Part shown: in pieces, positions 1 through 64,000 of the stretch
Numbering within the stretch: the stretch's first letter is position 1
Layout of the letters: every line of letters starts with the position of its first letter
Assembly: GCF_034314105.1 (NCBI RefSeq)
Contig: NZ_JAVIWJ010000001.1
Span: forward strand, 3,349,501 to 3,413,500
DNA from: Pseudomonas sp. AB6
Lineage (GTDB): Bacteria; Pseudomonadota; Gammaproteobacteria; Pseudomonadales; Pseudomonadaceae
DNA length: 64,000 bases
Direction: 5' to 3'
Position numbers and translations under genes: made by a program
The notes under the pieces: generated by a model
What the model was told of the DNA's origin: nothing
Seen by the model: only the letters and a program-made list of their open reading frames with translations
Database searches by the model: none

Positions 1-305
1 GCCAGGCGCCAGCCAATTTCCACCGCAGGGGTGAAATGTGCTTCAAACCCCACCACGCACAATCCGGTAAAACCAATAAACGCTCCGGTATCCTTGCGTT
101 CAAGCGCCCATAGGCCAAACCCCAACTCCGCGAAATGGCCACGCACACGACCGATTAGCGCCGCGCTTTCCAGACGGCTCATAGGTTCCGGAAAATAGCG
201 CATTACCTGAGGATCGGCGCACATCGCTGCGAATTCGGGCAAATCATCATCGCGCCAGCGACGCATTAGCAGTCGCGGGCTGTTGAGTTCGAAAATCGGC
301 TCCAT
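1..305 (-). CDS. GNAT-family N-acetyltransferase, 3' end cut by window edge
   Basis: The N-terminal 101 codons are visible; the rest lies left of the window. The protein opens MEPIFELNSPRLLMRRW and continues with DLPEFAAMCADPQVMRYF, the usual start of RimJ/RimL-type (Acetyltransf_3) GNAT enzymes, which transfer an acetyl group from acetyl-CoA to an amine. The acetyl-CoA loop would lie outside the window, so substrate cannot be judged. The ATG at 305 is preceded by a G-rich stretch that can serve as ribosome binding site. The family call is fairly safe from the N-terminal pattern; the substrate is unknown. Confidence 0.8.
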   Translation of the reverse strand, partial: MEPIFELNSPRLLMRRWRDDDLPEFAAMCADPQVMRYFPEPMSRLESAALIGRVRGHFAELGFGLWALERKDTGAFIGFTGLCVVGFEAHFTPAVEIGWRL

Positions 306-659
306 CGGCTTACCCCCCCTGACTCACCCAAGTCCCGCCGTATTGTTCTCTCGCTCAACCGCCCTCATCTCCGACAATGCAGGCAACATCAGGTCTTCGA
401 CCTCGAATAAGCTACAAAATGTCCATGCCGCTCATCTACCGTGCCGATTACGTAAAATAGCGCCTATGACGACGGCGCAACTGCCCACATTGGCGGTGAT
501 AACGGAGCGAATTCTTGCAGGGCCTTATGACATTGGAGCTAGTGTTGCCTGATTTAGGTCAATCACAGGTGACGCCCAGGATCGTTCATTGCGAGGCGCT
601 TAAAAGCGTGGGCGTCCTCGGGTAGAATGCGCGGCTACTTCGCTGATCCACAGTGCACC
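306..659. other. 354-base intergenic region with a possible Anr/Fnr-like site
   Basis: No convincing gene is present; the short open frames here lack a ribosome binding site and family features. The only pattern noted is CTGATTTAGGTCAA at 549-562, which differs from the Anr/Fnr consensus TTGAT-N4-ATCAA at one base in each half. It lies about 100 bases before the flavoprotein gene. Functional meaning is a guess. Confidence 0.35.
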
Positions 660-1898
660 ATGACCTCTACCCATTCAGCAGTCCCCCTTACAGTCGCGAT
701 CATCGGTGGCGGCCCTGCTGGACTGATGGCGGCTGAAGTTTTGAGCCAAGCGGGAATCAAGGTCGATCTGTACGACGCTATGCCGTCGGTGGGTAGAAAA
801 TTTCTGCTGGCAGGCGTCGGCGGCATGAACATAACCCATTCAGAGCCTTACCCGGCGTTTCTCGCTCGATACGCTGAACGTTCGCCATTTATTGCACCAC
901 TGCTGCAAAGTTTTGGCGCTGACACGTTGCGCGACTGGATTCATCAGTTGGGCATCGAGACCTTTGTTGGCAGCTCCGGTCGTGTATTCCCCGCCGACAT
1001 GAAAGCCGCGCCGCTTTTGCGCGCCTGGCTCAAGCGCTTGCGCGACGCGGGCGTGGTGATCCACACCCGCCACCGCTGGCTGGGCTGGAACGCCGATGGC
1101 AGTCTGCGAATCGCCAATGCTGAGAAGGAGCAGAAGATCAAACCGGACGCGCTGCTCCTCGCCTTGGGCGGCGCTAGTTGGGCGCGTCTGGGTTCCGATG
1201 GCGCATGGTTGCCCTTGCTCGAACAACAAGGCATCGCTATGAAGGCTTTGCAACCCAGCAACTGCGGGTTTGAAGTGACGGGATGGAGCGAGTTACTGCG
1301 CAGCAAATTTTCAGGCGCACCGCTGAAGAACATTGCTATCGGATTACGCGGGCAAATACCGCGCTTGGGCGAATGCGTTGTGACCGCGACGGGCGTCGAG
1401 GGCAGCTTGATTTACGCGCTGTCAGCGCAGATTCGGGAGCAGATCAATCAGCAGGGATTTTCCACCGTGGAGATTGACCTGCTGCCAGGAAAAAACATCG
1501 ACAACATCCAGGCCGCGCTGACGAAACCGCGTGGTTCGCGTTCGATGTCCAAACACTTGCACGGCCAGCTAGGGATTGATGGCGTGAAGGCGGCTTTGCT
1601 GCGCGAATTGGCGCCAGCTGAGGTCTTTGCAGACCCACTGCTGTTGAGCCAAACACTGAAAACCCTGCCGCTGAAACTGGTTAAACCGCGCCCCCTCGAT
1701 GAAGCCATCAGCACCGCAGGCGGTGTTCCTTTTGAGGCGCTGACCCAAGAACTGATGCTCAAACACTTGCCAGGTGTGTTCTGCGCGGGCGAAATGCTCG
1801 ACTGGGAAGCACCCACCGGTGGCTACTTGTTGACCGCGTGCTTCTCCAGCGGCCAAGCGGCCGGGCTGGGAATAGCCCGCTGGCTAAAGCGCTTGTAG
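660..1898 (+). CDS. BaiN/HI0933-type NAD(P)/FAD-dependent flavoprotein
   Basis: A 412-residue protein of the HI0933/BaiN/RdsA flavoprotein group (TIGR03862-like). The dinucleotide-binding motif IGGGPAGLMAAE lies at residues 15-26. Further family marks are GRKFLLAGVGGMNITHSE, a middle LALGGASWARLGSDG stretch, and a C-terminal FCAGEMLDWEAPTGGYLL segment that closes the FAD site. Family members bind FAD, but the reaction of most, including this one, is not established. The ATG at 660 is chosen because it puts the FAD motif close to the N terminus; an in-frame ATG at 627 would add 11 residues. The gene runs alone and converges on rhlE with a 33-base gap and no clear terminator. Confidence 0.85.
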   Translation: MTSTHSAVPLTVAIIGGGPAGLMAAEVLSQAGIKVDLYDAMPSVGRKFLLAGVGGMNITHSEPYPAFLARYAERSPFIAPLLQSFGADTLRDWIHQLGIETFVGSSGRVFPADMKAAPLLRAWLKRLRDAGVVIHTRHRWLGWNADGSLRIANAEKEQKIKPDALLLALGGASWARLGSDGAWLPLLEQQGIAMKALQPSNCGFEVTGWSELLRSKFSGAPLKNIAIGLRGQIPRLGECVVTATGVEGSLIYALSAQIREQINQQGFSTVEIDLLPGKNIDNIQAALTKPRGSRSMSKHLHGQLGIDGVKAALLRELAPAEVFADPLLLSQTLKTLPLKLVKPRPLDEAISTAGGVPFEALTQELMLKHLPGVFCAGEMLDWEAPTGGYLLTACFSSGQAAGLGIARWLKRL

Positions 1899-1931
1899 GG
1901 GTTCTCGGCAGCTACTCTGTCACCAGCGAAA

Positions 1932-3266
1932 TTAAGGCTTTTTCTTGCGCGGTCCGGTGTTGAACACGGGCACTTTGCGCACGGCTTTGACTGCAGGGAT
2001 GTCGGCCGCCTTCTCGTTGCTGTCGACCCATTTACCCAGGTTGCGCTTGGCGCCACCCGGTACTTTGGGTTTTTTCGGCTTCTTGGGTTTTTTCAGGATC
2101 TGGCCGCTGGCGTCAGTGGCTGGCACCCGATGTTCCGGCTCAAAGTCCTGCTCTTCGTGGCGATCCAGCGTCTGACGAGTCAGAGTTTCGATGGCAGAAA
2201 GCAATTCAACTTCATCGGCGCAAACGAACGAAATGGCTTCGCCGGTAAGCCCGGCACGACCGGTGCGGCCGATACGGTGGATGTAATCTTCGGCCACGAT
2301 GGGCAGGTCGAAGTTGACCACCGTTGGCAGGTCTTCGATGTCCAGACCACGAGCAGCGACATCGGTGGCCACCAGAATCTTGACCTCGCTGGCCTTGAAA
2401 CGGTCCAGCGCACGCTGGCGGGTGGCTTGGGGTTTGTCGCCGTGAATACCGTCGGCATTGATACCGAGACCTTGCAAACGCTCGACCAATTGATCAACGC
2501 CAATGCGGGTCTTGGCGAACACCAATACCTGACCCCAATGCTGCTTTTTCAGCAAATGAATAAACAGCTCGGTCTTACGTTTCTTGTCGACCGGCACCAC
2601 CCACTGCTTCACTGAGCTGGCGGCGACGTTACGCGGGCTGACTTCAATGGTCAGCGGGTCGTCGAGCATCTGACCTGCCAACTGACGAATCGCATCAGAG
2701 AAGGTCGCCGAAAACAACAGCGTCTGGCGGCGTTTCGGCAGCGCGGCATAGATGTCGCGCAGCTCTTCGGAGAAACCGAGGTCGAGCATGCGGTCGGCCT
2801 CATCCAGAACCAGAATTTGCAGTTGGTTGAATTTCAGCGCTTTCTGCCGATAAAGATCAAGCAGACGACCCGGTGTGGCCACCAATACATCCACGCCGCT
2901 GCGCAGCTTCATCATTTGCGGATTGATGCTGACGCCGCCATACGCCGCGTAGGTTTTCAGCGGCAGGTTTTCGTTGTACTGCTCAATGTTTGCGTGAACC
3001 TGCTCGGCCAATTCGCGAGTTGGCACCAACACCAGCGCCCGTACCGAGTTGGCGGCTACTTTCGGGCCTTCCATCGTCAAGCGCTGCAGCAAAGGCAAGG
3101 CGAAACCGGCGGTCTTGCCGGTTCCGGTTTGAGCGGCGGCCATCAAGTCGCGGCCAGCCAGCACCGGCGGAATCGCCTGAGCCTGAACAGGCGTCGGAGT
3201 CTGGTAGCCGAGGGCCGTAACGGCACGCAACAGGGGTTCGATCAGGCCGAGAGTGGCGAATGTCAT
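1932..3266 (-). CDS. rhlE: DEAD-box ATP-dependent RNA helicase RhlE
   Basis: A 444-residue DEAD-box helicase that unwinds RNA duplexes using ATP in the cytoplasm; RhlE acts in ribosome assembly and RNA turnover. The Q motif lies near residues 20-28 (GYQTPTPVQAQ), Walker A AQTGTGKT at 45-52, PTREL at 82-86, DEAD at 155-158, SAT at 186-188 and HRIGRTGRAG near 330. The C terminus is basic, with a repeated KKPKKPKKPK stretch near residue 398, as in RhlE proteins that use a basic tail for RNA contact. The next minus-strand gene (exporter, 3306-4250) ends 39 bases upstream, so the two could share a transcript. RhlE rather than another DEAD-box paralogue is inferred from the N-terminal motif and tail. 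Confidence 0.93.
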   Translation of the reverse strand: MTFATLGLIEPLLRAVTALGYQTPTPVQAQAIPPVLAGRDLMAAAQTGTGKTAGFALPLLQRLTMEGPKVAANSVRALVLVPTRELAEQVHANIEQYNENLPLKTYAAYGGVSINPQMMKLRSGVDVLVATPGRLLDLYRQKALKFNQLQILVLDEADRMLDLGFSEELRDIYAALPKRRQTLLFSATFSDAIRQLAGQMLDDPLTIEVSPRNVAASSVKQWVVPVDKKRKTELFIHLLKKQHWGQVLVFAKTRIGVDQLVERLQGLGINADGIHGDKPQATRQRALDRFKASEVKILVATDVAARGLDIEDLPTVVNFDLPIVAEDYIHRIGRTGRAGLTGEAISFVCADEVELLSAIETLTRQTLDRHEEQDFEPEHRVPATDASGQILKKPKKPKKPKVPGGAKRNLGKWVDSNEKAADIPAVKAVRKVPVFNTGPRKKKP

Positions 3267-3305
3267 GGGGATACCGTAGAGGAAATTCAGCGCAAGGCGC
3301 GCAGT

Positions 3306-4250
3306 TTACCCTGTCCGCACCGATCCAGCCTGCTCCTGTTCCGTTTCCAGCGGCACGGGCTGTGGCTGCGATCGCTTGCGCCACTGAGGTAAGCCGATCA
3401 ACACGACAGCGCTAATGATCACCGCCATGGCCAAACACTCTTCGATACCGATATGTTCACCGGCAAAGAGCATACCCAACAGCACCGCCACCGCCGGATT
3501 GACATAGCAATAACTAGTCGCGGCCGCCGGACGGACGTTTTTCAGCAGGTACATGTAAGCACTGAACGCGACGATGGAACCGAACACCACCAGATACGCC
3601 AAAGCGCCCCAGCCTGCAGCGGGCGGCATCTGTTCCAGGCGCTCACCGCGCACGGCACTGGCTAGCAATAACGCGCCCCCGGCCACAATCATTTCTGCCG
3701 CGCTGGCCATGGGGCCGGGTGGCAAAGGCAGGCTTTTGCTCCACACCGAGCCGAACGCCCACGAGGCCGCCGCGAAGATCACTAATGCGGCACCATAAGG
3801 GCTGGATTGCAGGTTAGACCCCATGTTGAGCAGGCCGATGCCGATCAATCCAAGAAAGATGCCCGCCCATTCCAAACGCGTGTTGCGATGCCCCCACAGC
3901 AAGCCAAACAGGAGTGTGAACAACGGCACCACAGCAACAGACAGCGCCGCAACGCCTGACGCTACGCCTGCGTGCTCGGCCAGTGTAATACCGCCGTTGC
4001 CGCAGCCCAGCAGCAGAAAGCCGATCACTCCCGCCGCTCGCCATTGCTTCCACGTAGGCGCAGGAGCGCCGCGAAAACGCAGGAAGGCATAAAACAGACC
4101 GCCCGCGATCGTGAACCGAATCCCGGCCAGCATCAGCGGCGGCCACGACGCGACACCAATGCGGATCACCAAATAGGTCGATCCCCAAATCACGTAGAGG
4201 GCAAAGAAGGCTCCGATTAAAATCAGAGGAAAACGGCGAGAAGTCGGCAT
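3306..4250 (-). CDS. yedA: YedA-type EamA/DMT drug-metabolite exporter
   Basis: A 314-residue inner-membrane protein with about ten hydrophobic segments arranged as two EamA repeats, typical of the drug/metabolite transporter superfamily. It opens with FFALYVIWGSTYLVIRIGV, the signature start of YedA-like members, and the second repeat shows ASWAFGSVWSKSLPLPPGP and YLLKNVRPAAATSYCYVNP. Members export small metabolites or amino acids; the substrate here is not predictable. It lies directly upstream of rhlE on the same strand. The ATG at 4250 follows only a weak purine-rich stretch. The subfamily call is strong, the substrate open. Confidence 0.85.
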   Translation of the reverse strand: MPTSRRFPLILIGAFFALYVIWGSTYLVIRIGVASWPPLMLAGIRFTIAGGLFYAFLRFRGAPAPTWKQWRAAGVIGFLLLGCGNGGITLAEHAGVASGVAALSVAVVPLFTLLFGLLWGHRNTRLEWAGIFLGLIGIGLLNMGSNLQSSPYGAALVIFAAASWAFGSVWSKSLPLPPGPMASAAEMIVAGGALLLASAVRGERLEQMPPAAGWGALAYLVVFGSIVAFSAYMYLLKNVRPAAATSYCYVNPAVAVLLGMLFAGEHIGIEECLAMAVIISAVVLIGLPQWRKRSQPQPVPLETEQEQAGSVRTG

Positions 4251-4449
4251 GGCGTGCTTTTAAGTCCTTTTTAGAGTGACTTATCTTATGAAAGCAACAC
4301 ATCAAATATAAGGAACAAAACCTGTTTATCTAGGCCATACAGTTTTCAAAGCACGGATCATTGGCTTATAAACTGTGTTTTCGAAAGATGCAGGCAGGCG
4401 CATGCCGCTGGGCCATCTGGACGTGAATGGCAAAGCGATAAGCCTGTGC

Positions 4450-5061
4450 TCAGAACCCGCGTTGGCGTTTGAGGGCTTCGCTGATCTTTGCAGCCGGAAC
4501 TTTCTGCAGCGTACACAAAAACTGATGGGAAACCCCGGAAATACCGTGGGTCTGACGCAATTCGTTGGCCAAGTGCACGGTCAAGTTGGCGGCCATTTCG
4601 GCATCGGCCATGGCCCGGTGAGCCTTGCCGGTGTGGGGCAGTTTGGCCCAGGTCGTCAGGGTGCCAAGCTTGTGATTCGGCGCGCTTGGCATCAAGCGCC
4701 GCGCCAGCAGCATGGAGCAGGCAAAACTCTGCTCGCGATTACGCTGAATCCGCGACAACTCGTAATCCCAGAACTTCTGGTCGAACGAAGCGTTGTGCGC
4801 CACCAACGGTGTGCTGCCGACGAATTCTGCCACCTCCTGCATGACCTCAGTCGCAGGGGGCGCCGTGCGCAGCATGCTATTGCTGATCCCGGTCAGCGCT
4901 TCGATAAACGCCGGAATACGCACACCAGCATTCATCAGGCTTTGGTAACGCTCGACAATGCGCCCTTGCTCCATGATGACCACCGCAATTTCAGTCGCCC
5001 GACAGCTGTGGCTCGGGGAAATCCCGGTGGTTTCAAAGTCGATGACTGCAATACGTTCCAA
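4450..5061 (-). CDS. DEDDh 3'-5' exonuclease (DnaQ-like)
   Basis: A 203-residue stand-alone exonuclease domain. Exo I is DFETTG with D8 and E10; Exo II is LVAHNASFDQKFW; Exo III is HRAMADAEMAANL, giving the His and last Asp of the DEDDh set, so all four metal-binding acids and the catalytic His are present. The protein is shorter than DnaQ and has no polymerase or UvrC-like extension, so it is probably a free-standing nuclease rather than the Pol III epsilon subunit. It lies 52 bases upstream of the NYN-domain gene's stop on the minus strand, so the two nucleic-acid enzymes are neighbours but transcription order puts the NYN gene first. Confidence 0.85.
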   Translation of the reverse strand: MERIAVIDFETTGISPSHSCRATEIAVVIMEQGRIVERYQSLMNAGVRIPAFIEALTGISNSMLRTAPPATEVMQEVAEFVGSTPLVAHNASFDQKFWDYELSRIQRNREQSFACSMLLARRLMPSAPNHKLGTLTTWAKLPHTGKAHRAMADAEMAANLTVHLANELRQTHGISGVSHQFLCTLQKVPAAKISEALKRQRGF

Positions 5062-5113
5062 ACCTGGCCCAACCCTTCAGAAATCCAATAACAAAAAAAC
5101 GGCTTTCAGACGC

Positions 5114-5593
5114 TTAGCTTCTTAAAAGAAACGCGCCTTCAATCGGCACATAACGGCTGGCGGCGCGAATCAGCGAATTGGCAGTCAACCCCGGCACGCC
5201 ATAGGCAATTGCCTCGACCCCATGCTTGCTGATGATGCGCTCTAGCAGCAGATCAAAGTCGCCATCACCGGAAGCCAATACCACTTCATCGACGTGAGGC
5301 GCGACGTCCATGATGTCGATAGTGATGCCCACATCCCAATCACCCTTGGCCGAACCATCGCTGCGCTGAATGTACGGTTTGAGTTTTACCGTGAAGCCAA
5401 GGTTGCGCAAAATTTGCTGGAATTGCTGCTGCTTGCTGTCGCCACGGTCGATGGCGTACGCATAGGCTTCGACGATCTGCCCGCGCTGGCTGATATCGGC
5501 CCACAGGGCGGCATAGTTGAAATGGCAACCATGGGCCTGGCGTACGGTGTAGTAGAGGTTCTGTACATCGGCGAACACAGCAATTCTTTTCAC
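5114..5593 (-). CDS. NYN-domain (LabA/DUF88-like) protein, GTG start
   Basis: A 159-residue NYN-domain protein, a PIN-like fold that usually carries RNase activity. The first strand reads RIAVFADVQNLYY with the conserved Asp and Asn; acidic residues recur in KGDWDVGITIDIMD and in VVLASGDGDFDLLLE, the LabA-like pattern of metal-binding acids. The GTG at 5593 is chosen over the in-frame ATG at 5614 because AGAGGA at 5600-5605 lies six bases before the GTG, while the ATG has no site. Biological role unknown; presumed RNA or tRNA nuclease by fold. Confidence 0.85.
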   Translation of the reverse strand: MKRIAVFADVQNLYYTVRQAHGCHFNYAALWADISQRGQIVEAYAYAIDRGDSKQQQFQQILRNLGFTVKLKPYIQRSDGSAKGDWDVGITIDIMDVAPHVDEVVLASGDGDFDLLLERIISKHGVEAIAYGVPGLTANSLIRAASRYVPIEGAFLLRS

Positions 5594-5708
5594 CGGATAT
5601 CCTCTATGGCGCAAGCGCGCGAGCTGGCAGCAGCGACCCAGAAATTGAATCGGCGCTCAGTATGCCAGTTTGAGGACGGTTTTGAAGCGCTGAGGGAAGT
5701 CAATAAGC

Positions 5709-5739
5709 GATCAGCTACCCAAGCTGGGGGCAGCTGATC
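5709..5739 (-). terminator. 12-bp hairpin between DUF2076 and NYN genes
   Basis: On the minus strand GATCAGCTGCCC pairs with GGGTAGCTGATC (one G-U pair) around a seven-base loop. It lies 22 bases after the DUF2076 stop and 115 bases before the NYN start. No run of U follows, so it may be an RNA-stabilising or weakly terminating structure rather than a classic intrinsic terminator. Confidence 0.45.
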
Positions 5740-5760
5740 TTTAGCAATCAGACAGCCGGA

Positions 5761-6591
5761 TCAGACGTAGGAATCGTCGTCATCGGAAAAACCACCACCG
5801 TCGTCGCCGTAGCTATTGTCGGCAAACCCACCGTTTGGATCGTTATTACCAAAAGAGTCGTTACCGCTCACGCGCTGGTTATCGTTGCCCCAACCGTTGT
5901 CGCCGCCATTGGAGTTGTTGTCATTGCTGCGGTTCGGCTCCTGAATGACTTCAACAATTTCCTGCGGCTGCTGGTTGTGATGGAACATGCTACTGATGCC
6001 TTCCGCCAGCATCACACCACCCGCTACGCCGGCGGCGGTTTTCAATGCGCCACCGAGAAACCCGCTGCCAATCGGCGCGGCAGCCGCTGCTTGCGGCTGG
6101 TATTGACCCTGAGGCGGACCGTTGTAGTTGCCTTGCGGGGCGTTGTTGTACGGAGGCGGGCTCTGAGAAGGCCCGGACTCACGCCAGCCGCCAGACGATT
6201 GCTGAGGCGATGCCGGCCGCGGCTGCGAGAACGACGACTGTTGGGCTTGTGGCGCAGGATCACGGGAGCTGCCGAAAATACTCGACAGGAAACCACCGCT
6301 GCTTGGCGCTGGCGCCGACTGAGCCTGTTGCAGCTGGGCTTGGGTCTGCTGCAGTTGGTTTTGCAGTTGAGCCACTTGCTCGGCAAGCTGCTTGCTTTGT
6401 GCATCGAGCTGCTTGATCGCGGCTTCTTGCACCAGAATCGTCTGCGTCATGTAGTACGGCAGAGCCGGCTGCTGAGTCAGATGTTCCTTGATCCGTGCTT
6501 CAGCCTGGGTGTCACGGGGGGCTGAATCCGCTTCGGCTTGTCTCAATTTCGAGAAAAGACCATCGATCAGGGTTTGCTCTTCGCTGTTCAT
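5761..6591 (-). CDS. DUF2076 family protein
   Basis: A 276-residue protein matching the DUF2076 family. The N-terminal 95 residues are charged and helical, starting MNSEEQTLIDGLFSKLRQAE, followed by a Gln-rich coiled coil (QLAEQVAQLQNQLQQTQAQL). The middle is Pro/Gln/Ser-rich and disordered, with a short glycine-rich hydrophobic stretch GFLGGALKTAAGVAGGVML that could be membrane-interacting. The C-terminal 60 residues are rich in Asn, Gly and Asp and end in a very acidic tail. No signal peptide is seen. GAGGT precedes the ATG at normal distance. Function is unknown; earlier labels as a ligand-binding sensor have no support in this sequence. Confidence 0.8.
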   Translation of the reverse strand: MNSEEQTLIDGLFSKLRQAEADSAPRDTQAEARIKEHLTQQPALPYYMTQTILVQEAAIKQLDAQSKQLAEQVAQLQNQLQQTQAQLQQAQSAPAPSSGGFLSSIFGSSRDPAPQAQQSSFSQPRPASPQQSSGGWRESGPSQSPPPYNNAPQGNYNGPPQGQYQPQAAAAAPIGSGFLGGALKTAAGVAGGVMLAEGISSMFHHNQQPQEIVEVIQEPNRSNDNNSNGGDNGWGNDNQRVSGNDSFGNNDPNGGFADNSYGDDGGGFSDDDDSYV

Positions 6592-6784
6592 GGCGACCTC
6601 GTTAGATTGCCGTTAAAAAACATCGTCTGGCCAAAATGGGACAGGCGTATCTAAGGTTATGGGGCTGAACCGCACCGTTTCAATAGATCGCTCAAAATGT
6701 TACCGCCTCCACACTGAACGGAGGCTGTTGGCCGCTCAGTGGCCATACGCTAAAGTGTCGGACCGCTTTTATCTTGCGATCTAA

Positions 6785-7459
6785 ATGATGAACCCGCTGA
6801 CCGTTCTACAAGACTCGTTATATTTTTTCCGGCGCAATCTGAGCAGCATCGTCATGCTGTGCCTGCCACTGGTGGTGCTTGAAGCATTGAGCAAACAGGC
6901 ACTAAGTAACGCAATGGCGTCCAACGCTTCGCAGGTTTACGAGTTACTGATCGGGCTGCTTTTTTACCCGCTGTACACTGGCGCACTGATCCTGTTTCTC
7001 GACGCCCGCAGCCGTAGCGAACAACCGCGCAAACGCGACTTGATGGCGATGGCCCTGCGCCTTTGGCCGACGTTCGCGGTGCTGTCGGCGTTGAGTACCT
7101 TGCTGATCATGTTTGGGTTATCGATGTTCATCGTTCCAGGCATATGGGTCATGGTCAAACTGGCGTTTTCCGAATACCTGCTGGTGCTGCGCGGCATAAC
7201 ACCGCTGGCCGCCATGCGTGAAAGCATCAAGATGACCCAAGGCCATTTTCTACGGATTTTGGCCTGTGTTTTGTGCGTCTATATTCCGCTGTCGGTGCTT
7301 GAAGGGATCAGCTTATTCATCTTGCCTGAGCCGCAGAGCGCACCGGTTTCGTTACTGATCGACAGCGTGAGCAGTTTCTTGCAGCTGTTTACCAGCGTCG
7401 TGATTTTTCGCCTGTTCATGCTGATCAACGAGCCACCGGCAAAAGGCCTGACCCTTTAG
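6785..7459 (+). CDS. yciC: YciC family inner-membrane protein
   Basis: A 224-residue membrane protein with five or six hydrophobic segments. It opens NPLTVLQDSLYFFRRNLSSI and has the central PGIWVMVKLAFSEYLLVLRG and RESIKMTQGHFLRIL segments typical of the YciC/UPF0259 family, whose function is not known. Two adjacent in-frame ATG codons (6785 and 6788) are possible starts; neither has a clear Shine-Dalgarno. It precedes the EEP-family gene by 92 bases on the same strand. Confidence 0.8.
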   Translation: MMNPLTVLQDSLYFFRRNLSSIVMLCLPLVVLEALSKQALSNAMASNASQVYELLIGLLFYPLYTGALILFLDARSRSEQPRKRDLMAMALRLWPTFAVLSALSTLLIMFGLSMFIVPGIWVMVKLAFSEYLLVLRGITPLAAMRESIKMTQGHFLRILACVLCVYIPLSVLEGISLFILPEPQSAPVSLLIDSVSSFLQLFTSVVIFRLFMLINEPPAKGLTL

Positions 7460-7551
7460 CGCCCTGCCCCTTTGGCGGCCAAGCGGTTATGCTCGGGCGC
7501 ATCTTGCAACGCGATTCAGTCATTGAACGCTCTGCGTTCTAAGTCGAGCCG

Positions 7552-8634
7552 ATGACCCGATTATTGCGCTACACCGTAATTGGCCTGATAGCGATTGGGC
7601 TGTTGGGTTCCTTGATCTATAGCTTGGCTTGGCATCCTTCCGCCAAGGAGACCGTGACGCCTATCTGTAAAGGCAGCGCTCCGGTGTTGGTGCCCGGCCA
7701 GGCGCTGAAAGTCATGACGTGGAACATCCAATACTTAGCCGGTAAACGCTATGTGTTCTGGTATGACATGGCCGACGGTAGCGGTACAGACGAACGGCCA
7801 ACACCGGAAGACATCGCCTACAACCTCGATGAAGTCGCCCGGGTAGTCCGCGACGAACAGCCAGACATCGTTTTGCTGCAAGAGGTAAACGACGGCGCCA
7901 AGAATACCGACTATGACAACCAACTGGCGCTGCTTCAGGAACGGGTTGCTGATTTATACCCATGCAGTTCAGAAGCGTTCGACTGGAAGGCCGATTTCGT
8001 CCCTAACCGGCATATTTTCGGCAGCGTCGGAATGAAACTCGCCACCTTGTCTCGTTATGAAATCGCACACGCCGAGCGCATCCAATTGCCGCGCCCCGCC
8101 GGCAACTTCATTTATCGCCAGTTCCAACCCAAACGCGCCTTGCTGGTGAGTTATCTGCCATTGCGTGACGGCGGGCAAATAGCAGTGATCAATACGCACC
8201 TGGATGCTCCTCGAGCAAACGATGACACCTTGCAGCGCCAAGTGCAGGCCGTCAGTCAATGGCTCGATACCCTTGAGAGTCGAGGCACGCCGTGGTTGAT
8301 CGGCGGTGATTTCAATTTATTGCCACTGGGCCAGTACCAACGGCTGGCACCGGCAATGCGCGGTGAATATTCGCAAGACAGCGAGTTGCATGAGTTGTGG
8401 GACAAATACCCGATGATCCCCACCAATGCCGAATCCGGCGGTATAGATCGCAGGCAGTGGCTGACCCATTTCCCCAACGACCCACGGATCGATGGACCGG
8501 ACAGGACTGTCGATTACTTCTTCTACAGCCCGCGAATTAAAAGGGTTGAGGCGCAAGTGAGAGGAGAAGACACGTTGTTGATTTCGAATCACTTGCCCGT
8601 GATTGCCAGGTTCTTGTTGCCGGTGTTGCCCTGA
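7552..8634 (+). CDS. Endonuclease/exonuclease/phosphatase-family hydrolase, membrane-anchored
   Basis: A 360-residue protein with an N-terminal hydrophobic segment (about residues 7-27) that should act as membrane anchor or signal, followed by an EEP fold. The catalytic landmarks are MTWNIQYL near residue 55, IVLLQEVND (metal-binding Glu), INTHLDAPRAND, WLIGGDFNLLP (Asp/Asn) and a C-terminal DYFFYSP and ISNHLPVIARF (final His). Such proteins cleave phosphodiester bonds in nucleic acids, lipids or small molecules; the substrate cannot be told from the sequence. The anchor implies activity outside the cytoplasmic membrane. Confidence 0.85.
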   Translation: MTRLLRYTVIGLIAIGLLGSLIYSLAWHPSAKETVTPICKGSAPVLVPGQALKVMTWNIQYLAGKRYVFWYDMADGSGTDERPTPEDIAYNLDEVARVVRDEQPDIVLLQEVNDGAKNTDYDNQLALLQERVADLYPCSSEAFDWKADFVPNRHIFGSVGMKLATLSRYEIAHAERIQLPRPAGNFIYRQFQPKRALLVSYLPLRDGGQIAVINTHLDAPRANDDTLQRQVQAVSQWLDTLESRGTPWLIGGDFNLLPLGQYQRLAPAMRGEYSQDSELHELWDKYPMIPTNAESGGIDRRQWLTHFPNDPRIDGPDRTVDYFFYSPRIKRVEAQVRGEDTLLISNHLPVIARFLLPVLP

Positions 8635-8662
8635 TCCCTCCTACAGATAAGTGTCATTATCT

Positions 8663-11203
8663 TTACTTGCGCGGCTTTATCCGCGCTGTCGGCTCCGCTA
8701 CCAGTGGATCATCCGGCCAGTAATGTTTCGGATAACGCCCTTTTAAATCCTTCTTCACCTCGGCATAGGTACTGCGCCAGAAGTTCGCCAGATCTTGCGT
8801 CACTTGCACCGGGCGGCGGGCCGGGGACAGCAGGTGCAGTTTGATGATCTGCCGGCCACCGGCAATGCGCGGGGTGTCGGCCAAACCGAACAATTCTTGC
8901 AGACGCACGGCCAAAATCGGCGGGTGCTCACTGTAATCCAAGCGCACTGATGACCCTGACGGCACGCTCAAATGGTGCGGCGCCAGTTCGTCCAAACGTT
9001 GCGGCAATGGCCACGGCAAGACGTTATGCAGAATCGACGACAGGTCCAGAGTGCCAAAATGAGCAAGCCGCGACACTTTGCCTAAATAAGGCATCAACCA
9101 GGTTTCCAGACTCGCCAGCAATGCCGCATCACGCACGTCGGGCCATTCGCTGTCGGGCTGTTTTTCCAGATCAAGTTGACGTAACAACGCGACCCGCGCC
9201 TGCCACTGGCGCAGTTCGGGTGTCCAGGGCAACAGTTCCAAACCCTTGCGCCGGACCAAGGCCAACAACGCTTGGCTGCGTGCAGACTCATCCAGACCGG
9301 TAAGCGGTTCACGACTGAGTATCAACTCGCCAACCTTGCGTTGACGCTCAGCACGAAACACGCCTTCACGCTCGTCCCACTCAAGATGATCGACCGCCGC
9401 GACTTGCTCGGCCAATACCGAATCAAACAGCGCCGGGTCAAACTCGGCGGCCATGTAGATGCGCTCTTCCCGCTGCCCTTGGCGACTGCCCAAATCAGCG
9501 ACCACCAGCCACGGTTGCTTCATCAAGGCATCGGCTTCGGAGAACAGCGCTGCACGGCCGTTGGCCAGTCGGTACTCCGCCCCACCAGCACGCCGCTGTT
9601 GCGCAACGCGATCGGGGTAAGCAAACGCCAGCAGCGCACCGGGCCAGCGTGGGTGATCAGGATCATTGACCAAGGTGCTGGTCACGCCACGCTGTTTTTG
9701 TAGGAGACCTTGGTATTGCCGCGACAGTTGCTTCGCACGCTGCACGCCGCCTTGCGCGCCTCGGGCTGCGCGCTCAGTACCCGCTAACAAGGTCAGACGA
9801 CTGTGCAGATCGGCGCCAGCGCCACGCAAAATATCGCGTTCGCCTAACAACGCCGCCACGTCACACGCCAGCTCACCAAGGCCCAGCGCCTGACCGCGCA
9901 ACACCAAATGCGCAATCCGGGGATGTGCCGGAAGTTCGGCCATGGCTTGACCGTGGCTTGTAAGTTTCCAGTCTTCGCCCGGTTTCTGGCTCAGGCCACC
10001 TAACCGACCGAGCAAATCCTGGGCTTGGGAATACGCGGCGGCAGGCGGCAGATCAAGCCACACCAATTGAGCCGGGGTCACACCCCAGCGCGACAGTTGC
10101 AGCGCGAGTCCGGCCAAATCCGCCTGCAGAATTTCCGCCGTGCCATACGCCGCCAATTGATCATGCTGGGCCTCAGACCACAGCCGATAACACACACCCG
10201 GTTCCAGTCGCCCGGCCCGACCGGCACGCTGGGTGGCACTGGCGCGTGAGATACGCTGAGTATCGAGGCGGGTCATGCCGCTGCCGGGATCAAAGCGCGG
10301 CACTCGCGCCAACCCGGCATCAATCACCACTCGCACACCATCGATGGTCAAACTGGTCTCGGCGATGTTGGTCGCCAGCACCACTTTGCGCACACCCCTT
10401 GGCGCAGGCTCGATGGCCGCACGCTGGGCATTCAGGTCCAGCTCGCCGTGCAGCGGGCAGAGCATGATGTCGTGACGCTCACCCAAGGCTTCGGCCAACT
10501 GTTGGTTAACCCGACGAATCTCGGCTTGCCCCGGCAGAAACACCAGAACGCTGCCAGACTCATTTCCGAGGGCATCCAGCACGGCCTGCACCACCCGTGG
10601 CTCGATGAACTCACCAGGCTGAAACGCACGCCCCCAGTTCATAGCCACCGGAAACATACGCCCATCGCTGCGAATCACCGGCGCGTCGTCGAGCAGGCTG
10701 GACAAGCGTTCGCCTTCCAGCGTGGCGGACATTAACAGGATCTTCAGCGGCTGCTCATCTCGAAATAATCCGCGACCATTGAGGCTAAGCGCCAAGGCCA
10801 AGTCGGCATCGAGACTGCGCTCGTGGAATTCATCGAAAATCAACAGACCCACACCTTCCAGCGCCGGGTCGTCCTGCAAGCGACGAGTGAGAATGCCTTC
10901 GGTGACCACTTCAATCCGGGTAGTCGGGCCGACTCTGCTTTCCAAGCGGATACGATAACCGACGGTTTCCCCGACCTTCTCGCCCAACTCACTCGCCAAC
11001 CGCTCAGCCGCCGCCCGCGCCGCCAACCGACGCGGCTCAAGCATCAAAATGGTTTGCCCGGCGAGCCACGGCTCGTTCAGCAATGCCAACGGCACACGAG
11101 TGGTTTTACCGGCCCCGGGCGGCGCTTCGAGTACCGCTTCATGGCGTATAGACAAAGCTTCGCGCAGGGCGGGGAGGACAGCATCAATGGGCAGGGAAAT
11201 CAT
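8663..11203 (-). CDS. hrpB: ATP-dependent RNA helicase HrpB (DEAH family)
   Basis: An 846-residue DExH-type helicase. Walker A is APPGAGKTTRVP near residue 30, and the box II is DEFH rather than DEAH (LLIFDEFHERSLDADL), which is normal for HrpB. SAT follows in LLMSATLEG, then TNIAETSLTIDGV and QRAGRAGR of motifs V and VI. The HA2/OB middle and the HrpB C-terminal domain complete the usual family length. HrpB is a cytoplasmic helicase with mRNA-processing roles in some bacteria; its role in Pseudomonas is not firmly known. GGAG lies just before the ATG. It faces away from a 513-base gap. Confidence 0.95.
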   Translation of the reverse strand: MISLPIDAVLPALREALSIRHEAVLEAPPGAGKTTRVPLALLNEPWLAGQTILMLEPRRLAARAAAERLASELGEKVGETVGYRIRLESRVGPTTRIEVVTEGILTRRLQDDPALEGVGLLIFDEFHERSLDADLALALSLNGRGLFRDEQPLKILLMSATLEGERLSSLLDDAPVIRSDGRMFPVAMNWGRAFQPGEFIEPRVVQAVLDALGNESGSVLVFLPGQAEIRRVNQQLAEALGERHDIMLCPLHGELDLNAQRAAIEPAPRGVRKVVLATNIAETSLTIDGVRVVIDAGLARVPRFDPGSGMTRLDTQRISRASATQRAGRAGRLEPGVCYRLWSEAQHDQLAAYGTAEILQADLAGLALQLSRWGVTPAQLVWLDLPPAAAYSQAQDLLGRLGGLSQKPGEDWKLTSHGQAMAELPAHPRIAHLVLRGQALGLGELACDVAALLGERDILRGAGADLHSRLTLLAGTERAARGAQGGVQRAKQLSRQYQGLLQKQRGVTSTLVNDPDHPRWPGALLAFAYPDRVAQQRRAGGAEYRLANGRAALFSEADALMKQPWLVVADLGSRQGQREERIYMAAEFDPALFDSVLAEQVAAVDHLEWDEREGVFRAERQRKVGELILSREPLTGLDESARSQALLALVRRKGLELLPWTPELRQWQARVALLRQLDLEKQPDSEWPDVRDAALLASLETWLMPYLGKVSRLAHFGTLDLSSILHNVLPWPLPQRLDELAPHHLSVPSGSSVRLDYSEHPPILAVRLQELFGLADTPRIAGGRQIIKLHLLSPARRPVQVTQDLANFWRSTYAEVKKDLKGRYPKHYWPDDPLVAEPTARIKPRK

Positions 11204-11716
11204 GGCGGCTCCGGGGCAGGCCGGGGAGTATAGCGGTGAACGTTATAGGCCCGTCAAAGCCACTGATGAGTGTGTCCTATTCTTGCCCGAAGAGCATGCG
11301 TCAGCCTGACACCATTCGAACTCGCTTGAATAAAGGGCGAGATTTGCGCACCCGCTGCTTCCATCACGAACCTCTTTTGTGGCGGCCACTTTTTGGGCTG
11401 CATCGGGACATTTCGAAAGTCATCAAATGGATTGATCCATCCGTGCATGCTTGGCTCAAGAGTCACGACAGAGTGCCTGACACGCTGTCCGACTGGGGAA
11501 AATGGAAGCAGCACCCGAGCCCACGCAGCCTGTCGAATGATCTAATAGGTAAAGAAAGCAGTTGGCACACTGCGTTGCCATCGTTGCTCTAAAGGCCGAT
11601 GACTGCCGCTGATACAGCCACACCCCCATCACCCAATCGCACGAAGCACCACACCAATAGTCTTAGCTACGAAGCATTTGCCTTGTATAGTTGCGCCTTT
11701 CTTTCAGGAGATCCTC
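11204..11716. other. 513-base intergenic region, no convincing gene
   Basis: The stretch separates hrpB (minus) from the lipoprotein gene (plus) and must hold both promoters. An open frame of 118 codons (11236-11592, plus) has no ribosome binding site, no recognised family and an open frame opposite it, so it is not called. No hairpin terminator or repeat was seen. Confidence 0.5.
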
Positions 11717-12136
11717 ATGCGCATACCCTCCCGTTTCATCGGCGGCGTCTTGGTCGCCGCACTGCTGACTCAAATGACCGCTTGCGGCAGTATTTTTTAC
11801 CCTGATCGTCGCGGGCAGATTGACGGTAAGGTCGACCCCTTGATTATCGGTCTCGACGCCATCGGCCTGTTGTTCTACATCATTCCTGGAATAATCGCGT
11901 TTGCGGTGGACTTCACCACGGGCGCGATTTACCTCCCCGCTGGCAAGACTGCTCAGATCAATCCGGAAAAACTGCGCCCGGCGATCAAGGCTGACGGTAC
12001 TGTCGATAACAGCAAGTTGCAGGCCATCCTCGAAACCGAACTAGGCCGCAGCCTGCCGCTCGATGATCCCCGCCTGATCCAGCACCGAGGCAGCGCGCAA
12101 CAACTGGCCATGCTTGGCTTGAAGCCCGCCGCCTGA
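11717..12136 (+). CDS. Small lipoprotein of unknown function
   Basis: A 139-residue protein whose N terminus is a lipoprotein signal: basic start, hydrophobic stretch and lipobox LTQMTACGS, so the lipidated Cys would be near residue 19-20. A second hydrophobic segment (IIGLDAIGLLFYIIPGIIAF) follows, and the rest is soluble. AGGAG at 11706-11710 six bases before the ATG fixes the start; an upstream in-frame ATG at 11678 lacks this. The stop is two bases before the CDF transporter's ATG, so the two are almost certainly cotranscribed and perhaps translationally coupled. No named family is recognised with confidence. Confidence 0.8.
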   Translation: MRIPSRFIGGVLVAALLTQMTACGSIFYPDRRGQIDGKVDPLIIGLDAIGLLFYIIPGIIAFAVDFTTGAIYLPAGKTAQINPEKLRPAIKADGTVDNSKLQAILETELGRSLPLDDPRLIQHRGSAQQLAMLGLKPAA

Positions 12137-12138
12137 TT

Positions 12139-13047
12139 ATGGAAACCGTTATGACCGTCAGCACAGAACACGAACGCCTGTTGCGTCTGGCAACACGAGC
12201 GTCGCTGGCGGTGGCCGCCATTTTGATCGTTGCCAAAGGTATAGCCTGGTGGTTTAGCGGTTCGGTCAGTCTGCTTGCAGGCTTGACCGACTCGGCGCTG
12301 GACGGTGCCGCGTCGTTCCTTAACTTGCTCGCGGTGCATTACGCACTGCGTCCCGCCGATGATGATCACCGTTATGGGCATGGCAAAGCTGAGGCGCTGT
12401 CTGGCATCGCGCAGTCGTTGTTTATCGGCGTAAGTGCGGTATTGATTGCATATCAGGCCATTGAGCGCATGTTGCACCCGAGCCCATTGGGCGCGCCGGG
12501 GTTGGGCATCGCGGTGATGGTGTTGTCGATTGCGCTCACCGTGGCGCTGTTGATGCTGCAGCACAAAGTCATTCGCGAAACCGGCTCGACCGCTATTCGC
12601 GCCGACTCGCTGCATTACCGATCCGATCTGTTACTCAACGCCAGTATTTTGGTCGCGCTGATCCTCGCGTTAGTCGGCTTCCAGCAACTGGACGCGTATT
12701 TTGGTTTGGCGATTGCGGTGTACATCCTTTGGAGTTCGGTCCAGATCGCGCGGGAAACTGTTTCCGTGCTAATGGATGAAGAACTGCCGCCAGAGATTAG
12801 CCTGCACATGCTGAGCTTGGCGCGCGGTGTGCCTGGTGTACTCGGAGCGCATGATTTGCGCACACGGATATCAGGCAACCACTGGTTCGTTCAGTTGCAT
12901 CTGGAACTACCGGGGCATTTGACGCTGTCGGTTGCTCACACTTTATGTGATCACGTGGCCGATGCTATCGAGGGCGAGTACCCAAAAGCGGAAGTACTGG
13001 TACACGCCGACCCTCGAGACGTCTTACTACAACCAGCCGTCATTTAA
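12139..13047 (+). CDS. fieF: Cation diffusion facilitator metal exporter (FieF-like)
   Basis: A 302-residue CDF transporter that exchanges divalent metal (Zn, Fe and similar) for protons across the inner membrane. Six transmembrane segments are followed by a cytoplasmic domain of about 90 residues. The transport site residues are present: D51 and D55 in LTDSALDGAAS of helix 2, and H159 and D163 in SLHYRSDLLL of helix 5, matching the DD-HD set of E. coli FieF at a constant offset. DDDHRYGHGKAE follows helix 2. The two-base gap to the preceding lipoprotein gene suggests an operon. Metal preference cannot be fixed from sequence. Confidence 0.9.
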   Translation: METVMTVSTEHERLLRLATRASLAVAAILIVAKGIAWWFSGSVSLLAGLTDSALDGAASFLNLLAVHYALRPADDDHRYGHGKAEALSGIAQSLFIGVSAVLIAYQAIERMLHPSPLGAPGLGIAVMVLSIALTVALLMLQHKVIRETGSTAIRADSLHYRSDLLLNASILVALILALVGFQQLDAYFGLAIAVYILWSSVQIARETVSVLMDEELPPEISLHMLSLARGVPGVLGAHDLRTRISGNHWFVQLHLELPGHLTLSVAHTLCDHVADAIEGEYPKAEVLVHADPRDVLLQPAVI

Positions 13048-13070
13048 CAGCTGGTTTGTTCACGCTACAG

Positions 13071-14300
13071 CTAGTTGACGCTATAGCCACGTCCTGCCAA
13101 ACAGCCTGCCATTGCTCGTCGGTAAACATCAACGACCTGAGGCGAGGGTGCATAGGTCGCAACTTGCGGATCAAAGCCGCTCTGGTTGACGCCAAACAGG
13201 TGGCAGTCATACATATCTTGCTGTTGCTGCTCCTGGCTCTGACCGTTGACCGGGTAAGCGACCGGGTCATAGCTGTACGTAGACGCCTCTCGTGGCGGTT
13301 GAGCGTCCGGGGTGTAGATTGGCTCAACATTTTGTGGCGGCTCGGAAACCACATAGTCTTGAGTGTCAGGTTGGTACAAGTAATAAGTGCCTGCCGCAAC
13401 GAAAAAAAGCGTACTGCCCAGCCAGACTTCCTGCGAATACGACGGCAAGTCGTGGACACGAACGCCCCGTGGGGGCTCAACAATCACGTAGCGTGGGCCT
13501 TGCGGGCGATACCAGTAGCCGCCGGAATAGAAGTAGTCCTGACCGTGCCAGCCAATCCGTGAATGGTCATCTGGCATCCTATTGATCACATAACCTGGGC
13601 GATACTGCGGGCCTGGGCCCCAGCCATCACCATGTCCGTCCGGCCGACCATGCCAATGATCATTGCCCGGACGACCGTCGCCACCACCGAGCCGCGGAGG
13701 AGATCCGCCGCCCTGCCAGTGTTCATTTGAGTTGCTCTCACGATGGTCCTGGAAGTCCCCACGGCGAGAGGACTGAGATTGGCGCGCTTCTTCGGGACGA
13801 CCCTGGATTGGCAAACGTACCGGCTCAGGCTGACGTTGCTGCTGGCGCTGTTGCTGTTGTACCTGCTGCTGACGTTGCTGATCCTGCTGCTGGCGCTGTT
13901 GCTGTTGCACCTGCTGCTGGCGTTGCTGATCCTGCTGCTGGCGCTGTTGCTGTTGCACCTGCTGCTGACGTTGCTGGTCTTGTTGCTGGCGCTGTTGCTG
14001 TTGCACCTGCTGCTGACGTTGCTGGTCTTGTTGCTGATGCTGCAACTGCTCTTGGTGCTCTTGGTGCTGTTGTTGCTGTTGCTGCACTTGATGTTGCTGT
14101 TGCTGCATCTGCTGTTGCTGTTGCTGCACCTGCTGATGTTGTTGTTGCTCTTGCTGATGCTGCTGGCCACTCTGAGGACGGCCAGCGGAATGCTCATGAT
14201 TATCACCTTGACCATCATTCGGACTCTCTGCCAGCGCCGGAGTGCTAGTACCCAAACACATCAAAACAACACCTGCTAAATGCCAGATGCACGATTTCAT
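13071..14300 (-). CDS. DUF6515-type exported protein with long Gln/Arg repeat tract
   Basis: A 409-residue protein with a Sec signal peptide (MKSCIWHLAGVVL to about residue 24, ending STPALA). Residues about 35-155 are almost only Q, R, H, V and D and contain four tandem 16-residue units (DQQRQQQVQQQQRQQQ). A disordered G/P/R-rich part follows, then a folded C-terminal domain with paired YFYSGGYWYRP and VWLGSTLFFVAAGTYYLY patterns, as in DUF6515 proteins, and a final YDCHLFGVNQSGFDP module seen in related exported proteins. The start at 14300 has GAGGAAA upstream; an open extension to 14468 runs through a terminator and is rejected. Likely periplasmic or outer-membrane; function unknown. Confidence 0.8.
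   Translation of the reverse strand: MKSCIWHLAGVVLMCLGTSTPALAESPNDGQGDNHEHSAGRPQSGQQHQQEQQQHQQVQQQQQQMQQQQHQVQQQQQQHQEHQEQLQHQQQDQQRQQQVQQQQRQQQDQQRQQQVQQQQRQQQDQQRQQQVQQQQRQQQDQQRQQQVQQQQRQQQRQPEPVRLPIQGRPEEARQSQSSRRGDFQDHRESNSNEHWQGGGSPPRLGGGDGRPGNDHWHGRPDGHGDGWGPGPQYRPGYVINRMPDDHSRIGWHGQDYFYSGGYWYRPQGPRYVIVEPPRGVRVHDLPSYSQEVWLGSTLFFVAAGTYYLYQPDTQDYVVSEPPQNVEPIYTPDAQPPREASTYSYDPVAYPVNGQSQEQQQQDMYDCHLFGVNQSGFDPQVATYAPSPQVVDVYRRAMAGCLAGRGYSVN
13836..14027. repeat. Four tandem 48-bp units coding a Gln/Arg repeat
   Basis: Four units of 48 bases in frame encode the 16-residue repeat of the Q/R-rich protein. The Asp codon of each unit falls at 14025-14027, 13977-13979, 13929-13931 and 13881-13883, exactly 48 bases apart. 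Units differ by a few synonymous or single-base changes (GAC against GAT, for example). Tracts of this kind can change copy number by slippage or recombination without breaking the frame. Confidence 0.9.
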
Positions 14301-14424
14301 GCTTTCCTCACAGTGGTGCAAATGCCCATTAATAAAACTGCCTTGTGGATGCTCCATGGGGCAGCACTCTAACAGTCCATTGGACAGCATGCGGGCGCTT
14401 TTAGTGGAACGGCGCGCACAATTA

Positions 14425-14448
14425 AAAGGGAGCCTGATGGCTCCCTTT
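14425..14448 (-). terminator. Intrinsic terminator reading on the minus strand
   Basis: AAAGGGAGCC pairs with GGCTCCCTTT around a four-base loop, and on the minus strand the stem runs into TTTTAATT, a normal intrinsic terminator. On the plus strand no T run follows. No protein gene reads into it from upstream on the minus strand, so it ends either an RNA gene or an attenuated leader of the DUF6515-type gene whose start is 125 bases further on. Confidence 0.8.
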
Positions 14449-14600
14449 CGGAATGGGTCCGTGCTCAACGCTTATGGCATTGGCTCACCTCACGCCGTCT
14501 TCTAAACGGTGTGTAGCCCGGTGGCCTGACAACCTTGTAGGGTTGGCGGCCGCAGCTAACCTGATTCGGAGAGCCGCGCTGGACGCTATATCCGGGCAGT
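14425..14600 (-). ncRNA. Candidate small RNA or attenuated leader
   Basis: A terminator at 14425-14448 with no coding gene before it implies a transcript starting between it and the Lrp-type gene. On the minus strand TTAACA near 14608 followed about 15-16 bases later by TATAGC near 14590 could be a promoter, which would give an RNA of about 150 bases. The interior has several complementary GC-rich blocks and no open frame with a ribosome site. I do not recognise it as a known sRNA family. The boundaries are approximate. Confidence 0.35.
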
Positions 14601-14640
14601 GATTCTGTTAATAAGAATAGGCCCGAGCCACCAGCAGCGG

Positions 14641-14709
14641 ATTGCGAATATCGCCTTCAAAAACATAACTTGCGCAATTTTTTACTTCATATCCATAATA
14701 TCGCGCAAT
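14641..14709. promoter_or_regulatory. Three CGCAAT-type sites at about 31-base spacing (possible Lrp-type autoregulatory array)
   Basis: ATTGCG at 14641-14646 (inverted), CGCAAT at 14673-14678 and CGCAAT at 14704-14709 lie 31-32 bases apart, which is three helical turns, in an AT-rich stretch just before the Lrp-type gene. The last two copies share GCGCAAT. Lrp/AsnC proteins wrap DNA as octamers and commonly bind phased sites at their own promoters, so autoregulation is inferred; binding is not shown. Confidence 0.4.
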
Positions 14710-14731
14710 AGATCTTGTAAAGGTGCGAACA

Positions 14732-15211
14732 GTGAGCAAGCTCGATAGATATGACCTAAGTATTTTGGCGGAACTTCAACGGGACGCGCGCATTTCCAAT
14801 CAAGAGCTGGCTGAGCGCATAGGCTTGTCACCCTCCCCCTGCTCTCGACGGGTAAAGCAGCTGGAAGATGATGGCTATATCTCCCGTCAGGTCGCTTTGC
14901 TAGACCGTAAAAAACTAGGCTTGAGCCTGACTGCCTATGTGCTGATAGGCATGGACCGTCACACCCCGGAGCGCTTCGAGCACTTTGAGCAACAGATTCG
15001 CGGCCTGCCACAGGTGCTGGAGTGCAGCTTGGTCACAGGGATGGATGCCGATTATCAACTCAAGGTAGTAGTGCCCGACATGGACCATTATCAGAAATTG
15101 CTACTGGGCCATTTGACCCGCATTGAAGGCGTCACCAGCGTCCGATCAAGTTTTGTCCTGAATCAAGTACTCGCTAGCACCGAATTACCGTTGACGCACC
15201 TGCGACCTTAA
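14732..15211 (+). CDS. Lrp/AsnC-family transcriptional regulator, GTG start
   Basis: A 159-residue Lrp/AsnC regulator. The N-terminal HTH reads NQELAERIGLSPSPCSRRVKQLE (in two adjoining pieces, about residues 22-45), the last helix being the Lrp-type recognition helix. The C-terminal RAM domain includes HFEQQIRGLPQVLECSLV and GVTSVRSSFVLNQV. Such proteins bind an amino acid and control amino-acid metabolism; the ligand here is unknown and it is not necessarily global Lrp. The GTG at 14732 has AAAGG eight bases upstream; a GTG at 14723 is less well placed. Neighbouring phased sites suggest autoregulation. Confidence 0.9.
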   Translation: MSKLDRYDLSILAELQRDARISNQELAERIGLSPSPCSRRVKQLEDDGYISRQVALLDRKKLGLSLTAYVLIGMDRHTPERFEHFEQQIRGLPQVLECSLVTGMDADYQLKVVVPDMDHYQKLLLGHLTRIEGVTSVRSSFVLNQVLASTELPLTHLRP

Positions 15212-15277
15212 GTGCAAGCGCAGTACCTCGGACGTTGCGTATAATCGTGGCGCATCGCCGACTGGATGGAGAGATTG

Positions 15278-15484
15278 ATGAACGTGGACCCCGCAGTATT
15301 TGAAGAGTGGATGATGACAATTCTGGTCACTATCCTCGTCGGTTTCATGGGTTTTATCGTTTGGGACTTGGCTAAAAAATCCAAAGCCGGCAAGTTTGGC
15401 ACCATGATCCTGTTCTTCGTACTAGGATTGGGAATTCTCGCGTTTGTGATCAAAAGTGTTGTGATTGCGTTTATTGAAGCGTAA
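15278..15484 (+). CDS. DUF2788 small membrane protein
   Basis: A 68-residue protein with two hydrophobic segments (about residues 11-30 and 42-66) separated by a basic loop, KKSKAGKFG. It fits the DUF2788 family of small inner-membrane proteins, common in Pseudomonas next to the rluE/amn region; function unknown. GGAG six bases before the ATG at 15278 sets the start. It converges on rluE with a 50-base gap. Confidence 0.85.
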   Translation: MNVDPAVFEEWMMTILVTILVGFMGFIVWDLAKKSKAGKFGTMILFFVLGLGILAFVIKSVVIAFIEA

Positions 15485-15534
15485 TTCCGCTAAAGACATT
15501 GAAGGATTTACTACCCCTGTTGAAGCGAATTTAT

Positions 15535-16164
15535 TTAAAGCTTCGCAGGCACTTCTCGCCACTGCCCCTGATCCAGCCCTTCGATCGTCCAGTCACCAAT
15601 CCGTACCCGCACCAGACGCAAAGTCGGCAACCCCACAGCAGCAGTCATACGTCGAACTTGGCGGTTGCGGCCTTCCTTAATGATCAACTCTAACCAACTG
15701 GTCGGCAGGTGCTGGCGAAACCGTACCGGCGGAGTGCGCGGCCAGAGTTGCGGTTCGGCCAACTGACGCACCTGTGCTGGCAACGTCGGGCCATCGTTAA
15801 GTTCAACGCCATCGCGCAGACGTTGCAATTGCTCTTGCGTCGGTTCACCGTCAACCTGAACCCAATAGGTTTTGGCCAATTTGTGTTTAGGATCGGCAAT
15901 TCTGGCCTGCAATTGACCGTCATTGGTTAGCAGCAATAAACCTTCGCTATCACGGTCCAGACGCCCCGCTGGATAGATGCCGGGAATATCAATGAAATTT
16001 TTGAGCGTTGGTCTTCCGTCTGCGTCGCTAAATTGCGTCAGCACATCGAACGGCTTGTTGAACAGAATCAACTTGGGTTCGGCAGGCGGGGCTTTGGCAA
16101 CGCGACGCGTATTGCTTGGCGGGCTAGTGGTATGGCGAGACGCAGGACGTTGAATGCGTGGCAT
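15535..16164 (-). CDS. rluE: 23S rRNA pseudouridine synthase RluE
   Basis: A 209-residue RsuA-family pseudouridine synthase without an N-terminal S4 domain, the size and form of RluE, which makes pseudouridine 2457 in 23S rRNA. The catalytic motif is [18 protein letters not shown] with the nucleophilic Asp; [12 protein letters not shown] and [10 protein letters not shown] are further family blocks. The N-terminal 25 residues are basic and Pro/Ser-rich. A terminator at 16187-16212 separates it from amn, so it has its own promoter. Confidence 0.92.
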
Positions 16165-16186
16165 GACAGTTCAGAATTCGAAAACA

Positions 16187-16212
16187 GAAAGGGCCACTTT
16201 AGTGGCCCTTTC
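16187..16212 (-). terminator. Intrinsic terminator after amn
   Basis: GAAAGGGCCAC pairs with GTGGCCCTTTC around a short AT loop, 27 bases beyond the amn stop. On the minus strand it continues CTGTTTTCG, giving a modest T run. It sits just upstream of rluE and so insulates rluE from amn transcription. Confidence 0.8.
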
Positions 16213-16238
16213 AGTAAATACCTAACCGAGCCGCTCAA

Positions 16239-17702
16239 TTAACGGAACGGCGGCTCATCGAAGCTGCGCAGTTTGCGTGAGTGCAGCGAGTTAAGCTGCG
16301 TGCGTAACAGGTCAACCGCCGCGATGCCAATTTTCAAATGCTGACTGACTGCACGTTCGTAGAAAGCGTTGGCCGAGCCGGGCAGCTTAATTTCGCTGTG
16401 CAGCGGTTTATCCGACACACAAAGCAACGTGCCGTAGGGCACCCGCAGGCGATAACCTTGAGCAGCAATGGTGCCGCTTTCCATGTCCACAGCGACTGCG
16501 CGGGACAAGTTGATCAGCGGACGCTCCTGGGCCCAACGCAATTCCCAGTTTCGGTCGTCGTACGTCAAGACCGTGCCAGTGCGAAGGCGCTTTTTGAGGT
16601 CATCGCCGCGCTCGCCAGTGACTTGTGCAGCCGCTTCCTGCAACGCGAGCTGTACTTCAGCCAATGCCGGAATTGGAATGTTCGGCGGCACGACCCGGTC
16701 GAGAATGCCATCGCGGCGCATATAGGCGTGGGCCAGCACGTAATCACCAATGGTCTGCGATTGGCGCAGGCCGCCGCAGTGACCGATCATCAGCCAGCAA
16801 TGCGGACGCAGTACCGCCAAGTGATCGGTGATATTTTTGGCGTTGGACGGCCCGACACCAATGTTTACCAGTGTTACACCGTGACCGTCAGAGGCGATCA
16901 AGTGATACGCCGGCATCTGATAGCGATGCCATACCACACCGGCAACCACCGCCTGTGCCTCATCATGGTTCATGTTTTTGTCGACAACTACGTTGCCCGG
17001 CAAAACCATGCGCAGAAAACGTGGGTTGTCTCGCAGTTGCTCCAGACCATGAGCGATGAACTGGTCAACATAACGGTGATAGTTGGTCAGCAAAATCCAA
17101 GGCTGCACATGGCGCCAGTCGCTTCCGGTGTAATGCACCAGACGGCGCAGAGAAAAATCCACCCGCGCCGCGTCGAACAGCGCTAAAGGCAGAGGGTCGG
17201 TGTTAGCCCAGTCGTACAAGCCATCAGCTATGCCATCAGTGGCGGCCGACAGGTCGGTGCTCGGAAAAACCCGGGCCAGCGCAGCGGCGGTAACGCCGGA
17301 ACCGGCCAATTCGTCGCCCTGTTCGACCACATAAGGGTAAGGAATGTTTTGCTCGCTGACACCCACCGTTACCGTGACGGTAAAGTCGTTCATCAAGGGC
17401 ACCAGTTGCTCAAGCAAATAGGCGCGAAACGACGACGGATGGGTAACGGTGACGCTGTAAGTGCCAGGCAGTTGAACTTTGGCATAGGCCCGAGTCGTCA
17501 ACGGCACTTCACCCTGGCACGAATAAACAAGGCGCAACTCTGGGTAGCGAAACAGTTCACGCTCTGCCGCCGTCGGTTCCACACGGTCTTTGAGATACCG
17601 CTTGAGCGCTTGGCTCAATGCGCTGGTAGCGCGTTCATGCAACACAGCGAGGCGGTCTACAGCTTGCTCGGCAGTTTCAACGACAATAAAAGCTTCGGTC
17701 AC
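16239..17702 (-). CDS. amn: AMP nucleosidase
   Basis: A 487-residue AMP nucleosidase, which splits AMP to adenine and ribose 5-phosphate and so adjusts cytoplasmic purine pools. An N-terminal AMNp domain (to about residue 170) precedes a nucleoside-phosphorylase-like domain with NIGVGPSNAKNITDHLAVL, WLMIGHCGGLRQSQTIGDYV, VAVDMESGTIAAQGYR and LLCVSDKPLHSEIKLPG, the purine- and ribose-binding blocks of the family. The start is uncertain: GTG at 17702 has AGGA eight bases ahead; ATG at 17711 abuts the AGG and is less likely; the frame stays open to 17792. A palindromic repeat lies upstream. Confidence 0.93.
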   Translation of the reverse strand: MTEAFIVVETAEQAVDRLAVLHERATSALSQALKRYLKDRVEPTAAERELFRYPELRLVYSCQGEVPLTTRAYAKVQLPGTYSVTVTHPSSFRAYLLEQLVPLMNDFTVTVTVGVSEQNIPYPYVVEQGDELAGSGVTAAALARVFPSTDLSAATDGIADGLYDWANTDPLPLALFDAARVDFSLRRLVHYTGSDWRHVQPWILLTNYHRYVDQFIAHGLEQLRDNPRFLRMVLPGNVVVDKNMNHDEAQAVVAGVVWHRYQMPAYHLIASDGHGVTLVNIGVGPSNAKNITDHLAVLRPHCWLMIGHCGGLRQSQTIGDYVLAHAYMRRDGILDRVVPPNIPIPALAEVQLALQEAAAQVTGERGDDLKKRLRTGTVLTYDDRNWELRWAQERPLINLSRAVAVDMESGTIAAQGYRLRVPYGTLLCVSDKPLHSEIKLPGSANAFYERAVSQHLKIGIAAVDLLRTQLNSLHSRKLRSFDEPPFR

Positions 17703-17753
17703 GTTACACATCCTGTCTGATCTTGCAGGCTTGTATCTTGCCTGCATCTCCCT

Positions 17754-17829
17754 GCGGGAGCCAACTTGTTGGCGAAACGTTGCGTCAGACATACGGTGTC
17801 AAACTCTCCGCCAGCCAGTTGGCTCCCAC
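17754..17829. repeat. REP-like palindromic element, copy 1
   Basis: The left arm GGGAGCCAACTTGTTGGCGA and the right arm CCGCCAGCCAGTTGGCTCCC form a long imperfect hairpin with a roughly 35-base centre. Related copies lie at 26967-27043 and 29598-29674, all between genes. This one lies between the AidB-like gene and amn. Confidence 0.75.
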
Positions 17830-17853
17830 AAAAGGCGTCAAAGACCGCAGCCA

Positions 17854-19503
17854 TCACTCCACTTGCGGCGACGACCTGGCTACCAGCGCAGTGACGTCAA
17901 CGCCTCTGGGAAGTGCACCATACACCCGGCCTGCCGAACTCAATCGGCTGCTGATGAAGCCGTCACTGACGCTGGCGTTACCGGCTTGAAGCAGCAGTTT
18001 TGCTTGCAGGGCTAAGGCGATGTCTTCGGTCAGCTGCCGCGCGCGATATTGAATGTCAGTGGTGTCCTTGAACGCGTTTTTCAGCTGATCGATGTGGCCA
18101 GCCAATCGCCGGTCGCCATGACCGTCGCCCAATTCGTCGAACAACGCGTCCAGTACGCCCGGCTCTTTCGACAGCGCGCGCAACACGTCAAGGCATTGCA
18201 CGTTGCCGGAACCTTCCCACGTCGAGTTCACCGGGGCCTCACGGTACAGACGCGGCAAAATACTGTCTTCGACGTAACCGGCGCCTCCCATGCATTCAGC
18301 CGCCTCGTTGATCATCGCGGGAGCGCGCTTGCAGATCCAATACTTGCCCACCGCCGTGACCAACCGAGCGAAGCGGCCTTCCTGCGAATCTTGCAGATGA
18401 TCCAGCGCTCGGCCCATGCGCAGGGTCAGTGCGAGTGCTGCCTCGCTCTCCAACGCCAAATCGGCCAGTACGTTTTGCATCAGCGGTTGTTCGCTTAGCA
18501 TTCGGCCACCGACACTACGATGCGCACAATGATGAGCAGCCTGGGTCAAGGCCTGACGCATCAAGGCGCTGGAGCCAACCATGCAATCAAAACGGGTCAT
18601 GGCGACCATCTCAATAATCGTCGGTACGCCACGGCCTTCTTCGCCGATCATCCAGGCCAGTGCGCCGCGAAACTCAACCTCACTAGACGCGTTCGAGCAG
18701 TTTCCCAGTTTGTTTTTGAGGCGTTGAATATAGAACTCATTACGGCTGTCGTCCGGCCGATGGCGCGGCAATAGAAAACAGGACAGGCCTTTTTCGGTTT
18801 GCGCCAACGTCAGAAATGCATCACACATCGGAGCAGAGCAAAACCATTTATGTCCGACCAACTCATAAGCTTGTCCCGGTCCAACGGTACTCACCGGATA
18901 GGCCTTGGTGGTATTGGCGCGCACATCGGTGCCACCCTGTTTTTCGGTCATTGCCATGCCGATGGTCGCACCCGCTTTATGGCCAATACCTACATTGCGC
19001 GGGTCATATTCAGTGGCCAGAATTTTCGGCAGCCAAATGTTGGCCAGATCAGGCTGGATTTTCATCGCCGGCACACTGGCAAAGGTCATGGTTAACGGGC
19101 AACCGCTTCCCGCTTCGGCTTGGCTGTGCAAGTAGCTCATCGCCGCACGCGCAACATGGGCGCCGGGTTGCGGATCGGTCCAGGGGAGCGACGGCAACCC
19201 ATGTTCAACGGCGGCACGCATCAGTTCGTGGTAAGCAGGGTGGAACTCGACAAGATCAATCCGATGCCCGTAACGGTCGTGACTGACAAACACCGGTTTG
19301 TTTTCATTGGCCAGAAAACCGGCAATCATCAACGGGCCGCCAGCGAGGGAGCCGTAGGCGTCAATTCGCGACTGCGCCCAGCCAGCCCCAAAACGCAGAG
19401 ACCATTCCTGCAAAGGTAAATCAATGCGGTACAGGTTAACGCCGTCCAATGAAGGAGGCTGATTAGTCACTTCATGGGTTTCGGCGAACTGGTGCAGGTT
19501 CAT
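17854..19503 (-). CDS. aidB: AidB-like acyl-CoA dehydrogenase
   Basis: A 549-residue flavoprotein of the AidB branch of acyl-CoA dehydrogenases. Visible blocks are a long N-terminal region, then PLTMTFASVPAM, GMAMTEKQGGTDVRANTT (FAD-contacting middle domain), HKWFCSAPMCDAFLTLAQT, and the C-terminal helical part with AAECMGGAGYVEDSILPRLYREAP and NSTWEGSGNVQCLDVLRAL, typical of AidB. E. coli AidB is induced by alkylation stress and binds DNA; whether this one does so is not shown, but an Ada-AlkA/Ogt repair locus lies 4 kb away. AGGAG precedes the ATG. Confidence 0.9.
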   Translation of the reverse strand: MNLHQFAETHEVTNQPPSLDGVNLYRIDLPLQEWSLRFGAGWAQSRIDAYGSLAGGPLMIAGFLANENKPVFVSHDRYGHRIDLVEFHPAYHELMRAAVEHGLPSLPWTDPQPGAHVARAAMSYLHSQAEAGSGCPLTMTFASVPAMKIQPDLANIWLPKILATEYDPRNVGIGHKAGATIGMAMTEKQGGTDVRANTTKAYPVSTVGPGQAYELVGHKWFCSAPMCDAFLTLAQTEKGLSCFLLPRHRPDDSRNEFYIQRLKNKLGNCSNASSEVEFRGALAWMIGEEGRGVPTIIEMVAMTRFDCMVGSSALMRQALTQAAHHCAHRSVGGRMLSEQPLMQNVLADLALESEAALALTLRMGRALDHLQDSQEGRFARLVTAVGKYWICKRAPAMINEAAECMGGAGYVEDSILPRLYREAPVNSTWEGSGNVQCLDVLRALSKEPGVLDALFDELGDGHGDRRLAGHIDQLKNAFKDTTDIQYRARQLTEDIALALQAKLLLQAGNASVSDGFISSRLSSAGRVYGALPRGVDVTALVARSSPQVE

Positions 19504-19673
19504 GGGCCGCTCCTGTCTCGAACGCGCCGAAAGGGCACGCCCGTAAAAAGAAGTGAATCACGCGCGACAAGGCTTTACAAAGCGCCATATCGGACTTAGA
19601 TACCGGTGTTTTCACCTTAAAACCATATGAAAACTCGCTCCAACGGTGTCTCTCCAGCACGCCAAATCGCCGG

Positions 19674-21659
19674 TCAGATCGTGTGAATCACCGACGTGCA
19701 ACGCTGCGATTCAACCTCGGAACGGCACAGTTCGAGGCGCAGAGTGAAGCAACTGCCCCGTCCAGGCTCGGATTGGTGGCTCAACGTTCCGCCCACTAAT
19801 TCAATCAGTTGTCGACAGATAGCGAGGCCAATACCCAATCCGCCATATTCGCGGGTCATTGAGCTGTCCACCTGGAAAAACGTCTGATATAGCGCGGCTT
19901 CGTCCAAACGACTAAAGCCTATTCCACTGTCGATCACGTCAATCCGTACAGAGTATCTTTGCTGATTATCGGACTTCCCGGTAATTTTCAAAATCACGCT
20001 GCCAGCCTTGGTGAATTTAATCGCGTTATCCAACAAGCAACCCATGCACTGTTGCAATTTGCTCACGTCGCCCAGCAGGCTGTCGGGAAGCGAATCATCC
20101 AGCTCGATGACAAAACTCAAATGCTTGACCTGAGCCGCACCGACGTATTGCCTACGTAGATCCGCCATCAACCGACGCAGGCTGAACGGCTCATTGACTG
20201 CATACAACTTGCCCGCCTGCAATTGGGTAAGGGTCAAAATACCATTGACCATGCCCATCATGTCCTGAGCAGAATCGGCGGCGGTTTGTTGGTAGAGGCT
20301 GAGTTCGCTGTCCATCGGTAGCATCTGCATCAACTCCAATGAGCCAATCACACCGTTCATGGGTGTGCGCAATTCATGGGTCAATGTGGCCAGAAACTCA
20401 TCCTTTAGCCGGTTACTGGTTGCCAACTGTTGATTCACGCGCTCAAGGTTTTGACCGGCTTCTAACACAATCTGCGCCTGCTGCTCGCGCATCATATTGA
20501 TGCGATCAGCCAGCGCCAGCGACAGCAGCGCCACTTCCAATACTGAACCTATCTGGCTGGAATACATGGTGAAAAAGTTGTTAGGTAGATAACCCATCAG
20601 CATGAACGCGTTAATTAGCCCGCCTGTCAGGAATAGCGACCAAGCAACGATGTAATACCGTGCCACGCGCAGCCCACGAATCTTGGCGGTAATCCCCGTG
20701 GCGACGATCACCAATGTGAACAGCAATACCAAACCGGTTGCCAGTCGCAGCGCGACACCGTAATCCACGGTTATCGACAAGACCATGACCGCAGCCGCAA
20801 AGGCCATGAGCAGCAGCAGCGAACGATCAAGCCAGCGGTTAAGCGAGGGTGTCTGGAGGAAGTGTCGAGAAAACTGACTGGCAAAAAATACTGCCGAACC
20901 CACCAGAAACGGGGTGGAAGCATTAGCCCACCATGGATTTTCTGGCCAGAAAAACTCAATGCCAGCGCCATTTACCGAGATCTGATATAGACCAAATGAC
21001 GAAATATAGAGGATGTAATACAGGTAGCTGGTATCGCGTACACCGACGTAGATAAACAGGTTGTAAACCAACATCCCCATCAACATACCGTAGATCAGCC
21101 CGAGCACATAAATGCGCGCTGGCTGCGCTTCGATGTAGGCGTGGCTCGACCAAAGCGCAAGCGGAGCCTGAATTGAACCATGCCCGGCGACCCGCACGTA
21201 AAGCGTCTTAACCTCATCGGGAGGCAAGTTCAGGTCGAAAAGGAAGTTGTTCTGCTTAATCTGACGGCTGGAGAAGGGCAACATGTCCCCGGTCTGCCAC
21301 GCCAATCGAAAGCGCCCTGAGGCATCGGCAGTGTATAGATCGACGTGATCCATCGGGGGATAGGCCATTTCTAATAACCAATCCGGCCGAGCATCTAATT
21401 GTTTCGGGCGAAATTGCAGTTCGACTTTCAACCAATAAGCCGAGCGCGAGTAACCCGCGTTAAGCGCGTCTGCATTTTGATCACGAAACCGAACCTGCAG
21501 GGCCGGGTCGCTTACCTCTTCAATCGTCGCCTCACCCGTAACATCTTCAAACACCTGAACTGCTCGCCCTAGGGGCAAGTTGCGAGTGTTTTCGTCGAAC
21601 TCGACGGCATCGGCCAGCAACGGCAACCAAGCAACCAGCATAATCAGCAAATAGCGCAT
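19674..21659 (-). CDS. ladS: LadS-like 7TM-DISM sensor histidine kinase lacking a receiver domain
   Basis: A 661-residue membrane kinase. A signal peptide (to about 18) is followed by a periplasmic 7TMR-DISMED2 domain (about 25-165), a seven-helix 7TMR-DISM block (about 182-388), a short coiled coil, a HisKA domain with H428 in LTHELRTPMNG, and an HATPase domain with DNAIKFTKAGS, DSGIGFS and GLGIGLAICRQL. The chain stops 23 residues after the last ATPase motif, so there is no receiver domain. Position next to thiD matches ladS of P. aeruginosa (PA3974, a hybrid kinase feeding GacS/GacA), recalled as about 795 residues with a receiver. The 170 bases beyond the stop hold no receiver remnant. 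Confidence 0.85.
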   Translation of the reverse strand: MRYLLIMLVAWLPLLADAVEFDENTRNLPLGRAVQVFEDVTGEATIEEVSDPALQVRFRDQNADALNAGYSRSAYWLKVELQFRPKQLDARPDWLLEMAYPPMDHVDLYTADASGRFRLAWQTGDMLPFSSRQIKQNNFLFDLNLPPDEVKTLYVRVAGHGSIQAPLALWSSHAYIEAQPARIYVLGLIYGMLMGMLVYNLFIYVGVRDTSYLYYILYISSFGLYQISVNGAGIEFFWPENPWWANASTPFLVGSAVFFASQFSRHFLQTPSLNRWLDRSLLLLMAFAAAVMVLSITVDYGVALRLATGLVLLFTLVIVATGITAKIRGLRVARYYIVAWSLFLTGGLINAFMLMGYLPNNFFTMYSSQIGSVLEVALLSLALADRINMMREQQAQIVLEAGQNLERVNQQLATSNRLKDEFLATLTHELRTPMNGVIGSLELMQMLPMDSELSLYQQTAADSAQDMMGMVNGILTLTQLQAGKLYAVNEPFSLRRLMADLRRQYVGAAQVKHLSFVIELDDSLPDSLLGDVSKLQQCMGCLLDNAIKFTKAGSVILKITGKSDNQQRYSVRIDVIDSGIGFSRLDEAALYQTFFQVDSSMTREYGGLGIGLAICRQLIELVGGTLSHQSEPGRGSCFTLRLELCRSEVESQRCTSVIHTI

Positions 21660-22058
21660 ACAGCCCCAGAGTGGCCCGTCCGACTGGTCGCAAAGCCTCT
21701 TTTCCCTTTGAGACAACGTCAGCCCACAGATCCTGTTGTTGATATGGAAATGAGTCCGCACGGTGTGAGACTAACTTTATAATGTGTCAGCATGTTTCAT
21801 CAACAAGTCAGCATCCCGTCATTCGAAGCTGAAACTGGCGTATACCGTTCGTCAGAAGCTGCGAGCATAACGGCGAAACGTAAGTCGACACCACACTTTT
21901 AAATGGAAAGAAGGCTCTAGAACGGGCATTACAGCAGTTTATGCGTCTATTAAATGACGCAGCCAAGCTAACAAGCCCGATATTACCGTTTGCGCAAACA
22001 AAAAAAATCCTACGCCCGCGAGCGGCCGCAGAAAAGTTTGGTGGTAAGCTCGCGCACC
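21660..22058. other. 399-base divergent region between ladS-like gene and thiD
   Basis: This region must carry the promoters of both genes. A TATAAT hexamer occurs at 21778-21783 on the plus strand without a good -35 match. No TPP riboswitch core, terminator or small gene was seen. Confidence 0.45.
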
Positions 22059-22856
22059 ATGACTATCTATAGCTCCCGCCCCGTTGTCCTTTGTCTCTCC
22101 GGCCACGACCCTAGTGGCGGCGCCGGCATGCAGGCCGATATTGAAGCCCTTCTCGCTCAAGGCTGCCACGCTGCACCGGCAATCACCGCCCTGACCGTAC
22201 AAGACACCGTTAACGTGACCGATTTCCGGGTGCTGGACCGGGATTGGGTATTGGCGCAAGCCAATGCAGTGCTTAACGACTCCACGGTGGCCGCGGTCAA
22301 GTTGGGCATGCTCGGTTCGCTGGAAATGGTCGACACTGTCGTTGGCCTGCTGGAAGTTCATCCGCATCTGCCGTTGGTGTGCGATCCGGTTCTGCGGGCT
22401 GGTGGTGGGGGTCGCTTGGGCAAGGATGAAGTCGGTTATGCCATGCGAGAGCGTCTTCTGCCATTGGCAACCATTGCAACCCCTAATCTGCCCGAAGCAC
22501 GCATCCTCGCCGAGCTGCCCGAAGGTACTGCGGACGAATGCGCTGAAAAGCTGCTGCCGTTCTGCAAGCATTTGCTGATTACCGGCGGCCACGGTGACGA
22601 AGACCTTATTCACAATCGCTTGTACATTCGTGGTGGCCGGACGCTTACGTTTACCTGCCAGCGTTTGCCTGGCAGTTATCACGGCTCTGGCTGCACGTTG
22701 GCCAGCGCTCTGGCTGGACGCTTGGCACTGGGGGAAAATTTGATCAGTGCGGTGCAATCGGCGCTCAACTACACGTGGCGTACGCTGCGAGACGCTGAAC
22801 AGTTGGGTAAAGGGCAATTTGTTCCGCGCCGTTTACCACTGGATTTTTGCTCGTGA
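22059..22856 (+). CDS. thiD: Hydroxymethylpyrimidine/phosphomethylpyrimidine kinase
   Basis: A 265-residue PfkB/ribokinase-like kinase that phosphorylates HMP and then HMP-P to HMP-PP for thiamine synthesis. Motifs are [19 protein letters not shown] at the N terminus, [32 protein letters not shown] and the phosphate-binding [16 protein letters not shown]. The ATG at 22059 gives the standard N terminus; the frame extends further up without a ribosome site. thiE follows 37 bases later on the same strand and uses HMP-PP, the ThiD product. No TPP riboswitch is seen in front. Confidence 0.95.
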
Positions 22857-22879
22857 TACGACGTTTTGGGGCCCGCCCG

Positions 22880-22897
22880 ATGAAGCTACAACAATGA
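22880..22897 (+). other. Five-codon ORF whose stop overlaps the thiE start
   Basis: ATG at 22880 opens five codons (M K L Q Q) ending in TGA at 22895-22897, which overlaps the thiE ATG at 22894-22896. A GGGG stretch lies about ten bases ahead, while thiE itself has no clear Shine-Dalgarno. The tiny frame mimics the thiE start (M K L R). It may couple thiE translation to ribosomes finishing the mini-ORF, or may be chance. Confidence 0.35.
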
Positions 22898-23520
22898 AAT
22901 TACGTGGCTTGTATGCCGTTACTGATAGCCAACTGTTGGCTGGCAAGTTTTTGTCTTACGTCGAAGCCGCTCTCGAGGGTGGCGTAACCCTGCTGCAATA
23001 CCGTGACAAAAGCGGTGACGAAACTCGCCGCCTGCGTGAAGCGGATACGCTTCTGCGTCTGTGCGAACGCTATAAGACTCAATTGATTATTAACGACGAC
23101 GCAGAATTGGCGGCGCGTCTCGGCGTCGGCGTGCACCTTGGGCAGACCGATGGCTCGCTGCACACGGCTCGCGCACTGCTGCGGCATAAAGCGATCATCG
23201 GCGCGACGTGCCATGGCCAACTGGAACTGGCCGCTCAAGCCAAGGCCGATGGTGCGAGCTATGTCGCATTTGGACGCTTTTTCAACTCAAATACCAAGCC
23301 GGGTGCGCCGGTCGCCGATCTCGATTTGTTGGATCAGGCGCGTGCTCGCATTCACTTGCCGATTGCAGTGATTGGCGGCATCACGCTGGAAAATGCTGCG
23401 CCTCTGGTGGAGCATGGCGCCGATTTACTGGCCGTGGTTCACGGTTTATTCGGAGCTGACAGCACCCAAGAAGTCACCCGCCGCGCCAAGGCCTTTAACG
23501 CCTTGTTCAAACACAGCTAG
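22894..23520 (+). CDS. thiE: Thiamine phosphate synthase
   Basis: A 208-residue TIM-barrel enzyme joining HMP-PP and thiazole phosphate to thiamine phosphate. Motifs are [72 protein letters not shown] and [25 protein letters not shown], covering the substrate and phosphate loops. The thiD-thiE order fits a pathway operon. Its start codon overlaps the stop of a five-codon upstream frame. It converges on ogt with only four bases between the stops. Confidence 0.95.
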
Positions 23521-23524
23521 TTAG

Positions 23525-24052
23525 CTACTCGTTCGAACTGACCAGCTCGAACTCAAATCCGACGAGCCTGCCGCTCATGTTTTCCAGTGACAGCAACGCC
23601 TGTTTGCGATCAACCCCGCCCGCGTAGCCTGTAAGGCCACCGCCGCCTCCGATGACCCGGTGGCAGGGAATAATGATCGATATCGGATTTCGGCCATTGG
23701 CAGTGCCTACTGCTCGCGAATGTCCGCTGCTCAACCCCATGCTCTTTGCCAGGGTGCCGTAAGACACAATCTCGCCATACGGAATCAACGACAGTTGCTG
23801 CCAGACCAGGCGTTGGAACGGCGTGCCGCGCATTACCAGCGGTAAATTGAACACCCGCCGTTCGCCTTTGAAAAACTCATCCAGTTGCTCGCGCGCCAAG
23901 CTTACGACCTTTGGAACTGAGAGCTCGTCAGGCGTGAATACCAAATCGGGATAGTATTTTTGACCCACGAAAAAAACTCCGGTCAATGCGTCATCTTCCA
24001 CACGCAGGGCGATATCGCCGAGCGGACTCGCTGCTATATAGCCCTGACTCAT
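23525..24052 (-). CDS. ogt: Methylated-DNA--protein-cysteine methyltransferase
   Basis: A 175-residue O6-alkylguanine-DNA alkyltransferase that repairs DNA by taking the alkyl group onto its own cysteine, once per molecule. The active site is IIIPCHRVIG with C130; the helix-turn-helix Arg finger is HSRAVGTANGRNPI; the helical TPFQRLVWQQL precedes PYGEIVSYG. The ATG overlaps the stop of the Ada-AlkA gene (ATGA), so translation is likely coupled and the two proteins are made together. Ogt or AdaB naming is equally possible. Confidence 0.95.
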   Translation of the reverse strand: MSQGYIAASPLGDIALRVEDDALTGVFFVGQKYYPDLVFTPDELSVPKVVSLAREQLDEFFKGERRVFNLPLVMRGTPFQRLVWQQLSLIPYGEIVSYGTLAKSMGLSSGHSRAVGTANGRNPISIIIPCHRVIGGGGGLTGYAGGVDRKQALLSLENMSGRLVGFEFELVSSNE

Positions 24053-25494
24053 GATTTCGCTGCCTCGTGTTGTCGCCACAGGTGCACGGTGGCATAAGCG
24101 CGCCACGGTGCCCACTGACTGGCGTGTTCATTCAAGAGTGCCGCCGCTGAATAGCCCAAGTGTTTTTTCAGTACCGCATCCCCTTCCGGGAACGCGTTGG
24201 GCCAACCGAGCGCGCGCATGGCGATATATTGCACGGTCCACTCGCCGACGCCGCGTATAGCGCGCAATGCAGTCAGTGTTTCTTCCAGCGGAACCAGTGG
24301 TTCGAGGATTATTCGACCGGACGCCACTGCCTGTGCGACAGCAATGATGGCCTCAGCGCGGATACGAATCAGCCCGGTGGCGATCAAATCCTCGGCCGAC
24401 AGTTGAGCAATGTCGCCTGCCGCTGGGAATGCACTGAACAGACCAAACGGCGCATCCGGCACTTTTGCGCCGAACCGCTCGGCGATTCGACCCAATACCA
24501 CTCGGGCGTTCGCCACCGATATTTGCTGCCCGACAATCGCGCGCACCGCAATTTCAAATCCGTCGACTGCACCCGGAACGCGCATACCCGGCAGATCCGC
24601 CGCCAACGCACCTAGGTGAGCGTCGATAAGATCGGGCCGACAATCGGTATCGAATATACGGCGCACACGCCCCAGAAGCGGCGCAATCCCATATTGCAAA
24701 GACGCCGAAGCAGTCACCAACAAACTATGCCGCAACGGCGCATGCTCAATACTGATCCATCCCATTAGTGGCCGTCCCGCGTGCTCAAACGCGATGATCC
24801 GCGTGTAGCGGTCTTCACCTACCTGCTCGACACCACGAATCTGACGATGAGCAAGAAAGTCGAGCACCCCACGCCAGGCAAACGGAGGCCGATAGGACAG
24901 CTCAAATTTCATCACGTGTGAATCCGGCGCACGACTCATCTTTCTCAGCCGTAACGGACTCAACCCGTATTGCGACTGAAATAACGCATTGAAACGTCTG
25001 ACGCTGCCAAAACCTGCGGCTAACGCCACTTCAGTCACTGACATCTGAGTATCCGTCAGCAGCCGCTTGGCAATTAACAAACGCTGGGTGCGCGTGTACG
25101 CGGTCATCGACACACCGAACTCAGCTTCAAAAATCCGACGCAGGTGTCGGGTTGTAATACCCACACGGCCGGCCAGTGCTGAAAGGTTTTTGCCGCTAAG
25201 GAAACCTTCTTCAATCAATCGTGCGGCGGCTTGCGCCAATCCAGTGGAGAGGTCGAGCACTCTATGACCGGGCGCGAGTTCCGGGCGGCAGCGCAAGCAC
25301 GGACGATAGCCCGCATGTTCTGCCGCGGCCGCGCTGGAGTAGAAGCTGCAGTTTTTGGCATGAGGCGCTCGCGCTGGGCATATGGGACGGCAATAGATGC
25401 CCGTCGAAGTTACCCCCATGAAAAACCAACCATCAAAGCGGCGGTCTCGGGCGACGAAGGCGGCATAGCAAACCCGCGGATCAAGAGTGTTCAT
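24049..25494 (-). CDS. alkA: Ada-type zinc/AraC domain fused to AlkA 3-methyladenine glycosylase
   Basis: A 481-residue fusion. Residues 5-72 form an Ada zinc domain with the four cysteines C35, C39, C66 and C69 (GIYCRPICPAR and YRPCLRCRPEL), which in Ada takes methyl groups from phosphotriesters. An AraC-type HTH pair (about 85-180) follows, then AlkA_N and an HhH-GPD glycosylase with IRGVGEWTVQYIAMRALGW and FPEGDAVLKKHLG, including the catalytic Asp. It should sense methyl damage, activate transcription and excise alkylated bases. It is translated just before ogt with an ATGA overlap. The in-frame region up to 25788 lacks Ada similarity, so the start at 25494 is used. Confidence 0.92.
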   Translation of the reverse strand: MNTLDPRVCYAAFVARDRRFDGWFFMGVTSTGIYCRPICPARAPHAKNCSFYSSAAAAEHAGYRPCLRCRPELAPGHRVLDLSTGLAQAAARLIEEGFLSGKNLSALAGRVGITTRHLRRIFEAEFGVSMTAYTRTQRLLIAKRLLTDTQMSVTEVALAAGFGSVRRFNALFQSQYGLSPLRLRKMSRAPDSHVMKFELSYRPPFAWRGVLDFLAHRQIRGVEQVGEDRYTRIIAFEHAGRPLMGWISIEHAPLRHSLLVTASASLQYGIAPLLGRVRRIFDTDCRPDLIDAHLGALAADLPGMRVPGAVDGFEIAVRAIVGQQISVANARVVLGRIAERFGAKVPDAPFGLFSAFPAAGDIAQLSAEDLIATGLIRIRAEAIIAVAQAVASGRIILEPLVPLEETLTALRAIRGVGEWTVQYIAMRALGWPNAFPEGDAVLKKHLGYSAAALLNEHASQWAPWRAYATVHLWRQHEAAKS

Positions 25495-25567
25495 GGGCAG
25501 GACTGTAATTGAGGCGCCTGGAAAAGTCTGGCCAAATTCGGACATGTATAGCCCTGACGGACGTAGG

Positions 25568-25573
25568 TATAAT
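25568..25573 (+). promoter_or_regulatory. Putative hemL -10 element
   Basis: TATAAT lies 102 bases before the hemL ATG in the gap between the divergent alkA and hemL genes. The hexamer at the expected -35 position is poor, so strength may depend on an activator. Confidence 0.45.
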
Positions 25574-25674
25574 CCGTCCCCTGCACATTCTGGACAACCG
25601 CCTACGCTGACCAGCAAGCGCCGCCGCTGTGATCCGCGCAGAACATATTTCTGGTTAAAAAGCTGAGACCCATC

Positions 25675-26958
25675 ATGTCCCGTTCTGAAATCCTGTTTGC
25701 CAACGCTCAAAAACACATCCCTGGCGGCGTCAATTCGCCAGTTCGGGCTTTCAAAAGCGTGGGTGGCACGCCGCTGTTCTTTAAGCACGCGGCAGGTGCT
25801 TACGTCACTGATGAAGACGACAAGCGTTACGTGGATTACGTCGGTTCATGGGGACCGATGATTCTCGGCCACAGCCACCCGGAAGTCCTCGACGCCGTGC
25901 GTAAGCAGCTGGAACATGGTCTGTCGTATGGCGCGCCGACTGCGCTGGAAACCGAAATGGCCGACTTGGTCTGCACCCTTGTGCCATCGATGGAGATGGT
26001 GCGGATGGTCAGCTCCGGCACCGAAGCGACCATGAGTGCAATTCGCCTGGCCCGAGGCTTCACCGGCCGCGACAGCATTATTAAATTCGAAGGCTGCTAC
26101 CACGGCCACTCCGACAGCCTGTTGGTAAAAGCCGGCTCCGGTGCGTTGACTCAAGGCGTGCCAAGTTCGGCAGGCGTCCCTGCCGCGTTTGCCAAACACA
26201 CCTTGACCACCGCGTTCAACGACATTGATGCAGTCGCAAAAATGCTCGATGAAGTGGGAAACGAAGTGGCGTGCATCATTGTTGAGCCGGTTGCCGGCAA
26301 CATGAACTGCGTGCCGCCAGCACCCGGTTTCCTGGAAGGCTTGCGCACGTTGTGTGACCACCACGGCGTGGTGTTGATTTTCGACGAAGTGATGACCGGT
26401 TTCCGTGTCGCATTGGGCGGCGCCCAGGCGCATTACGGTGTCACGCCAGATTTGAGCACGTTCGGCAAGATCATCGGCGGTGGTATGCCGGTCGGCTGTT
26501 TCGGCGGCAAACGCGAAATCATGTCGCACATCGCACCGCTAGGTCCGGTTTATCAGGCCGGTACATTATCAGGTAACCCATTGGCCATGGCCGCTGGCCT
26601 GGCTACTCTTCGCCTGATAAGCCGCCCCGGCTTTCATGCCGAGCTCAGCGCATTCACCACCCGCCTGCTCGTGGGCTTGCAACAATGCGCCGATGCTGCG
26701 GGCATTCCTTTCGTGACCACACAGGCCGGTGGCATGTTTGGCCTATATTTCAGCGGCCTTCCGGAGATCGTGACCTTCAACGACGTAATGACCAGCGACG
26801 CGGATCGCTTCAAGCGTTTCTTCCACGCGATGTTGGACGGTGGTGTGTACTTGGCACCGAGTGCTTTCGAGGCGGGCTTCACCTCAATCGCGCATGGCGA
26901 AACCGAACTGCAACTGACCCTCGATGCTGCGGCAAAGGCATTTGCCGCGCTGAAATAA
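25675..26958 (+). CDS. hemL: Glutamate-1-semialdehyde 2,1-aminomutase
   Basis: A 427-residue PLP enzyme that converts glutamate-1-semialdehyde to 5-aminolevulinate in C5-pathway heme synthesis. Blocks include [68 protein letters not shown] and the PLP-lysine motif [18 protein letters not shown]. Length and composition are normal. It is transcribed away from alkA, with a REP-like element right after the stop. Confidence 0.97.
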
Positions 26959-26966
26959 GCCTTTTT

Positions 26967-27043
26967 CAGGAGCCCACTTATTGGCGGAAGGCTTGATGCG
27001 GCGGGACAGTTACGCCGCTTCACCAACAAGTGGGCGCCTACAG
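26967..27043. repeat. REP-like palindromic element, copy 2
   Basis: CAGGAGCCCACTTATTGGCG at the left and CACCAACAAGTGGGCGCCTA at the right are imperfect reverse complements around a 35-base centre. It begins 9 bases after the hemL stop and may also shield or terminate the hemL message. Confidence 0.75.
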
Positions 27044-27209
27044 AGGGTTATGGATTACGGGAATCCCTCGCAAAATCAGGCACATCAAGCCCGTGTAGCA
27101 GAAATTCCGTAAAGACTTTGTAAGGTTGGCCCCGCTTATTTCATAATGTGCCGCCAGCGCGTTCTGCTGGACGGGTACGCCCGCACCTTTTAGAGGTAAG
27201 TCGATTCCC

Positions 27210-27758
27210 ATGAACCGCACCGGCCGCACCCTTGCTTTGGGCTGCCTGATGCTTCTTCATCCCCTGCTGGTGAATGCAGGTGGCAACTCGTTGTTAATAC
27301 CAGCGGTGGGTCGCTGCACCCTCAATACTCAGCCAGACAACCTGCCTGATGCATTGGCAGCCTGCCAAAAAGCTGCGCAAGCTGGGGACGCACAAGCACA
27401 ATTCGAGTTGGGGCAGTTTTACTACAACGGTAAAAATGCGCCTCGCGACCTTGCCCAAGCGTTAAATTATTTCGAAAAGGCTTCGCTGCAAGGCCATGCT
27501 GAGGCTCAGTATCGTCTCGGTTTAATGTTTTTTCACGGCGAAGGCGTTCAAGCCAACAACATTCAGGCGTATATCGTGCTGAAGATGGCGGCCGTCAATG
27601 GCTCAGAAGACGCGCTGGACAGTGCAGATGAAGTGTCCGCGAAGATGAAGCGCGATGAGCTGGAAGTGGCGACCCAAGTGCTTGGGCAGATCTTCCGCAA
27701 TTACCTGCAAGAGCTGCAAACGGCTGAAGGTCGTACCCCGTTCGCCCCGCTGCCTTAA
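27210..27758 (+). CDS. Exported Sel1-repeat protein
   Basis: A 182-residue protein with a Sec signal peptide (about 1-24, ending VNAGG) and two to three Sel1/TPR-like repeats: AQAGDAQAQFELGQFYYNGK, then LNYFEKASLQGHAEAQYRLG and GVQANNIQAYIVLKMAAVNG. Sel1 repeats form helical solenoids that bind other proteins. Partner unknown; likely periplasmic. GAGGT before the ATG supports the start. It converges on the DUF1820 gene. Confidence 0.85.
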   Translation: MNRTGRTLALGCLMLLHPLLVNAGGNSLLIPAVGRCTLNTQPDNLPDALAACQKAAQAGDAQAQFELGQFYYNGKNAPRDLAQALNYFEKASLQGHAEAQYRLGLMFFHGEGVQANNIQAYIVLKMAAVNGSEDALDSADEVSAKMKRDELEVATQVLGQIFRNYLQELQTAEGRTPFAPLP

Positions 27759-27798
27759 ATCACTAAGCCGGTCAGCCTCACAGTCCTGATTCAATCGT

Positions 27799-28125
27799 TT
27801 ATTTATCCGGCATCGGCATCGGGAATGGCATTACATTGCTGGTGCCCCGGGCCTCGCTGATCTTCGGCGTACCGACGCGCTCTACTTCATCAATGCGCAC
27901 TATCGAGTGCATTGGCACAAAACTGCGCACTACGCCTTCGAACTGAGCTTTTAGTTTTTCTTCGCTGGGGTCCACCACCACGGTTGTACGCTCACCGAAG
28001 ACGAATTCTTCCACCTCAAGGAAACCCCACAGATCGCTCTGATAGATTTGCTTGGCGTACATTTCGAACACCTGGCCCTGGTTGAGAAAAATCACCTTAT
28101 AAATTGGAGCTTCGCGTTTGGTCAT
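27799..28125 (-). CDS. DUF1820 family protein
   Basis: A 108-residue soluble protein, starting TKREAPIYKVIFLNQGQVFE and containing IYQSDLWGFLEVEEFVFGE and VPMHSIVRIDEVERVGTPKI, the conserved body of DUF1820. Function is unknown, although it is near-universal in Pseudomonas next to miaB. The C terminus is Met/Pro-rich. It is divergent from miaB across 130 bases. Confidence 0.9.
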   Translation of the reverse strand: MTKREAPIYKVIFLNQGQVFEMYAKQIYQSDLWGFLEVEEFVFGERTTVVVDPSEEKLKAQFEGVVRSFVPMHSIVRIDEVERVGTPKISEARGTSNVMPFPMPMPDK

Positions 28126-28217
28126 GGCGGGGGGGTAAAAATCGGGGGCTTAAAGAGGGCGCGAACTATAGCACGTCCATCGGACAGTCAGCGCTAGGAA
28201 CCAGACACCTACACCCC

Positions 28218-28223
28218 TATAAT
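28218..28223 (+). promoter_or_regulatory. Putative miaB -10 element
   Basis: TATAAT followed by GCGCGG lies 33 bases before the miaB ATG, a common form of housekeeping promoter in Pseudomonas. No good -35 hexamer is seen at 17 bases, so the call is tentative. Confidence 0.5.
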
Positions 28224-28255
28224 GCGCGGTTCTTCGAATCACCTGATGATCACGC

Positions 28256-29584
28256 ATGGCCAAGAAGCTTTATATCGAAACCCACGGTTGCCAAATGAAC
28301 GAGTACGACAGCTCGCGCATGGTCGATCTGCTGGGCGAACATCAAGCCCTGGAAGTCACTGCTCGCGCAGAAGATGCCGACGTCATCCTGCTCAATACTT
28401 GCTCGATCCGCGAACGCGCCCAAGACCGGGTGTACTCTCAGCTGGGTCGCTGGCGTGAGCTGAAACTGGCGAACCCTCAGATGGTGATCGCCGTGGGCGG
28501 GTGCGTGGCAAGCCAGGAAGGTGCCGCGATTCGTGATCGTGCACCTTACGTCGACGTTGTCTTTGGCCCGCAAACCCTGCACCGCCTGCCAGATATGATT
28601 AACGCTGCGCGCCTCACTGGCCTACCGCAGGTCGATGTGTCGTTCCCGGAAATCGAGAAGTTCGACCACTTGCCTGAGCCTCGCGTCGATGGGCCGAGCG
28701 CTTTTGTGTCGGTGATGGAAGGTTGCAGCAAATACTGCACGTTTTGCGTTGTACCTTACACCCGCGGCGAAGAAGTCAGCCGACCGTTCGATGACGTCGT
28801 GAGCGAAGTCATGCACTTGGCAGAAAACGGCGTGCGTGAAGTAACGCTGCTGGGGCAGAACGTCAACGGCTATCGCGGTACGACTCATGACGGACGCTTG
28901 GCCGATCTGGCCGAGCTTATCCGCGTCGTAGCGGCCATCGACGGTATCGACCGCATTCGTTACACCACCTCGCACCCACTGGAGTTCTCCGACAGCCTGA
29001 TCCTGGCCCATGCCGAAGTGCCACAGCTGGTGAAACACCTACACTTGCCAGTGCAATCAGGTTCCGACCGAATCCTCTCGGCCATGAAGCGCAACCATAC
29101 CGCGCTCGAATATAAATCCAAGCTGCGCAAGTTGAGGGCCGCAGTTCCCGGCATCAGCATCAGCTCTGACTTCATCGTCGGCTTCCCTGGCGAGACTGAA
29201 AAAGACTTCGAACAGACCATGAAGCTGATCGAAGACGTCAATTTCGACTTCTCGTTCTCCTTCGTCTATAGCCCGCGCCCCGGCACGCCCGCGGCTGATA
29301 TCAAAGACGAAACCCCTGAAGCCTTGAAAAAAGAGCGTCTAGCCGCCTTGCAGCATCGCTTGAATCAACAGGGCTATGAGATCAGTCGGCAGATGGTCGG
29401 CAGCACCCAGCGAATTCTGGTCACCGATTACTCGAAAAAAGACCCCGGCGAACTGCAAGGGCGCACCGAGAACAATCGCATCGTTAACTTTCGCTGCGAT
29501 AATCCTAAGCTGATCGGCCAGTTCGCCGACGTACACATTGACGACGCTCAACCGCACTCGCTGCGCGGGTCTTTGCTGCAGTAA
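28256..29584 (+). CDS. miaB: tRNA-2-methylthio-N6-dimethylallyladenosine synthase
   Basis: A 442-residue radical-SAM methylthiotransferase that adds a methylthio group to i6A37 of tRNAs reading UNN codons. The UPF0004 domain supplies C12 ([12 protein letters not shown]) and two further cysteines ([22 protein letters not shown]) for one Fe-S cluster; [20 protein letters not shown] holds the radical-SAM cluster; a TRAM domain ends the chain. A REP-like element and the phoH-ybeY-corC-lnt genes follow on the same strand. Confidence 0.97.
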
Positions 29585-29597
29585 TGCTGCACTTAAA

Positions 29598-29674
29598 TAG
29601 GAGCCAACTTTTTGGCGAAGCATCATGCCTGACACACCGCGTCAGAGCCCTCGCCAATAAGTTAGCTCCTACAG
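29598..29674. repeat. REP-like palindromic element, copy 3
   Basis: TAGGAGCCAACTTTTTGGCG and CGCCAATAAGTTAGCTCCTA are near-perfect reverse complements around a 37-base centre, 14 bases after the miaB stop and before phoH. It has the same arms as the copy at 17754-17829. Confidence 0.78.
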
Positions 29675-29779
29675 ATTGAACGCCCTGTATCACCATTAGT
29701 AAGTGAAGGCTTTCGTCCACCGACCACTAGGGGTTATTCTCCAGTCATCTTAATTGCCGTAGGGCGGCTAAAAACGACC

Positions 29780-30799
29780 TTGAACGCTCCCATCGAACCA
29801 CATCGTTTTATCCTCGAACCTTTTGAGGCTCATCGATTCGCAAATCTGTGCGGGCAATTTGACGAGCATTTACGCTTGATTGAACAACGCCTGGACATCG
29901 AAATCCGCAACCGCGGTAATCAATTCGAACTGATTGGCGAACCCCGGCACACCACTTCGGCTGAAAATCTGCTACGACGCCTGTACCGGGAAACCAAGGG
30001 TACGGAGCTTTCACCTGACATGGTTCACCTGTTCCTTCAGGAATCGGGCGTCGAAGAACTGGACAACCACCCTGCTGCCGAAGTCGGCGTAGCGTTGCGC
30101 ACCAAAAAGGGCATGATTCGCCCGCGCGGCCTGAATCAGCAGCGGTACGTCAAAGAAATCCTCGCCAACGACATCAACTTCGGTATTGGCCCTGCGGGCA
30201 CCGGCAAGACCTACCTTGCGGTGGCCTGTGCGGTGGACGCGCTTGAGCGTGAACAGATTCGCCACATCCTGCTGGTACGTCCGGCGGTAGAAGCGGGCGA
30301 AAAGCTCGGTTTCCTGCCCGGCGATCTGGCTCAGAAAATCGACCCGTATTTGCGCCCACTGTACGACGCGCTGTACGAAATGCTCGGCTTCGAATACGTC
30401 GCAAAACTGATGGAGCGTCAAGTGATCGAGGTAGCCCCGCTGGCCTACATGCGCGGTCGGACCCTTAATAACAGCTTCATCATTCTTGACGAAAGCCAGA
30501 ACACCACCGTCGAACAGATGAAGATGTTCCTGACCCGCATCGGCTTCGGCTCCACGGCCGTCATCACCGGTGACATCACCCAGGTCGATCTGCCCAAGGG
30601 CACCAAGTCTGGCCTGAACCATGTGATGGAAGTCCTCAAAGACGTGCCCGGCATTAGCTTCACGCACTTCAAGCCTAAGGACGTAGTGCGTCACCCGCTG
30701 GTGCAACGTATTGTCGAAGCCTACGAGCGGTACGAGAATCGCGCCAACGATGAAACCATCAGTTCGTCTTCCAGCAGGGATAACCGCCGCGATGGTTGA
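29780..30799 (+). CDS. ybeZ: PhoH-like ATPase (YbeZ), TTG start
   Basis: A 339-residue PhoH-family ATPase. Walker A is [13 protein letters not shown] near residue 138, Walker B is [14 protein letters not shown], and [13 protein letters not shown] and [16 protein letters not shown] close the domain. PhoH/YbeZ acts with YbeY in RNA and ribosome metabolism in E. coli. The start is a TTG giving [16 protein letters not shown], the family N terminus; no in-frame ATG is available before conserved sequence. The stop lies eight bases inside ybeY, so the two are translationally coupled. Confidence 0.93.
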
Positions 30800-31292
30800 G
30801 CTGGACTTGCAACTGGCGACCGAAGCGACAGTCCCTACCGAAGCCCAGTTCCGCCAATGGTGTGAACTGGCGCTGCGTCAACGTACTGCGGATTCGGAGC
30901 TGACCATTCGCCTGGTCGACGACGCTGAAGCCCGTGAACTTAATAACACGTGGCGGCACAAGGACTACGCGACCAACGTATTGTCCTTCCCCGCTGACGT
31001 GCCTGATGAGTTTCTCGATATTCCGCTGCTCGGCGACCTGGTGATTTGCGTTGACGTTGTAGCCCGCGAGGCCACGGAGCAAGGGAAGATTTTGGATGCG
31101 CATTGGGCGCATCTTGTTATTCACGGCTGCCTGCACTTGCTCGGTTACGACCATATCGATGATGCCGAAGCGGAAGAAATGGAAGCACTGGAACGCACGT
31201 TGCTTGATGAGCTGGGCTATCCCGACCCTTACGCCGACGACGAAACCGCTGACCATCATTTTTTAGAGACCACTAGCAAGGACCACGAGTAA
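30792..31292 (+). CDS. ybeY: rRNA maturation RNase YbeY
   Basis: A 166-residue zinc endoribonuclease needed for 16S rRNA 3'-end maturation and ribosome quality control. The metal site is intact: [11 protein letters not shown], three histidines in the family HGxLHLxGYDH motif. [17 protein letters not shown] is the second conserved block. The C-terminal tail after residue 140 is acidic. The ATG at 30792 lies inside the phoH end; the next gene (corC) starts five bases after the stop. Confidence 0.96.
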
Positions 31293-31297
31293 GGGCT

Positions 31298-32140
31298 ATG
31301 AGCGAAGACCGATCGAGCAACGGGCAAAAGTCATGGCTGGGGAAACTCACCCAGGCCTTTGCCCACGAGCCGAAAAACCGCCAGGAGCTGCTTGAGCTGC
31401 TGCGCGAGGCCCATCAAAACAAGCTACTGGACAGCGAAGCGCTGGCCATCGTCGAGGGTGCCATTCAGGTGGCTGACCTCCAGGTACGGGACATCATGGT
31501 TCCGCGCTCGCAGATGATTAGCATCAAGGCCACACAAAACCCTCGCGAGTTCCTGCCTGCCGTCATCGACTCCGCGCATTCGCGCTATCCGGTGATTGGC
31601 GAGAGCCATGACGATGTTCTCGGCGTATTGCTGGCCAAGGATCTGCTACCGCTGATCCTCAAGGAAGACGGTGACAAGGGCAGCATCAAGAATCTGCTGC
31701 GTCCTGCCACCTTCGTACCTGAATCCAAGCGGTTAAACGTACTACTACGCGAGTTTCGCGCCAACCATAACCACATGGCCATCGTTATTGACGAATACGG
31801 CGGCGTGGCGGGTCTGGTGACTATCGAGGACGTGCTGGAACAGATCGTCGGCGATATCGAGGACGAGCATGACGTAGAGGAAGACAGCTACATCAAGCCG
31901 TTGCCCAGCGGCGACTTCCTGGTCAAAGCGCTGACCCCGATCGACAGTTTCAATGAGTTTTTCGACAGCGAGTTTTCAGATGATGAGTTCGATACCGTTG
32001 GCGGCCTGGTAATGAGTGCATTTGGGCACCTGCCCAAGCGCAACGAAACGACAGAAATTGGCGCGTACCGTTTCCGCATTCTTAATGCCGACAGCCGTCG
32101 CATTCACTTACTGCGCTTGAGCCCGATCTCGCGGGCCTAA
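31298..32140 (+). CDS. corC: CorC/YbeX CBS-domain protein
   Basis: A 280-residue protein with a pair of CBS domains (about 65-190; MVPRSQMISIKATQNPREF and AIVIDEYGGVAGLVTIEDVL) and a C-terminal CorC_HlyC (transporter-associated) domain. It lacks the DUF21 membrane part, so it is soluble. CorC was linked to Mg/Co efflux, and YbeX to ribosome metabolism, which fits its place between ybeY and lnt. Spacing is five bases from ybeY and 17 to lnt. Confidence 0.92.
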   Translation: MSEDRSSNGQKSWLGKLTQAFAHEPKNRQELLELLREAHQNKLLDSEALAIVEGAIQVADLQVRDIMVPRSQMISIKATQNPREFLPAVIDSAHSRYPVIGESHDDVLGVLLAKDLLPLILKEDGDKGSIKNLLRPATFVPESKRLNVLLREFRANHNHMAIVIDEYGGVAGLVTIEDVLEQIVGDIEDEHDVEEDSYIKPLPSGDFLVKALTPIDSFNEFFDSEFSDDEFDTVGGLVMSAFGHLPKRNETTEIGAYRFRILNADSRRIHLLRLSPISRA

Positions 32141-32157
32141 GCCCCTAAGGAATACCC

Positions 32158-33672
32158 ATGCACTGGAACACCCGACCCGGCTGGCCCGGCAACCTGCTGG
32201 CCATGCTGGCTGGCGCGCTGACCACTCTGGCATTGGCGCCGTTTGATATTTGGCCATTGGCGATCCTATCGTTAATCGTTCTCTATCTTGGTTTGCGTGA
32301 ACTTAACCCTCGCCAGGCTTTAGGTCGTGGCTGGTGCTATGGTTTCGGTCTGTTCGGCGCGGGTACCAGCTGGATTTACGTCAGCATCCATACCTACGGA
32401 GGCGCTTCGGTGCTGCTGGCGGGTCTGTTAATGCTGGGTTTCATCGCGGCGATTGCCTGGTTCTTTGCCCTGCCCACCTGGATCTGGGCGCGCTGGATTC
32501 GACGCAACGACGCACCGCTGACCGATGCCTTGGCCTTTGCAGCTGTGTGGCTGGCGCAAGAGGCTTTTCGCGGTTGGTTTTTGACCGGGTTTCCTTGGCT
32601 TTATTCCGGCTACAGCCAGCTCGACGGCCCTTTGTCCGGGCTGGCGCCCATTGGTGGCATGTGGCTGATCTCGTTTACCCTGGCCCTGACCGCCGCTTTG
32701 CTGTGCAATCTGCCACAGCTTCGAGCGAATAAGTCCGCGCTGAGTATTGGCGTTCTGCTGTTGGTCGCACCTTGGGTGCTGAGTCTGTCGCTTAAAACCT
32801 ACGAATGGACGTCTCCGGCAGGCCCACCGCTTAGCGTCGCCGCGATTCAGGGCAACGTTGAACAAAGCATGAAATGGGACCCTAAGCAGCTCAATGCGCA
32901 ATTGGCGCTTTACCGCGACATGACCTTCACCAGTAAACGCGCTGATTTGATCGTCTGGCCAGAAACCGCGATTCCGATCCTCAAGGAGTCGGCAGAAGGC
33001 TATTTGGCCATGCTCGGCAAGTTTGCCGCTGATCGCAATTCGGCACTGATTACCGGTGTACCGATTCGTCAGCAAGGTGGCCGTGGCGAGTATCGGTACT
33101 ACAACGGCATCACCGTCGTCGGTGAAGGCGACGGCACTTACCTCAAGCAGAAACTGGTACCGTTTGGTGAATATGTTCCACTGCAAGACCTGCTTCGGGG
33201 ACTGATCTCCTTCTTCAACCTGCCAATGTCGGACTTTGCCCGCGGACCAAGCGATCAAGCGTTGTTGCAAGCCAAGGGCTATCAAATCGCGTCCTTCATT
33301 TGCTACGAAGTCGTCTACCCAGAGTTTGCCGCCAGCCTCGCCGCGAAAAGTGAATTACTGCTGACGGTGAGCAACGACACGTGGTTCGGCACCTCTATTG
33401 GCCCGTTGCAGCATTTGCAAATGGCGAAAATGCGCGCACTTGAAGCGGGTCGCTGGATGATCCGCGCCACTAACAACGGCGTGAGTGGCCTGATCAACCC
33501 GTTCGGCAAGATGACCGCGACCATCCCGCAATTCCAGAAAGGGGTGCTTTACGGCGAAGTCGTGCCGATGCAAGACCTTACCCCTTACCTGCGCTGGCGT
33601 TCATGGCCGTTGACGATTCTGTCGATTGTGCTGGTAGGCTGGGCGTTACTGGCGCGGCGTATTAAACGCTAA
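32158..33672 (+). CDS. lnt: Apolipoprotein N-acyltransferase
   Basis: A 504-residue inner-membrane enzyme that adds the third acyl chain to lipoproteins. Six or seven membrane helices fill the first 220 residues, followed by a periplasmic nitrilase-like domain with the catalytic triad in LIVWPETAIPIL (Glu), YLKQKLVPFGEYVPLQ (Lys) and IASFICYEVVYPEFA (Cys). Last gene of the phoH-ybeY-corC-lnt run. Several lipoproteins coded in this window (LptE, RlpA, the MORN protein) would be its substrates. Confidence 0.97.
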   Translation: MHWNTRPGWPGNLLAMLAGALTTLALAPFDIWPLAILSLIVLYLGLRELNPRQALGRGWCYGFGLFGAGTSWIYVSIHTYGGASVLLAGLLMLGFIAAIAWFFALPTWIWARWIRRNDAPLTDALAFAAVWLAQEAFRGWFLTGFPWLYSGYSQLDGPLSGLAPIGGMWLISFTLALTAALLCNLPQLRANKSALSIGVLLLVAPWVLSLSLKTYEWTSPAGPPLSVAAIQGNVEQSMKWDPKQLNAQLALYRDMTFTSKRADLIVWPETAIPILKESAEGYLAMLGKFAADRNSALITGVPIRQQGGRGEYRYYNGITVVGEGDGTYLKQKLVPFGEYVPLQDLLRGLISFFNLPMSDFARGPSDQALLQAKGYQIASFICYEVVYPEFAASLAAKSELLLTVSNDTWFGTSIGPLQHLQMAKMRALEAGRWMIRATNNGVSGLINPFGKMTATIPQFQKGVLYGEVVPMQDLTPYLRWRSWPLTILSIVLVGWALLARRIKR

Positions 33673-33733
33673 GCAAGGATTCTAGATTTTGGTGGGGGCG
33701 AACCTCTTCTCTCCCACACAAACTCACCGCTAC

Positions 33734-34501
33734 CTACAGCGCCCGATAAAACAATGGATACGCCAGCAACCCCACCGCTTCATTCAGCAACTGTCCGCTC
33801 TGCCATACGGATTTGCTCTCCGGTAGCCAGCCGTTGAATGGCCGGGCATTGTCGACGCCGAGAAACCCCACAGGCGCCGCAATGACAGTGAATCCGGCCT
33901 TTTCAAAGCTCCAGCGGGCACGCTGCATGTGCCAGGCTTGAGTCACTAGCACCACACGCTTGACGCCTTGAGGCTGCAATACCGCAGCGGTCATCGTGGC
34001 ATTTTCCCAAGTGGTCCGGCTGAGCCCCTCTTGCCAACGCACGGTCACCCCGAAATCGCTTTTCAGCGAATCGGCCATAATCGCCGCCTCGCTAGGTGGC
34101 AGGTCGTAATGCAGCCCACCCGTGGTCAAAATCGGCAAACCCGAATCTTTGGATAAGCGCGCCGCAAAGCGCATGCGTTCCAAGGCAACGCCGGTGGGTA
34201 TGTCTGTGCCCCATGTCGGATCTTTGCGCTCGCGGCCAGATCCCAAAACCACTATCGCATCAGCTTGCTGGCCCAAGGTTGCCCATTGGCTATGCGCCAA
34301 GGGTGGATCGCGCTCGATACCTCTCGCGGCCCATTCCACCGCAATCGGTAGACTCATGATCCACAGCCCGCCAAACCCAATGGCAAAACAGGCGCCAGCG
34401 AGCCGCGGCCGTGAGCGGCGAAACCACCAGGCAAGCACCAGCAGTAGCAAAAGAATGCCGGGAGGCAAAAGCAATTGTTTGATCAAATAACGGATAGGCA
34501 T
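33734..34501 (-). CDS. YdcF/ElyC-type DUF218 membrane protein
   Basis: A 255-residue protein with two N-terminal membrane helices (about 8-27 and 34-54) and a DUF218 domain: ADAIVVLGSGRERKD, LTTGGLHYDLPPSEAAIM, GLSRTTWENA and VVLVTQAWHMQRARW. ElyC in E. coli affects envelope integrity and lipid-carrier or peptidoglycan metabolism; this one may be the ElyC type given its two helices. The start is enclosed by a hairpin at 34502-34523 that holds the ribosome binding site. Confidence 0.85.
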   Translation of the reverse strand: MPIRYLIKQLLLPPGILLLLLVLAWWFRRSRPRLAGACFAIGFGGLWIMSLPIAVEWAARGIERDPPLAHSQWATLGQQADAIVVLGSGRERKDPTWGTDIPTGVALERMRFAARLSKDSGLPILTTGGLHYDLPPSEAAIMADSLKSDFGVTVRWQEGLSRTTWENATMTAAVLQPQGVKRVVLVTQAWHMQRARWSFEKAGFTVIAAPVGFLGVDNARPFNGWLPESKSVWQSGQLLNEAVGLLAYPLFYRAL

Positions 34502-34523
34502 CGAGCATCTCCAAAGATGCTCG
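34502..34523 (-). promoter_or_regulatory. Hairpin holding the Shine-Dalgarno of the DUF218 gene
   Basis: On the minus strand CGAGCATCT pairs perfectly with AGATGCTCG (9 bp) around the loop TTGG. The Shine-Dalgarno GGAG spans the loop and the 3' arm, seven bases from the ATG, and the stem ends on the base just before that ATG. The structure should hinder ribosome entry until it melts, so translation may be controlled by temperature, a protein, or upstream ribosomes. No gene lies within 100 bases upstream on this strand. Confidence 0.6.
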
Positions 34524-34609
34524 AAGCCTAGAAGGATTGACGCTAAGCAACAATGCTTATCAGTAGACCGAAGCCTGTTTGTTTCACCTAAGCCGTTTAT
34601 AACAGCGTC

Positions 34610-34978
34610 TTATTTGAAATATAACGACTTGCCCCGCGCTGAAGCTTTACTGCGCTTATGATCGTCCAGCCAAATGATCTTGGCTGAACGTTTCGGCACG
34701 GTAGCAGGTCCATCAAGCACCTGCGTAGCGCAAGCGTCCTTAGTCATACCCTCAGCCTTGATACCAAAGGCATCCCCTTTGAAATACAAAGCGCCCTTGT
34801 CCAAATACGCCTCAATCAATTCGAATTCCGCCGGGCTCAACCCTCGCAACTCCAGCTCGGTAGGTGCTTCATGGCGAAGTCGAACTGCAGTTTTCGCCAC
34901 CTCCAAGGCAAGCCCGATACGATTGATCAAGCGTTCGTAAAGCTCAGGTTTTACAGCGGGTCGTTGCGACTCTGCCAT
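34610..34978 (-). CDS. Conserved hypothetical protein upstream of leuS
   Basis: A 122-residue soluble protein of no recognised family. The first 60 residues look helical (PELYERLINRIGLALEVAKT); the middle has EFELIEAYLDKGALYFKGDA; the C terminus is basic (KRSKASARGKSLYF), suggesting nucleic-acid or ribosome contact. It lies divergent from leuS across 251 bases, as in other Pseudomonas. Codon use resembles its neighbours. Confidence 0.75.
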   Translation of the reverse strand: MAESQRPAVKPELYERLINRIGLALEVAKTAVRLRHEAPTELELRGLSPAEFELIEAYLDKGALYFKGDAFGIKAEGMTKDACATQVLDGPATVPKRSAKIIWLDDHKRSKASARGKSLYFK

Positions 34979-35217
34979 CCGTTCACCTCATCGAAGTTAA
35001 AACACGCCCCCCCCGTTGATTAGCTTAGCGTTGCTGTCTGAAACAGCCGGATGCCGCGACCAACGGCCTGTGACGGCCCCTAACAAGCAATCAGGGTTTC
35101 CCTCGATAGTGAGCGCTCATGTATGCTACGGCGCTTCCTTTAATTCCACTTCCCGCTCGACTGAGCACTACCTGACTCAGCGATGCAATGAAGAGGATGA
35201 GGTCACCACTTCTTTAG

Positions 35218-37836
<2,619 letters not shown>

Positions 37837-37926
37837 TTGGATCAAACGCCCGGTATTGACCCGGCGTCGAACAGTATTTCCAAGGGACGCAACGTCGGCC
37901 CAAACGGATTCAAGGGGAGCATCAAT

Positions 37927-38532
37927 ATGATCAAACGCAATTTGCTGGTGATGGGTCTCGCCGTATTGCTGAGCGCCTGTGGTTTCCAGCTGCGTGGCAC
38001 TGGCACCACTGAACTGACGATCAAGGAACTGGATGTCAGCGCCCGTGACGCCTATGGCCCAACGGTTGTTCAACTGACCCAAATGCTGAAAAACAGCGGG
38101 GTCAACGTACACCAGGGCGCCGAGTACAAGCTGGTTTTGGTCAGTGAAGGAGAAGTTTCACGCGCCGCCAGCTACAACGGCTCGTCTCGTTCGGCCGAGT
38201 ACGAGCTGACCGACACCGTCAACTACGAAATCCGTGGCTCGCGCAGCCTGTTATTGCTCGAAGACAAGGTACAGGTTCAGAAAATCTACGTTCAGGACAG
38301 CAACAACCTGATGGGTTCCGATCAGGAAGCTGCGCAAGTTCGCAAAGAAATGCGCGCTCAATTGGTCCAGAATTTGGTTATGCGCCTGCAACTGCTGACT
38401 CCAACGCAACTGGATAAACTGCAATCGACCGCAGAAGCCAAAGCCAAAGCCGAAGCGGACGCTCTGGAAGAAGCACAGCGGATCGAGAACGACACGCCTC
38501 GCCAGTCTCCGATCGAAATACCCACCAAGTAA
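37927..38532 (+). CDS. lptE: LPS-assembly lipoprotein LptE
   Basis: A 201-residue outer-membrane lipoprotein that plugs the LptD barrel and helps insert LPS. Signal peptide and lipobox [17 protein letters not shown] put the lipidated Cys near residue 18. Body motifs are [14 protein letters not shown] and SVRSRSL-like strands; the last 40 residues are a charged [14 protein letters not shown] helix. AAGGGGAG precedes the ATG at 37927; an alternative TTG directly after leuS would destroy the signal peptide position. Middle gene of leuS-lptE-holA. Confidence 0.94.
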
Positions 38533-38574
38533 GTGATCAGGGGCTAGCCTGCTGGCCCTTGTATTCCCTGACCT

Positions 38575-39612
38575 ATGAAACTGATACCAGCCCAACTCGG
38601 TAAACACCTCCAGAGCGCTCTGGCGCCCGTGTACGTTGTCAGCGGTGATGATCCTTTGCTGTGTCAGGAAGCAGCGGACGCTATTCGTACTACCGCGCGC
38701 CAGCAAGGCTTTGACGAACGCCAAGTTTTCAGCGCGGATGCCAATTTCGACTGGGGCACGCTGTTACAGGCCGGCGCCAGCATGTCGCTGTTCGCGCAAA
38801 AGCGTCTGCTGGAACTGCGCTTGCCCTCGGGAAAACCCGGCGACAAGGGAGCTGCGGCGTTTATCGAATATTGCTCGCGCCCTCCAGAAGATACGTTGCT
38901 ACTGATCAGCGTACCCAAGCTCGACGGAAGCGCGCAGAAAACCAAGTGGGGCAAGGCACTGATCGAGGGGCCACACACTCAGTTCCTGCAAATATGGCCA
39001 GTGGATGCCAGCCAGTTGCCGCAATGGATTCGACAACGTTTATCCCATGCAGGATTGTCTGCCAGCCACGACGCGATCGAACTTATCGCCGCACGGGTTG
39101 AAGGCAATCTGCTTGCTGCGGCCCAGGAAATTGAAAAGCTCAAGCTGATGGCGCAAGACGGCCAGATCACCGTCGAAACTGTGCAGGGCGCGGTAGCCGA
39201 TAGTGCAAGGTTCGATGTTTTCGGTTTGACCGATGCAGTGCTCAACGGCGAAGCAGCCCACACATTGCGCATGATAGAGGGCTTGCGTGGCGAAGGAATT
39301 GAGCCGCCTGTCATCCTGTGGGCGCTGGCTCGTGAACTTCGGCTATTGGCTAATCTGGCCTTGCAGATCAGTCAGGGCACCCCTCTAGACAAAGCCTTTA
39401 GCCAAGCCCGACCACCGATCTGGGACAAGCGCAAACCGCTGATGAGCAAAGCGTTGCAACGTCACTCCGCACAACGCTGGAGCCAACTGCTGATGGACGC
39501 GCAACGCATTGACGCGCAGATCAAAGGCCAAGCGCCGGGTTCGGTCTGGAGCAGCCTGACCCGTTTGGCCCTATTGATGGCGGGTCAACGGTTGAGTTTG
39601 CCGGCTGAATAG
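38575..39612 (+). CDS. holA: DNA polymerase III delta subunit
   Basis: A 345-residue clamp-loader subunit that opens the beta clamp during DNA replication. It opens MKLIPAQLGKHLQSALAPVY followed by VVSGDDPLLCQEAADAIRTT, the family N terminus; the AAA-like middle and the collar domain with ALARELRLLANLALQISQG and LTRLALLMAG are complete. It is cotranscribed after lptE with a 42-base gap. Confidence 0.95.
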   Translation: MKLIPAQLGKHLQSALAPVYVVSGDDPLLCQEAADAIRTTARQQGFDERQVFSADANFDWGTLLQAGASMSLFAQKRLLELRLPSGKPGDKGAAAFIEYCSRPPEDTLLLISVPKLDGSAQKTKWGKALIEGPHTQFLQIWPVDASQLPQWIRQRLSHAGLSASHDAIELIAARVEGNLLAAAQEIEKLKLMAQDGQITVETVQGAVADSARFDVFGLTDAVLNGEAAHTLRMIEGLRGEGIEPPVILWALARELRLLANLALQISQGTPLDKAFSQARPPIWDKRKPLMSKALQRHSAQRWSQLLMDAQRIDAQIKGQAPGSVWSSLTRLALLMAGQRLSLPAE

Positions 39613-39782
39613 CCAGCATCCGATCCCTTGCCTTCCCGAATGGTCCCACCCGTCATATGCGCTCCTTGCGCCAACAAGCCCACGTCAATTAAACAAATGC
39701 CCGATAGCGCACTTCTATTAGACACACACCCTGCTCTGCCCGATGATTTGCATCGTTTCATCACCAGAAGAGAGTAGTCCCC

Positions 39783-39938
39783 ATGAGCAAGCCAAAGCGG
39801 CCGAACAAGGCCAAATCCATCATCGCCCAGCCGTTGTTCCGCAGTCGGCATGAACCCGCCGGCAAGGGCAAAGGCAGCTACCGCCGCGAAGCCTTCCAGT
39901 CTAAAAGCTGGGAGGCTTCTTACTTTCTGGCGGCTTAA
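39783..39938 (+). CDS. arfA: Alternative ribosome-rescue factor ArfA
   Basis: A 51-codon gene. The product reads MSKPKRPNKAKSIIAQPLFR, then SRHEPAGKGKGSYRREAF and QSKSWEASYFLAA. The core PLFRSR...GKGKGSYRR is the ArfA signature: ArfA enters the A site of ribosomes stalled on nonstop mRNA and recruits RF2 to release the chain when tmRNA fails. A 12-bp hairpin (39888-39919) within the last third of the frame matches the device by which E. coli arfA yields a truncated, tmRNA-tagged product. It stands alone, 170 bases after holA. Confidence 0.9.
   Translation: MSKPKRPNKAKSIIAQPLFRSRHEPAGKGKGSYRREAFQSKSWEASYFLAA
39888..39919 (+). promoter_or_regulatory. In-frame hairpin in arfA (self-limiting cleavage or termination site)
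   Basis: GAAGCCTTCCAG (39888-39899) pairs with CTGGGAGGCTTC (39908-39919) over 12 bp, with a single G-U, around an eight-base loop; TTACTTTCT follows. The stem spans about codons 36-46 of the 51-codon gene. In E. coli arfA an equivalent stem is cut by RNase III or ends transcription, making a nonstop mRNA whose product is tagged and degraded while tmRNA works. Confidence 0.75.
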
Positions 39939-40021
39939 AAACATCCCTACATCTCCCGAAGCCCCATATGCAGGGCAAGCATGATAAGGTTTGCGTCTGT
40001 TGGAACACCCTGGACCTAAGC

Positions 40022-41350
40022 ATGCCCTCTAGCTTTTCCCGTCAGTTGCATTTTCGCCAACTGATGACCGTCTCTAGCTTCATCCTGTTAGTTGCCTGCG
40101 CAGAAAAACCAACTGCTGCCGATGCCACGCCTATTCAAATTGCGAACATACCGCCGGTCGGGACCACTAAGACCCAAGCTTCTATGGCAGCTGGCTCAAC
40201 TGATTTCGATATTCAGCCGACCATTAGCTTTAGTGACTGGGAAGCCGGATTTCGTGTCGATGCAATTAAAGCCGGTATTAAGCCTAACTTATTCGATCAA
40301 GCCTTCGCGGGTGTAATTCCGGACATGAGCGTGGTCAAGGCTGATCGAAGCCAGCCCGAGTTCACTCGACCGGTGTGGGAATATCTCGACGGCGCTGTCT
40401 CCGCAGCCCGTGCGCGTAAAGGCCAAGCCCTTCTGGCGCAATACGCTGATGTGCTGCAAGCCATTGAGCAACGCTATGGCGTCGACCGCCAGTCACTCGT
40501 GGCGATTTGGGGTATGGAAAGCAACTTCGGCCAGTTTCAAGGCTCTCAGTACGTGATTCGTTCCCTGGCGACATTGGCCTACGAAGGCCGTCGCCGCGCA
40601 TTCGCACAGGATCAATTGTTGGCAGCGCTGCAAATTCTCCAGCATGGTGACATCCAACCCGCCCAGATGCTGGGTTCTTGGGGCGGAGCAATGGGACAGA
40701 CGCAGTTTATTCCTACCACCTATAACAGATATGCCGTGGATTTCGATGGCGACGGCCGCCGCGACATCTGGAATACCCCAGCCGATGCATTAGCGTCGAC
40801 TGCACATTATTTGCAGAGCTCGGGCTGGCAATTCGCTCAGCCGTGGGGTTTTGAAGTGCAGTTAGGTCAAAATTTTGATTATGCATTGGCCGACGCATCA
40901 ACCCGTAAAACAGTTGCCGAGTGGCAGCAGATGGGATTGAAACTACCAAATGGCGGTGCACTTCCGGCCAATGTGGCGCAATTGCAAGCGGCGCTGTTGT
41001 TGCCTGCCGGATATAAAGGTCCGGCGTTTCTGGTACTGGATAACTTCCGTGCAACGCTCAGGTACAACAATTCCTCGTCTTACGCCTTGGCGATTGGCTT
41101 GCTGTCTGAGCGTTTCAGCGGAGGCGGTTATGTTCTCGGCAGCTGGCCGCGAAGCGACCTTCCGCTAAACCGCTCTGAGCGCATAGAACTGCAAACATTG
41201 CTCTCATCCCGCCAATACGACGCAGGCGCTCCAGATGGAATTATCGGGGCTAATACGCGCAAAGCAATTCGTAGCGCACAACAGGCATATGGTTGGCCCG
41301 CCGACGGTTACCCAACGCATGAGTTGTTGAACAGTTTGCGTAAGCCGTAA
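40022..41350 (+). CDS. sltB3: MltB-family lytic transglycosylase with peptidoglycan-binding domain
   Basis: A 442-residue lipoprotein (signal with FILLVACAEK lipobox, Cys near residue 27). The SLT_2 catalytic domain has VAIWGMESNFGQFQGS with the catalytic Glu, WGGAMGQTQFIPTTY, and an EF-hand-like loop AVDFDGDGRRDIW. A C-terminal PG_binding_1 domain (SRQYDAGAPDGIIGANTRKA) follows. It cleaves glycan strands, leaving 1,6-anhydroMurNAc. By order it matches PA3992 (SltB3/SltH), recalled. The ATG at 40022 is preferred; 39968 would lengthen the N terminus ahead of the signal. Confidence 0.9.
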   Translation: MPSSFSRQLHFRQLMTVSSFILLVACAEKPTAADATPIQIANIPPVGTTKTQASMAAGSTDFDIQPTISFSDWEAGFRVDAIKAGIKPNLFDQAFAGVIPDMSVVKADRSQPEFTRPVWEYLDGAVSAARARKGQALLAQYADVLQAIEQRYGVDRQSLVAIWGMESNFGQFQGSQYVIRSLATLAYEGRRRAFAQDQLLAALQILQHGDIQPAQMLGSWGGAMGQTQFIPTTYNRYAVDFDGDGRRDIWNTPADALASTAHYLQSSGWQFAQPWGFEVQLGQNFDYALADASTRKTVAEWQQMGLKLPNGGALPANVAQLQAALLLPAGYKGPAFLVLDNFRATLRYNNSSSYALAIGLLSERFSGGGYVLGSWPRSDLPLNRSERIELQTLLSSRQYDAGAPDGIIGANTRKAIRSAQQAYGWPADGYPTHELLNSLRKP

Positions 41351-41355
41351 CGGCC

Positions 41356-41379
41356 TCTTCGCGAATTAATTCGCGAAGA
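41356..41379. repeat. Perfect 24-bp palindrome
   Basis: TCTTCGCGAATTAATTCGCGAAGA is a perfect inverted repeat with no spacer, six bases after the transglycosylase stop and 12 bases before the terminator at 41392. It may be a cruciform-forming site or a protein-binding site, or an accessory RNA stem. Confidence 0.75.
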
Positions 41380-41391
41380 CGCTTACTCCAC

Positions 41392-41426
41392 AAAAAAGGG
41401 CCGGATATCGCTATCCGGCCCTTTTT
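41392..41426. terminator. Bidirectional intrinsic terminator
   Basis: GGGCCGGATA pairs with TATCCGGCCC around TCGC, flanked by A6 on one side and T5 on the other, so it can stop transcription both ways. It serves the convergent transglycosylase gene (plus) and lipA (minus), whose stop is 17 bases away. Confidence 0.92.
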
Positions 41427-41442
41427 ATTTGACTCGCAACGT

Positions 41443-42474
41443 TTAGCTCATGGCTTCGACGGCGGTCTTTGCCTGCTTATCCGCATGGTAGGAAGACCGC
41501 ACCAAAGGACCTGAGGCCACATTCTTGAAGCCCATCTTGTAGCCTTCTTCGGCGAACCAGGCGAACACGTCCGGGTGCACGAAACGCTGTACCGGTAAGT
41601 GGCTGCGGGAAGGCTGCAAGTATTGGCCAAGGGTAAGCATGTCTATATCATGCTCGCGCATGCGCTTCATGACTTCGATGACTTCTTCGTCCGTCTCACC
41701 CAGACCCAACATCAAACCGGACTTGGTTGGAACGTGAGGCACCAACTGCTTGAACTTTTGCAGTAGGGTCAGCGACCACTGGAAATCCGAACCAGGACGT
41801 GCCGCTTTGTATAAGCGCGGCACAGTTTCCAGGTTGTGGTTGAACACGTCTGGTGGCTCGGCAGCGGTAAGCGCGAGCGCGATGTCCATACGTCCACGGT
41901 AATCCGGGACCAAAGTTTCTAATTGTACGTCTGGCGACAGCAGGCGAATTTCGCGGATGCAGTCAGCAAAATGCTGAGCCCCGCCGTCACGCAGGTCATC
42001 GCGGTCTACTGACGTGATCACAACGTACTTCAGACGCAAGTCAGCGATGGCGATGGCAAGGTTTTTGGGCTCGTCGGAATCCAGCGCTTTCGGACGTCCG
42101 TGGCCAACGTCGCAGAACGGGCAACGGCGAGTGCAAATATCACCCATAATCATGAACGTCGCGGTGCCGCCGGAGAAACACTCGCCCAAGTTCGGGCAAG
42201 ACGCTTCTTCGCAAACACTGTGCAGTTTGTGCTTGCGCAGCAGTTGTTTGACGCGATCCACTTCCGGGGAAACAGGAATTCGTACGCGAATCCAGTCTGG
42301 TTTCTTCGGCAGGTCGACCGTTGGAATGATTTTGACCGGAATGCGTGCAACTTTATCCGCACCACGAAGTTTTACACCGGCTTCCACTTTAGGTTTGGCC
42401 GTGCGTTCGCCGACGTTTAGTGTCGGGATCAGTTCTAGCACAGCGCTTTGCGCAGTCTCTGTCGCAGTAGTCAT
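41443..42474 (-). CDS. lipA: Lipoyl synthase
   Basis: A 343-residue radical-SAM enzyme that inserts two sulfurs into octanoyl groups to make lipoyl cofactors. The auxiliary cluster cysteines lie in [16 protein letters not shown], the radical-SAM CxxxCxxC in [16 protein letters not shown], and the C-terminal RSSYHA Ser ligand in [11 protein letters not shown]. The first 60 residues are a Pseudomonas-type extension. It follows lipB with one base between them. The terminator at 41392-41426 ends the unit. Confidence 0.97.
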
Positions 42475-42475
42475 A

Positions 42476-43123
42476 TCAATCGATTCCGCCCGCTAGGGTC
42501 GTCTGCTCAGCATAGTCGAGGTGTTTGACGAGCTGCGCGCGCAGCCGGGCACTTACCTCGGCAAATTCAATCGGGCCTGCATGATCGCACAGCTGGGTCA
42601 TTGCCAGCCCCGCGTAACCACAGGGATTAATGCGGCGAAACGGCTCAAGGTCCATGTCCACATTCAGCGCCAGGCCGTGGAACGAGTAACCGTTACGAAT
42701 ACGTAAACCCAAGGAGGCTATTTTCGCTTCGTCGACATAAACGCCCGGCGCGTCTTTCTTCGCAACAGCCTCGACGTCGTAACTCGCCAGCAGCGCGATC
42801 AGACTGCGTTCAATCCGGGAAACCAGTTCGCGCACACCGAAACCAAGGCGCCGCACGTCCAACATCAGGTAAACCACCAGTTGACCGGGGCCATGATAGG
42901 TCACTTGGCCACCCCTATCGACCTGAACCACCGGAATATCACCCGGCAGCAACAAGTGCTCGGCTTTGCCTGCCTGGCCTTGAGTGAAAACAGGCGCATG
43001 TTGCACCAGCCAGACTTCATCGGCCACATCGTGCACCCGCGATTCAGTAAACCGCTGCATGGCGTGCCAGGTGGGTTCGTAAGCCACTTCCCCTAGTTCG
43101 CGAAAGCCCAGGCTGCCAGACAT
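42476..43123 (-). CDS. lipB: Octanoyl-[ACP]:protein octanoyltransferase
   Basis: A 215-residue enzyme moving octanoate from ACP to apo-lipoyl domains, the step before LipA. The motifs are [39 protein letters not shown] (Lys of the active site) and [13 protein letters not shown] with the catalytic Cys. The ATG shares one base with the ybeD stop (TGATG), so translation is coupled to YbeD. Confidence 0.97.
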
Positions 43124-43404
43124 CAGAGCACCATGTGCACGAGGCCGGTAGCGCGCAGGGCACTATTGATATCGCGCAATTGGTCTTCGCCGGTGGCGAT
43201 GATGTGCAACTGAACAGTGGTGTATTTGCCGTTGCTGCTTTGTCGCTCGGCCAGCGTATCCATGTCGAGGGTGGCGTGCTTCGCCAAAATCTCGATAACT
43301 AACGCAGTAAACCCCACACCGGTATCACCGATCACTTTGATCGGGTAATCAATGCAGGGGAAAACAATCAGGTGCGACTTAACGTCAATTTCGGTATCAG
43401 CCAT
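43123..43404 (-). CDS. ybeD: YbeD (DUF493) family protein
   Basis: A 93-residue ferredoxin-like-fold protein of the DUF493/YbeD family, with [20 protein letters not shown] and [20 protein letters not shown]. Function is unsettled; it resembles small amino-acid-binding regulatory domains. The stop overlaps the lipB start, and dacA ends 79 bases upstream. The dacA-ybeD-lipB-lipA order is conserved in gamma-proteobacteria. Confidence 0.93.
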
Positions 43405-43483
43405 GGCAGTAACGGCCTCGTAAGCTGTTGCGAGCGACAGGCACTCAGCTCCGAACAGAGCCAGTGCCCACCGGTCGGCAGTA

Positions 43484-44647
43484 TCAGTTAAACAAACCGT
43501 AGAAGAACAGACGGATGCTATCCCACACGCGGCGGAAAATTCCACCTTGGTCCACGGCGTCGAGAGCAATCAGGTCAGCGGTATGCACCACCTTGTCGTC
43601 CATCTTCACTTCTACTTTACCGATTACATCGCCCTTGGCGATCGGCGCGACCAGACGTGGGTTCATCGTCATGCTGGCGGCCAATCTTTTCAATTGGCCT
43701 TTAGGCAAGGTCATAGTCAAGTCATCGGCCAGACCGGCCTTGACCTGATGCTCCGAACCTTTCCAAACCGGCGCCTGAGCCAACTCAACGCCCTTCTGGT
43801 AGAAGGTTTGGGTTTCGAAGAAGCGGAAACCGTAAGTCAGCAATTTCTGAGTTTCAGCCGCACGAGCCTGCTCACTGGTGGTGCCGAACACCACCGCGAT
43901 CAAACGCATACCATCACGGACGGCCGAAGACACCATGCAATAGCCTGCCTCTTCGGTGTGGCCGGTTTTCAGACCATCAACGGTCTTGTCGCGCCACAGC
44001 AGCAGGTTGCGGTTAGGCTGCTTGATGCCGTTCCAGAAGAATTCTTTCTGCGAGTAAATCGCATAGTGCGCCGGGTCGACGGTAATGATCGCCCGTGCCA
44101 GCAGCGCCATGTCGTGAGCCGAAGAATAATGATCCGGATTTGGCAAACCTGTCGGGTTCATGAAATGGGTATTGACCATGCCCAAGTCACCAGCGGTTTT
44201 ATTCATCATGTCGGCGAAAGCATCCTCGCTTCCGGCAATATGCTCGGAAAGCGCGACGCTGGCGTCGTTGCCTGACTGGATGATGATGCCGTGCAGCAGG
44301 TCACTCACGGTAACCTGACTGCCCACCTTGATGAACATTCGCGATCCGCCCGTACGCCAAGCGTTTTCGCTAACGGTCACCGGATCGTTTTCACCGATTT
44401 GACCGCGACGAATTTCCAGGGTCGCGATATAGGCCGTCATCAATTTGGTCAGGCTCGCCGGCGCCAAACGCTGGTCACCGTTGTTTTCGACCAAAATGTT
44501 ACCGCTAGAGGCATCCATCAGCACATAGGCTTTGGCGGCCAATTGCGGCGCGGCGGGCGTCATCTGTTCTGTCGCCCAGGCGGCGGCAGGGGTGATGATC
44601 AGGGGAACAAGCAGGCACAGGCGTTTTGCAAAGGTGGTGATGTTCAT
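43484..44647 (-). CDS. dacA: D-alanyl-D-alanine carboxypeptidase (PBP5/6 type)
   Basis: A 387-residue penicillin-binding protein that trims the terminal D-Ala from pentapeptides in the periplasm. Signal peptide about 1-26 (ending AAAWA). Active-site motifs are S65-L-T-K68 in APASLTKLM, S125-G-N127 in IIQSGNDAS, and KTG in TVDGLKTGHTEEAGY. The C-terminal PBP5_C domain and an amphipathic anchor helix (RRVWDSIRLFFYGLF) complete it. In P. aeruginosa the gene is called dacC. The start at 44647 gives the signal peptide. Confidence 0.96.
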   Translation of the reverse strand: MNITTFAKRLCLLVPLIITPAAAWATEQMTPAAPQLAAKAYVLMDASSGNILVENNGDQRLAPASLTKLMTAYIATLEIRRGQIGENDPVTVSENAWRTGGSRMFIKVGSQVTVSDLLHGIIIQSGNDASVALSEHIAGSEDAFADMMNKTAGDLGMVNTHFMNPTGLPNPDHYSSAHDMALLARAIITVDPAHYAIYSQKEFFWNGIKQPNRNLLLWRDKTVDGLKTGHTEEAGYCMVSSAVRDGMRLIAVVFGTTSEQARAAETQKLLTYGFRFFETQTFYQKGVELAQAPVWKGSEHQVKAGLADDLTMTLPKGQLKRLAASMTMNPRLVAPIAKGDVIGKVEVKMDDKVVHTADLIALDAVDQGGIFRRVWDSIRLFFYGLFN

Positions 44648-44888
44648 CCGTCTCTCGAAATTGCTAATGGGCAAACATGCCCTCGCGGGCAAAGCTGATC
44701 TGACCGAATAAACCCGTCGTGCGTTTATTTGGCCTTGAAGCCAGGCTTCTCCCTGGCTAACAAAACCGCCTGAGTGATCGGGCTGTTCTGTTGAAAGTTG
44801 CTTATAACGCTTGCTCTGTCGGCAAGTCCCTTCCAAACCTGGGCCGTAGAAGCAACTGTATGGCGACCTTGAAAAAACCAAGGCTAAA

Positions 44889-45899
44889 TCATTGATCCAG
44901 AGCAACCACCGTCGGCTGACCTAAGTTGGCTGACCTGACGTTCGCTTGTAATTGCTGCGCTTCAACCGGCGTGTTCACCGGCCCCATCCGAACCCGATAC
45001 AGCGTTTGCTGACTGCGTACTATCGAGCTGACGAATACTGGCGTCTGGACCATCCCGCTCAGTTTCGACCTCAAGAGTTCCGCAGCGTCCGGGTTGGCGA
45101 AGGCGCCCACCTGGAGATACAGCCCAGACGCTGGTCCGGAAGCGTTTTTTTTTGCGTCAATCTGGACGGGGGACACCGCAGCCGCGTGTTGCTGAGGCGG
45201 CGGCGAGTACTGCTCTATCGTGCCTGTGGATGCAGTAAACGCAGGTGCTGCTGCCTGCGCCACGACTTGTGGCTCATCAAGCATCAACGGCGCTGGGCGT
45301 CCACGCTGCGCCCACCACTCTTGAGGATCGATGCCTTCGACCTTGACCCGCGCTGTACCGATTTCCGCGTACCCAAGCTTTTTTGCAGCGGCGTACGACA
45401 AATCAATAATACGATCGGAATAGAAAGGCCCACGGTCATTGACGCGCAAAATCACAGTGCGGTTGTTATCGAGGTTGGTCACTCGAACATAGCTTGGCAA
45501 CGGCAACGTCTTGTGCGCGGCACTCATTCCATACAGGTCGTATTTTTCACCGTTGGCGGTGTTCTGACCGTGGAATTTAGTGCCATACCAAGACGCCGTC
45601 CCGGTAGCGACATAGCGCTTGGAGTCGGTCAGTGGGAAATAAGTTTTGCCCAGCACAGTGTAAGGGTTGGCCTTGTAAGGCCCGCTGTGCAAAGTCGGCA
45701 CAGCGTCGGGAATGCGGGATACGTCAACGTCCCACCACGGCGCGCCGTCTTTGTGCGCACGGTTGATGTCCAGACCCGGCCCCGAGGTCACAGCACTATT
45801 GTTCTGCGGAGATCGACTGGTTGAACAACTGGCCACCAGAACGGCCAAGGCCGCGAAGGCCATGAACTTTAGTGGTTTGCGAATCGGCATTGCCCGCAT
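44889..45899 (-). CDS. rlpA: RlpA-family septal lytic transglycosylase
   Basis: A 336-residue lipoprotein (lipobox AVLVASCSTS) with a DPBB domain (about 90-190: GTASWYGTKFHGQNTANGE with the catalytic Glu region, and RVNDRGPFYSDRIIDLS with the Asp) and a C-terminal SPOR domain (about 260-336). In P. aeruginosa RlpA cuts naked glycan lacking stem peptides at the septum. The start overlaps the mltB stop (TAATG). An alternate ATG three codons in is equally good. Confidence 0.95.
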   Translation of the reverse strand: MRAMPIRKPLKFMAFAALAVLVASCSTSRSPQNNSAVTSGPGLDINRAHKDGAPWWDVDVSRIPDAVPTLHSGPYKANPYTVLGKTYFPLTDSKRYVATGTASWYGTKFHGQNTANGEKYDLYGMSAAHKTLPLPSYVRVTNLDNNRTVILRVNDRGPFYSDRIIDLSYAAAKKLGYAEIGTARVKVEGIDPQEWWAQRGRPAPLMLDEPQVVAQAAAPAFTASTGTIEQYSPPPQQHAAAVSPVQIDAKKNASGPASGLYLQVGAFANPDAAELLRSKLSGMVQTPVFVSSIVRSQQTLYRVRMGPVNTPVEAQQLQANVRSANLGQPTVVALDQ

Positions 45900-46906
45900 T
45901 ACTTGACGCCCCGTGCTTGGACCAGCAGTTCAGACAGCTGATGCACGGCCATTGCGTACATCACACTGCGGTTATAGCGCGTGATTGCGTAAAAATTCTT
46001 CAAACCCATCCAATACTCCGGCCCCTCTGCGCCCTCCAGGCGAAAAGCGGTCGCGGGCATATCGTCACGCAGCGCATCATGACTCGACCACCCCAATGCT
46101 CGCAACTCCCCAACAGTTTTTACCGGCTCGATACCGGGGCTCAAACCGCTGTCGGCCAGATCACCGCGCACGGAAGAAAGGCTTACAACGGGCTCACCGG
46201 CAACCCAGCCGTGGCGCTTGAAATAACTGGCGACGCTGCCAATCGCGTCATCGGGATCGGTCCAGATATTAATGTGCCCGTCACCGTCAAAGTCCACGGC
46301 GTACGCGCGAAAACTGCTCGGCATGAACTGCGGCAAACCCATTGCCCCGGCATAAGAACCTTTAAGCGTTAGCGGATCAACTTGCTCTTCACGCGCCAGT
46401 AAAAGGAACTCGCGTAGTTCTTTACGAAAGAATTCGGCACGCGGCGGATAATCGAAACTCAGCGTCGATAAAGCGTCAATGACACGGTAATTGCCAGTGT
46501 TGCGGCCGAAAAAGGTTTCGACGCCGATGATGGCAACAATCACTTGAGCCGGAACACCATACTCTTGCTCGGCACGCTTCAAAGCGGCCTCATGCTGACG
46601 CCAAAAATCCACACCGCGCGCGATTCGCGCGTCAGTAATGAACATCGGCCGGTATTCTTTCCAAGGCTTGACCCGCTCGGCCGGTCGAGAAATAGCATCG
46701 AGAATAGACTGTTTACGCTCAGCCTCACGAAAGACAGCCATTAGCTGCTCGCCTGCGAAACCGTAATCACGGGTCATTTCACCGACAAATTCAGCGACCT
46801 GGGGTGAACCCTCGTAGTCGCCTGCGTGTGCCTCAAATACCCAACCAAGGATGCCCACCAGGCCGACCAACGGAGCAAATCGAGCCGCCCAGTTACGCAA
46901 TTGCAT
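45899..46906 (-). CDS. mltB: Membrane-bound lytic murein transglycosylase B
   Basis: A 335-residue SLT_2 enzyme. An N-terminal hydrophobic segment (about 10-28, ending EAHAG) is a signal peptide without a clear lipobox. Catalytic Glu lies in IVAIIGVETFFGRNTGNY; YAGAMGLPQFMPSSF and the EF-hand-like VDFDGDGHINIW follow, as in Slt35. It matches SltB1 of P. aeruginosa by position. The ATG at 46906 is chosen; a GTG at 46942 overlapping rodA would add 12 residues. Next to rodA and mrdA in the cell-elongation cluster. Confidence 0.92.
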   Translation of the reverse strand: MQLRNWAARFAPLVGLVGILGWVFEAHAGDYEGSPQVAEFVGEMTRDYGFAGEQLMAVFREAERKQSILDAISRPAERVKPWKEYRPMFITDARIARGVDFWRQHEAALKRAEQEYGVPAQVIVAIIGVETFFGRNTGNYRVIDALSTLSFDYPPRAEFFRKELREFLLLAREEQVDPLTLKGSYAGAMGLPQFMPSSFRAYAVDFDGDGHINIWTDPDDAIGSVASYFKRHGWVAGEPVVSLSSVRGDLADSGLSPGIEPVKTVGELRALGWSSHDALRDDMPATAFRLEGAEGPEYWMGLKNFYAITRYNRSVMYAMAVHQLSELLVQARGVK

Positions 46907-46923
46907 TGAGTTGTTCACCTTAA

Positions 46924-48069
46924 TCAAACCTGCGCGATCCACTTCCGATGGGTATGGATCGACATCAAAACCCCAAACGCTGACAGTAATGTCACTAACG
47001 AAGTTCCACCGTAACTAATGAAGGGCAGCGGCACCCCTACAACCGGCATCAGACCACTGACCATACCGATGTTGACGAAAACGTAAACAAAAAAAGTCAT
47101 CGTCAGGCTGCCCGCCAGCAGTTTTCCGAACAAGGTCTGAGCTTGAGCGGTGATCACCAGCCCACGCCCGATCAACAATAAATAGATCAATAAAAGGGCG
47201 CAAATACCGACCAGACCGAACTCCTCACCCAGCACCGCGATGATGAAGTCGGTATGGCTTTCCGGCAAAAAATCCAGATGCGACTGGGTTCCCAGCAACC
47301 AGCCCTTACCAAATACACCACCCGACCCAATCGCCGCTTTGGACTGAATAATGTTCCAGCCGGTACCCAGCGGATCGCTCTCAGGATCGAGGAAGGTCAG
47401 AATTCGTTGTTTCTGATAATCGTGCATAAAGAAAAACCACATGCAAACGGCCACTGGAACGGCGGCAGTGAATACGCCGATAATCCAGCGCCAGCGCAAA
47501 CCAGCCATGAACAGTACAAATGTGCCGGAGGCGAGAATCAACAACGAGGTGCCGAGGTCCGGTTGACGCACGATCAGAATAAAGGGAAGGCCAATAAGCC
47601 CCAAACTCAGTGCCACATGTTTCAAGTGCGGGGGCAGGGTTCGTTTAGCCAAATACCAGGCAATAGTCGCCGGCATAATAATTTTCATGAATTCTGACGG
47701 CTGAAAGCGAATGACCCCAGGAATGTTGATCCAGCGGGTAGCGCCCATAGCGTTATGGCCCATAACATCAACAACCACCAACAGCAGCATCCCAAACACA
47801 TACATCACAGGAACCCAGCGCGCCATAAAGCGCGGTTCTAGCTGAGCGATGACCACCATTGAAACCAGTCCAATGGCGAAAGAAGTCGCCTGTTTGATCA
47901 TAAGATCCCAATTCTTGCCGCTGGCTGAATACAGCACAAACAAACCACCCGCACCGATGGTCAGCAGCAGAATCAGGAGAGGCCCATCGATATGGATGCG
48001 CTGCAGGAACGTCGCTCGGCGGCGCATCACATCATCGCTGGAGAGGATGCGATCAAAATTACTCTTCAC
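46924..48069 (-). CDS. rodA: Rod-shape SEDS peptidoglycan polymerase RodA, GTG start
   Basis: A 381-residue SEDS glycosyltransferase with ten membrane segments that polymerises lipid II at the side wall with PBP2. Motifs are GATRWINIPGVIRFQPSEFMK (given in two pieces: GATRWINIPG and RFQPSEFMK), GTGWNIIQSKAAIGSGG, FLPESHTDFIIAVLGEEFG with the conserved acidic residue, and GVPLPFISYGGTSL. The GTG at 48069 overlaps the mrdA end by 11 bases, arguing for coupled synthesis of the two partners. Confidence 0.95.
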   Translation of the reverse strand: MKSNFDRILSSDDVMRRRATFLQRIHIDGPLLILLLTIGAGGLFVLYSASGKNWDLMIKQATSFAIGLVSMVVIAQLEPRFMARWVPVMYVFGMLLLVVVDVMGHNAMGATRWINIPGVIRFQPSEFMKIIMPATIAWYLAKRTLPPHLKHVALSLGLIGLPFILIVRQPDLGTSLLILASGTFVLFMAGLRWRWIIGVFTAAVPVAVCMWFFFMHDYQKQRILTFLDPESDPLGTGWNIIQSKAAIGSGGVFGKGWLLGTQSHLDFLPESHTDFIIAVLGEEFGLVGICALLLIYLLLIGRGLVITAQAQTLFGKLLAGSLTMTFFVYVFVNIGMVSGLMPVVGVPLPFISYGGTSLVTLLSAFGVLMSIHTHRKWIAQV

Positions 48070-49954
48070 TGGCCGCAGCCTCCGCGCTTGAGGTGCTGGT
48101 GTACTCGGGCTTGAGCAAACCGTTTGAACCGAGCAACCACGAATCCATTACCTGGCGGACCACAGGGGCTGCAATACCGGAGCCGGACTCGCCGTTCTCC
48201 ACCATCACAGCGACTACTATTCTAGGATTGTCGGCAGGGGCAAAGCCCACGAACAAGGCGTGATCTCGGTGGCGTTCCTGAACCTTGGTCCGGTCATATT
48301 TCTCGCCTTGCTTGATCGCAACCACTTGCGCAGTCCCGCTTTTACCGGCAATCCGATATTGCGAACCAACAGCCGCTTTGCGTGCTGTTCCGCGTGCGCC
48401 GTGCATGACTTGCTGCATACCGTGGTTCACCTTGGCCCAGTCCGACGCATCACGCAGCACAATGTTCTCCATGGGGTTTTCGTCAACTGGGCGTATGCCA
48501 GCCACGGTTTTAGCCAGATGCGGTCGATTCCACACCCCTTTGTTGGCCACCAGCGCCGTAGCTTGCGCCAGTTGCAATGGCGTCGCCTGCATATAGCCCT
48601 GACCGATGCCAAGAATCAATGTTTCACCCGGAAACCAGGCTTGACGCCGGGTCGCTCGCTTCCATTCGCGCGATGGCATAAGCCCCGGGGATTCTTCGAA
48701 CATGTCTAGCGAGACTTTTTGTCCGATCCCGAACTTGTTTAAATAAGAAGAGAGCCGATCAATCCCTATTTTGTGCGCCAAATCATAGAAATACGTGTCA
48801 TTGGACCGCATGATCGCCGTGTCCAGATCAACCCAGCCGTCACCGGTACGGTTCCAGTTACGGTACTTGTGATCGTAGTTGGGCAGTTGATAGAAACCCG
48901 GATCGAACACCCGCGATGAGGCCGTGACCACACCGCTATCCAGACCGGCGATGGCAACGGCAGGTTTGATCGTCGAACCTGGCGGGTAAAGCCCGCGCAG
49001 AATGCGATTGAACAACGGTCGGTCAATCGAATCTCGCAACTCGGCGTAGTCTTTGAAGCTGATACCCGTGACAAACGGATTCGGGTCGAAGCTCGGCTGA
49101 CTGACCATCGCCAGTACCTCGCCGGTTGTCGGGTCCAGCGCAACCACTGCACCGCGACGACCGCCCAGTGCAGCCTCCGCAGCCTGTTGAAGCTTGATAT
49201 CAAGGCTCAGAACAATGTCTTTTCCAGGGATTGGATTGGTTCGATTAAGCACCCGCATGACGCGCCCACGGGCGTTGGTTTCAACTTCTTCGTAGCCAAC
49301 CCGCCCATGCAAGTCCGCCTCATAGAAACGCTCAATTCCTGTTTTCCCAATGTGGTGAGTCCCGCTGTAATTGACCGAATCAAGGGCCTTGAGCTCTTTC
49401 TCATTGATTCGACCCACGTACCCTACGGAGTGTGCGAAGTGTTCGCCCTGAGGATAATGGCGAACCAACTGCGCAACCACTTCAACACCCGGCAACCGGA
49501 ATTGATTGACCGCAATAAGGGCTATTTGCTCTTCGGTCAGTTCAAACAGGATGGGCACCGATTCAAACGGTCGGCGGCCCTGCTTCATGCGTCTCTCGAA
49601 CAAAATTCGGTCGTCAGCGGTCAGCATCAGGATTTCAACGATGGCGTCCAGCACTTGCGCCGAATTGCCGGAACGCTCGCGGGTCATGCTCAGACTAAAG
49701 CTAGGTCGATTGTCCGCAACCACTACGCCATTACGGTCGAAGATCAGGCCTCGACTCGGCGGAATGGGCTGAACATGCACCCGGTTATTTTCCGAAAGCG
49801 TCGAGTGGTAGTCGTATTGGATGACCTGAAGGAAATACAGCCGCGCTAACAGTACGCAAACAGCTAACACCACAACCACAGCTCCGACCACGACTCGGCC
49901 GCGCACCATGTGTGCGTCTTTCTCGTGGTCTTTGAGGTGGATCGGCTGAGACAT
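48059..49954 (-). CDS. mrdA: Penicillin-binding protein 2 (elongation transpeptidase)
   Basis: A 631-residue class B PBP. An N-terminal membrane helix (about 19-40) is followed by the PBP dimer domain with IPPSRGLIFDRNGVVVADN, and a transpeptidase domain with YPPGSTIKPAVAIAG (Ser nucleophile and Lys), MRSNDTYFYDLA (SxN) and AGKSGTAQVV (KTG-type). It cross-links side-wall peptidoglycan with RodA and is the mecillinam target. It starts 13 bases after rlmH and overlaps rodA. Confidence 0.96.
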   Translation of the reverse strand: MSQPIHLKDHEKDAHMVRGRVVVGAVVVVLAVCVLLARLYFLQVIQYDYHSTLSENNRVHVQPIPPSRGLIFDRNGVVVADNRPSFSLSMTRERSGNSAQVLDAIVEILMLTADDRILFERRMKQGRRPFESVPILFELTEEQIALIAVNQFRLPGVEVVAQLVRHYPQGEHFAHSVGYVGRINEKELKALDSVNYSGTHHIGKTGIERFYEADLHGRVGYEEVETNARGRVMRVLNRTNPIPGKDIVLSLDIKLQQAAEAALGGRRGAVVALDPTTGEVLAMVSQPSFDPNPFVTGISFKDYAELRDSIDRPLFNRILRGLYPPGSTIKPAVAIAGLDSGVVTASSRVFDPGFYQLPNYDHKYRNWNRTGDGWVDLDTAIMRSNDTYFYDLAHKIGIDRLSSYLNKFGIGQKVSLDMFEESPGLMPSREWKRATRRQAWFPGETLILGIGQGYMQATPLQLAQATALVANKGVWNRPHLAKTVAGIRPVDENPMENIVLRDASDWAKVNHGMQQVMHGARGTARKAAVGSQYRIAGKSGTAQVVAIKQGEKYDRTKVQERHRDHALFVGFAPADNPRIVVAVMVENGESGSGIAAPVVRQVMDSWLLGSNGLLKPEYTSTSSAEAAASEE

Positions 49955-49967
49955 TTAGGCGCGCAGG

Positions 49968-50435
49968 CTATTTGTGATAAGGGTGCCCGGACAGAACTGT
50001 CCAGGCGCGGTACATCTGCTCACCAATAAGAATACGCACCAATGGATGTGGCAACGTTAACGGCGACAGCGACCAGCGCTGCTCGCTACGCGCACAGACT
50101 TCCGGCGACAGTCCCTCAGGACCGCCGACCATCAAGTTGACCGTGCGTGCGTCGAGACGCCAGCGATCAAGCTCGACCGAAAGCTGTTCGGTACTCCAAG
50201 GCTTACCCTGCACTTCAAGCGTGACAATTCGCTCGCCCGGCTGAACTTTCGCCAGCATGGCCTCACCTTCCTGGCGAATAAAACGCGCTACGTCAGCGTT
50301 TTTGCCACGGGTATTGAGCGGAATTTCCACTAACTCAAGCGCAAGCTCGGACGGCATCCGTTTGGCATATTCCTGCCAACCTTCTTCCACCCACTTGGGC
50401 ATGCGCGAACCAACAGCGATCAAACGCAAACGCAC
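49968..50435 (-). CDS. rlmH: 23S rRNA (pseudouridine1915-N3)-methyltransferase, GTG start
   Basis: A 155-residue SPOUT methyltransferase acting on assembled 70S ribosomes. The knot motifs are [14 protein letters not shown] and [19 protein letters not shown], and it ends [17 protein letters not shown] as in the family. The GTG at 50435 has AAGGGG at normal distance. It follows rsfS by nine bases, pairing two 50S factors. Confidence 0.96.
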
Positions 50436-50444
50436 GGAGACCCC

Positions 50445-50855
50445 TTACTCTTTGTCGAGAAAGGTCATCGGGTCGAATGGGTTGCCTTCATGCACAGAAT
50501 GCAGCGCACGGCTCTGCTCAGCGCCTTGCCACAGGCGCTCGAGGTCGTAGAACTGACGGGCAGCGGAGGTCATAACGTGAACAATGACGTCGCCCAGGTC
50601 CAGCAACACCCAATCGCTGTCGCCTTTGCCTTCTTCACTTAGCGGCTTGACGCCGGCAGCCTTGCATTTGTCGCGGACGCTATCGACCAGAGCGTTAAGC
50701 TGGCGATTGGAGGTGCCGGTGGCGATCAGCATGTAATCAGCGATGCTGGTCTTGTCGCGAACATCGATGGCGAGGATATCGGTACCCTTAATGTCTTCCA
50801 AGGCAGCCGTTGCCAACTTAACCACTTCTTCGCTACTCAATTTTTGCTTTGTCAT
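50445..50855 (-). CDS. rsfS: Ribosome silencing factor RsfS
   Basis: A 136-residue protein that binds uL14 on the 50S subunit and blocks subunit joining during starvation. Family blocks are [54 protein letters not shown] and [10 protein letters not shown]. The tail after residue 115 is variable. It lies 59 bases after nadD, the usual nadD-rsfS-rlmH order. Confidence 0.96.
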
Positions 50856-50914
50856 ATAAAACTCATTCAGCTCGTATGTGTGGGATGCCGAAACGCGTGT
50901 TGAACACAGCAGTT

Positions 50915-51640
50915 TCAGAGGCTCCCCTCAGTGTTCGGCGCATGGTACAGCCCGTGCGCGTCGATATAGGCCAGTACCGCGTCTGGCACCAGAAAACGTA
51001 CCGACTTCCCGCTGGCCAGCAGTTGGCGGATCTGGGTGGCAGACACTGATAACGGTGTCTGCCAGACGAATGTAATGTGTCCACCCGGCCCCTTGAGGGC
51101 CTTAGGGTTGCTGACCGCGCGCCCTGCCAGCAGATTTCGCATGGCGTCAGGCGACTCGCTGTCGGCGTCCGGGCGTTGCAGCACCACGATATGGCAGTGC
51201 TCCAGCAGCTCTTCCCAGCGATGCCAAGTCGGAAGTCCGCAAAATGCGTCCCAACCCAATAACAGGAATAACTGGTCATCTGCGGCCAATTCGGCCCGCA
51301 TCAGTTCCAGGGTGTCGATGGTGTACGACGGTTTGTCCCGCTTTAATTCACGGTCATCCACCGTCAAAGGTGACACTCCGGCTACCGCGCATTGAACCAT
51401 TGCCAGACGGTCCTGCGCGCTCACGCTCGGGGTATCGCGATGGGGTGGCCTGGCACTGGGTGTCAGGCGCAACTCATCGAGTTCAAGCAGCTCGGCAACT
51501 TCCAGCGCACCGCGCAAATGGCCTATATGCACCGGATCGAAAGTGCCACCCAACACGCCAACGCGTCGCGGCGCATGAGGGGGTGATTTCGCCGCCGCAG
51601 TCTTTTCAGGCTCGACCAAGTCAGACAGGTCCTTGGCCAC
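50915..51640 (-). CDS. nadD: Nicotinate-nucleotide adenylyltransferase, GTG start
   Basis: A 241-residue enzyme making nicotinate adenine dinucleotide from NaMN and ATP in NAD synthesis. Motifs are [18 protein letters not shown] with the nucleotidyltransferase Hx[13 protein letters not shown], and the C-terminal [15 protein letters not shown]. The N terminus has about 25 residues before the core, more than usual, because no ATG is available; the GTG at 51640 overlaps the proA end by 20 bases without a clear ribosome site, so a start nearer the core (GTG or TTG) is possible. Confidence 0.93.
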
Positions 51641-52895
51641 GTAACTGATGACCGTCGCCGATCACGATGTACTTTTCGCAGGTCAGACCCTCAAGGCCGA
51701 CCGGGCCGCGGGCGTGCAGCTTATCAGTAGAAATGCCAATCTCGGCACCCAATCCATATTCAAAGCCATCGGCGAAGCTGGTCGGTGCGTTGACCATCAC
51801 TGAACTGGAGTCAACTTCGGCCATGAAACGTCGGGCCTGAGTCTGATTTTCAGTGACGATGGCGTCGGTGTGGTGTGACCCATAGTGATTGATGTGTTCA
51901 ATGGCCTGATCCAGGCCATTGACGACCAAAATCGACAAAATCGGCGCCAGGTATTCGGTGTGCCAGTCTTCTTCAGTAGCTGGAACGGCATCAATCAACG
52001 CTTGTGTGCGCTCGCAACCGCGCAATTCAACACCTTTTTCCCTCAGTTGCGCAGCCATTGGCGGAAGAAAATCAGCCGCCACAGCCGCATCGACCAGCAA
52101 GGTTTCCATCGCGCCACAGATGCCGTAGCGGTAGGTCTTGGCGTTAAAACAGATGCTCTGGGCGTTGGTCAGGTCTGCGTACGCACTCACATAAACATGG
52201 CAAATACCGTCCAGGTGCTTAATAACCGGCACCCGCGCATCCCGACTGACGCGCTCAATCAAGCCTTTGCCGCCGCGTGGAACAATGACGTCAACATACT
52301 CGGGCATGGTGATCAAAGCCGCAACGGCTTCGCGGTCAGTGACTTCGACGACCTGAACCACCGCCGCCGGCAAATCGGCTGCCGCCAAACCACGCTGGAT
52401 GCAGGCAGCGATTGCGCGGTTGGAGTGAATAGCTTCGGAGCCGCCGCGCAGGATCGTGGCATTGCCAGACTTGAGGCACAAGCTAGCTGCGTCGATGGTC
52501 ACGTTGGGGCGAGACTCGTAAATAATCCCCACCACCCCCAACGGCACCCGCATTTTGCCGACTTGAATACCGGACGGGCGAAAGCTCATGTCGCGGATCG
52601 AACCTATTGGGTCTGGCAGGTTAATCACCTGGCGCAAACCAACGATCATGTTGTCGATGCGTGCCGGAGTCAGGGCCAGACGCTCAAGCATGGCCGGAGA
52701 AAGGCCGTTGGCCCGGCCCGAAGCCAAGTCCAGTTCGTTGGCAGTAGAAAGCTCAGCGCGAGCTTCATCCAACGCAGCAGCAGTGGCCTGCAATGCATGG
52801 TTTTTCTGCGCGGTGCTGGCACGGCCGATTACGCGCGAAGCTTCGCGGGCAGCTCGACCCAGGCGGGTCATGTAGTCAAGAACGGACTCAGTCAT
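51621..52895 (-). CDS. proA: Gamma-glutamyl phosphate reductase
   Basis: A 424-residue aldehyde-dehydrogenase-fold enzyme in proline synthesis. Blocks are [72 protein letters not shown] and the catalytic Cys in [20 protein letters not shown] (pieces). It is the first gene of the nadD-rsfS-rlmH-mrdA-rodA-mltB-rlpA run, so its promoter may drive much of that block. Confidence 0.96.
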
Positions 52896-53248
52896 GGTCT
52901 CAGAGGTCTTGGCGTAGAGGAAAGCGGCCGATTATAGCTGTCGAGCAGGAGTAACGACAGCAGTGGCAGGCGGATGGTCGATAACAGCGGTGAAATAGTG
53001 AGAAGAATTTCATGTTTCATGCCATGCCCGCGACGACGGACGACCGCTTGACCGTGTCGTGACTTGCGCAGGCAAACCCGCTCACACAGAATTGCGACCA
53101 GCCAAAGACGATGTAGGCGTTGGCTTGCCGCCGAAAATGTCGATGCATACCGCACGGGTTTATCTCGACAACCGGGGTCAACCCCGTTCAGCGTCGATTA
53201 AGACACGTGTTGTTATCATCACACCCCATTCGCCGATCATTTCCGTAG
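52896..53248. other. 353-base divergent region between proA and mpg
   Basis: Apart from the proA -10 element no gene, terminator or clear repeat was found. A stretch near 53060-53090 faintly resembles a decayed REP arm. Confidence 0.4.
52931..52936 (-). promoter_or_regulatory. Putative proA -10 element
   Basis: TATAAT on the minus strand, 36 bases before the proA ATG, followed by CGGCCGC. The transcript would have a short leader. The -35 position lacks a close TTGACA match. It is the only strong -10 found ahead of the proA-to-rlpA series. Confidence 0.5.
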
Positions 53249-53950
53249 ATGCCGATGCCTGACTACGTGCCTAACCCGCTCCCTGACTCGTTTTTCGACC
53301 GTGATGCACAATTGCTTGCCCGTGGTCTGCTGGGCAAGGTTATCCGCCATCGAGTAGGAATCGCCCCGAATTTTTTGTGGCTGTCGGCAGTGATTATCGA
53401 AACTGAAGCGTATTACGCAGCAGAACGGGGGAGCCACTCATCGCTGGGGTACACCGAAAAGCGCAAGGCATTGTTTCTAAGCGGCGGCCACATTTATATG
53501 TATTACGCCCGCGGCGGCGACTCACTGAACTTCAGCGCCGGTGGGCCAGGCAACGCGGTGCTGATTAAGTCGGCCTACCCGTGGGTCGATACGCTCTCCG
53601 ATAGCATCAGCCTCTCCCACATGTTGCTTAACAATCCGAATGCCAACGGCACGTTGCGCAAGCCAGAACGCTTGTGCGCGGGGCAAACCCTATTGTGCAA
53701 GGCATTGGGGCTTAAGGTTGCGATGTGGGACGCCAAACGCTTTGATTGCGAACAATTGTTCGTCGACGATGTCGGAGCAGCGCCGATACATATTATTCAA
53801 ACCACGCGACTGGGCATCCCCGAAGGCCGGGACGGACACCTGATGTACCGTTTCGTCGATGCTACCTATGCAAGGTTCTGTACACGTAACCCCCTGCGAC
53901 GTGGACAGCTGGAAGGCCGTGACTATTTCTTACTGGAACAAGGAAGCTAA
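53249..53950 (+). CDS. mpg: DNA-3-methyladenine glycosylase (AAG/Mpg family)
   Basis: A 233-residue base-excision glycosylase of the AAG fold, unrelated to AlkA, that removes 3-methyladenine and similar lesions. Motifs are QLLARGLLGKVIRH, VIIETEAYYAAERGSHSS with the catalytic Glu, and HIYMYYARGGDSLNFSAGG. It is the second methyl-purine glycosylase in the window. The fused DedA-PAP2 gene follows three bases after the stop. Confidence 0.93.
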   Translation: MPMPDYVPNPLPDSFFDRDAQLLARGLLGKVIRHRVGIAPNFLWLSAVIIETEAYYAAERGSHSSLGYTEKRKALFLSGGHIYMYYARGGDSLNFSAGGPGNAVLIKSAYPWVDTLSDSISLSHMLLNNPNANGTLRKPERLCAGQTLLCKALGLKVAMWDAKRFDCEQLFVDDVGAAPIHIIQTTRLGIPEGRDGHLMYRFVDATYARFCTRNPLRRGQLEGRDYFLLEQGS

Positions 53951-53953
53951 AAC

Positions 53954-55270
53954 ATGGGCTCATGGCTCGACAGCATTACCGGTTGGTTGACGGCAAATCC
54001 CTCGTGGTTGGGTACGGCGATTTTTCTTATAGCGTGTTTCGAATGCCTGGCAATTGTCGGCCTCGTCGTGCCGGGCACCGTGTTCATGTTCGCCGTTGCG
54101 GTATTGGCCGGCAGTGGTTCGCTGCCGCTTGGCGAAACACTGTTATTAGGATTTGCAGGTGGACTGCTGGGCGACATCTTGTCGTACTTCCTCGGCAGAC
54201 GTTTTCATCAGAATATTCGCCGATTGCCAGGGTTGCGACACCACCCGGAATGGATCGACCGTGCCGAAATCTATTTTCAGCGTTACGGCATTGCCAGTTT
54301 GCTGGTTGGGCGCTTCATCGGGCCGCTGCGTCCCATGCTGCCGATGGTCGCTGGAATGTTCGACATGCCGTTTTTTCGATTTTTAGCCGTCAGCCTCGTC
54401 GCCGCGGCCGGCTGGTCTGTCGTTTTCTTGCTGCCCGGCTGGGCAACGGGTGCGGCTATCCGCTTGCCGCTGCCACAAGGGTTTTGGCCCCAGGCCGGAA
54501 TAGTTGGCGCCGGGCTTGCTGCCTTGCTGGGCGTGAGTATCCACAGCAGCGTCGCAGGCAAGCGCTACGCCACACGGTTGATTGCGCTGCTGAGCCTGGT
54601 AATGCTGATTGGCCTATTCATCGGCTGGCCATACCTTGCGCAGTTTGACCAAGGCTTGATGTCGTTGGTACAGGAACACCGCAACTCAGCCGCCGACCCA
54701 TTCGCGGTGATGATCACTCGACTCGGTGACTTCAAAACCCAGGTTGTGATAACGATCGTGTTACTTGGCCTGCTGTTGGCTCTTCGACAGCGGCGACAAG
54801 CAACCTTTGCGATGGGCGCCATTTTAGGCTCGGCACTGGTCAACACCCTCGTAAAATGGGCGGCGGCGCGTGCTCGCCCCGACGTGATACTTGACCCCAT
54901 CACGAGCTACAGCATGCCGAGCGGTCACAGCTCCGGCTCGTTTGCGATGTTTATGGTGCTGGCGATTCTGGCTGGGCGCGGCCAACCGCTGCGCTTTCGT
55001 CTCACATGGCTGCTAGTGGGTAGTATTCCAGCGTTAGCGATTGCGATGTCGAGGGTTTATTTAGGCGCGCATTGGCCTACAGACGTACTGGCCGGCGCCA
55101 CGCTGGCGTTCTTTATGTGCGCAGCCAGCTTGACGCTCATTCAGCGCCAGGAACCGTTGCGACCCATGCCGACAAAAGTCTGGTGGATCATTCTGCCTTC
55201 GCTGGTTGCGGTGTATGGTTTCTTCGCGCTACATGCCTTAGCCAACGCCATCAGTCAGTATCAGTATTGA
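53954..55270 (+). CDS. DedA (VTT)-PAP2 phosphatase fusion membrane protein
   Basis: A 438-residue membrane protein of two parts. Residues about 15-195 are a DedA/VTT domain: FECLAIVGLVVPGTVFMF, GGLLGDILSYFLGRRFH and RFIGPLRPMLPMVAGMFDM. Residues about 215-430 are PAP2 phosphatase with all three motifs: KWAAARARP, PSGHSSGSFAM and SRVYLGAHWPTDVLAG. DedA proteins flip polyprenyl or phospholipids; PAP2 enzymes remove lipid pyrophosphates. A fusion suggests joint handling of undecaprenyl or phosphatidic lipids at the inner membrane. It sits three bases after mpg and converges on the Lon-type gene. Confidence 0.92.
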   Translation: MGSWLDSITGWLTANPSWLGTAIFLIACFECLAIVGLVVPGTVFMFAVAVLAGSGSLPLGETLLLGFAGGLLGDILSYFLGRRFHQNIRRLPGLRHHPEWIDRAEIYFQRYGIASLLVGRFIGPLRPMLPMVAGMFDMPFFRFLAVSLVAAAGWSVVFLLPGWATGAAIRLPLPQGFWPQAGIVGAGLAALLGVSIHSSVAGKRYATRLIALLSLVMLIGLFIGWPYLAQFDQGLMSLVQEHRNSAADPFAVMITRLGDFKTQVVITIVLLGLLLALRQRRQATFAMGAILGSALVNTLVKWAAARARPDVILDPITSYSMPSGHSSGSFAMFMVLAILAGRGQPLRFRLTWLLVGSIPALAIAMSRVYLGAHWPTDVLAGATLAFFMCAASLTLIQRQEPLRPMPTKVWWIILPSLVAVYGFFALHALANAISQYQY

Positions 55271-55285
55271 GCACAACCTGGCGAT

Positions 55286-55873
55286 CTAAACGTGCAGATC
55301 GCCTTGCATTTCGTCGAGCAAGTCCTGGATCGCGTTGAGGCGCTGCTGTGCGTCACTGAGTTCAAGAAGCTCAACTTTGTCTTCTTCGGTAAATGGCAAT
55401 AGATACGCCAACTGATTGGCCAGCGACTGCTGGCCAATAGCAGTAACGCCCATGTTCAGCGCAGCAACCATCGGATGCTCGGCCAGCGCAGACAGCAACG
55501 CCATCAAGTCCGCGTCCCGCTCCTGCAACGGATGATCTTGAAGTTCATCGAGCCATTCAACTTGCGCCACTATCAATTGATCGCGCTGAACATCGCTGCT
55601 GACGACCCTAAAGCGTCTTGCGCCCTCCACGCGAATCCCCAACAAGCCATTTTCTTGCTGCTGGAAATCACGCACCAACGCCTCGCATCCAATCAGTGCA
55701 TAGCCATCGGGGGCCTGAGCGACGTATTCGTGGTCGAGAATGCACACAACACCGAAACCCTCACCCTTTTTCATGCAGCGACCAATCATGTCCAGATAAC
55801 GCGCTTCGAACAGCTGCAAATCCAGGGTGCAGCCGGGGAATAACACGGCGTTGAGGGGAAATAACGGCAGCAT
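55286..55873 (-). CDS. Lon N-terminal-domain (LonN) protein
   Basis: A 195-residue protein with only the Lon substrate-binding (LAN) domain and no ATPase or protease part. It opens MLPLFPLNAVLFPGCTLDLQ and has FEARYLDMIGRCMKKGEGFG, GLLGIRVEGARRF and AHPMVAALNMG-type blocks. Role unknown; possibly substrate or ligand binding. AAGGA eight bases before the ATG sets the start. It lies 11 bases after lrgB, probably in the same transcript. Confidence 0.88.
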   Translation of the reverse strand: MLPLFPLNAVLFPGCTLDLQLFEARYLDMIGRCMKKGEGFGVVCILDHEYVAQAPDGYALIGCEALVRDFQQQENGLLGIRVEGARRFRVVSSDVQRDQLIVAQVEWLDELQDHPLQERDADLMALLSALAEHPMVAALNMGVTAIGQQSLANQLAYLLPFTEEDKVELLELSDAQQRLNAIQDLLDEMQGDLHV

Positions 55874-55884
55874 ATAGAATTTCC

Positions 55885-56601
55885 TTAAACGAATAACGAC
55901 ACAGCCAGGGGAAGAAACACCGCCGTGGCAACGCCCATCAAGCTCATTGCCAGCGCAGCAAATGCGCCGCACTCCTCGCTTTCCTGCAGCGCCACCGAGG
56001 TGCCGACGGCATGAGCGGTCAAGCCCAGGGCCATACCGCGCGCCGCATGATTCTGAACACCTATTACAGACAGCAAGCCCGGGCCGAAAATGGCACCGAT
56101 AACGCCAGTAATCAACACAAACACCGCAGCCAATGGGGCAACACCACCAATTTGCTCAGCTACCAGCATCGCTATAGGCGAGGTTACTGACTTAGGCGCC
56201 ATAGTCATCAAAATCATGTGCTCGGCGCCAAATAACCAGCCCAGCGTCACGCCAAGGGACGTTGCCAACACACCGCCAATAATCAGCGTAGTAAACGTCG
56301 GCCAAAATAATTGCTTGATCCGTCGTAAATTCAGATAAAGCGGCACAGCCAAGGCGACGGTAGCCGGGCCTAACAGAATGCTTAGAATCTCCGTACTTTT
56401 GCGGTACTCAACATAAGTCAGGCCACAACTGATCAATATGCCAATCACCAACACCATCGAAATGAGCACTGGCTGCAAAAATATCCAGCGGGTTTTCTCA
56501 TAGGCCGCCAACATTAGCTGGTACGCGCCTAACGTAATCGCAATTCCGAACAGCGGATGATGAATAACCGATCCCCAGGCACCACTCCAGCCGATACTCA
56601 T
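55885..56601 (-). CDS. lrgB: LrgB/CidB-family membrane protein
   Basis: A 238-residue membrane protein with about seven hydrophobic segments. Conserved LrgB blocks are YRKSTEILSILLGPATVALA, APKSVTSPIAMLVAEQIGG and LTAHAVGTSVALQESEECGA. LrgAB/CidAB are linked to murein hydrolase control and to pyruvate or glycolate export. The ATG overlaps the lrgA stop (ATGA). LrgAB here lacks an adjacent LytSR-type regulator. Confidence 0.92.
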   Translation of the reverse strand: MSIGWSGAWGSVIHHPLFGIAITLGAYQLMLAAYEKTRWIFLQPVLISMVLVIGILISCGLTYVEYRKSTEILSILLGPATVALAVPLYLNLRRIKQLFWPTFTTLIIGGVLATSLGVTLGWLFGAEHMILMTMAPKSVTSPIAMLVAEQIGGVAPLAAVFVLITGVIGAIFGPGLLSVIGVQNHAARGMALGLTAHAVGTSVALQESEECGAFAALAMSLMGVATAVFLPLAVSLFV

Positions 56602-56960
56602 GGAGTCACCCGACGTCGCGTCTGACGCTGAATCAACTTCTGCATCAGCCAACCGACGAAGGCCAGCGACAATAACAATGACAACACAAGCGACCCGACA
56701 ATGGCCCAGAAATCTGCAGCAATATCGGCGGCGTAGACCATCACCCCCACCGCTGGCGGCACTAGCAGCAAGGGCAGATAACGCAAGAGGCTGCTGGCGG
56801 CAAGGCTGATTGACTCATCGACTTCACCACGAATCATGAGAAAGACCATCAGTAACACCAGACCGATAATCGGCCCTGGCAGGACTGGAAGGAACAGGTG
56901 ATTAAGCCCGGTACCCACCAATTGAAACAGCACCAACCAAGTCAGACCTCTGAGCAACAT
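56598..56960 (-). CDS. lrgA: LrgA/CidA-family holin-like protein
   Basis: A 120-residue protein with four hydrophobic helices, starting MLLRGLTWLVLFQLVGTGL and carrying LPGPIIGLVLLMVFLM and LLLVPPAVGVMVYAADI, the LrgA/CidA body. It forms the first gene of a three-gene set with lrgB and the LonN protein. GGAG six bases before 56960 chooses this ATG over one four codons upstream. Confidence 0.92.
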   Translation of the reverse strand: MLLRGLTWLVLFQLVGTGLNHLFLPVLPGPIIGLVLLMVFLMIRGEVDESISLAASSLLRYLPLLLVPPAVGVMVYAADIAADFWAIVGSLVLSLLLSLAFVGWLMQKLIQRQTRRRVTP

Positions 56961-57166
56961 AAATAACTCCAACTAATTTGCGGCGCCATTATAGGCATGC
57001 CGTGGTGATGGCTGATAAATCGGCATTCGCCAAGCGCATACATCCTTGACCATCCCGATGACCCGTGCTGATCTTAGAACCTGATACGCCGACAATGACG
57101 CTATCAACTTGCAATAAATGACAGGCCCGACAACCACTTTAATAAGAAAAAACAAGGAGAGTACCC

Positions 57167-57622
57167 ATGCCATTTGTACCCGTCGAAGAACTCAAAACCT
57201 ATGCAGGCAAGGAGCTAGGGTGTTCCGAGTGGCTCACCATTGATCAAGAACGTATCGATCTGTTCGCTGAAGCGACGGGCGACTTTCAGTTTATCCACGT
57301 CGACCCTGAAAAAGCAGCTCAAACGCCGTTTGGCAGCACCATCGCCCACGGTTTTCTGTCGCTATCGCTGATCCCAAAACTCATGGAAGACCTGTTCGTG
57401 GCGCCTGAAGGCTTGAAAATGGTGATCAACTATGGCTTGGACAGCGTACGTTTCATCCAACCCGTAAAAGTTAATTCGCGGGTTCGACTGAACGTTTCCA
57501 TCGCTCAAGTGACTGAGAAGAAGCCTGGTCAATGGCTGATTAAAGCTATTGCCACTCTGGAAATTGAAGGTCAGGAAAAACCTGCCTACGTCGCCGAACC
57601 GCTGTCGCTGTGCTTCGTATAA
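57167..57622 (+). CDS. MaoC-family (R)-hydratase
   Basis: A 151-residue single hot-dog domain. The active-site (R)-hydratase motif is IDLFAEATGDFQFIHVDPEKA (pieces FAEATGDFQFIH and VDPEKA), followed by GSTIAHGFLSLSL. It should hydrate trans-2-enoyl-CoA in fatty acid or PHA metabolism; the substrate is unknown. AAGGAG is seven bases ahead of the ATG. It is divergent from lrgA and stands 148 bases before the MORN lipoprotein. Confidence 0.9.
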   Translation: MPFVPVEELKTYAGKELGCSEWLTIDQERIDLFAEATGDFQFIHVDPEKAAQTPFGSTIAHGFLSLSLIPKLMEDLFVAPEGLKMVINYGLDSVRFIQPVKVNSRVRLNVSIAQVTEKKPGQWLIKAIATLEIEGQEKPAYVAEPLSLCFV

Positions 57623-57770
57623 GTCGCTAAAAACGCAAAACGCGGCTCACTCGCAATGTATTTGCCTCTATAAGCAACCACATAGCTGCGGCATACTCCC
57701 CGTGGCTGTGTGAGCGCGACTGCTCGAAGACCGTATTCACACGCCTGGAATCCTATTTTCGAGATCAACC

Positions 57771-59504
57771 ATGCGCGCGCTCGCTTCACTCGCTCCACTG
57801 GCAATCATCCTACTACTCGTCGCTTGCGGTGAGGGCGAACCGTTATCGCCCCCCGACGCCCGCCTGCCCGATGGCGGCCGTTATCGCGGGGAGGTGGTCA
57901 ACGGTCTACTGCAAGGGCGGGGCCGAGTGGATTATCCCAACGGTAGCTGGTACGTCGGTCAATTTCAGAATGGTCAGTGGCACGGCGAAGGTGAATGGCA
58001 CGCCAGCAACGGCGAGGTCTATCGCGGCCAGTTTCAAAACGGGCTATTTCATGGTTTCGGTACGTTGACCACCAGCACCGGCAGCTATGTGGGCGGCTTC
58101 AAACTCGGCCGACGTGATGGTGAAGGCACACTCAAAGAGCCTGGGGTGACCTATCGTGGCGAATTCAAAGCCGACCAATACGACGGGCTTGGCCATCTGG
58201 AGCTTGATGACGGCAGCCAATATCAAGGCTTGTTCGCCCATGGCAAACCCAATGGCGAAGGGCAACGCAGCGACGCCAGCGGTAATCAATTCGCCGGCAA
58301 ATTCGTCAGCGGTCAGTTGGAAGGCAACGGCAGCTTTAACAGCGCCGATGGCGACCAATACGTCGGCGGCTTCCATGACAATCAACTGCAGGGCAGAGGC
58401 CGCTATGAAAATAGCGATGGCGACGTCTGGATAGGGCAGTTCAAAGACGGCGCGCTCGGCGGCCAGGGCCAGTTGATTGGCGCCGATGGTAGCCGTTACG
58501 AGGGGCAATTCGCCAACTGGCGCTTCTCCGGGGAAGGCCGTTTGCGCCTCGCCGATGGCAGCGTGTATCAGGGCGGGTTCCTTGCTGATAATTATGAAGG
58601 CCGAGGTGTCCTGAGCCTGCCGGACGGGGCAATACAAAGCGGGATCTGGAGTAACGGTCAGCGGGTGCGTGATGCCCAAGGTAAATTGCTGCCCGATTCG
58701 CTGGAAATCGGTTTACTCGCCCAAGGCTCCTTACTGGACAAAGCTTTAGCTGCTGTTCCAGCATCGACCCCTGCCGTAGAGCTTTATACATTGGTGGTGG
58801 GTGGCGATGGCAAGCAGAGTGTGTTCATGCGCGAAGCCGACTACGTCAGCAACCTGCTGGCGACACGCTTCGGCGCCTACGGGCAAATCAGCCTGGTCAA
58901 TCATCGCGACCACATGGGTGATCGTCCATTGGCCACCCGAGAAAGTATCAGTCGGGCTGTGCAGACGCTGGCACAGCGCAGTGGTCCCGAAGACCTGATA
59001 TTTATCTACCTGACCAGTCACGGTACACATAATCATGAGTTGGTCCTTGATCAACCACGCCTGGAGCTGACAGATTTACCCGCAGACGAACTTGCCGCTG
59101 TTCTTGCTCCCTTAAAAGGACGAGACAAGATCGTAGTGATATCAGCGTGTTACTCGGGCGGCTTCATTCCGGCTATCAAAGACGATCGAACTTTGGTCAT
59201 CACTGCGTCACGGTCCGACCGAGTTTCGTTTGGGTGCTCGGAAGAGGCCGACTTTACCTATTTTGGTGAAGCCCTTTTTGCCAAAGCATTGGCCGAGACA
59301 GATGACCTGCAACAAGCTTTTAATCTAGCCAAAGTGTATGTCGCGGCCCGAGAGGCCAGCGACAACTTCGAAGCATCGGAACCACAAATCTGGGCACCTA
59401 AAGCGGTACTCGCACACTGGCAGCAGTTGAGAAAAACCCAGGCACAACGGGCACTTTCTGCCTCGCTGGTCCGCAAGGACGCAAAAATTATAAGCAGCCA
59501 CTAA
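57771..59504 (+). CDS. MORN-repeat lipoprotein with caspase-like (C13-type) peptidase domain
   Basis: A 577-residue predicted lipoprotein: signal peptide with lipobox LLLVACGEG, lipidated C19, no Asp at +2, so outer-membrane sorting is likely. Residues about 38-295 hold eleven MORN repeats of about 23 residues (for example YRGEVVNGLLQGRGRV, YVGQFQNGQWHGEGEW). Residues about 335-560 form a clan CD peptidase-like domain with H417 in FIYLTSHGTHNHE and C460 in VVISACYSGGF, the His-Gly and Ala-Cys dyad motifs of legumain/caspase-type enzymes. MORN repeats often bind lipids. So a surface- or periplasm-facing lipid-tethered protease is inferred; substrate and trigger are unknown. PA4016 appears to be its counterpart. 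Confidence 0.88.
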   Translation: MRALASLAPLAIILLLVACGEGEPLSPPDARLPDGGRYRGEVVNGLLQGRGRVDYPNGSWYVGQFQNGQWHGEGEWHASNGEVYRGQFQNGLFHGFGTLTTSTGSYVGGFKLGRRDGEGTLKEPGVTYRGEFKADQYDGLGHLELDDGSQYQGLFAHGKPNGEGQRSDASGNQFAGKFVSGQLEGNGSFNSADGDQYVGGFHDNQLQGRGRYENSDGDVWIGQFKDGALGGQGQLIGADGSRYEGQFANWRFSGEGRLRLADGSVYQGGFLADNYEGRGVLSLPDGAIQSGIWSNGQRVRDAQGKLLPDSLEIGLLAQGSLLDKALAAVPASTPAVELYTLVVGGDGKQSVFMREADYVSNLLATRFGAYGQISLVNHRDHMGDRPLATRESISRAVQTLAQRSGPEDLIFIYLTSHGTHNHELVLDQPRLELTDLPADELAAVLAPLKGRDKIVVISACYSGGFIPAIKDDRTLVITASRSDRVSFGCSEEADFTYFGEALFAKALAETDDLQQAFNLAKVYVAAREASDNFEASEPQIWAPKAVLAHWQQLRKTQAQRALSASLVRKDAKIISSH

Positions 59505-59531
59505 ACTGCAGCGTATTGAGGGAGAAACATT

Positions 59532-60173
59532 ATGTATTTGACGCCCCAACACATTCTGCTAAGCGGTGCCACTGGATTGACCGGCGAACATTTACTTGAT
59601 CGTTTGCTCAACGAACCCACCGTCAGTCGTGTACTTGCTCCAACTCGCCGCCCACTTGCTGACCATCCCCACCTGGAAAACCCAGTAGGGGAACTGACTG
59701 CCTTGTTACCCGCGTTAGCTGGCCCGGTAGACATCGCCTTTTGTTGCCTGGGCAGTACGATCAAACAGGCAGGGTCCAAAGAAGCCTTTCGCGCCATCGA
59801 CTTCGATTTGGTGGTGGCGTTCGCCCACCGAGCCCGTGAGCTGGGCGCGCGGCATTTGGTGGTAATGAGCGCGGTGAACGCAGACCCGGCATCCAGCATT
59901 TTCTATAGCAAGGTCAAAGGCGAAGTGGAACAAGCGCTCATGGCTCAAGGCTGGCTACAACTGACCATCGCCAGGCCCTCGCTGCTGATCGGCGAGCGTT
60001 CGGAACAACGTTTGGCCGAACAATTGGCAGCGCCCTTCGCTAAATTGATTCCAGGCAAATACAGAGGCATCGACGCTTGTACCGTAGCCCGCGCGCTATG
60101 GCGCCTGGCGCTGGAAGAACAGAACGGCGTACGCATTGTCGAGGCACAAGAGTTGAGTAGGTTGGGCAAGTAA
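59532..60173 (+). CDS. NAD(P)-binding atypical SDR / nucleoside-diphosphate-sugar epimerase-like protein
   Basis: A 213-residue Rossmann protein with the nucleotide motif [17 protein letters not shown] at the N terminus, [20 protein letters not shown] in the middle and [20 protein letters not shown] holding the Ser and a YSKVKGE Tyr/Lys pair. It belongs to the HTATIP2/YtfG-like atypical SDR set. Substrate unknown. AGGGAG lies 12 bases upstream of the ATG. It follows the MORN gene by 27 bases and may be cotranscribed. Confidence 0.85.
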
Positions 60174-60252
60174 ACGTGCGGCGCTGTCGGAACGATCTTC
60201 GGCTGCTTCCGGTAGTTCCAATCAATAAATTTTTATAATTCAATGTCATGCA

Positions 60253-60540
60253 CTACAAACCACCCGTCGCTGAATACCCTACACCCAGTACGCTTAACAG
60301 CGACAACGGTAAAAGGAGGGTATCGAGCAAAGCACTTGCCGGCAGGTCGACGCGGGGCCAATCGGGGGCTTCGGCGCCAAAGCGGTCTTTAGCGCAGCAT
60401 CCGCCTTCTATGGCGTACAAATCCAGTCGCATGCCCGAGTAAACCACCGGCGCACCTGGTTGGGCAGCGTCGAGGGTTCGGGCCGTTGCGCAGCCGGTCA
60501 GGTTTAACAGCATCAAGCTCAGTAACAGTGGCTTATTCAT
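60253..60540 (-). CDS. YceK/YidQ-family lipoprotein
   Basis: A 95-residue lipoprotein with lipobox [11 protein letters not shown] (Cys near residue 17). [20 protein letters not shown] and [20 protein letters not shown] are the YceK/YidQ family marks. Function unknown. Its start overlaps the ubiX stop by eight bases, so it is the third gene of an mpl-ubiX unit. Confidence 0.87.
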
Positions 60541-61162
60541 CGGCGCTCAAATGGTGTTCGCCCCAACGTGGCAGCATGTCTTGGGGGATATTCAACAGAT
60601 TCAGAATCCGCGCGACAACGAAATCAATGAGGTCGTCGATGGTCTGTGGTTGGTGATAAAAGCCCGGCGACGCAGGCAAAATCACCGCCCCCATGTTCGA
60701 CAGTTTGAGCATGTTTTCCAGATGAATACTTGAGTAAGGCGCCTCACGCGGTACCAGAATCAACTGGCGTCGCTCTTTCAGCGTCACGTCCGCAGCGCGC
60801 TCAATAAGATTGTTACAGGCGCCGGTGGCAATTGCCGACAAGGTGCCTGTCGAGCATGGCACCACCACCATTGCAGCCGGAGAGCCTGAGCCGGAAGCGA
60901 CGGATGACATCCAGTCTTCCTTGCCATACACCCGAATCTGCCCGGCGGCGGCACCGGTATACTCGGTCAAAAACGCCTGCATCATCATCGTCTTTGGCGG
61001 CAACGAAACGTCGGTCTCGGTCGCCAGTACCAACTGTGCCGCCTTGGAAATCAGAAAATGCACTTCTCGCTCTTCCCTTACCAAGCAGTCGAGCAAGCGC
61101 AAACCATATTGCGCACCAGACGCGCCCGTCATCGCTAGAGTTATACGCTCAGGACCACTCAT
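60533..61162 (-). CDS. ubiX: Flavin prenyltransferase UbiX
   Basis: A 209-residue flavoprotein that prenylates FMN to make the cofactor of the UbiD decarboxylase in ubiquinone synthesis. Motifs are [59 protein letters not shown] and [20 protein letters not shown]. Its ATG overlaps the mpl stop (ATGA); coupling between the two is typical of Pseudomonas. Confidence 0.96.
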
Positions 61163-62508
61163 TTCAGTGCCTCCGCCAATTTGCTATGTAAACCGCCAAA
61201 TCCGCCGTTGCTCATGATTACCACCTGGGTACCCGGCTTAGCCTGGCTTTTGACTTTGGCGATGATGGCGTCGAGGGACTCACATACCACCGACGGCACC
61301 GAACACAAAGCGGCCGTAGCGGCGAGATCCCAGCCCAGATTAGCAGGGGCATACCAAATGACCTGATCAGCCAGATGCACGCTGTCCGGCAAACCGTCCC
61401 GGTGGGCGCCGAGCTTCATTGAATTGGAACGTGGCTCAATGATCGCAATCAAGTGGGCATCGCCGATGTGTTTGCGCAGGCCATCAAGTGTTGTAGCAAT
61501 GGCTGTCGGGTGGTGGGCGAAGTCGTCATAAATAGTCACGCCGTTGACTTCGGCAACCTTTTCCATGCGCCGCTTGACGCTTTTGAACGCACTCAGCGCT
61601 TCAACGCCCTGCTTGGGCACGACGCCGACATGTCGCGCGGCTGCCAACGTCGCCAGGGCATTGGCCACGTTGTGTTGGCCGGTCATGTCCCACTCGACCA
61701 CACCCTGCACAACGCCTTCAAAAATCACTTCAAACCGCGAACCGTCCTCGCTCAACAAACGCGCTTGCCACTGGCCTCCCTGGCCAGTGGTTTGCACAGG
61801 TGTCCAACAGCCCATCTGAATGACCCGCAACAGAGCGGGTTCGGTGGTGGGATGAATCACTAACCCTTCACTTGGAATGGTCCGCACCAAGTGATGAAAC
61901 TGCCGCTCAATCGCCGGCAGATCAGGAAAGATGTCAGCGTGATCGAATTCAAGGTTATTCAAAATCACGGTGCGCGGGCGGTAGTGGACGAACTTGGAAC
62001 GCTTATCAAAAAAGGCGCTGTCGTATTCGTCGGCCTCCACCACGAAAAACGGTGTATCTCCCAGGCGAGCAGAGACTGCGAAATTCTGCGGTACACCACC
62101 AATCAAAAAGCCAGGGCTCATGCCCGCATGTTCCAGTACCCAGGCGAGCATGCTGCTGGTGGTGGTTTTACCGTGGGTACCGGCGACGGCCAAGACCCAA
62201 CGACCTTGCAACACATGATCAGCCAGCCATTGCGGACCCGACACATACGGCAGGCCCTTATTCAGCACGTACTCCACCGCAGGATTGCCCCGCGACAACG
62301 CGTTCCCAATCACCACCACATCAGGTGCCGGGTCCAGCTGCGCCGCGTCGTAACCCTGAGTCAGTTCAATGCCTTGCGCCTGCAACTGGGTGCTCATGGG
62401 CGGGTAAACGTTAGCGTCCGAGCCTGTGACCCGATGGCCCTGTTCCTTAGCGAGCACCGCCAACGAACCCATGAAAGTCCCGCAAATACCAAGAATATGA
62501 ATATGCAT
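61159..62508 (-). CDS. mpl: UDP-N-acetylmuramate:L-Ala-gamma-D-Glu-mDap ligase
   Basis: A 449-residue Mur-ligase that reattaches recycled tripeptide to UDP-MurNAc. Motifs are [19 protein letters not shown], the ATP loop [49 protein letters not shown] and [23 protein letters not shown] precedes the ATG at 62508. It begins the mpl-ubiX-yceK operon and links peptidoglycan recycling with the wall-synthesis cluster elsewhere in the window. Confidence 0.96.
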
Positions 62509-62735
62509 GATCAACCTCGTAAAACATGGGCGCAGGTTAGCGTAGCGAGCGGTGTGTGGCGAGGGGGCAGCCCTTGTCATGAACGAATGCAGGCCTGTCG
62601 TTGCGCATTCGAGAGCATGTCGACTGGGTATCCCTTACCATCAATGCCCCTGAGCGAAGCAGGGACATTTTTGCACGGTTAACGGGTGACCGATGCCCAC
62701 TTCCAATTGAAAGACCGGGCGGTCACGAGTTTGGG

Positions 62736-64000
62736 CTAGCGCTCTATCCCGTGTTTACGAAGTTTGCGATACAAGGTATTGCGGCTAACGCCTAATTGTT
62801 CGGCAGTGTGGGTCATGTGCCAGCGCTGCTCTTCCAGCACGGCCAACAGCGCAGTGCGCTCAGCGTCGTCCAGTGGGTGCTCGCTTACCAGTGTCAACGA
62901 GGCAGACGCGACGTTTTTTCGGATAGCGCCAGGCAACTCATCCAAGCCAATACGCTGCTCATCGCACAACGCGATTACGGTCCGTAGTACCGTGCGCAGC
63001 TGTCGCACGTTTCCCGGCCAAGCGAAATCCAGCAGCGCGCGACGGGCCGACTCTTCGAGCACAACGACCTGACCTCCAGCCTCTTCTGCCAGTAAAAAAT
63101 CCAGTAGTTGCGACTTATCGCTGCGTTCACGTAACGCAGGCAACGCGATCTCAAGACCATTGAGGCGGTAATACAAATCCTCGCGAAAACTGCCGTCGGC
63201 CACCCGCCCCAGCAGATTACGGTGAGTCGCACTAATAACCCGCACATCTACCGCAAGAGGTTCGCCGCCGAGTGGGACGACCAGACGGTCTTCCAGCACC
63301 CTTAATAGACGCGTTTGCAGCGCCAGCGGCATGTCGCCGATTTCGTCGAGAAACAATGTTCCACCATCGGCCTGCTGCAGCTTGCCGCGCATGCCTTCTT
63401 TACGGGCACCGGTAAAACTGCCGCCGCGATAGCCGAACAACTCGCTCTCAATCAAGCTTTCAGGAATTGCGGCACAGTTGAGGGCCACGAACGGTTTGTC
63501 GCTGCGTAGGCTTGCTTGATGCACGGCCTTGGCAAAGGCTTCTTTACCCGAGCCGGTTTCGCCGTTGACCAACAAGGGCACGTCGCGCTCAAACACCCGC
63601 AGCGCTCGACGAAAATCATTTTGTAACGCTGGGTCGGCCAAGCAAATACCGCTCAACCGCGGCGTGACGGTGGGCGTTAGGGGCGCCAACGTTAGCGGAA
63701 CGTTGCGCGGTTGCCCGCGCAACAAAGCAAACAAACGCCGACCGTCGCGGGTACGCAACGGCCAAGTGGCGGTGGGCTGGGCACTGCCGCGAGCGAATAA
63801 CTGATCCATCGAACAATCAAATAAAGCGTTAACCGCTTGGCCAAGCAGGTTGCCGCGACCATAACCTAGAAGATTCAGAGCGCTCTGATTAACAGCGCTG
63901 ACAAGCCCTTCGCCGTCAAATGCCATCAGTCCTTCGCTGAACAAACCGACCGATTGCGCCTGAAGATGAAAGCGCAGCAGCCATTGGTCATCGCAATGAT
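62736..64000 (-). CDS. eatR: Sigma-54-dependent activator (AcoR/EatR-like), 5' end outside window
   Basis: 421 codons of the C-terminal part are visible and the frame runs on past the right edge. A PAS/sensor-like stretch (SEGLMAFDGEGLVSAVNQSA) is followed by an AAA domain with Walker A NGETGSGKEAFAKAVH, the sigma-54 loop GSFTGARKEGM (Ser where GAFTGA has Ala), Walker B GGTLFLDEIGDM, and a Fis-type HTH (MTHTAEQLGVSRNTLYRKL). It matches AcoR-type regulators; by position it is like PA4021 (EatR, ethanolamine use), recalled, so the symbol is tentative. Confidence 0.85.
   Translation of the reverse strand, partial: HCDDQWLLRFHLQAQSVGLFSEGLMAFDGEGLVSAVNQSALNLLGYGRGNLLGQAVNALFDCSMDQLFARGSAQPTATWPLRTRDGRRLFALLRGQPRNVPLTLAPLTPTVTPRLSGICLADPALQNDFRRALRVFERDVPLLVNGETGSGKEAFAKAVHQASLRSDKPFVALNCAAIPESLIESELFGYRGGSFTGARKEGMRGKLQQADGGTLFLDEIGDMPLALQTRLLRVLEDRLVVPLGGEPLAVDVRVISATHRNLLGRVADGSFREDLYYRLNGLEIALPALRERSDKSQLLDFLLAEEAGGQVVVLEESARRALLDFAWPGNVRQLRTVLRTVIALCDEQRIGLDELPGAIRKNVASASLTLVSEHPLDDAERTALLAVLEEQRWHMTHTAEQLGVSRNTLYRKLRKHGIER

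Follow-up and report, generated by a model that had tools for sequence, protein, structure and literature searches.

The question raised by this locus is how a Pseudomonas arfA gene with an in-frame hairpin is brought under tmRNA control, and what the few codons encoded beyond the hairpin do. The gene lies at 39783 to 39938 on the + strand of the window (the whole 64,000-nucleotide stretch analysed), and its translation, MSKPKRPNKAKSIIAQPLFRSRHEPAGKGKGSYRREAFQSKSWEASYFLAA, is 51 amino acids long. The protein scored 34 bits on the Pfam ArfA profile (PF03889), above the cut-off of 25.5, and carries the PLFR and GKGSY core, which places it by sequence in the family of alternative ribosome-rescue factor A; no NCBIfam match was found for it. 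The 51-codon gene with an ArfA core put forward in the original prediction was thus confirmed by translation and by the Pfam match. The core, PLFRSR...GKGKGSYRR (codons 17-35; 39831 to 39887, + strand), ends directly 5' of the hairpin, and its Lys-Gly-Lys-Gly-Ser-Tyr stretch showed zero amino-acid changes on a 127-leaf tree. The TAA stop codon (39936 to 39938, + strand) is located 3' of the hairpin.

The host genome is 5.06 Mb in size, and the closest arfA relatives are all from Pseudomonas, where 193 of 199 genomes carry one. The gene was undetected in four near-complete Pseudomonas genomes (G026, G043, G146 and G161), and all sampled genomes listed for genus g95 of the same family are without it. 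Two copies about 1.4 kb apart are present in two genomes of one genus (G380 and G391; loci L224 and L238), and at L238 both copies have the hairpin and an -LAA end. In-frame stops in some relatives appear to be normal stop codons that the search read through. From recognisable sequence, we take the upstream neighbour (38575 to 39612) to be holA-like and the downstream neighbour (40022 to 41350, or starting at 39968) to be lytic-transglycosylase-like.

The hairpin occupies 39888 to 39919 on the + strand (codons 36-46) and is the proposed stem of an intrinsic terminator. Its arms, 39888 to 39899 and 39908 to 39919, were present as originally predicted, and folding added a thirteenth pair (U-G) that closes a 6-nt loop. 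The hairpin energy was -21.8 kcal/mol; this 32-mer had a z of -5.2, and the complete gene one of -2.9. The 3' coding part of arfA folded at -30.8 kcal/mol, against -15.0 +/- 3.7 in synonymous recodings drawn from local codon usage, none of which (0/300) was as stable as the real sequence. The same comparison of 184 distinct relatives, almost all Pseudomonadaceae, with their own synonymous recodings gave a median z of -2.3, and every z was negative. In nearly all relatives the stem begins where the GKGSYRR core ends. In the window gene it ends 5-6 codons before the stop, in keeping with the roughly five codons first estimated. No family for the arfA hairpin was found in Rfam.

Covariation of the stem, named in the original prediction as a check for Pseudomonas, was borne out by compensatory changes across Pseudomonadaceae. 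Among 24 distinct family hairpins of equal length, 94% of the pair cells held standard pairs, and double-changed cells numbered 15, compared with 3.0 +/- 1.5 in shuffled sets (0/500 reaching the observed count). The signal was lost when one arm was slid by one to three bases. In relatives with loops shorter by 3, 6 or 9 nt the stem was re-paired each time. The basal stem is nearly invariant and is therefore uninformative on covariation.

Directly 3' of the GC-rich stem base (GCC...GGC) lies the U-tract TTCTTACTTTCT (39917 to 39928, + strand), the first three bases of which (T, T, C) are also stem-paired; this is the sequence arrangement of an intrinsic terminator. In intrinsic terminators, the RNA 3' end usually falls within the U-tract. 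There is reportedly a precedent in Neisseria gonorrhoeae, where the arfA hairpin is said to act as an intrinsic terminator that gives non-stop mRNA (Schaub et al. 2012); the likeness to the gene studied here lies in the in-frame terminator. A simple terminator scan picked the hairpin site, in a window in which about one chance site is expected from the same scan. To count T in the U-tract, a hairpin finder was anchored to the local stem, and the ten bases that follow its final G-C pair were scored. In the family, this tract held 6.29 T per ten bases, compared with 4.49 expected for the same peptides with random codons, and only 6 of the 184 relatives fell under the expected count. In the window, the tract is interrupted, with 7 T in 10, and 57 of 1000 sequences in its own null (~6%) did as well; this is marginal alone, so the case for a terminator rests on the family.

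The T excess is accompanied by a bias among synonymous codons. Where the stem ends, Ser is encoded by TCT in 125 of 165 TCN cases (flanking genes predict 11%), and two codons further on Phe is TTT in 150/150 (25% expected); the relatives share descent, and these per-sequence counts overstate their independence, which is corrected by tree-based counts for the tail only. The Phe of the PLF core in the same genes, a control matched for ancestry and base composition, is mostly TTC (158, with 26 TTT). A textbook terminator is found in the divergent relative L231 (AAAAAGCCTCTCAG..CTCAGAGGCTTTTATTTTTTT), with matching forms in L235, L117, L244, L246 and L247, which are also divergent. The original prediction had left the choice between RNase III and termination unsettled; silent-site selection in the U-tract favours termination, and we consider it likely, from these sequence patterns, that termination is the main route to non-stop arfA mRNA. 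The RNA 3' end is predicted at about 39923-39927 (within codons 47-48), where the peptide would end approximately ...WEASY. RNA 3'-end data for P. aeruginosa have been published, and the main text of that report does not mention arfA by name (PMC8297930).

The remaining codons show a second feature. The full-length protein of the window ends in -YFLAA, that is, with the C-terminal Ala-Ala of an SsrA-like degron, and codons L49-A50-A51 (39927 to 39935, + strand) would give any read-through protein an encoded SsrA-like -LAA end. An -AA end was present in 160 of 184 distinct relatives (-LAA in 109, -MAA in 33), compared with 8/367 (-LAA in 0/367) among ordinary proteins, sampled from this genome as open frames 120 codons long or longer. 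Codon changes were counted on a tree of the neighbouring holA-like gene (127 leaves). In the last two codons there were 16 changes at positions 1-2 (non-silent) and 61 at position 3 (silent), compared with 114 and 46, respectively, in codons -5 to -3 (Fisher p = 2e-13). The scarcity of non-silent changes in the last two codons indicates that Ala-Ala is held at the protein level. The residues before it drift, yet mostly stay hydrophobic, and -AA is retained despite long unrelated tail extensions (L186, L189, L196, L204, L210, L213 and L226).

The carboxylate of a C-terminal Ala-Ala is the key signal recognised by ClpXP, and the end of the window protein resembles the SsrA degron in this carboxylate, in the Leu before it and in the aromatic residues just upstream (PMC7652416). 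Unlike the SsrA tag, it is encoded in arfA, not added by tmRNA, and is without the SspB-binding part. We think it rather probable that the Ala-Ala acts as a ClpXP-type degron. Residues other than Leu can precede Ala-Ala, and this may weaken the degron: QAA, NAA, RAA and KAA ends also occur, and in f37, a family of the same order (probably Halomonadaceae), -AA ends 20/20 arfA genes, mostly as -RQAA.

These variant ends lend some support to a reading in which the terminal Ala-Ala has a role other than that of a degron, for example in how full-length ArfA works on the ribosome, in making termination at the stop codon efficient or as part of an element at the nucleotide level. We regard this as unlikely, though the strongest of the alternatives. 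A role in the folded core is disfavoured, as the distance between the core and Ala-Ala differs by more than 10 residues among relatives. In E. coli, ArfA that lacks its tail is still active (PMC8012679). Both Ala third codon positions vary freely, which argues that Ala-Ala is no nucleotide element. One specific nucleotide-level cause, pairing of GCNGCN with the upstream CGCCGC, was rejected because any of the four bases occurs at the Ala third positions.

Some relatives lack the Ala-Ala end. In one Pseudomonas clade (L161-L163, L190-L208) its place is taken by -RAC, and a few further proteins differ too. In the -RAC clade the arfA tail is about 12 codons longer, and the stop codon lies within a TAAGGT motif upstream of the next gene; this motif, GCATGCTAAGGTA, is found downstream of arfA elsewhere in the genus and may be a -10 box of the next gene. 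In the order with Enterobacteriaceae- and Pasteurellaceae-like genomes, -AA occurs in 4/24, and the remaining ends are varied and often hydrophobic. Short arfA tails ending in -MAA or -KAA are seen in three families of the order with Enterobacteriaceae-like members (L309, L310, L315 and L316), where they perhaps represent an independent gain of Ala-Ala.

Alternatively, as in E. coli, the hairpin could serve chiefly as a substrate of RNase III, with the stem cut to give a non-stop mRNA and the U-rich sequence incidental; this we consider improbable. RNase III is the main route for E. coli arfA and for several others (PMC3989581; PMC8012679), and in relatives from f37 (L269-L285) the stop codon is enclosed by long hairpins that are better suited to RNase III than to termination. 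The stem of the window is 13 bp and those of the family mostly 11-16 bp, short of the approximately two helical turns looked for in an RNase III substrate; in most species it is ~11-14 bp, reaching at most 16 with weak outer pairs. As short stems are still cleavable, stem length only makes RNase III less likely. Cleavage gives no reason for TTT in 150/150 or TCT in 125/165, and a cut within the stem would remove W43-S46. According to a 2026 review, known RNase III substrates are longer than the P. aeruginosa hairpin (PMC13159725). Within f37 (L269-L285, L111 and L112), most genomes have the arfA stop inside a ~20-bp hairpin (z about -5) with its 3' arm downstream. This hairpin would suit removal of the stop by RNase III, and looks like a second non-stop arfA architecture.

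It is very improbable that the hairpin is simply an arfA transcript terminator overlapping the gene end by chance, with a mostly normal full-length product and weak tmRNA control, since the stem starts right past the GKGSYRR core in nearly all relatives, termination there would precede the stop codon, and selection for an SsrA-signature tail speaks against a stable full-length product, even though protein-level selection on the last two codons shows full-length protein to be produced at a rate that matters.

Termination within the gene therefore remains our preferred reading, and it has parallels in characterised systems. In E. coli, both RNase III and termination at the hairpin leave arfA mRNA without a stop codon, and its product is tagged by tmRNA and degraded (PMC3989581; PMC10107115). 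The window gene shares with it the ArfA core and an in-frame hairpin before the stop (PMC3989581; PMC8012679). The E. coli hairpin, when folded here, was longer and further downstream, with its main stem in the SGKKVNHFF/TTGL codons, and is cut mainly by RNase III. Truncated E. coli ArfA is active and the full-length protein unstable (PMC3989581; PMC8012679), and two C-terminal Asp residues stabilise the latter (PMC3989581). Its tail is long and hydrophobic and ends in ...LLLSGAC, without Ala-Ala, unlike that of the window gene. For P. aeruginosa arfA (PA3990), the passages found in the review already predict a hairpin and propose tmRNA-type control; they describe a hydrophobic C-terminus, leave the cleavage route open and make no mention of a terminator or an Ala-Ala end (PMC13159725). 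In Bacillus subtilis, a Rho-independent terminator in the coding region of brfA has been shown to yield non-stop mRNA under tmRNA control; the BrfA protein is unrelated to ArfA, and the stability of its native C-terminus is not addressed in the passages found (PMC6881298).

With non-stop arfA known in E. coli and other proteobacteria, and the P. aeruginosa hairpin already predicted, the core idea is not new, and 'self-limiting' describes E. coli-type control. Two findings add to what was known, namely that silent sites point to a terminator in Pseudomonadaceae and that the codons beyond it encode an Ala-Ala end under selection; neither was found in the literature searched, which did not cover the hairpin survey of Schaub et al. 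2012.

The same genome holds the partners that such control would call on. A full-length tmRNA is present with the tag ANDENYGQEFALAA, which ends in ALAA, and ClpX is encoded. RF-1-domain proteins number three: two have the size of release factors, and the third that of ArfB. It is highly likely that the arfA mRNA is non-stop and controlled by tmRNA. From the gene, the hairpin and its covariation, the silent-site selection in the U-tract, the selection on Ala-Ala and the partner genes computed here, we infer the steps of actual termination, tagging and degradation as follows.

In a first lock, the in-frame hairpin and U-tract would end most arfA mRNA at about codons 46-48, without a stop codon. 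Ribosomes would stall at the mRNA end, where tmRNA-SmpB would normally rescue them and add the ALAA-ending tag, and the ArfA so tagged would be degraded. In a second lock, read-through transcripts would give full-length ArfA ending ...YFLAA, whose Ala-Ala carboxyl end would mimic the SsrA tag and lead to uptake by ClpXP. As both locks would destroy ArfA, the stable protein would come only from ribosomes that tmRNA had failed to rescue: untagged ArfA free of Ala-Ala (ending approximately ...WEASY) would be made only if tmRNA were missing or overwhelmed, and the stalled complex would then be released by ArfA-RF2 or ArfB. We hold this whole scheme, in which both the tagged product of terminated mRNA and the read-through product with its own SsrA-like end are degraded unless tmRNA fails, to be fairly probable. 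The original prediction is supported in part. Its main inference, of an arfA mRNA made non-stop by a conserved in-frame hairpin and of ArfA therefore held down by tmRNA, is well supported by the compensatory changes that keep the hairpin, by the presence of tmRNA and by the mechanism established in other proteobacteria, with degradation as its inferred part.

The effect of truncation so close to the stop, which had been posed as a question, now has a candidate answer, namely the loss of the SsrA-like Ala-Ala end. Truncation at the predicted 3' end would cost only some four residues, most of them in the putative degron. In structures of E. coli ArfA on the ribosome, 46-48 residues are modelled (PMC8012679), and when the two cores were aligned, the modelled region ended near residue 41-42 of the window protein. 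By this alignment, the truncated window ArfA would keep the whole structure-modelled region.

For P. aeruginosa, where the review had left the route to non-stop arfA open, the silent-site selection points to transcription termination. Across Pseudomonadales, we lean towards two independent locks on arfA, tmRNA tagging and an encoded copy of Ala-Ala, that converge on ClpXP. The pattern of change in the few codons past the terminator shows them to be translated and selected, against the idea of a tail that is never made. If this is true, the encoded Ala-Ala would be an instance in which a gene imitates the tmRNA tag, closing the last leak in a fail-safe switch.
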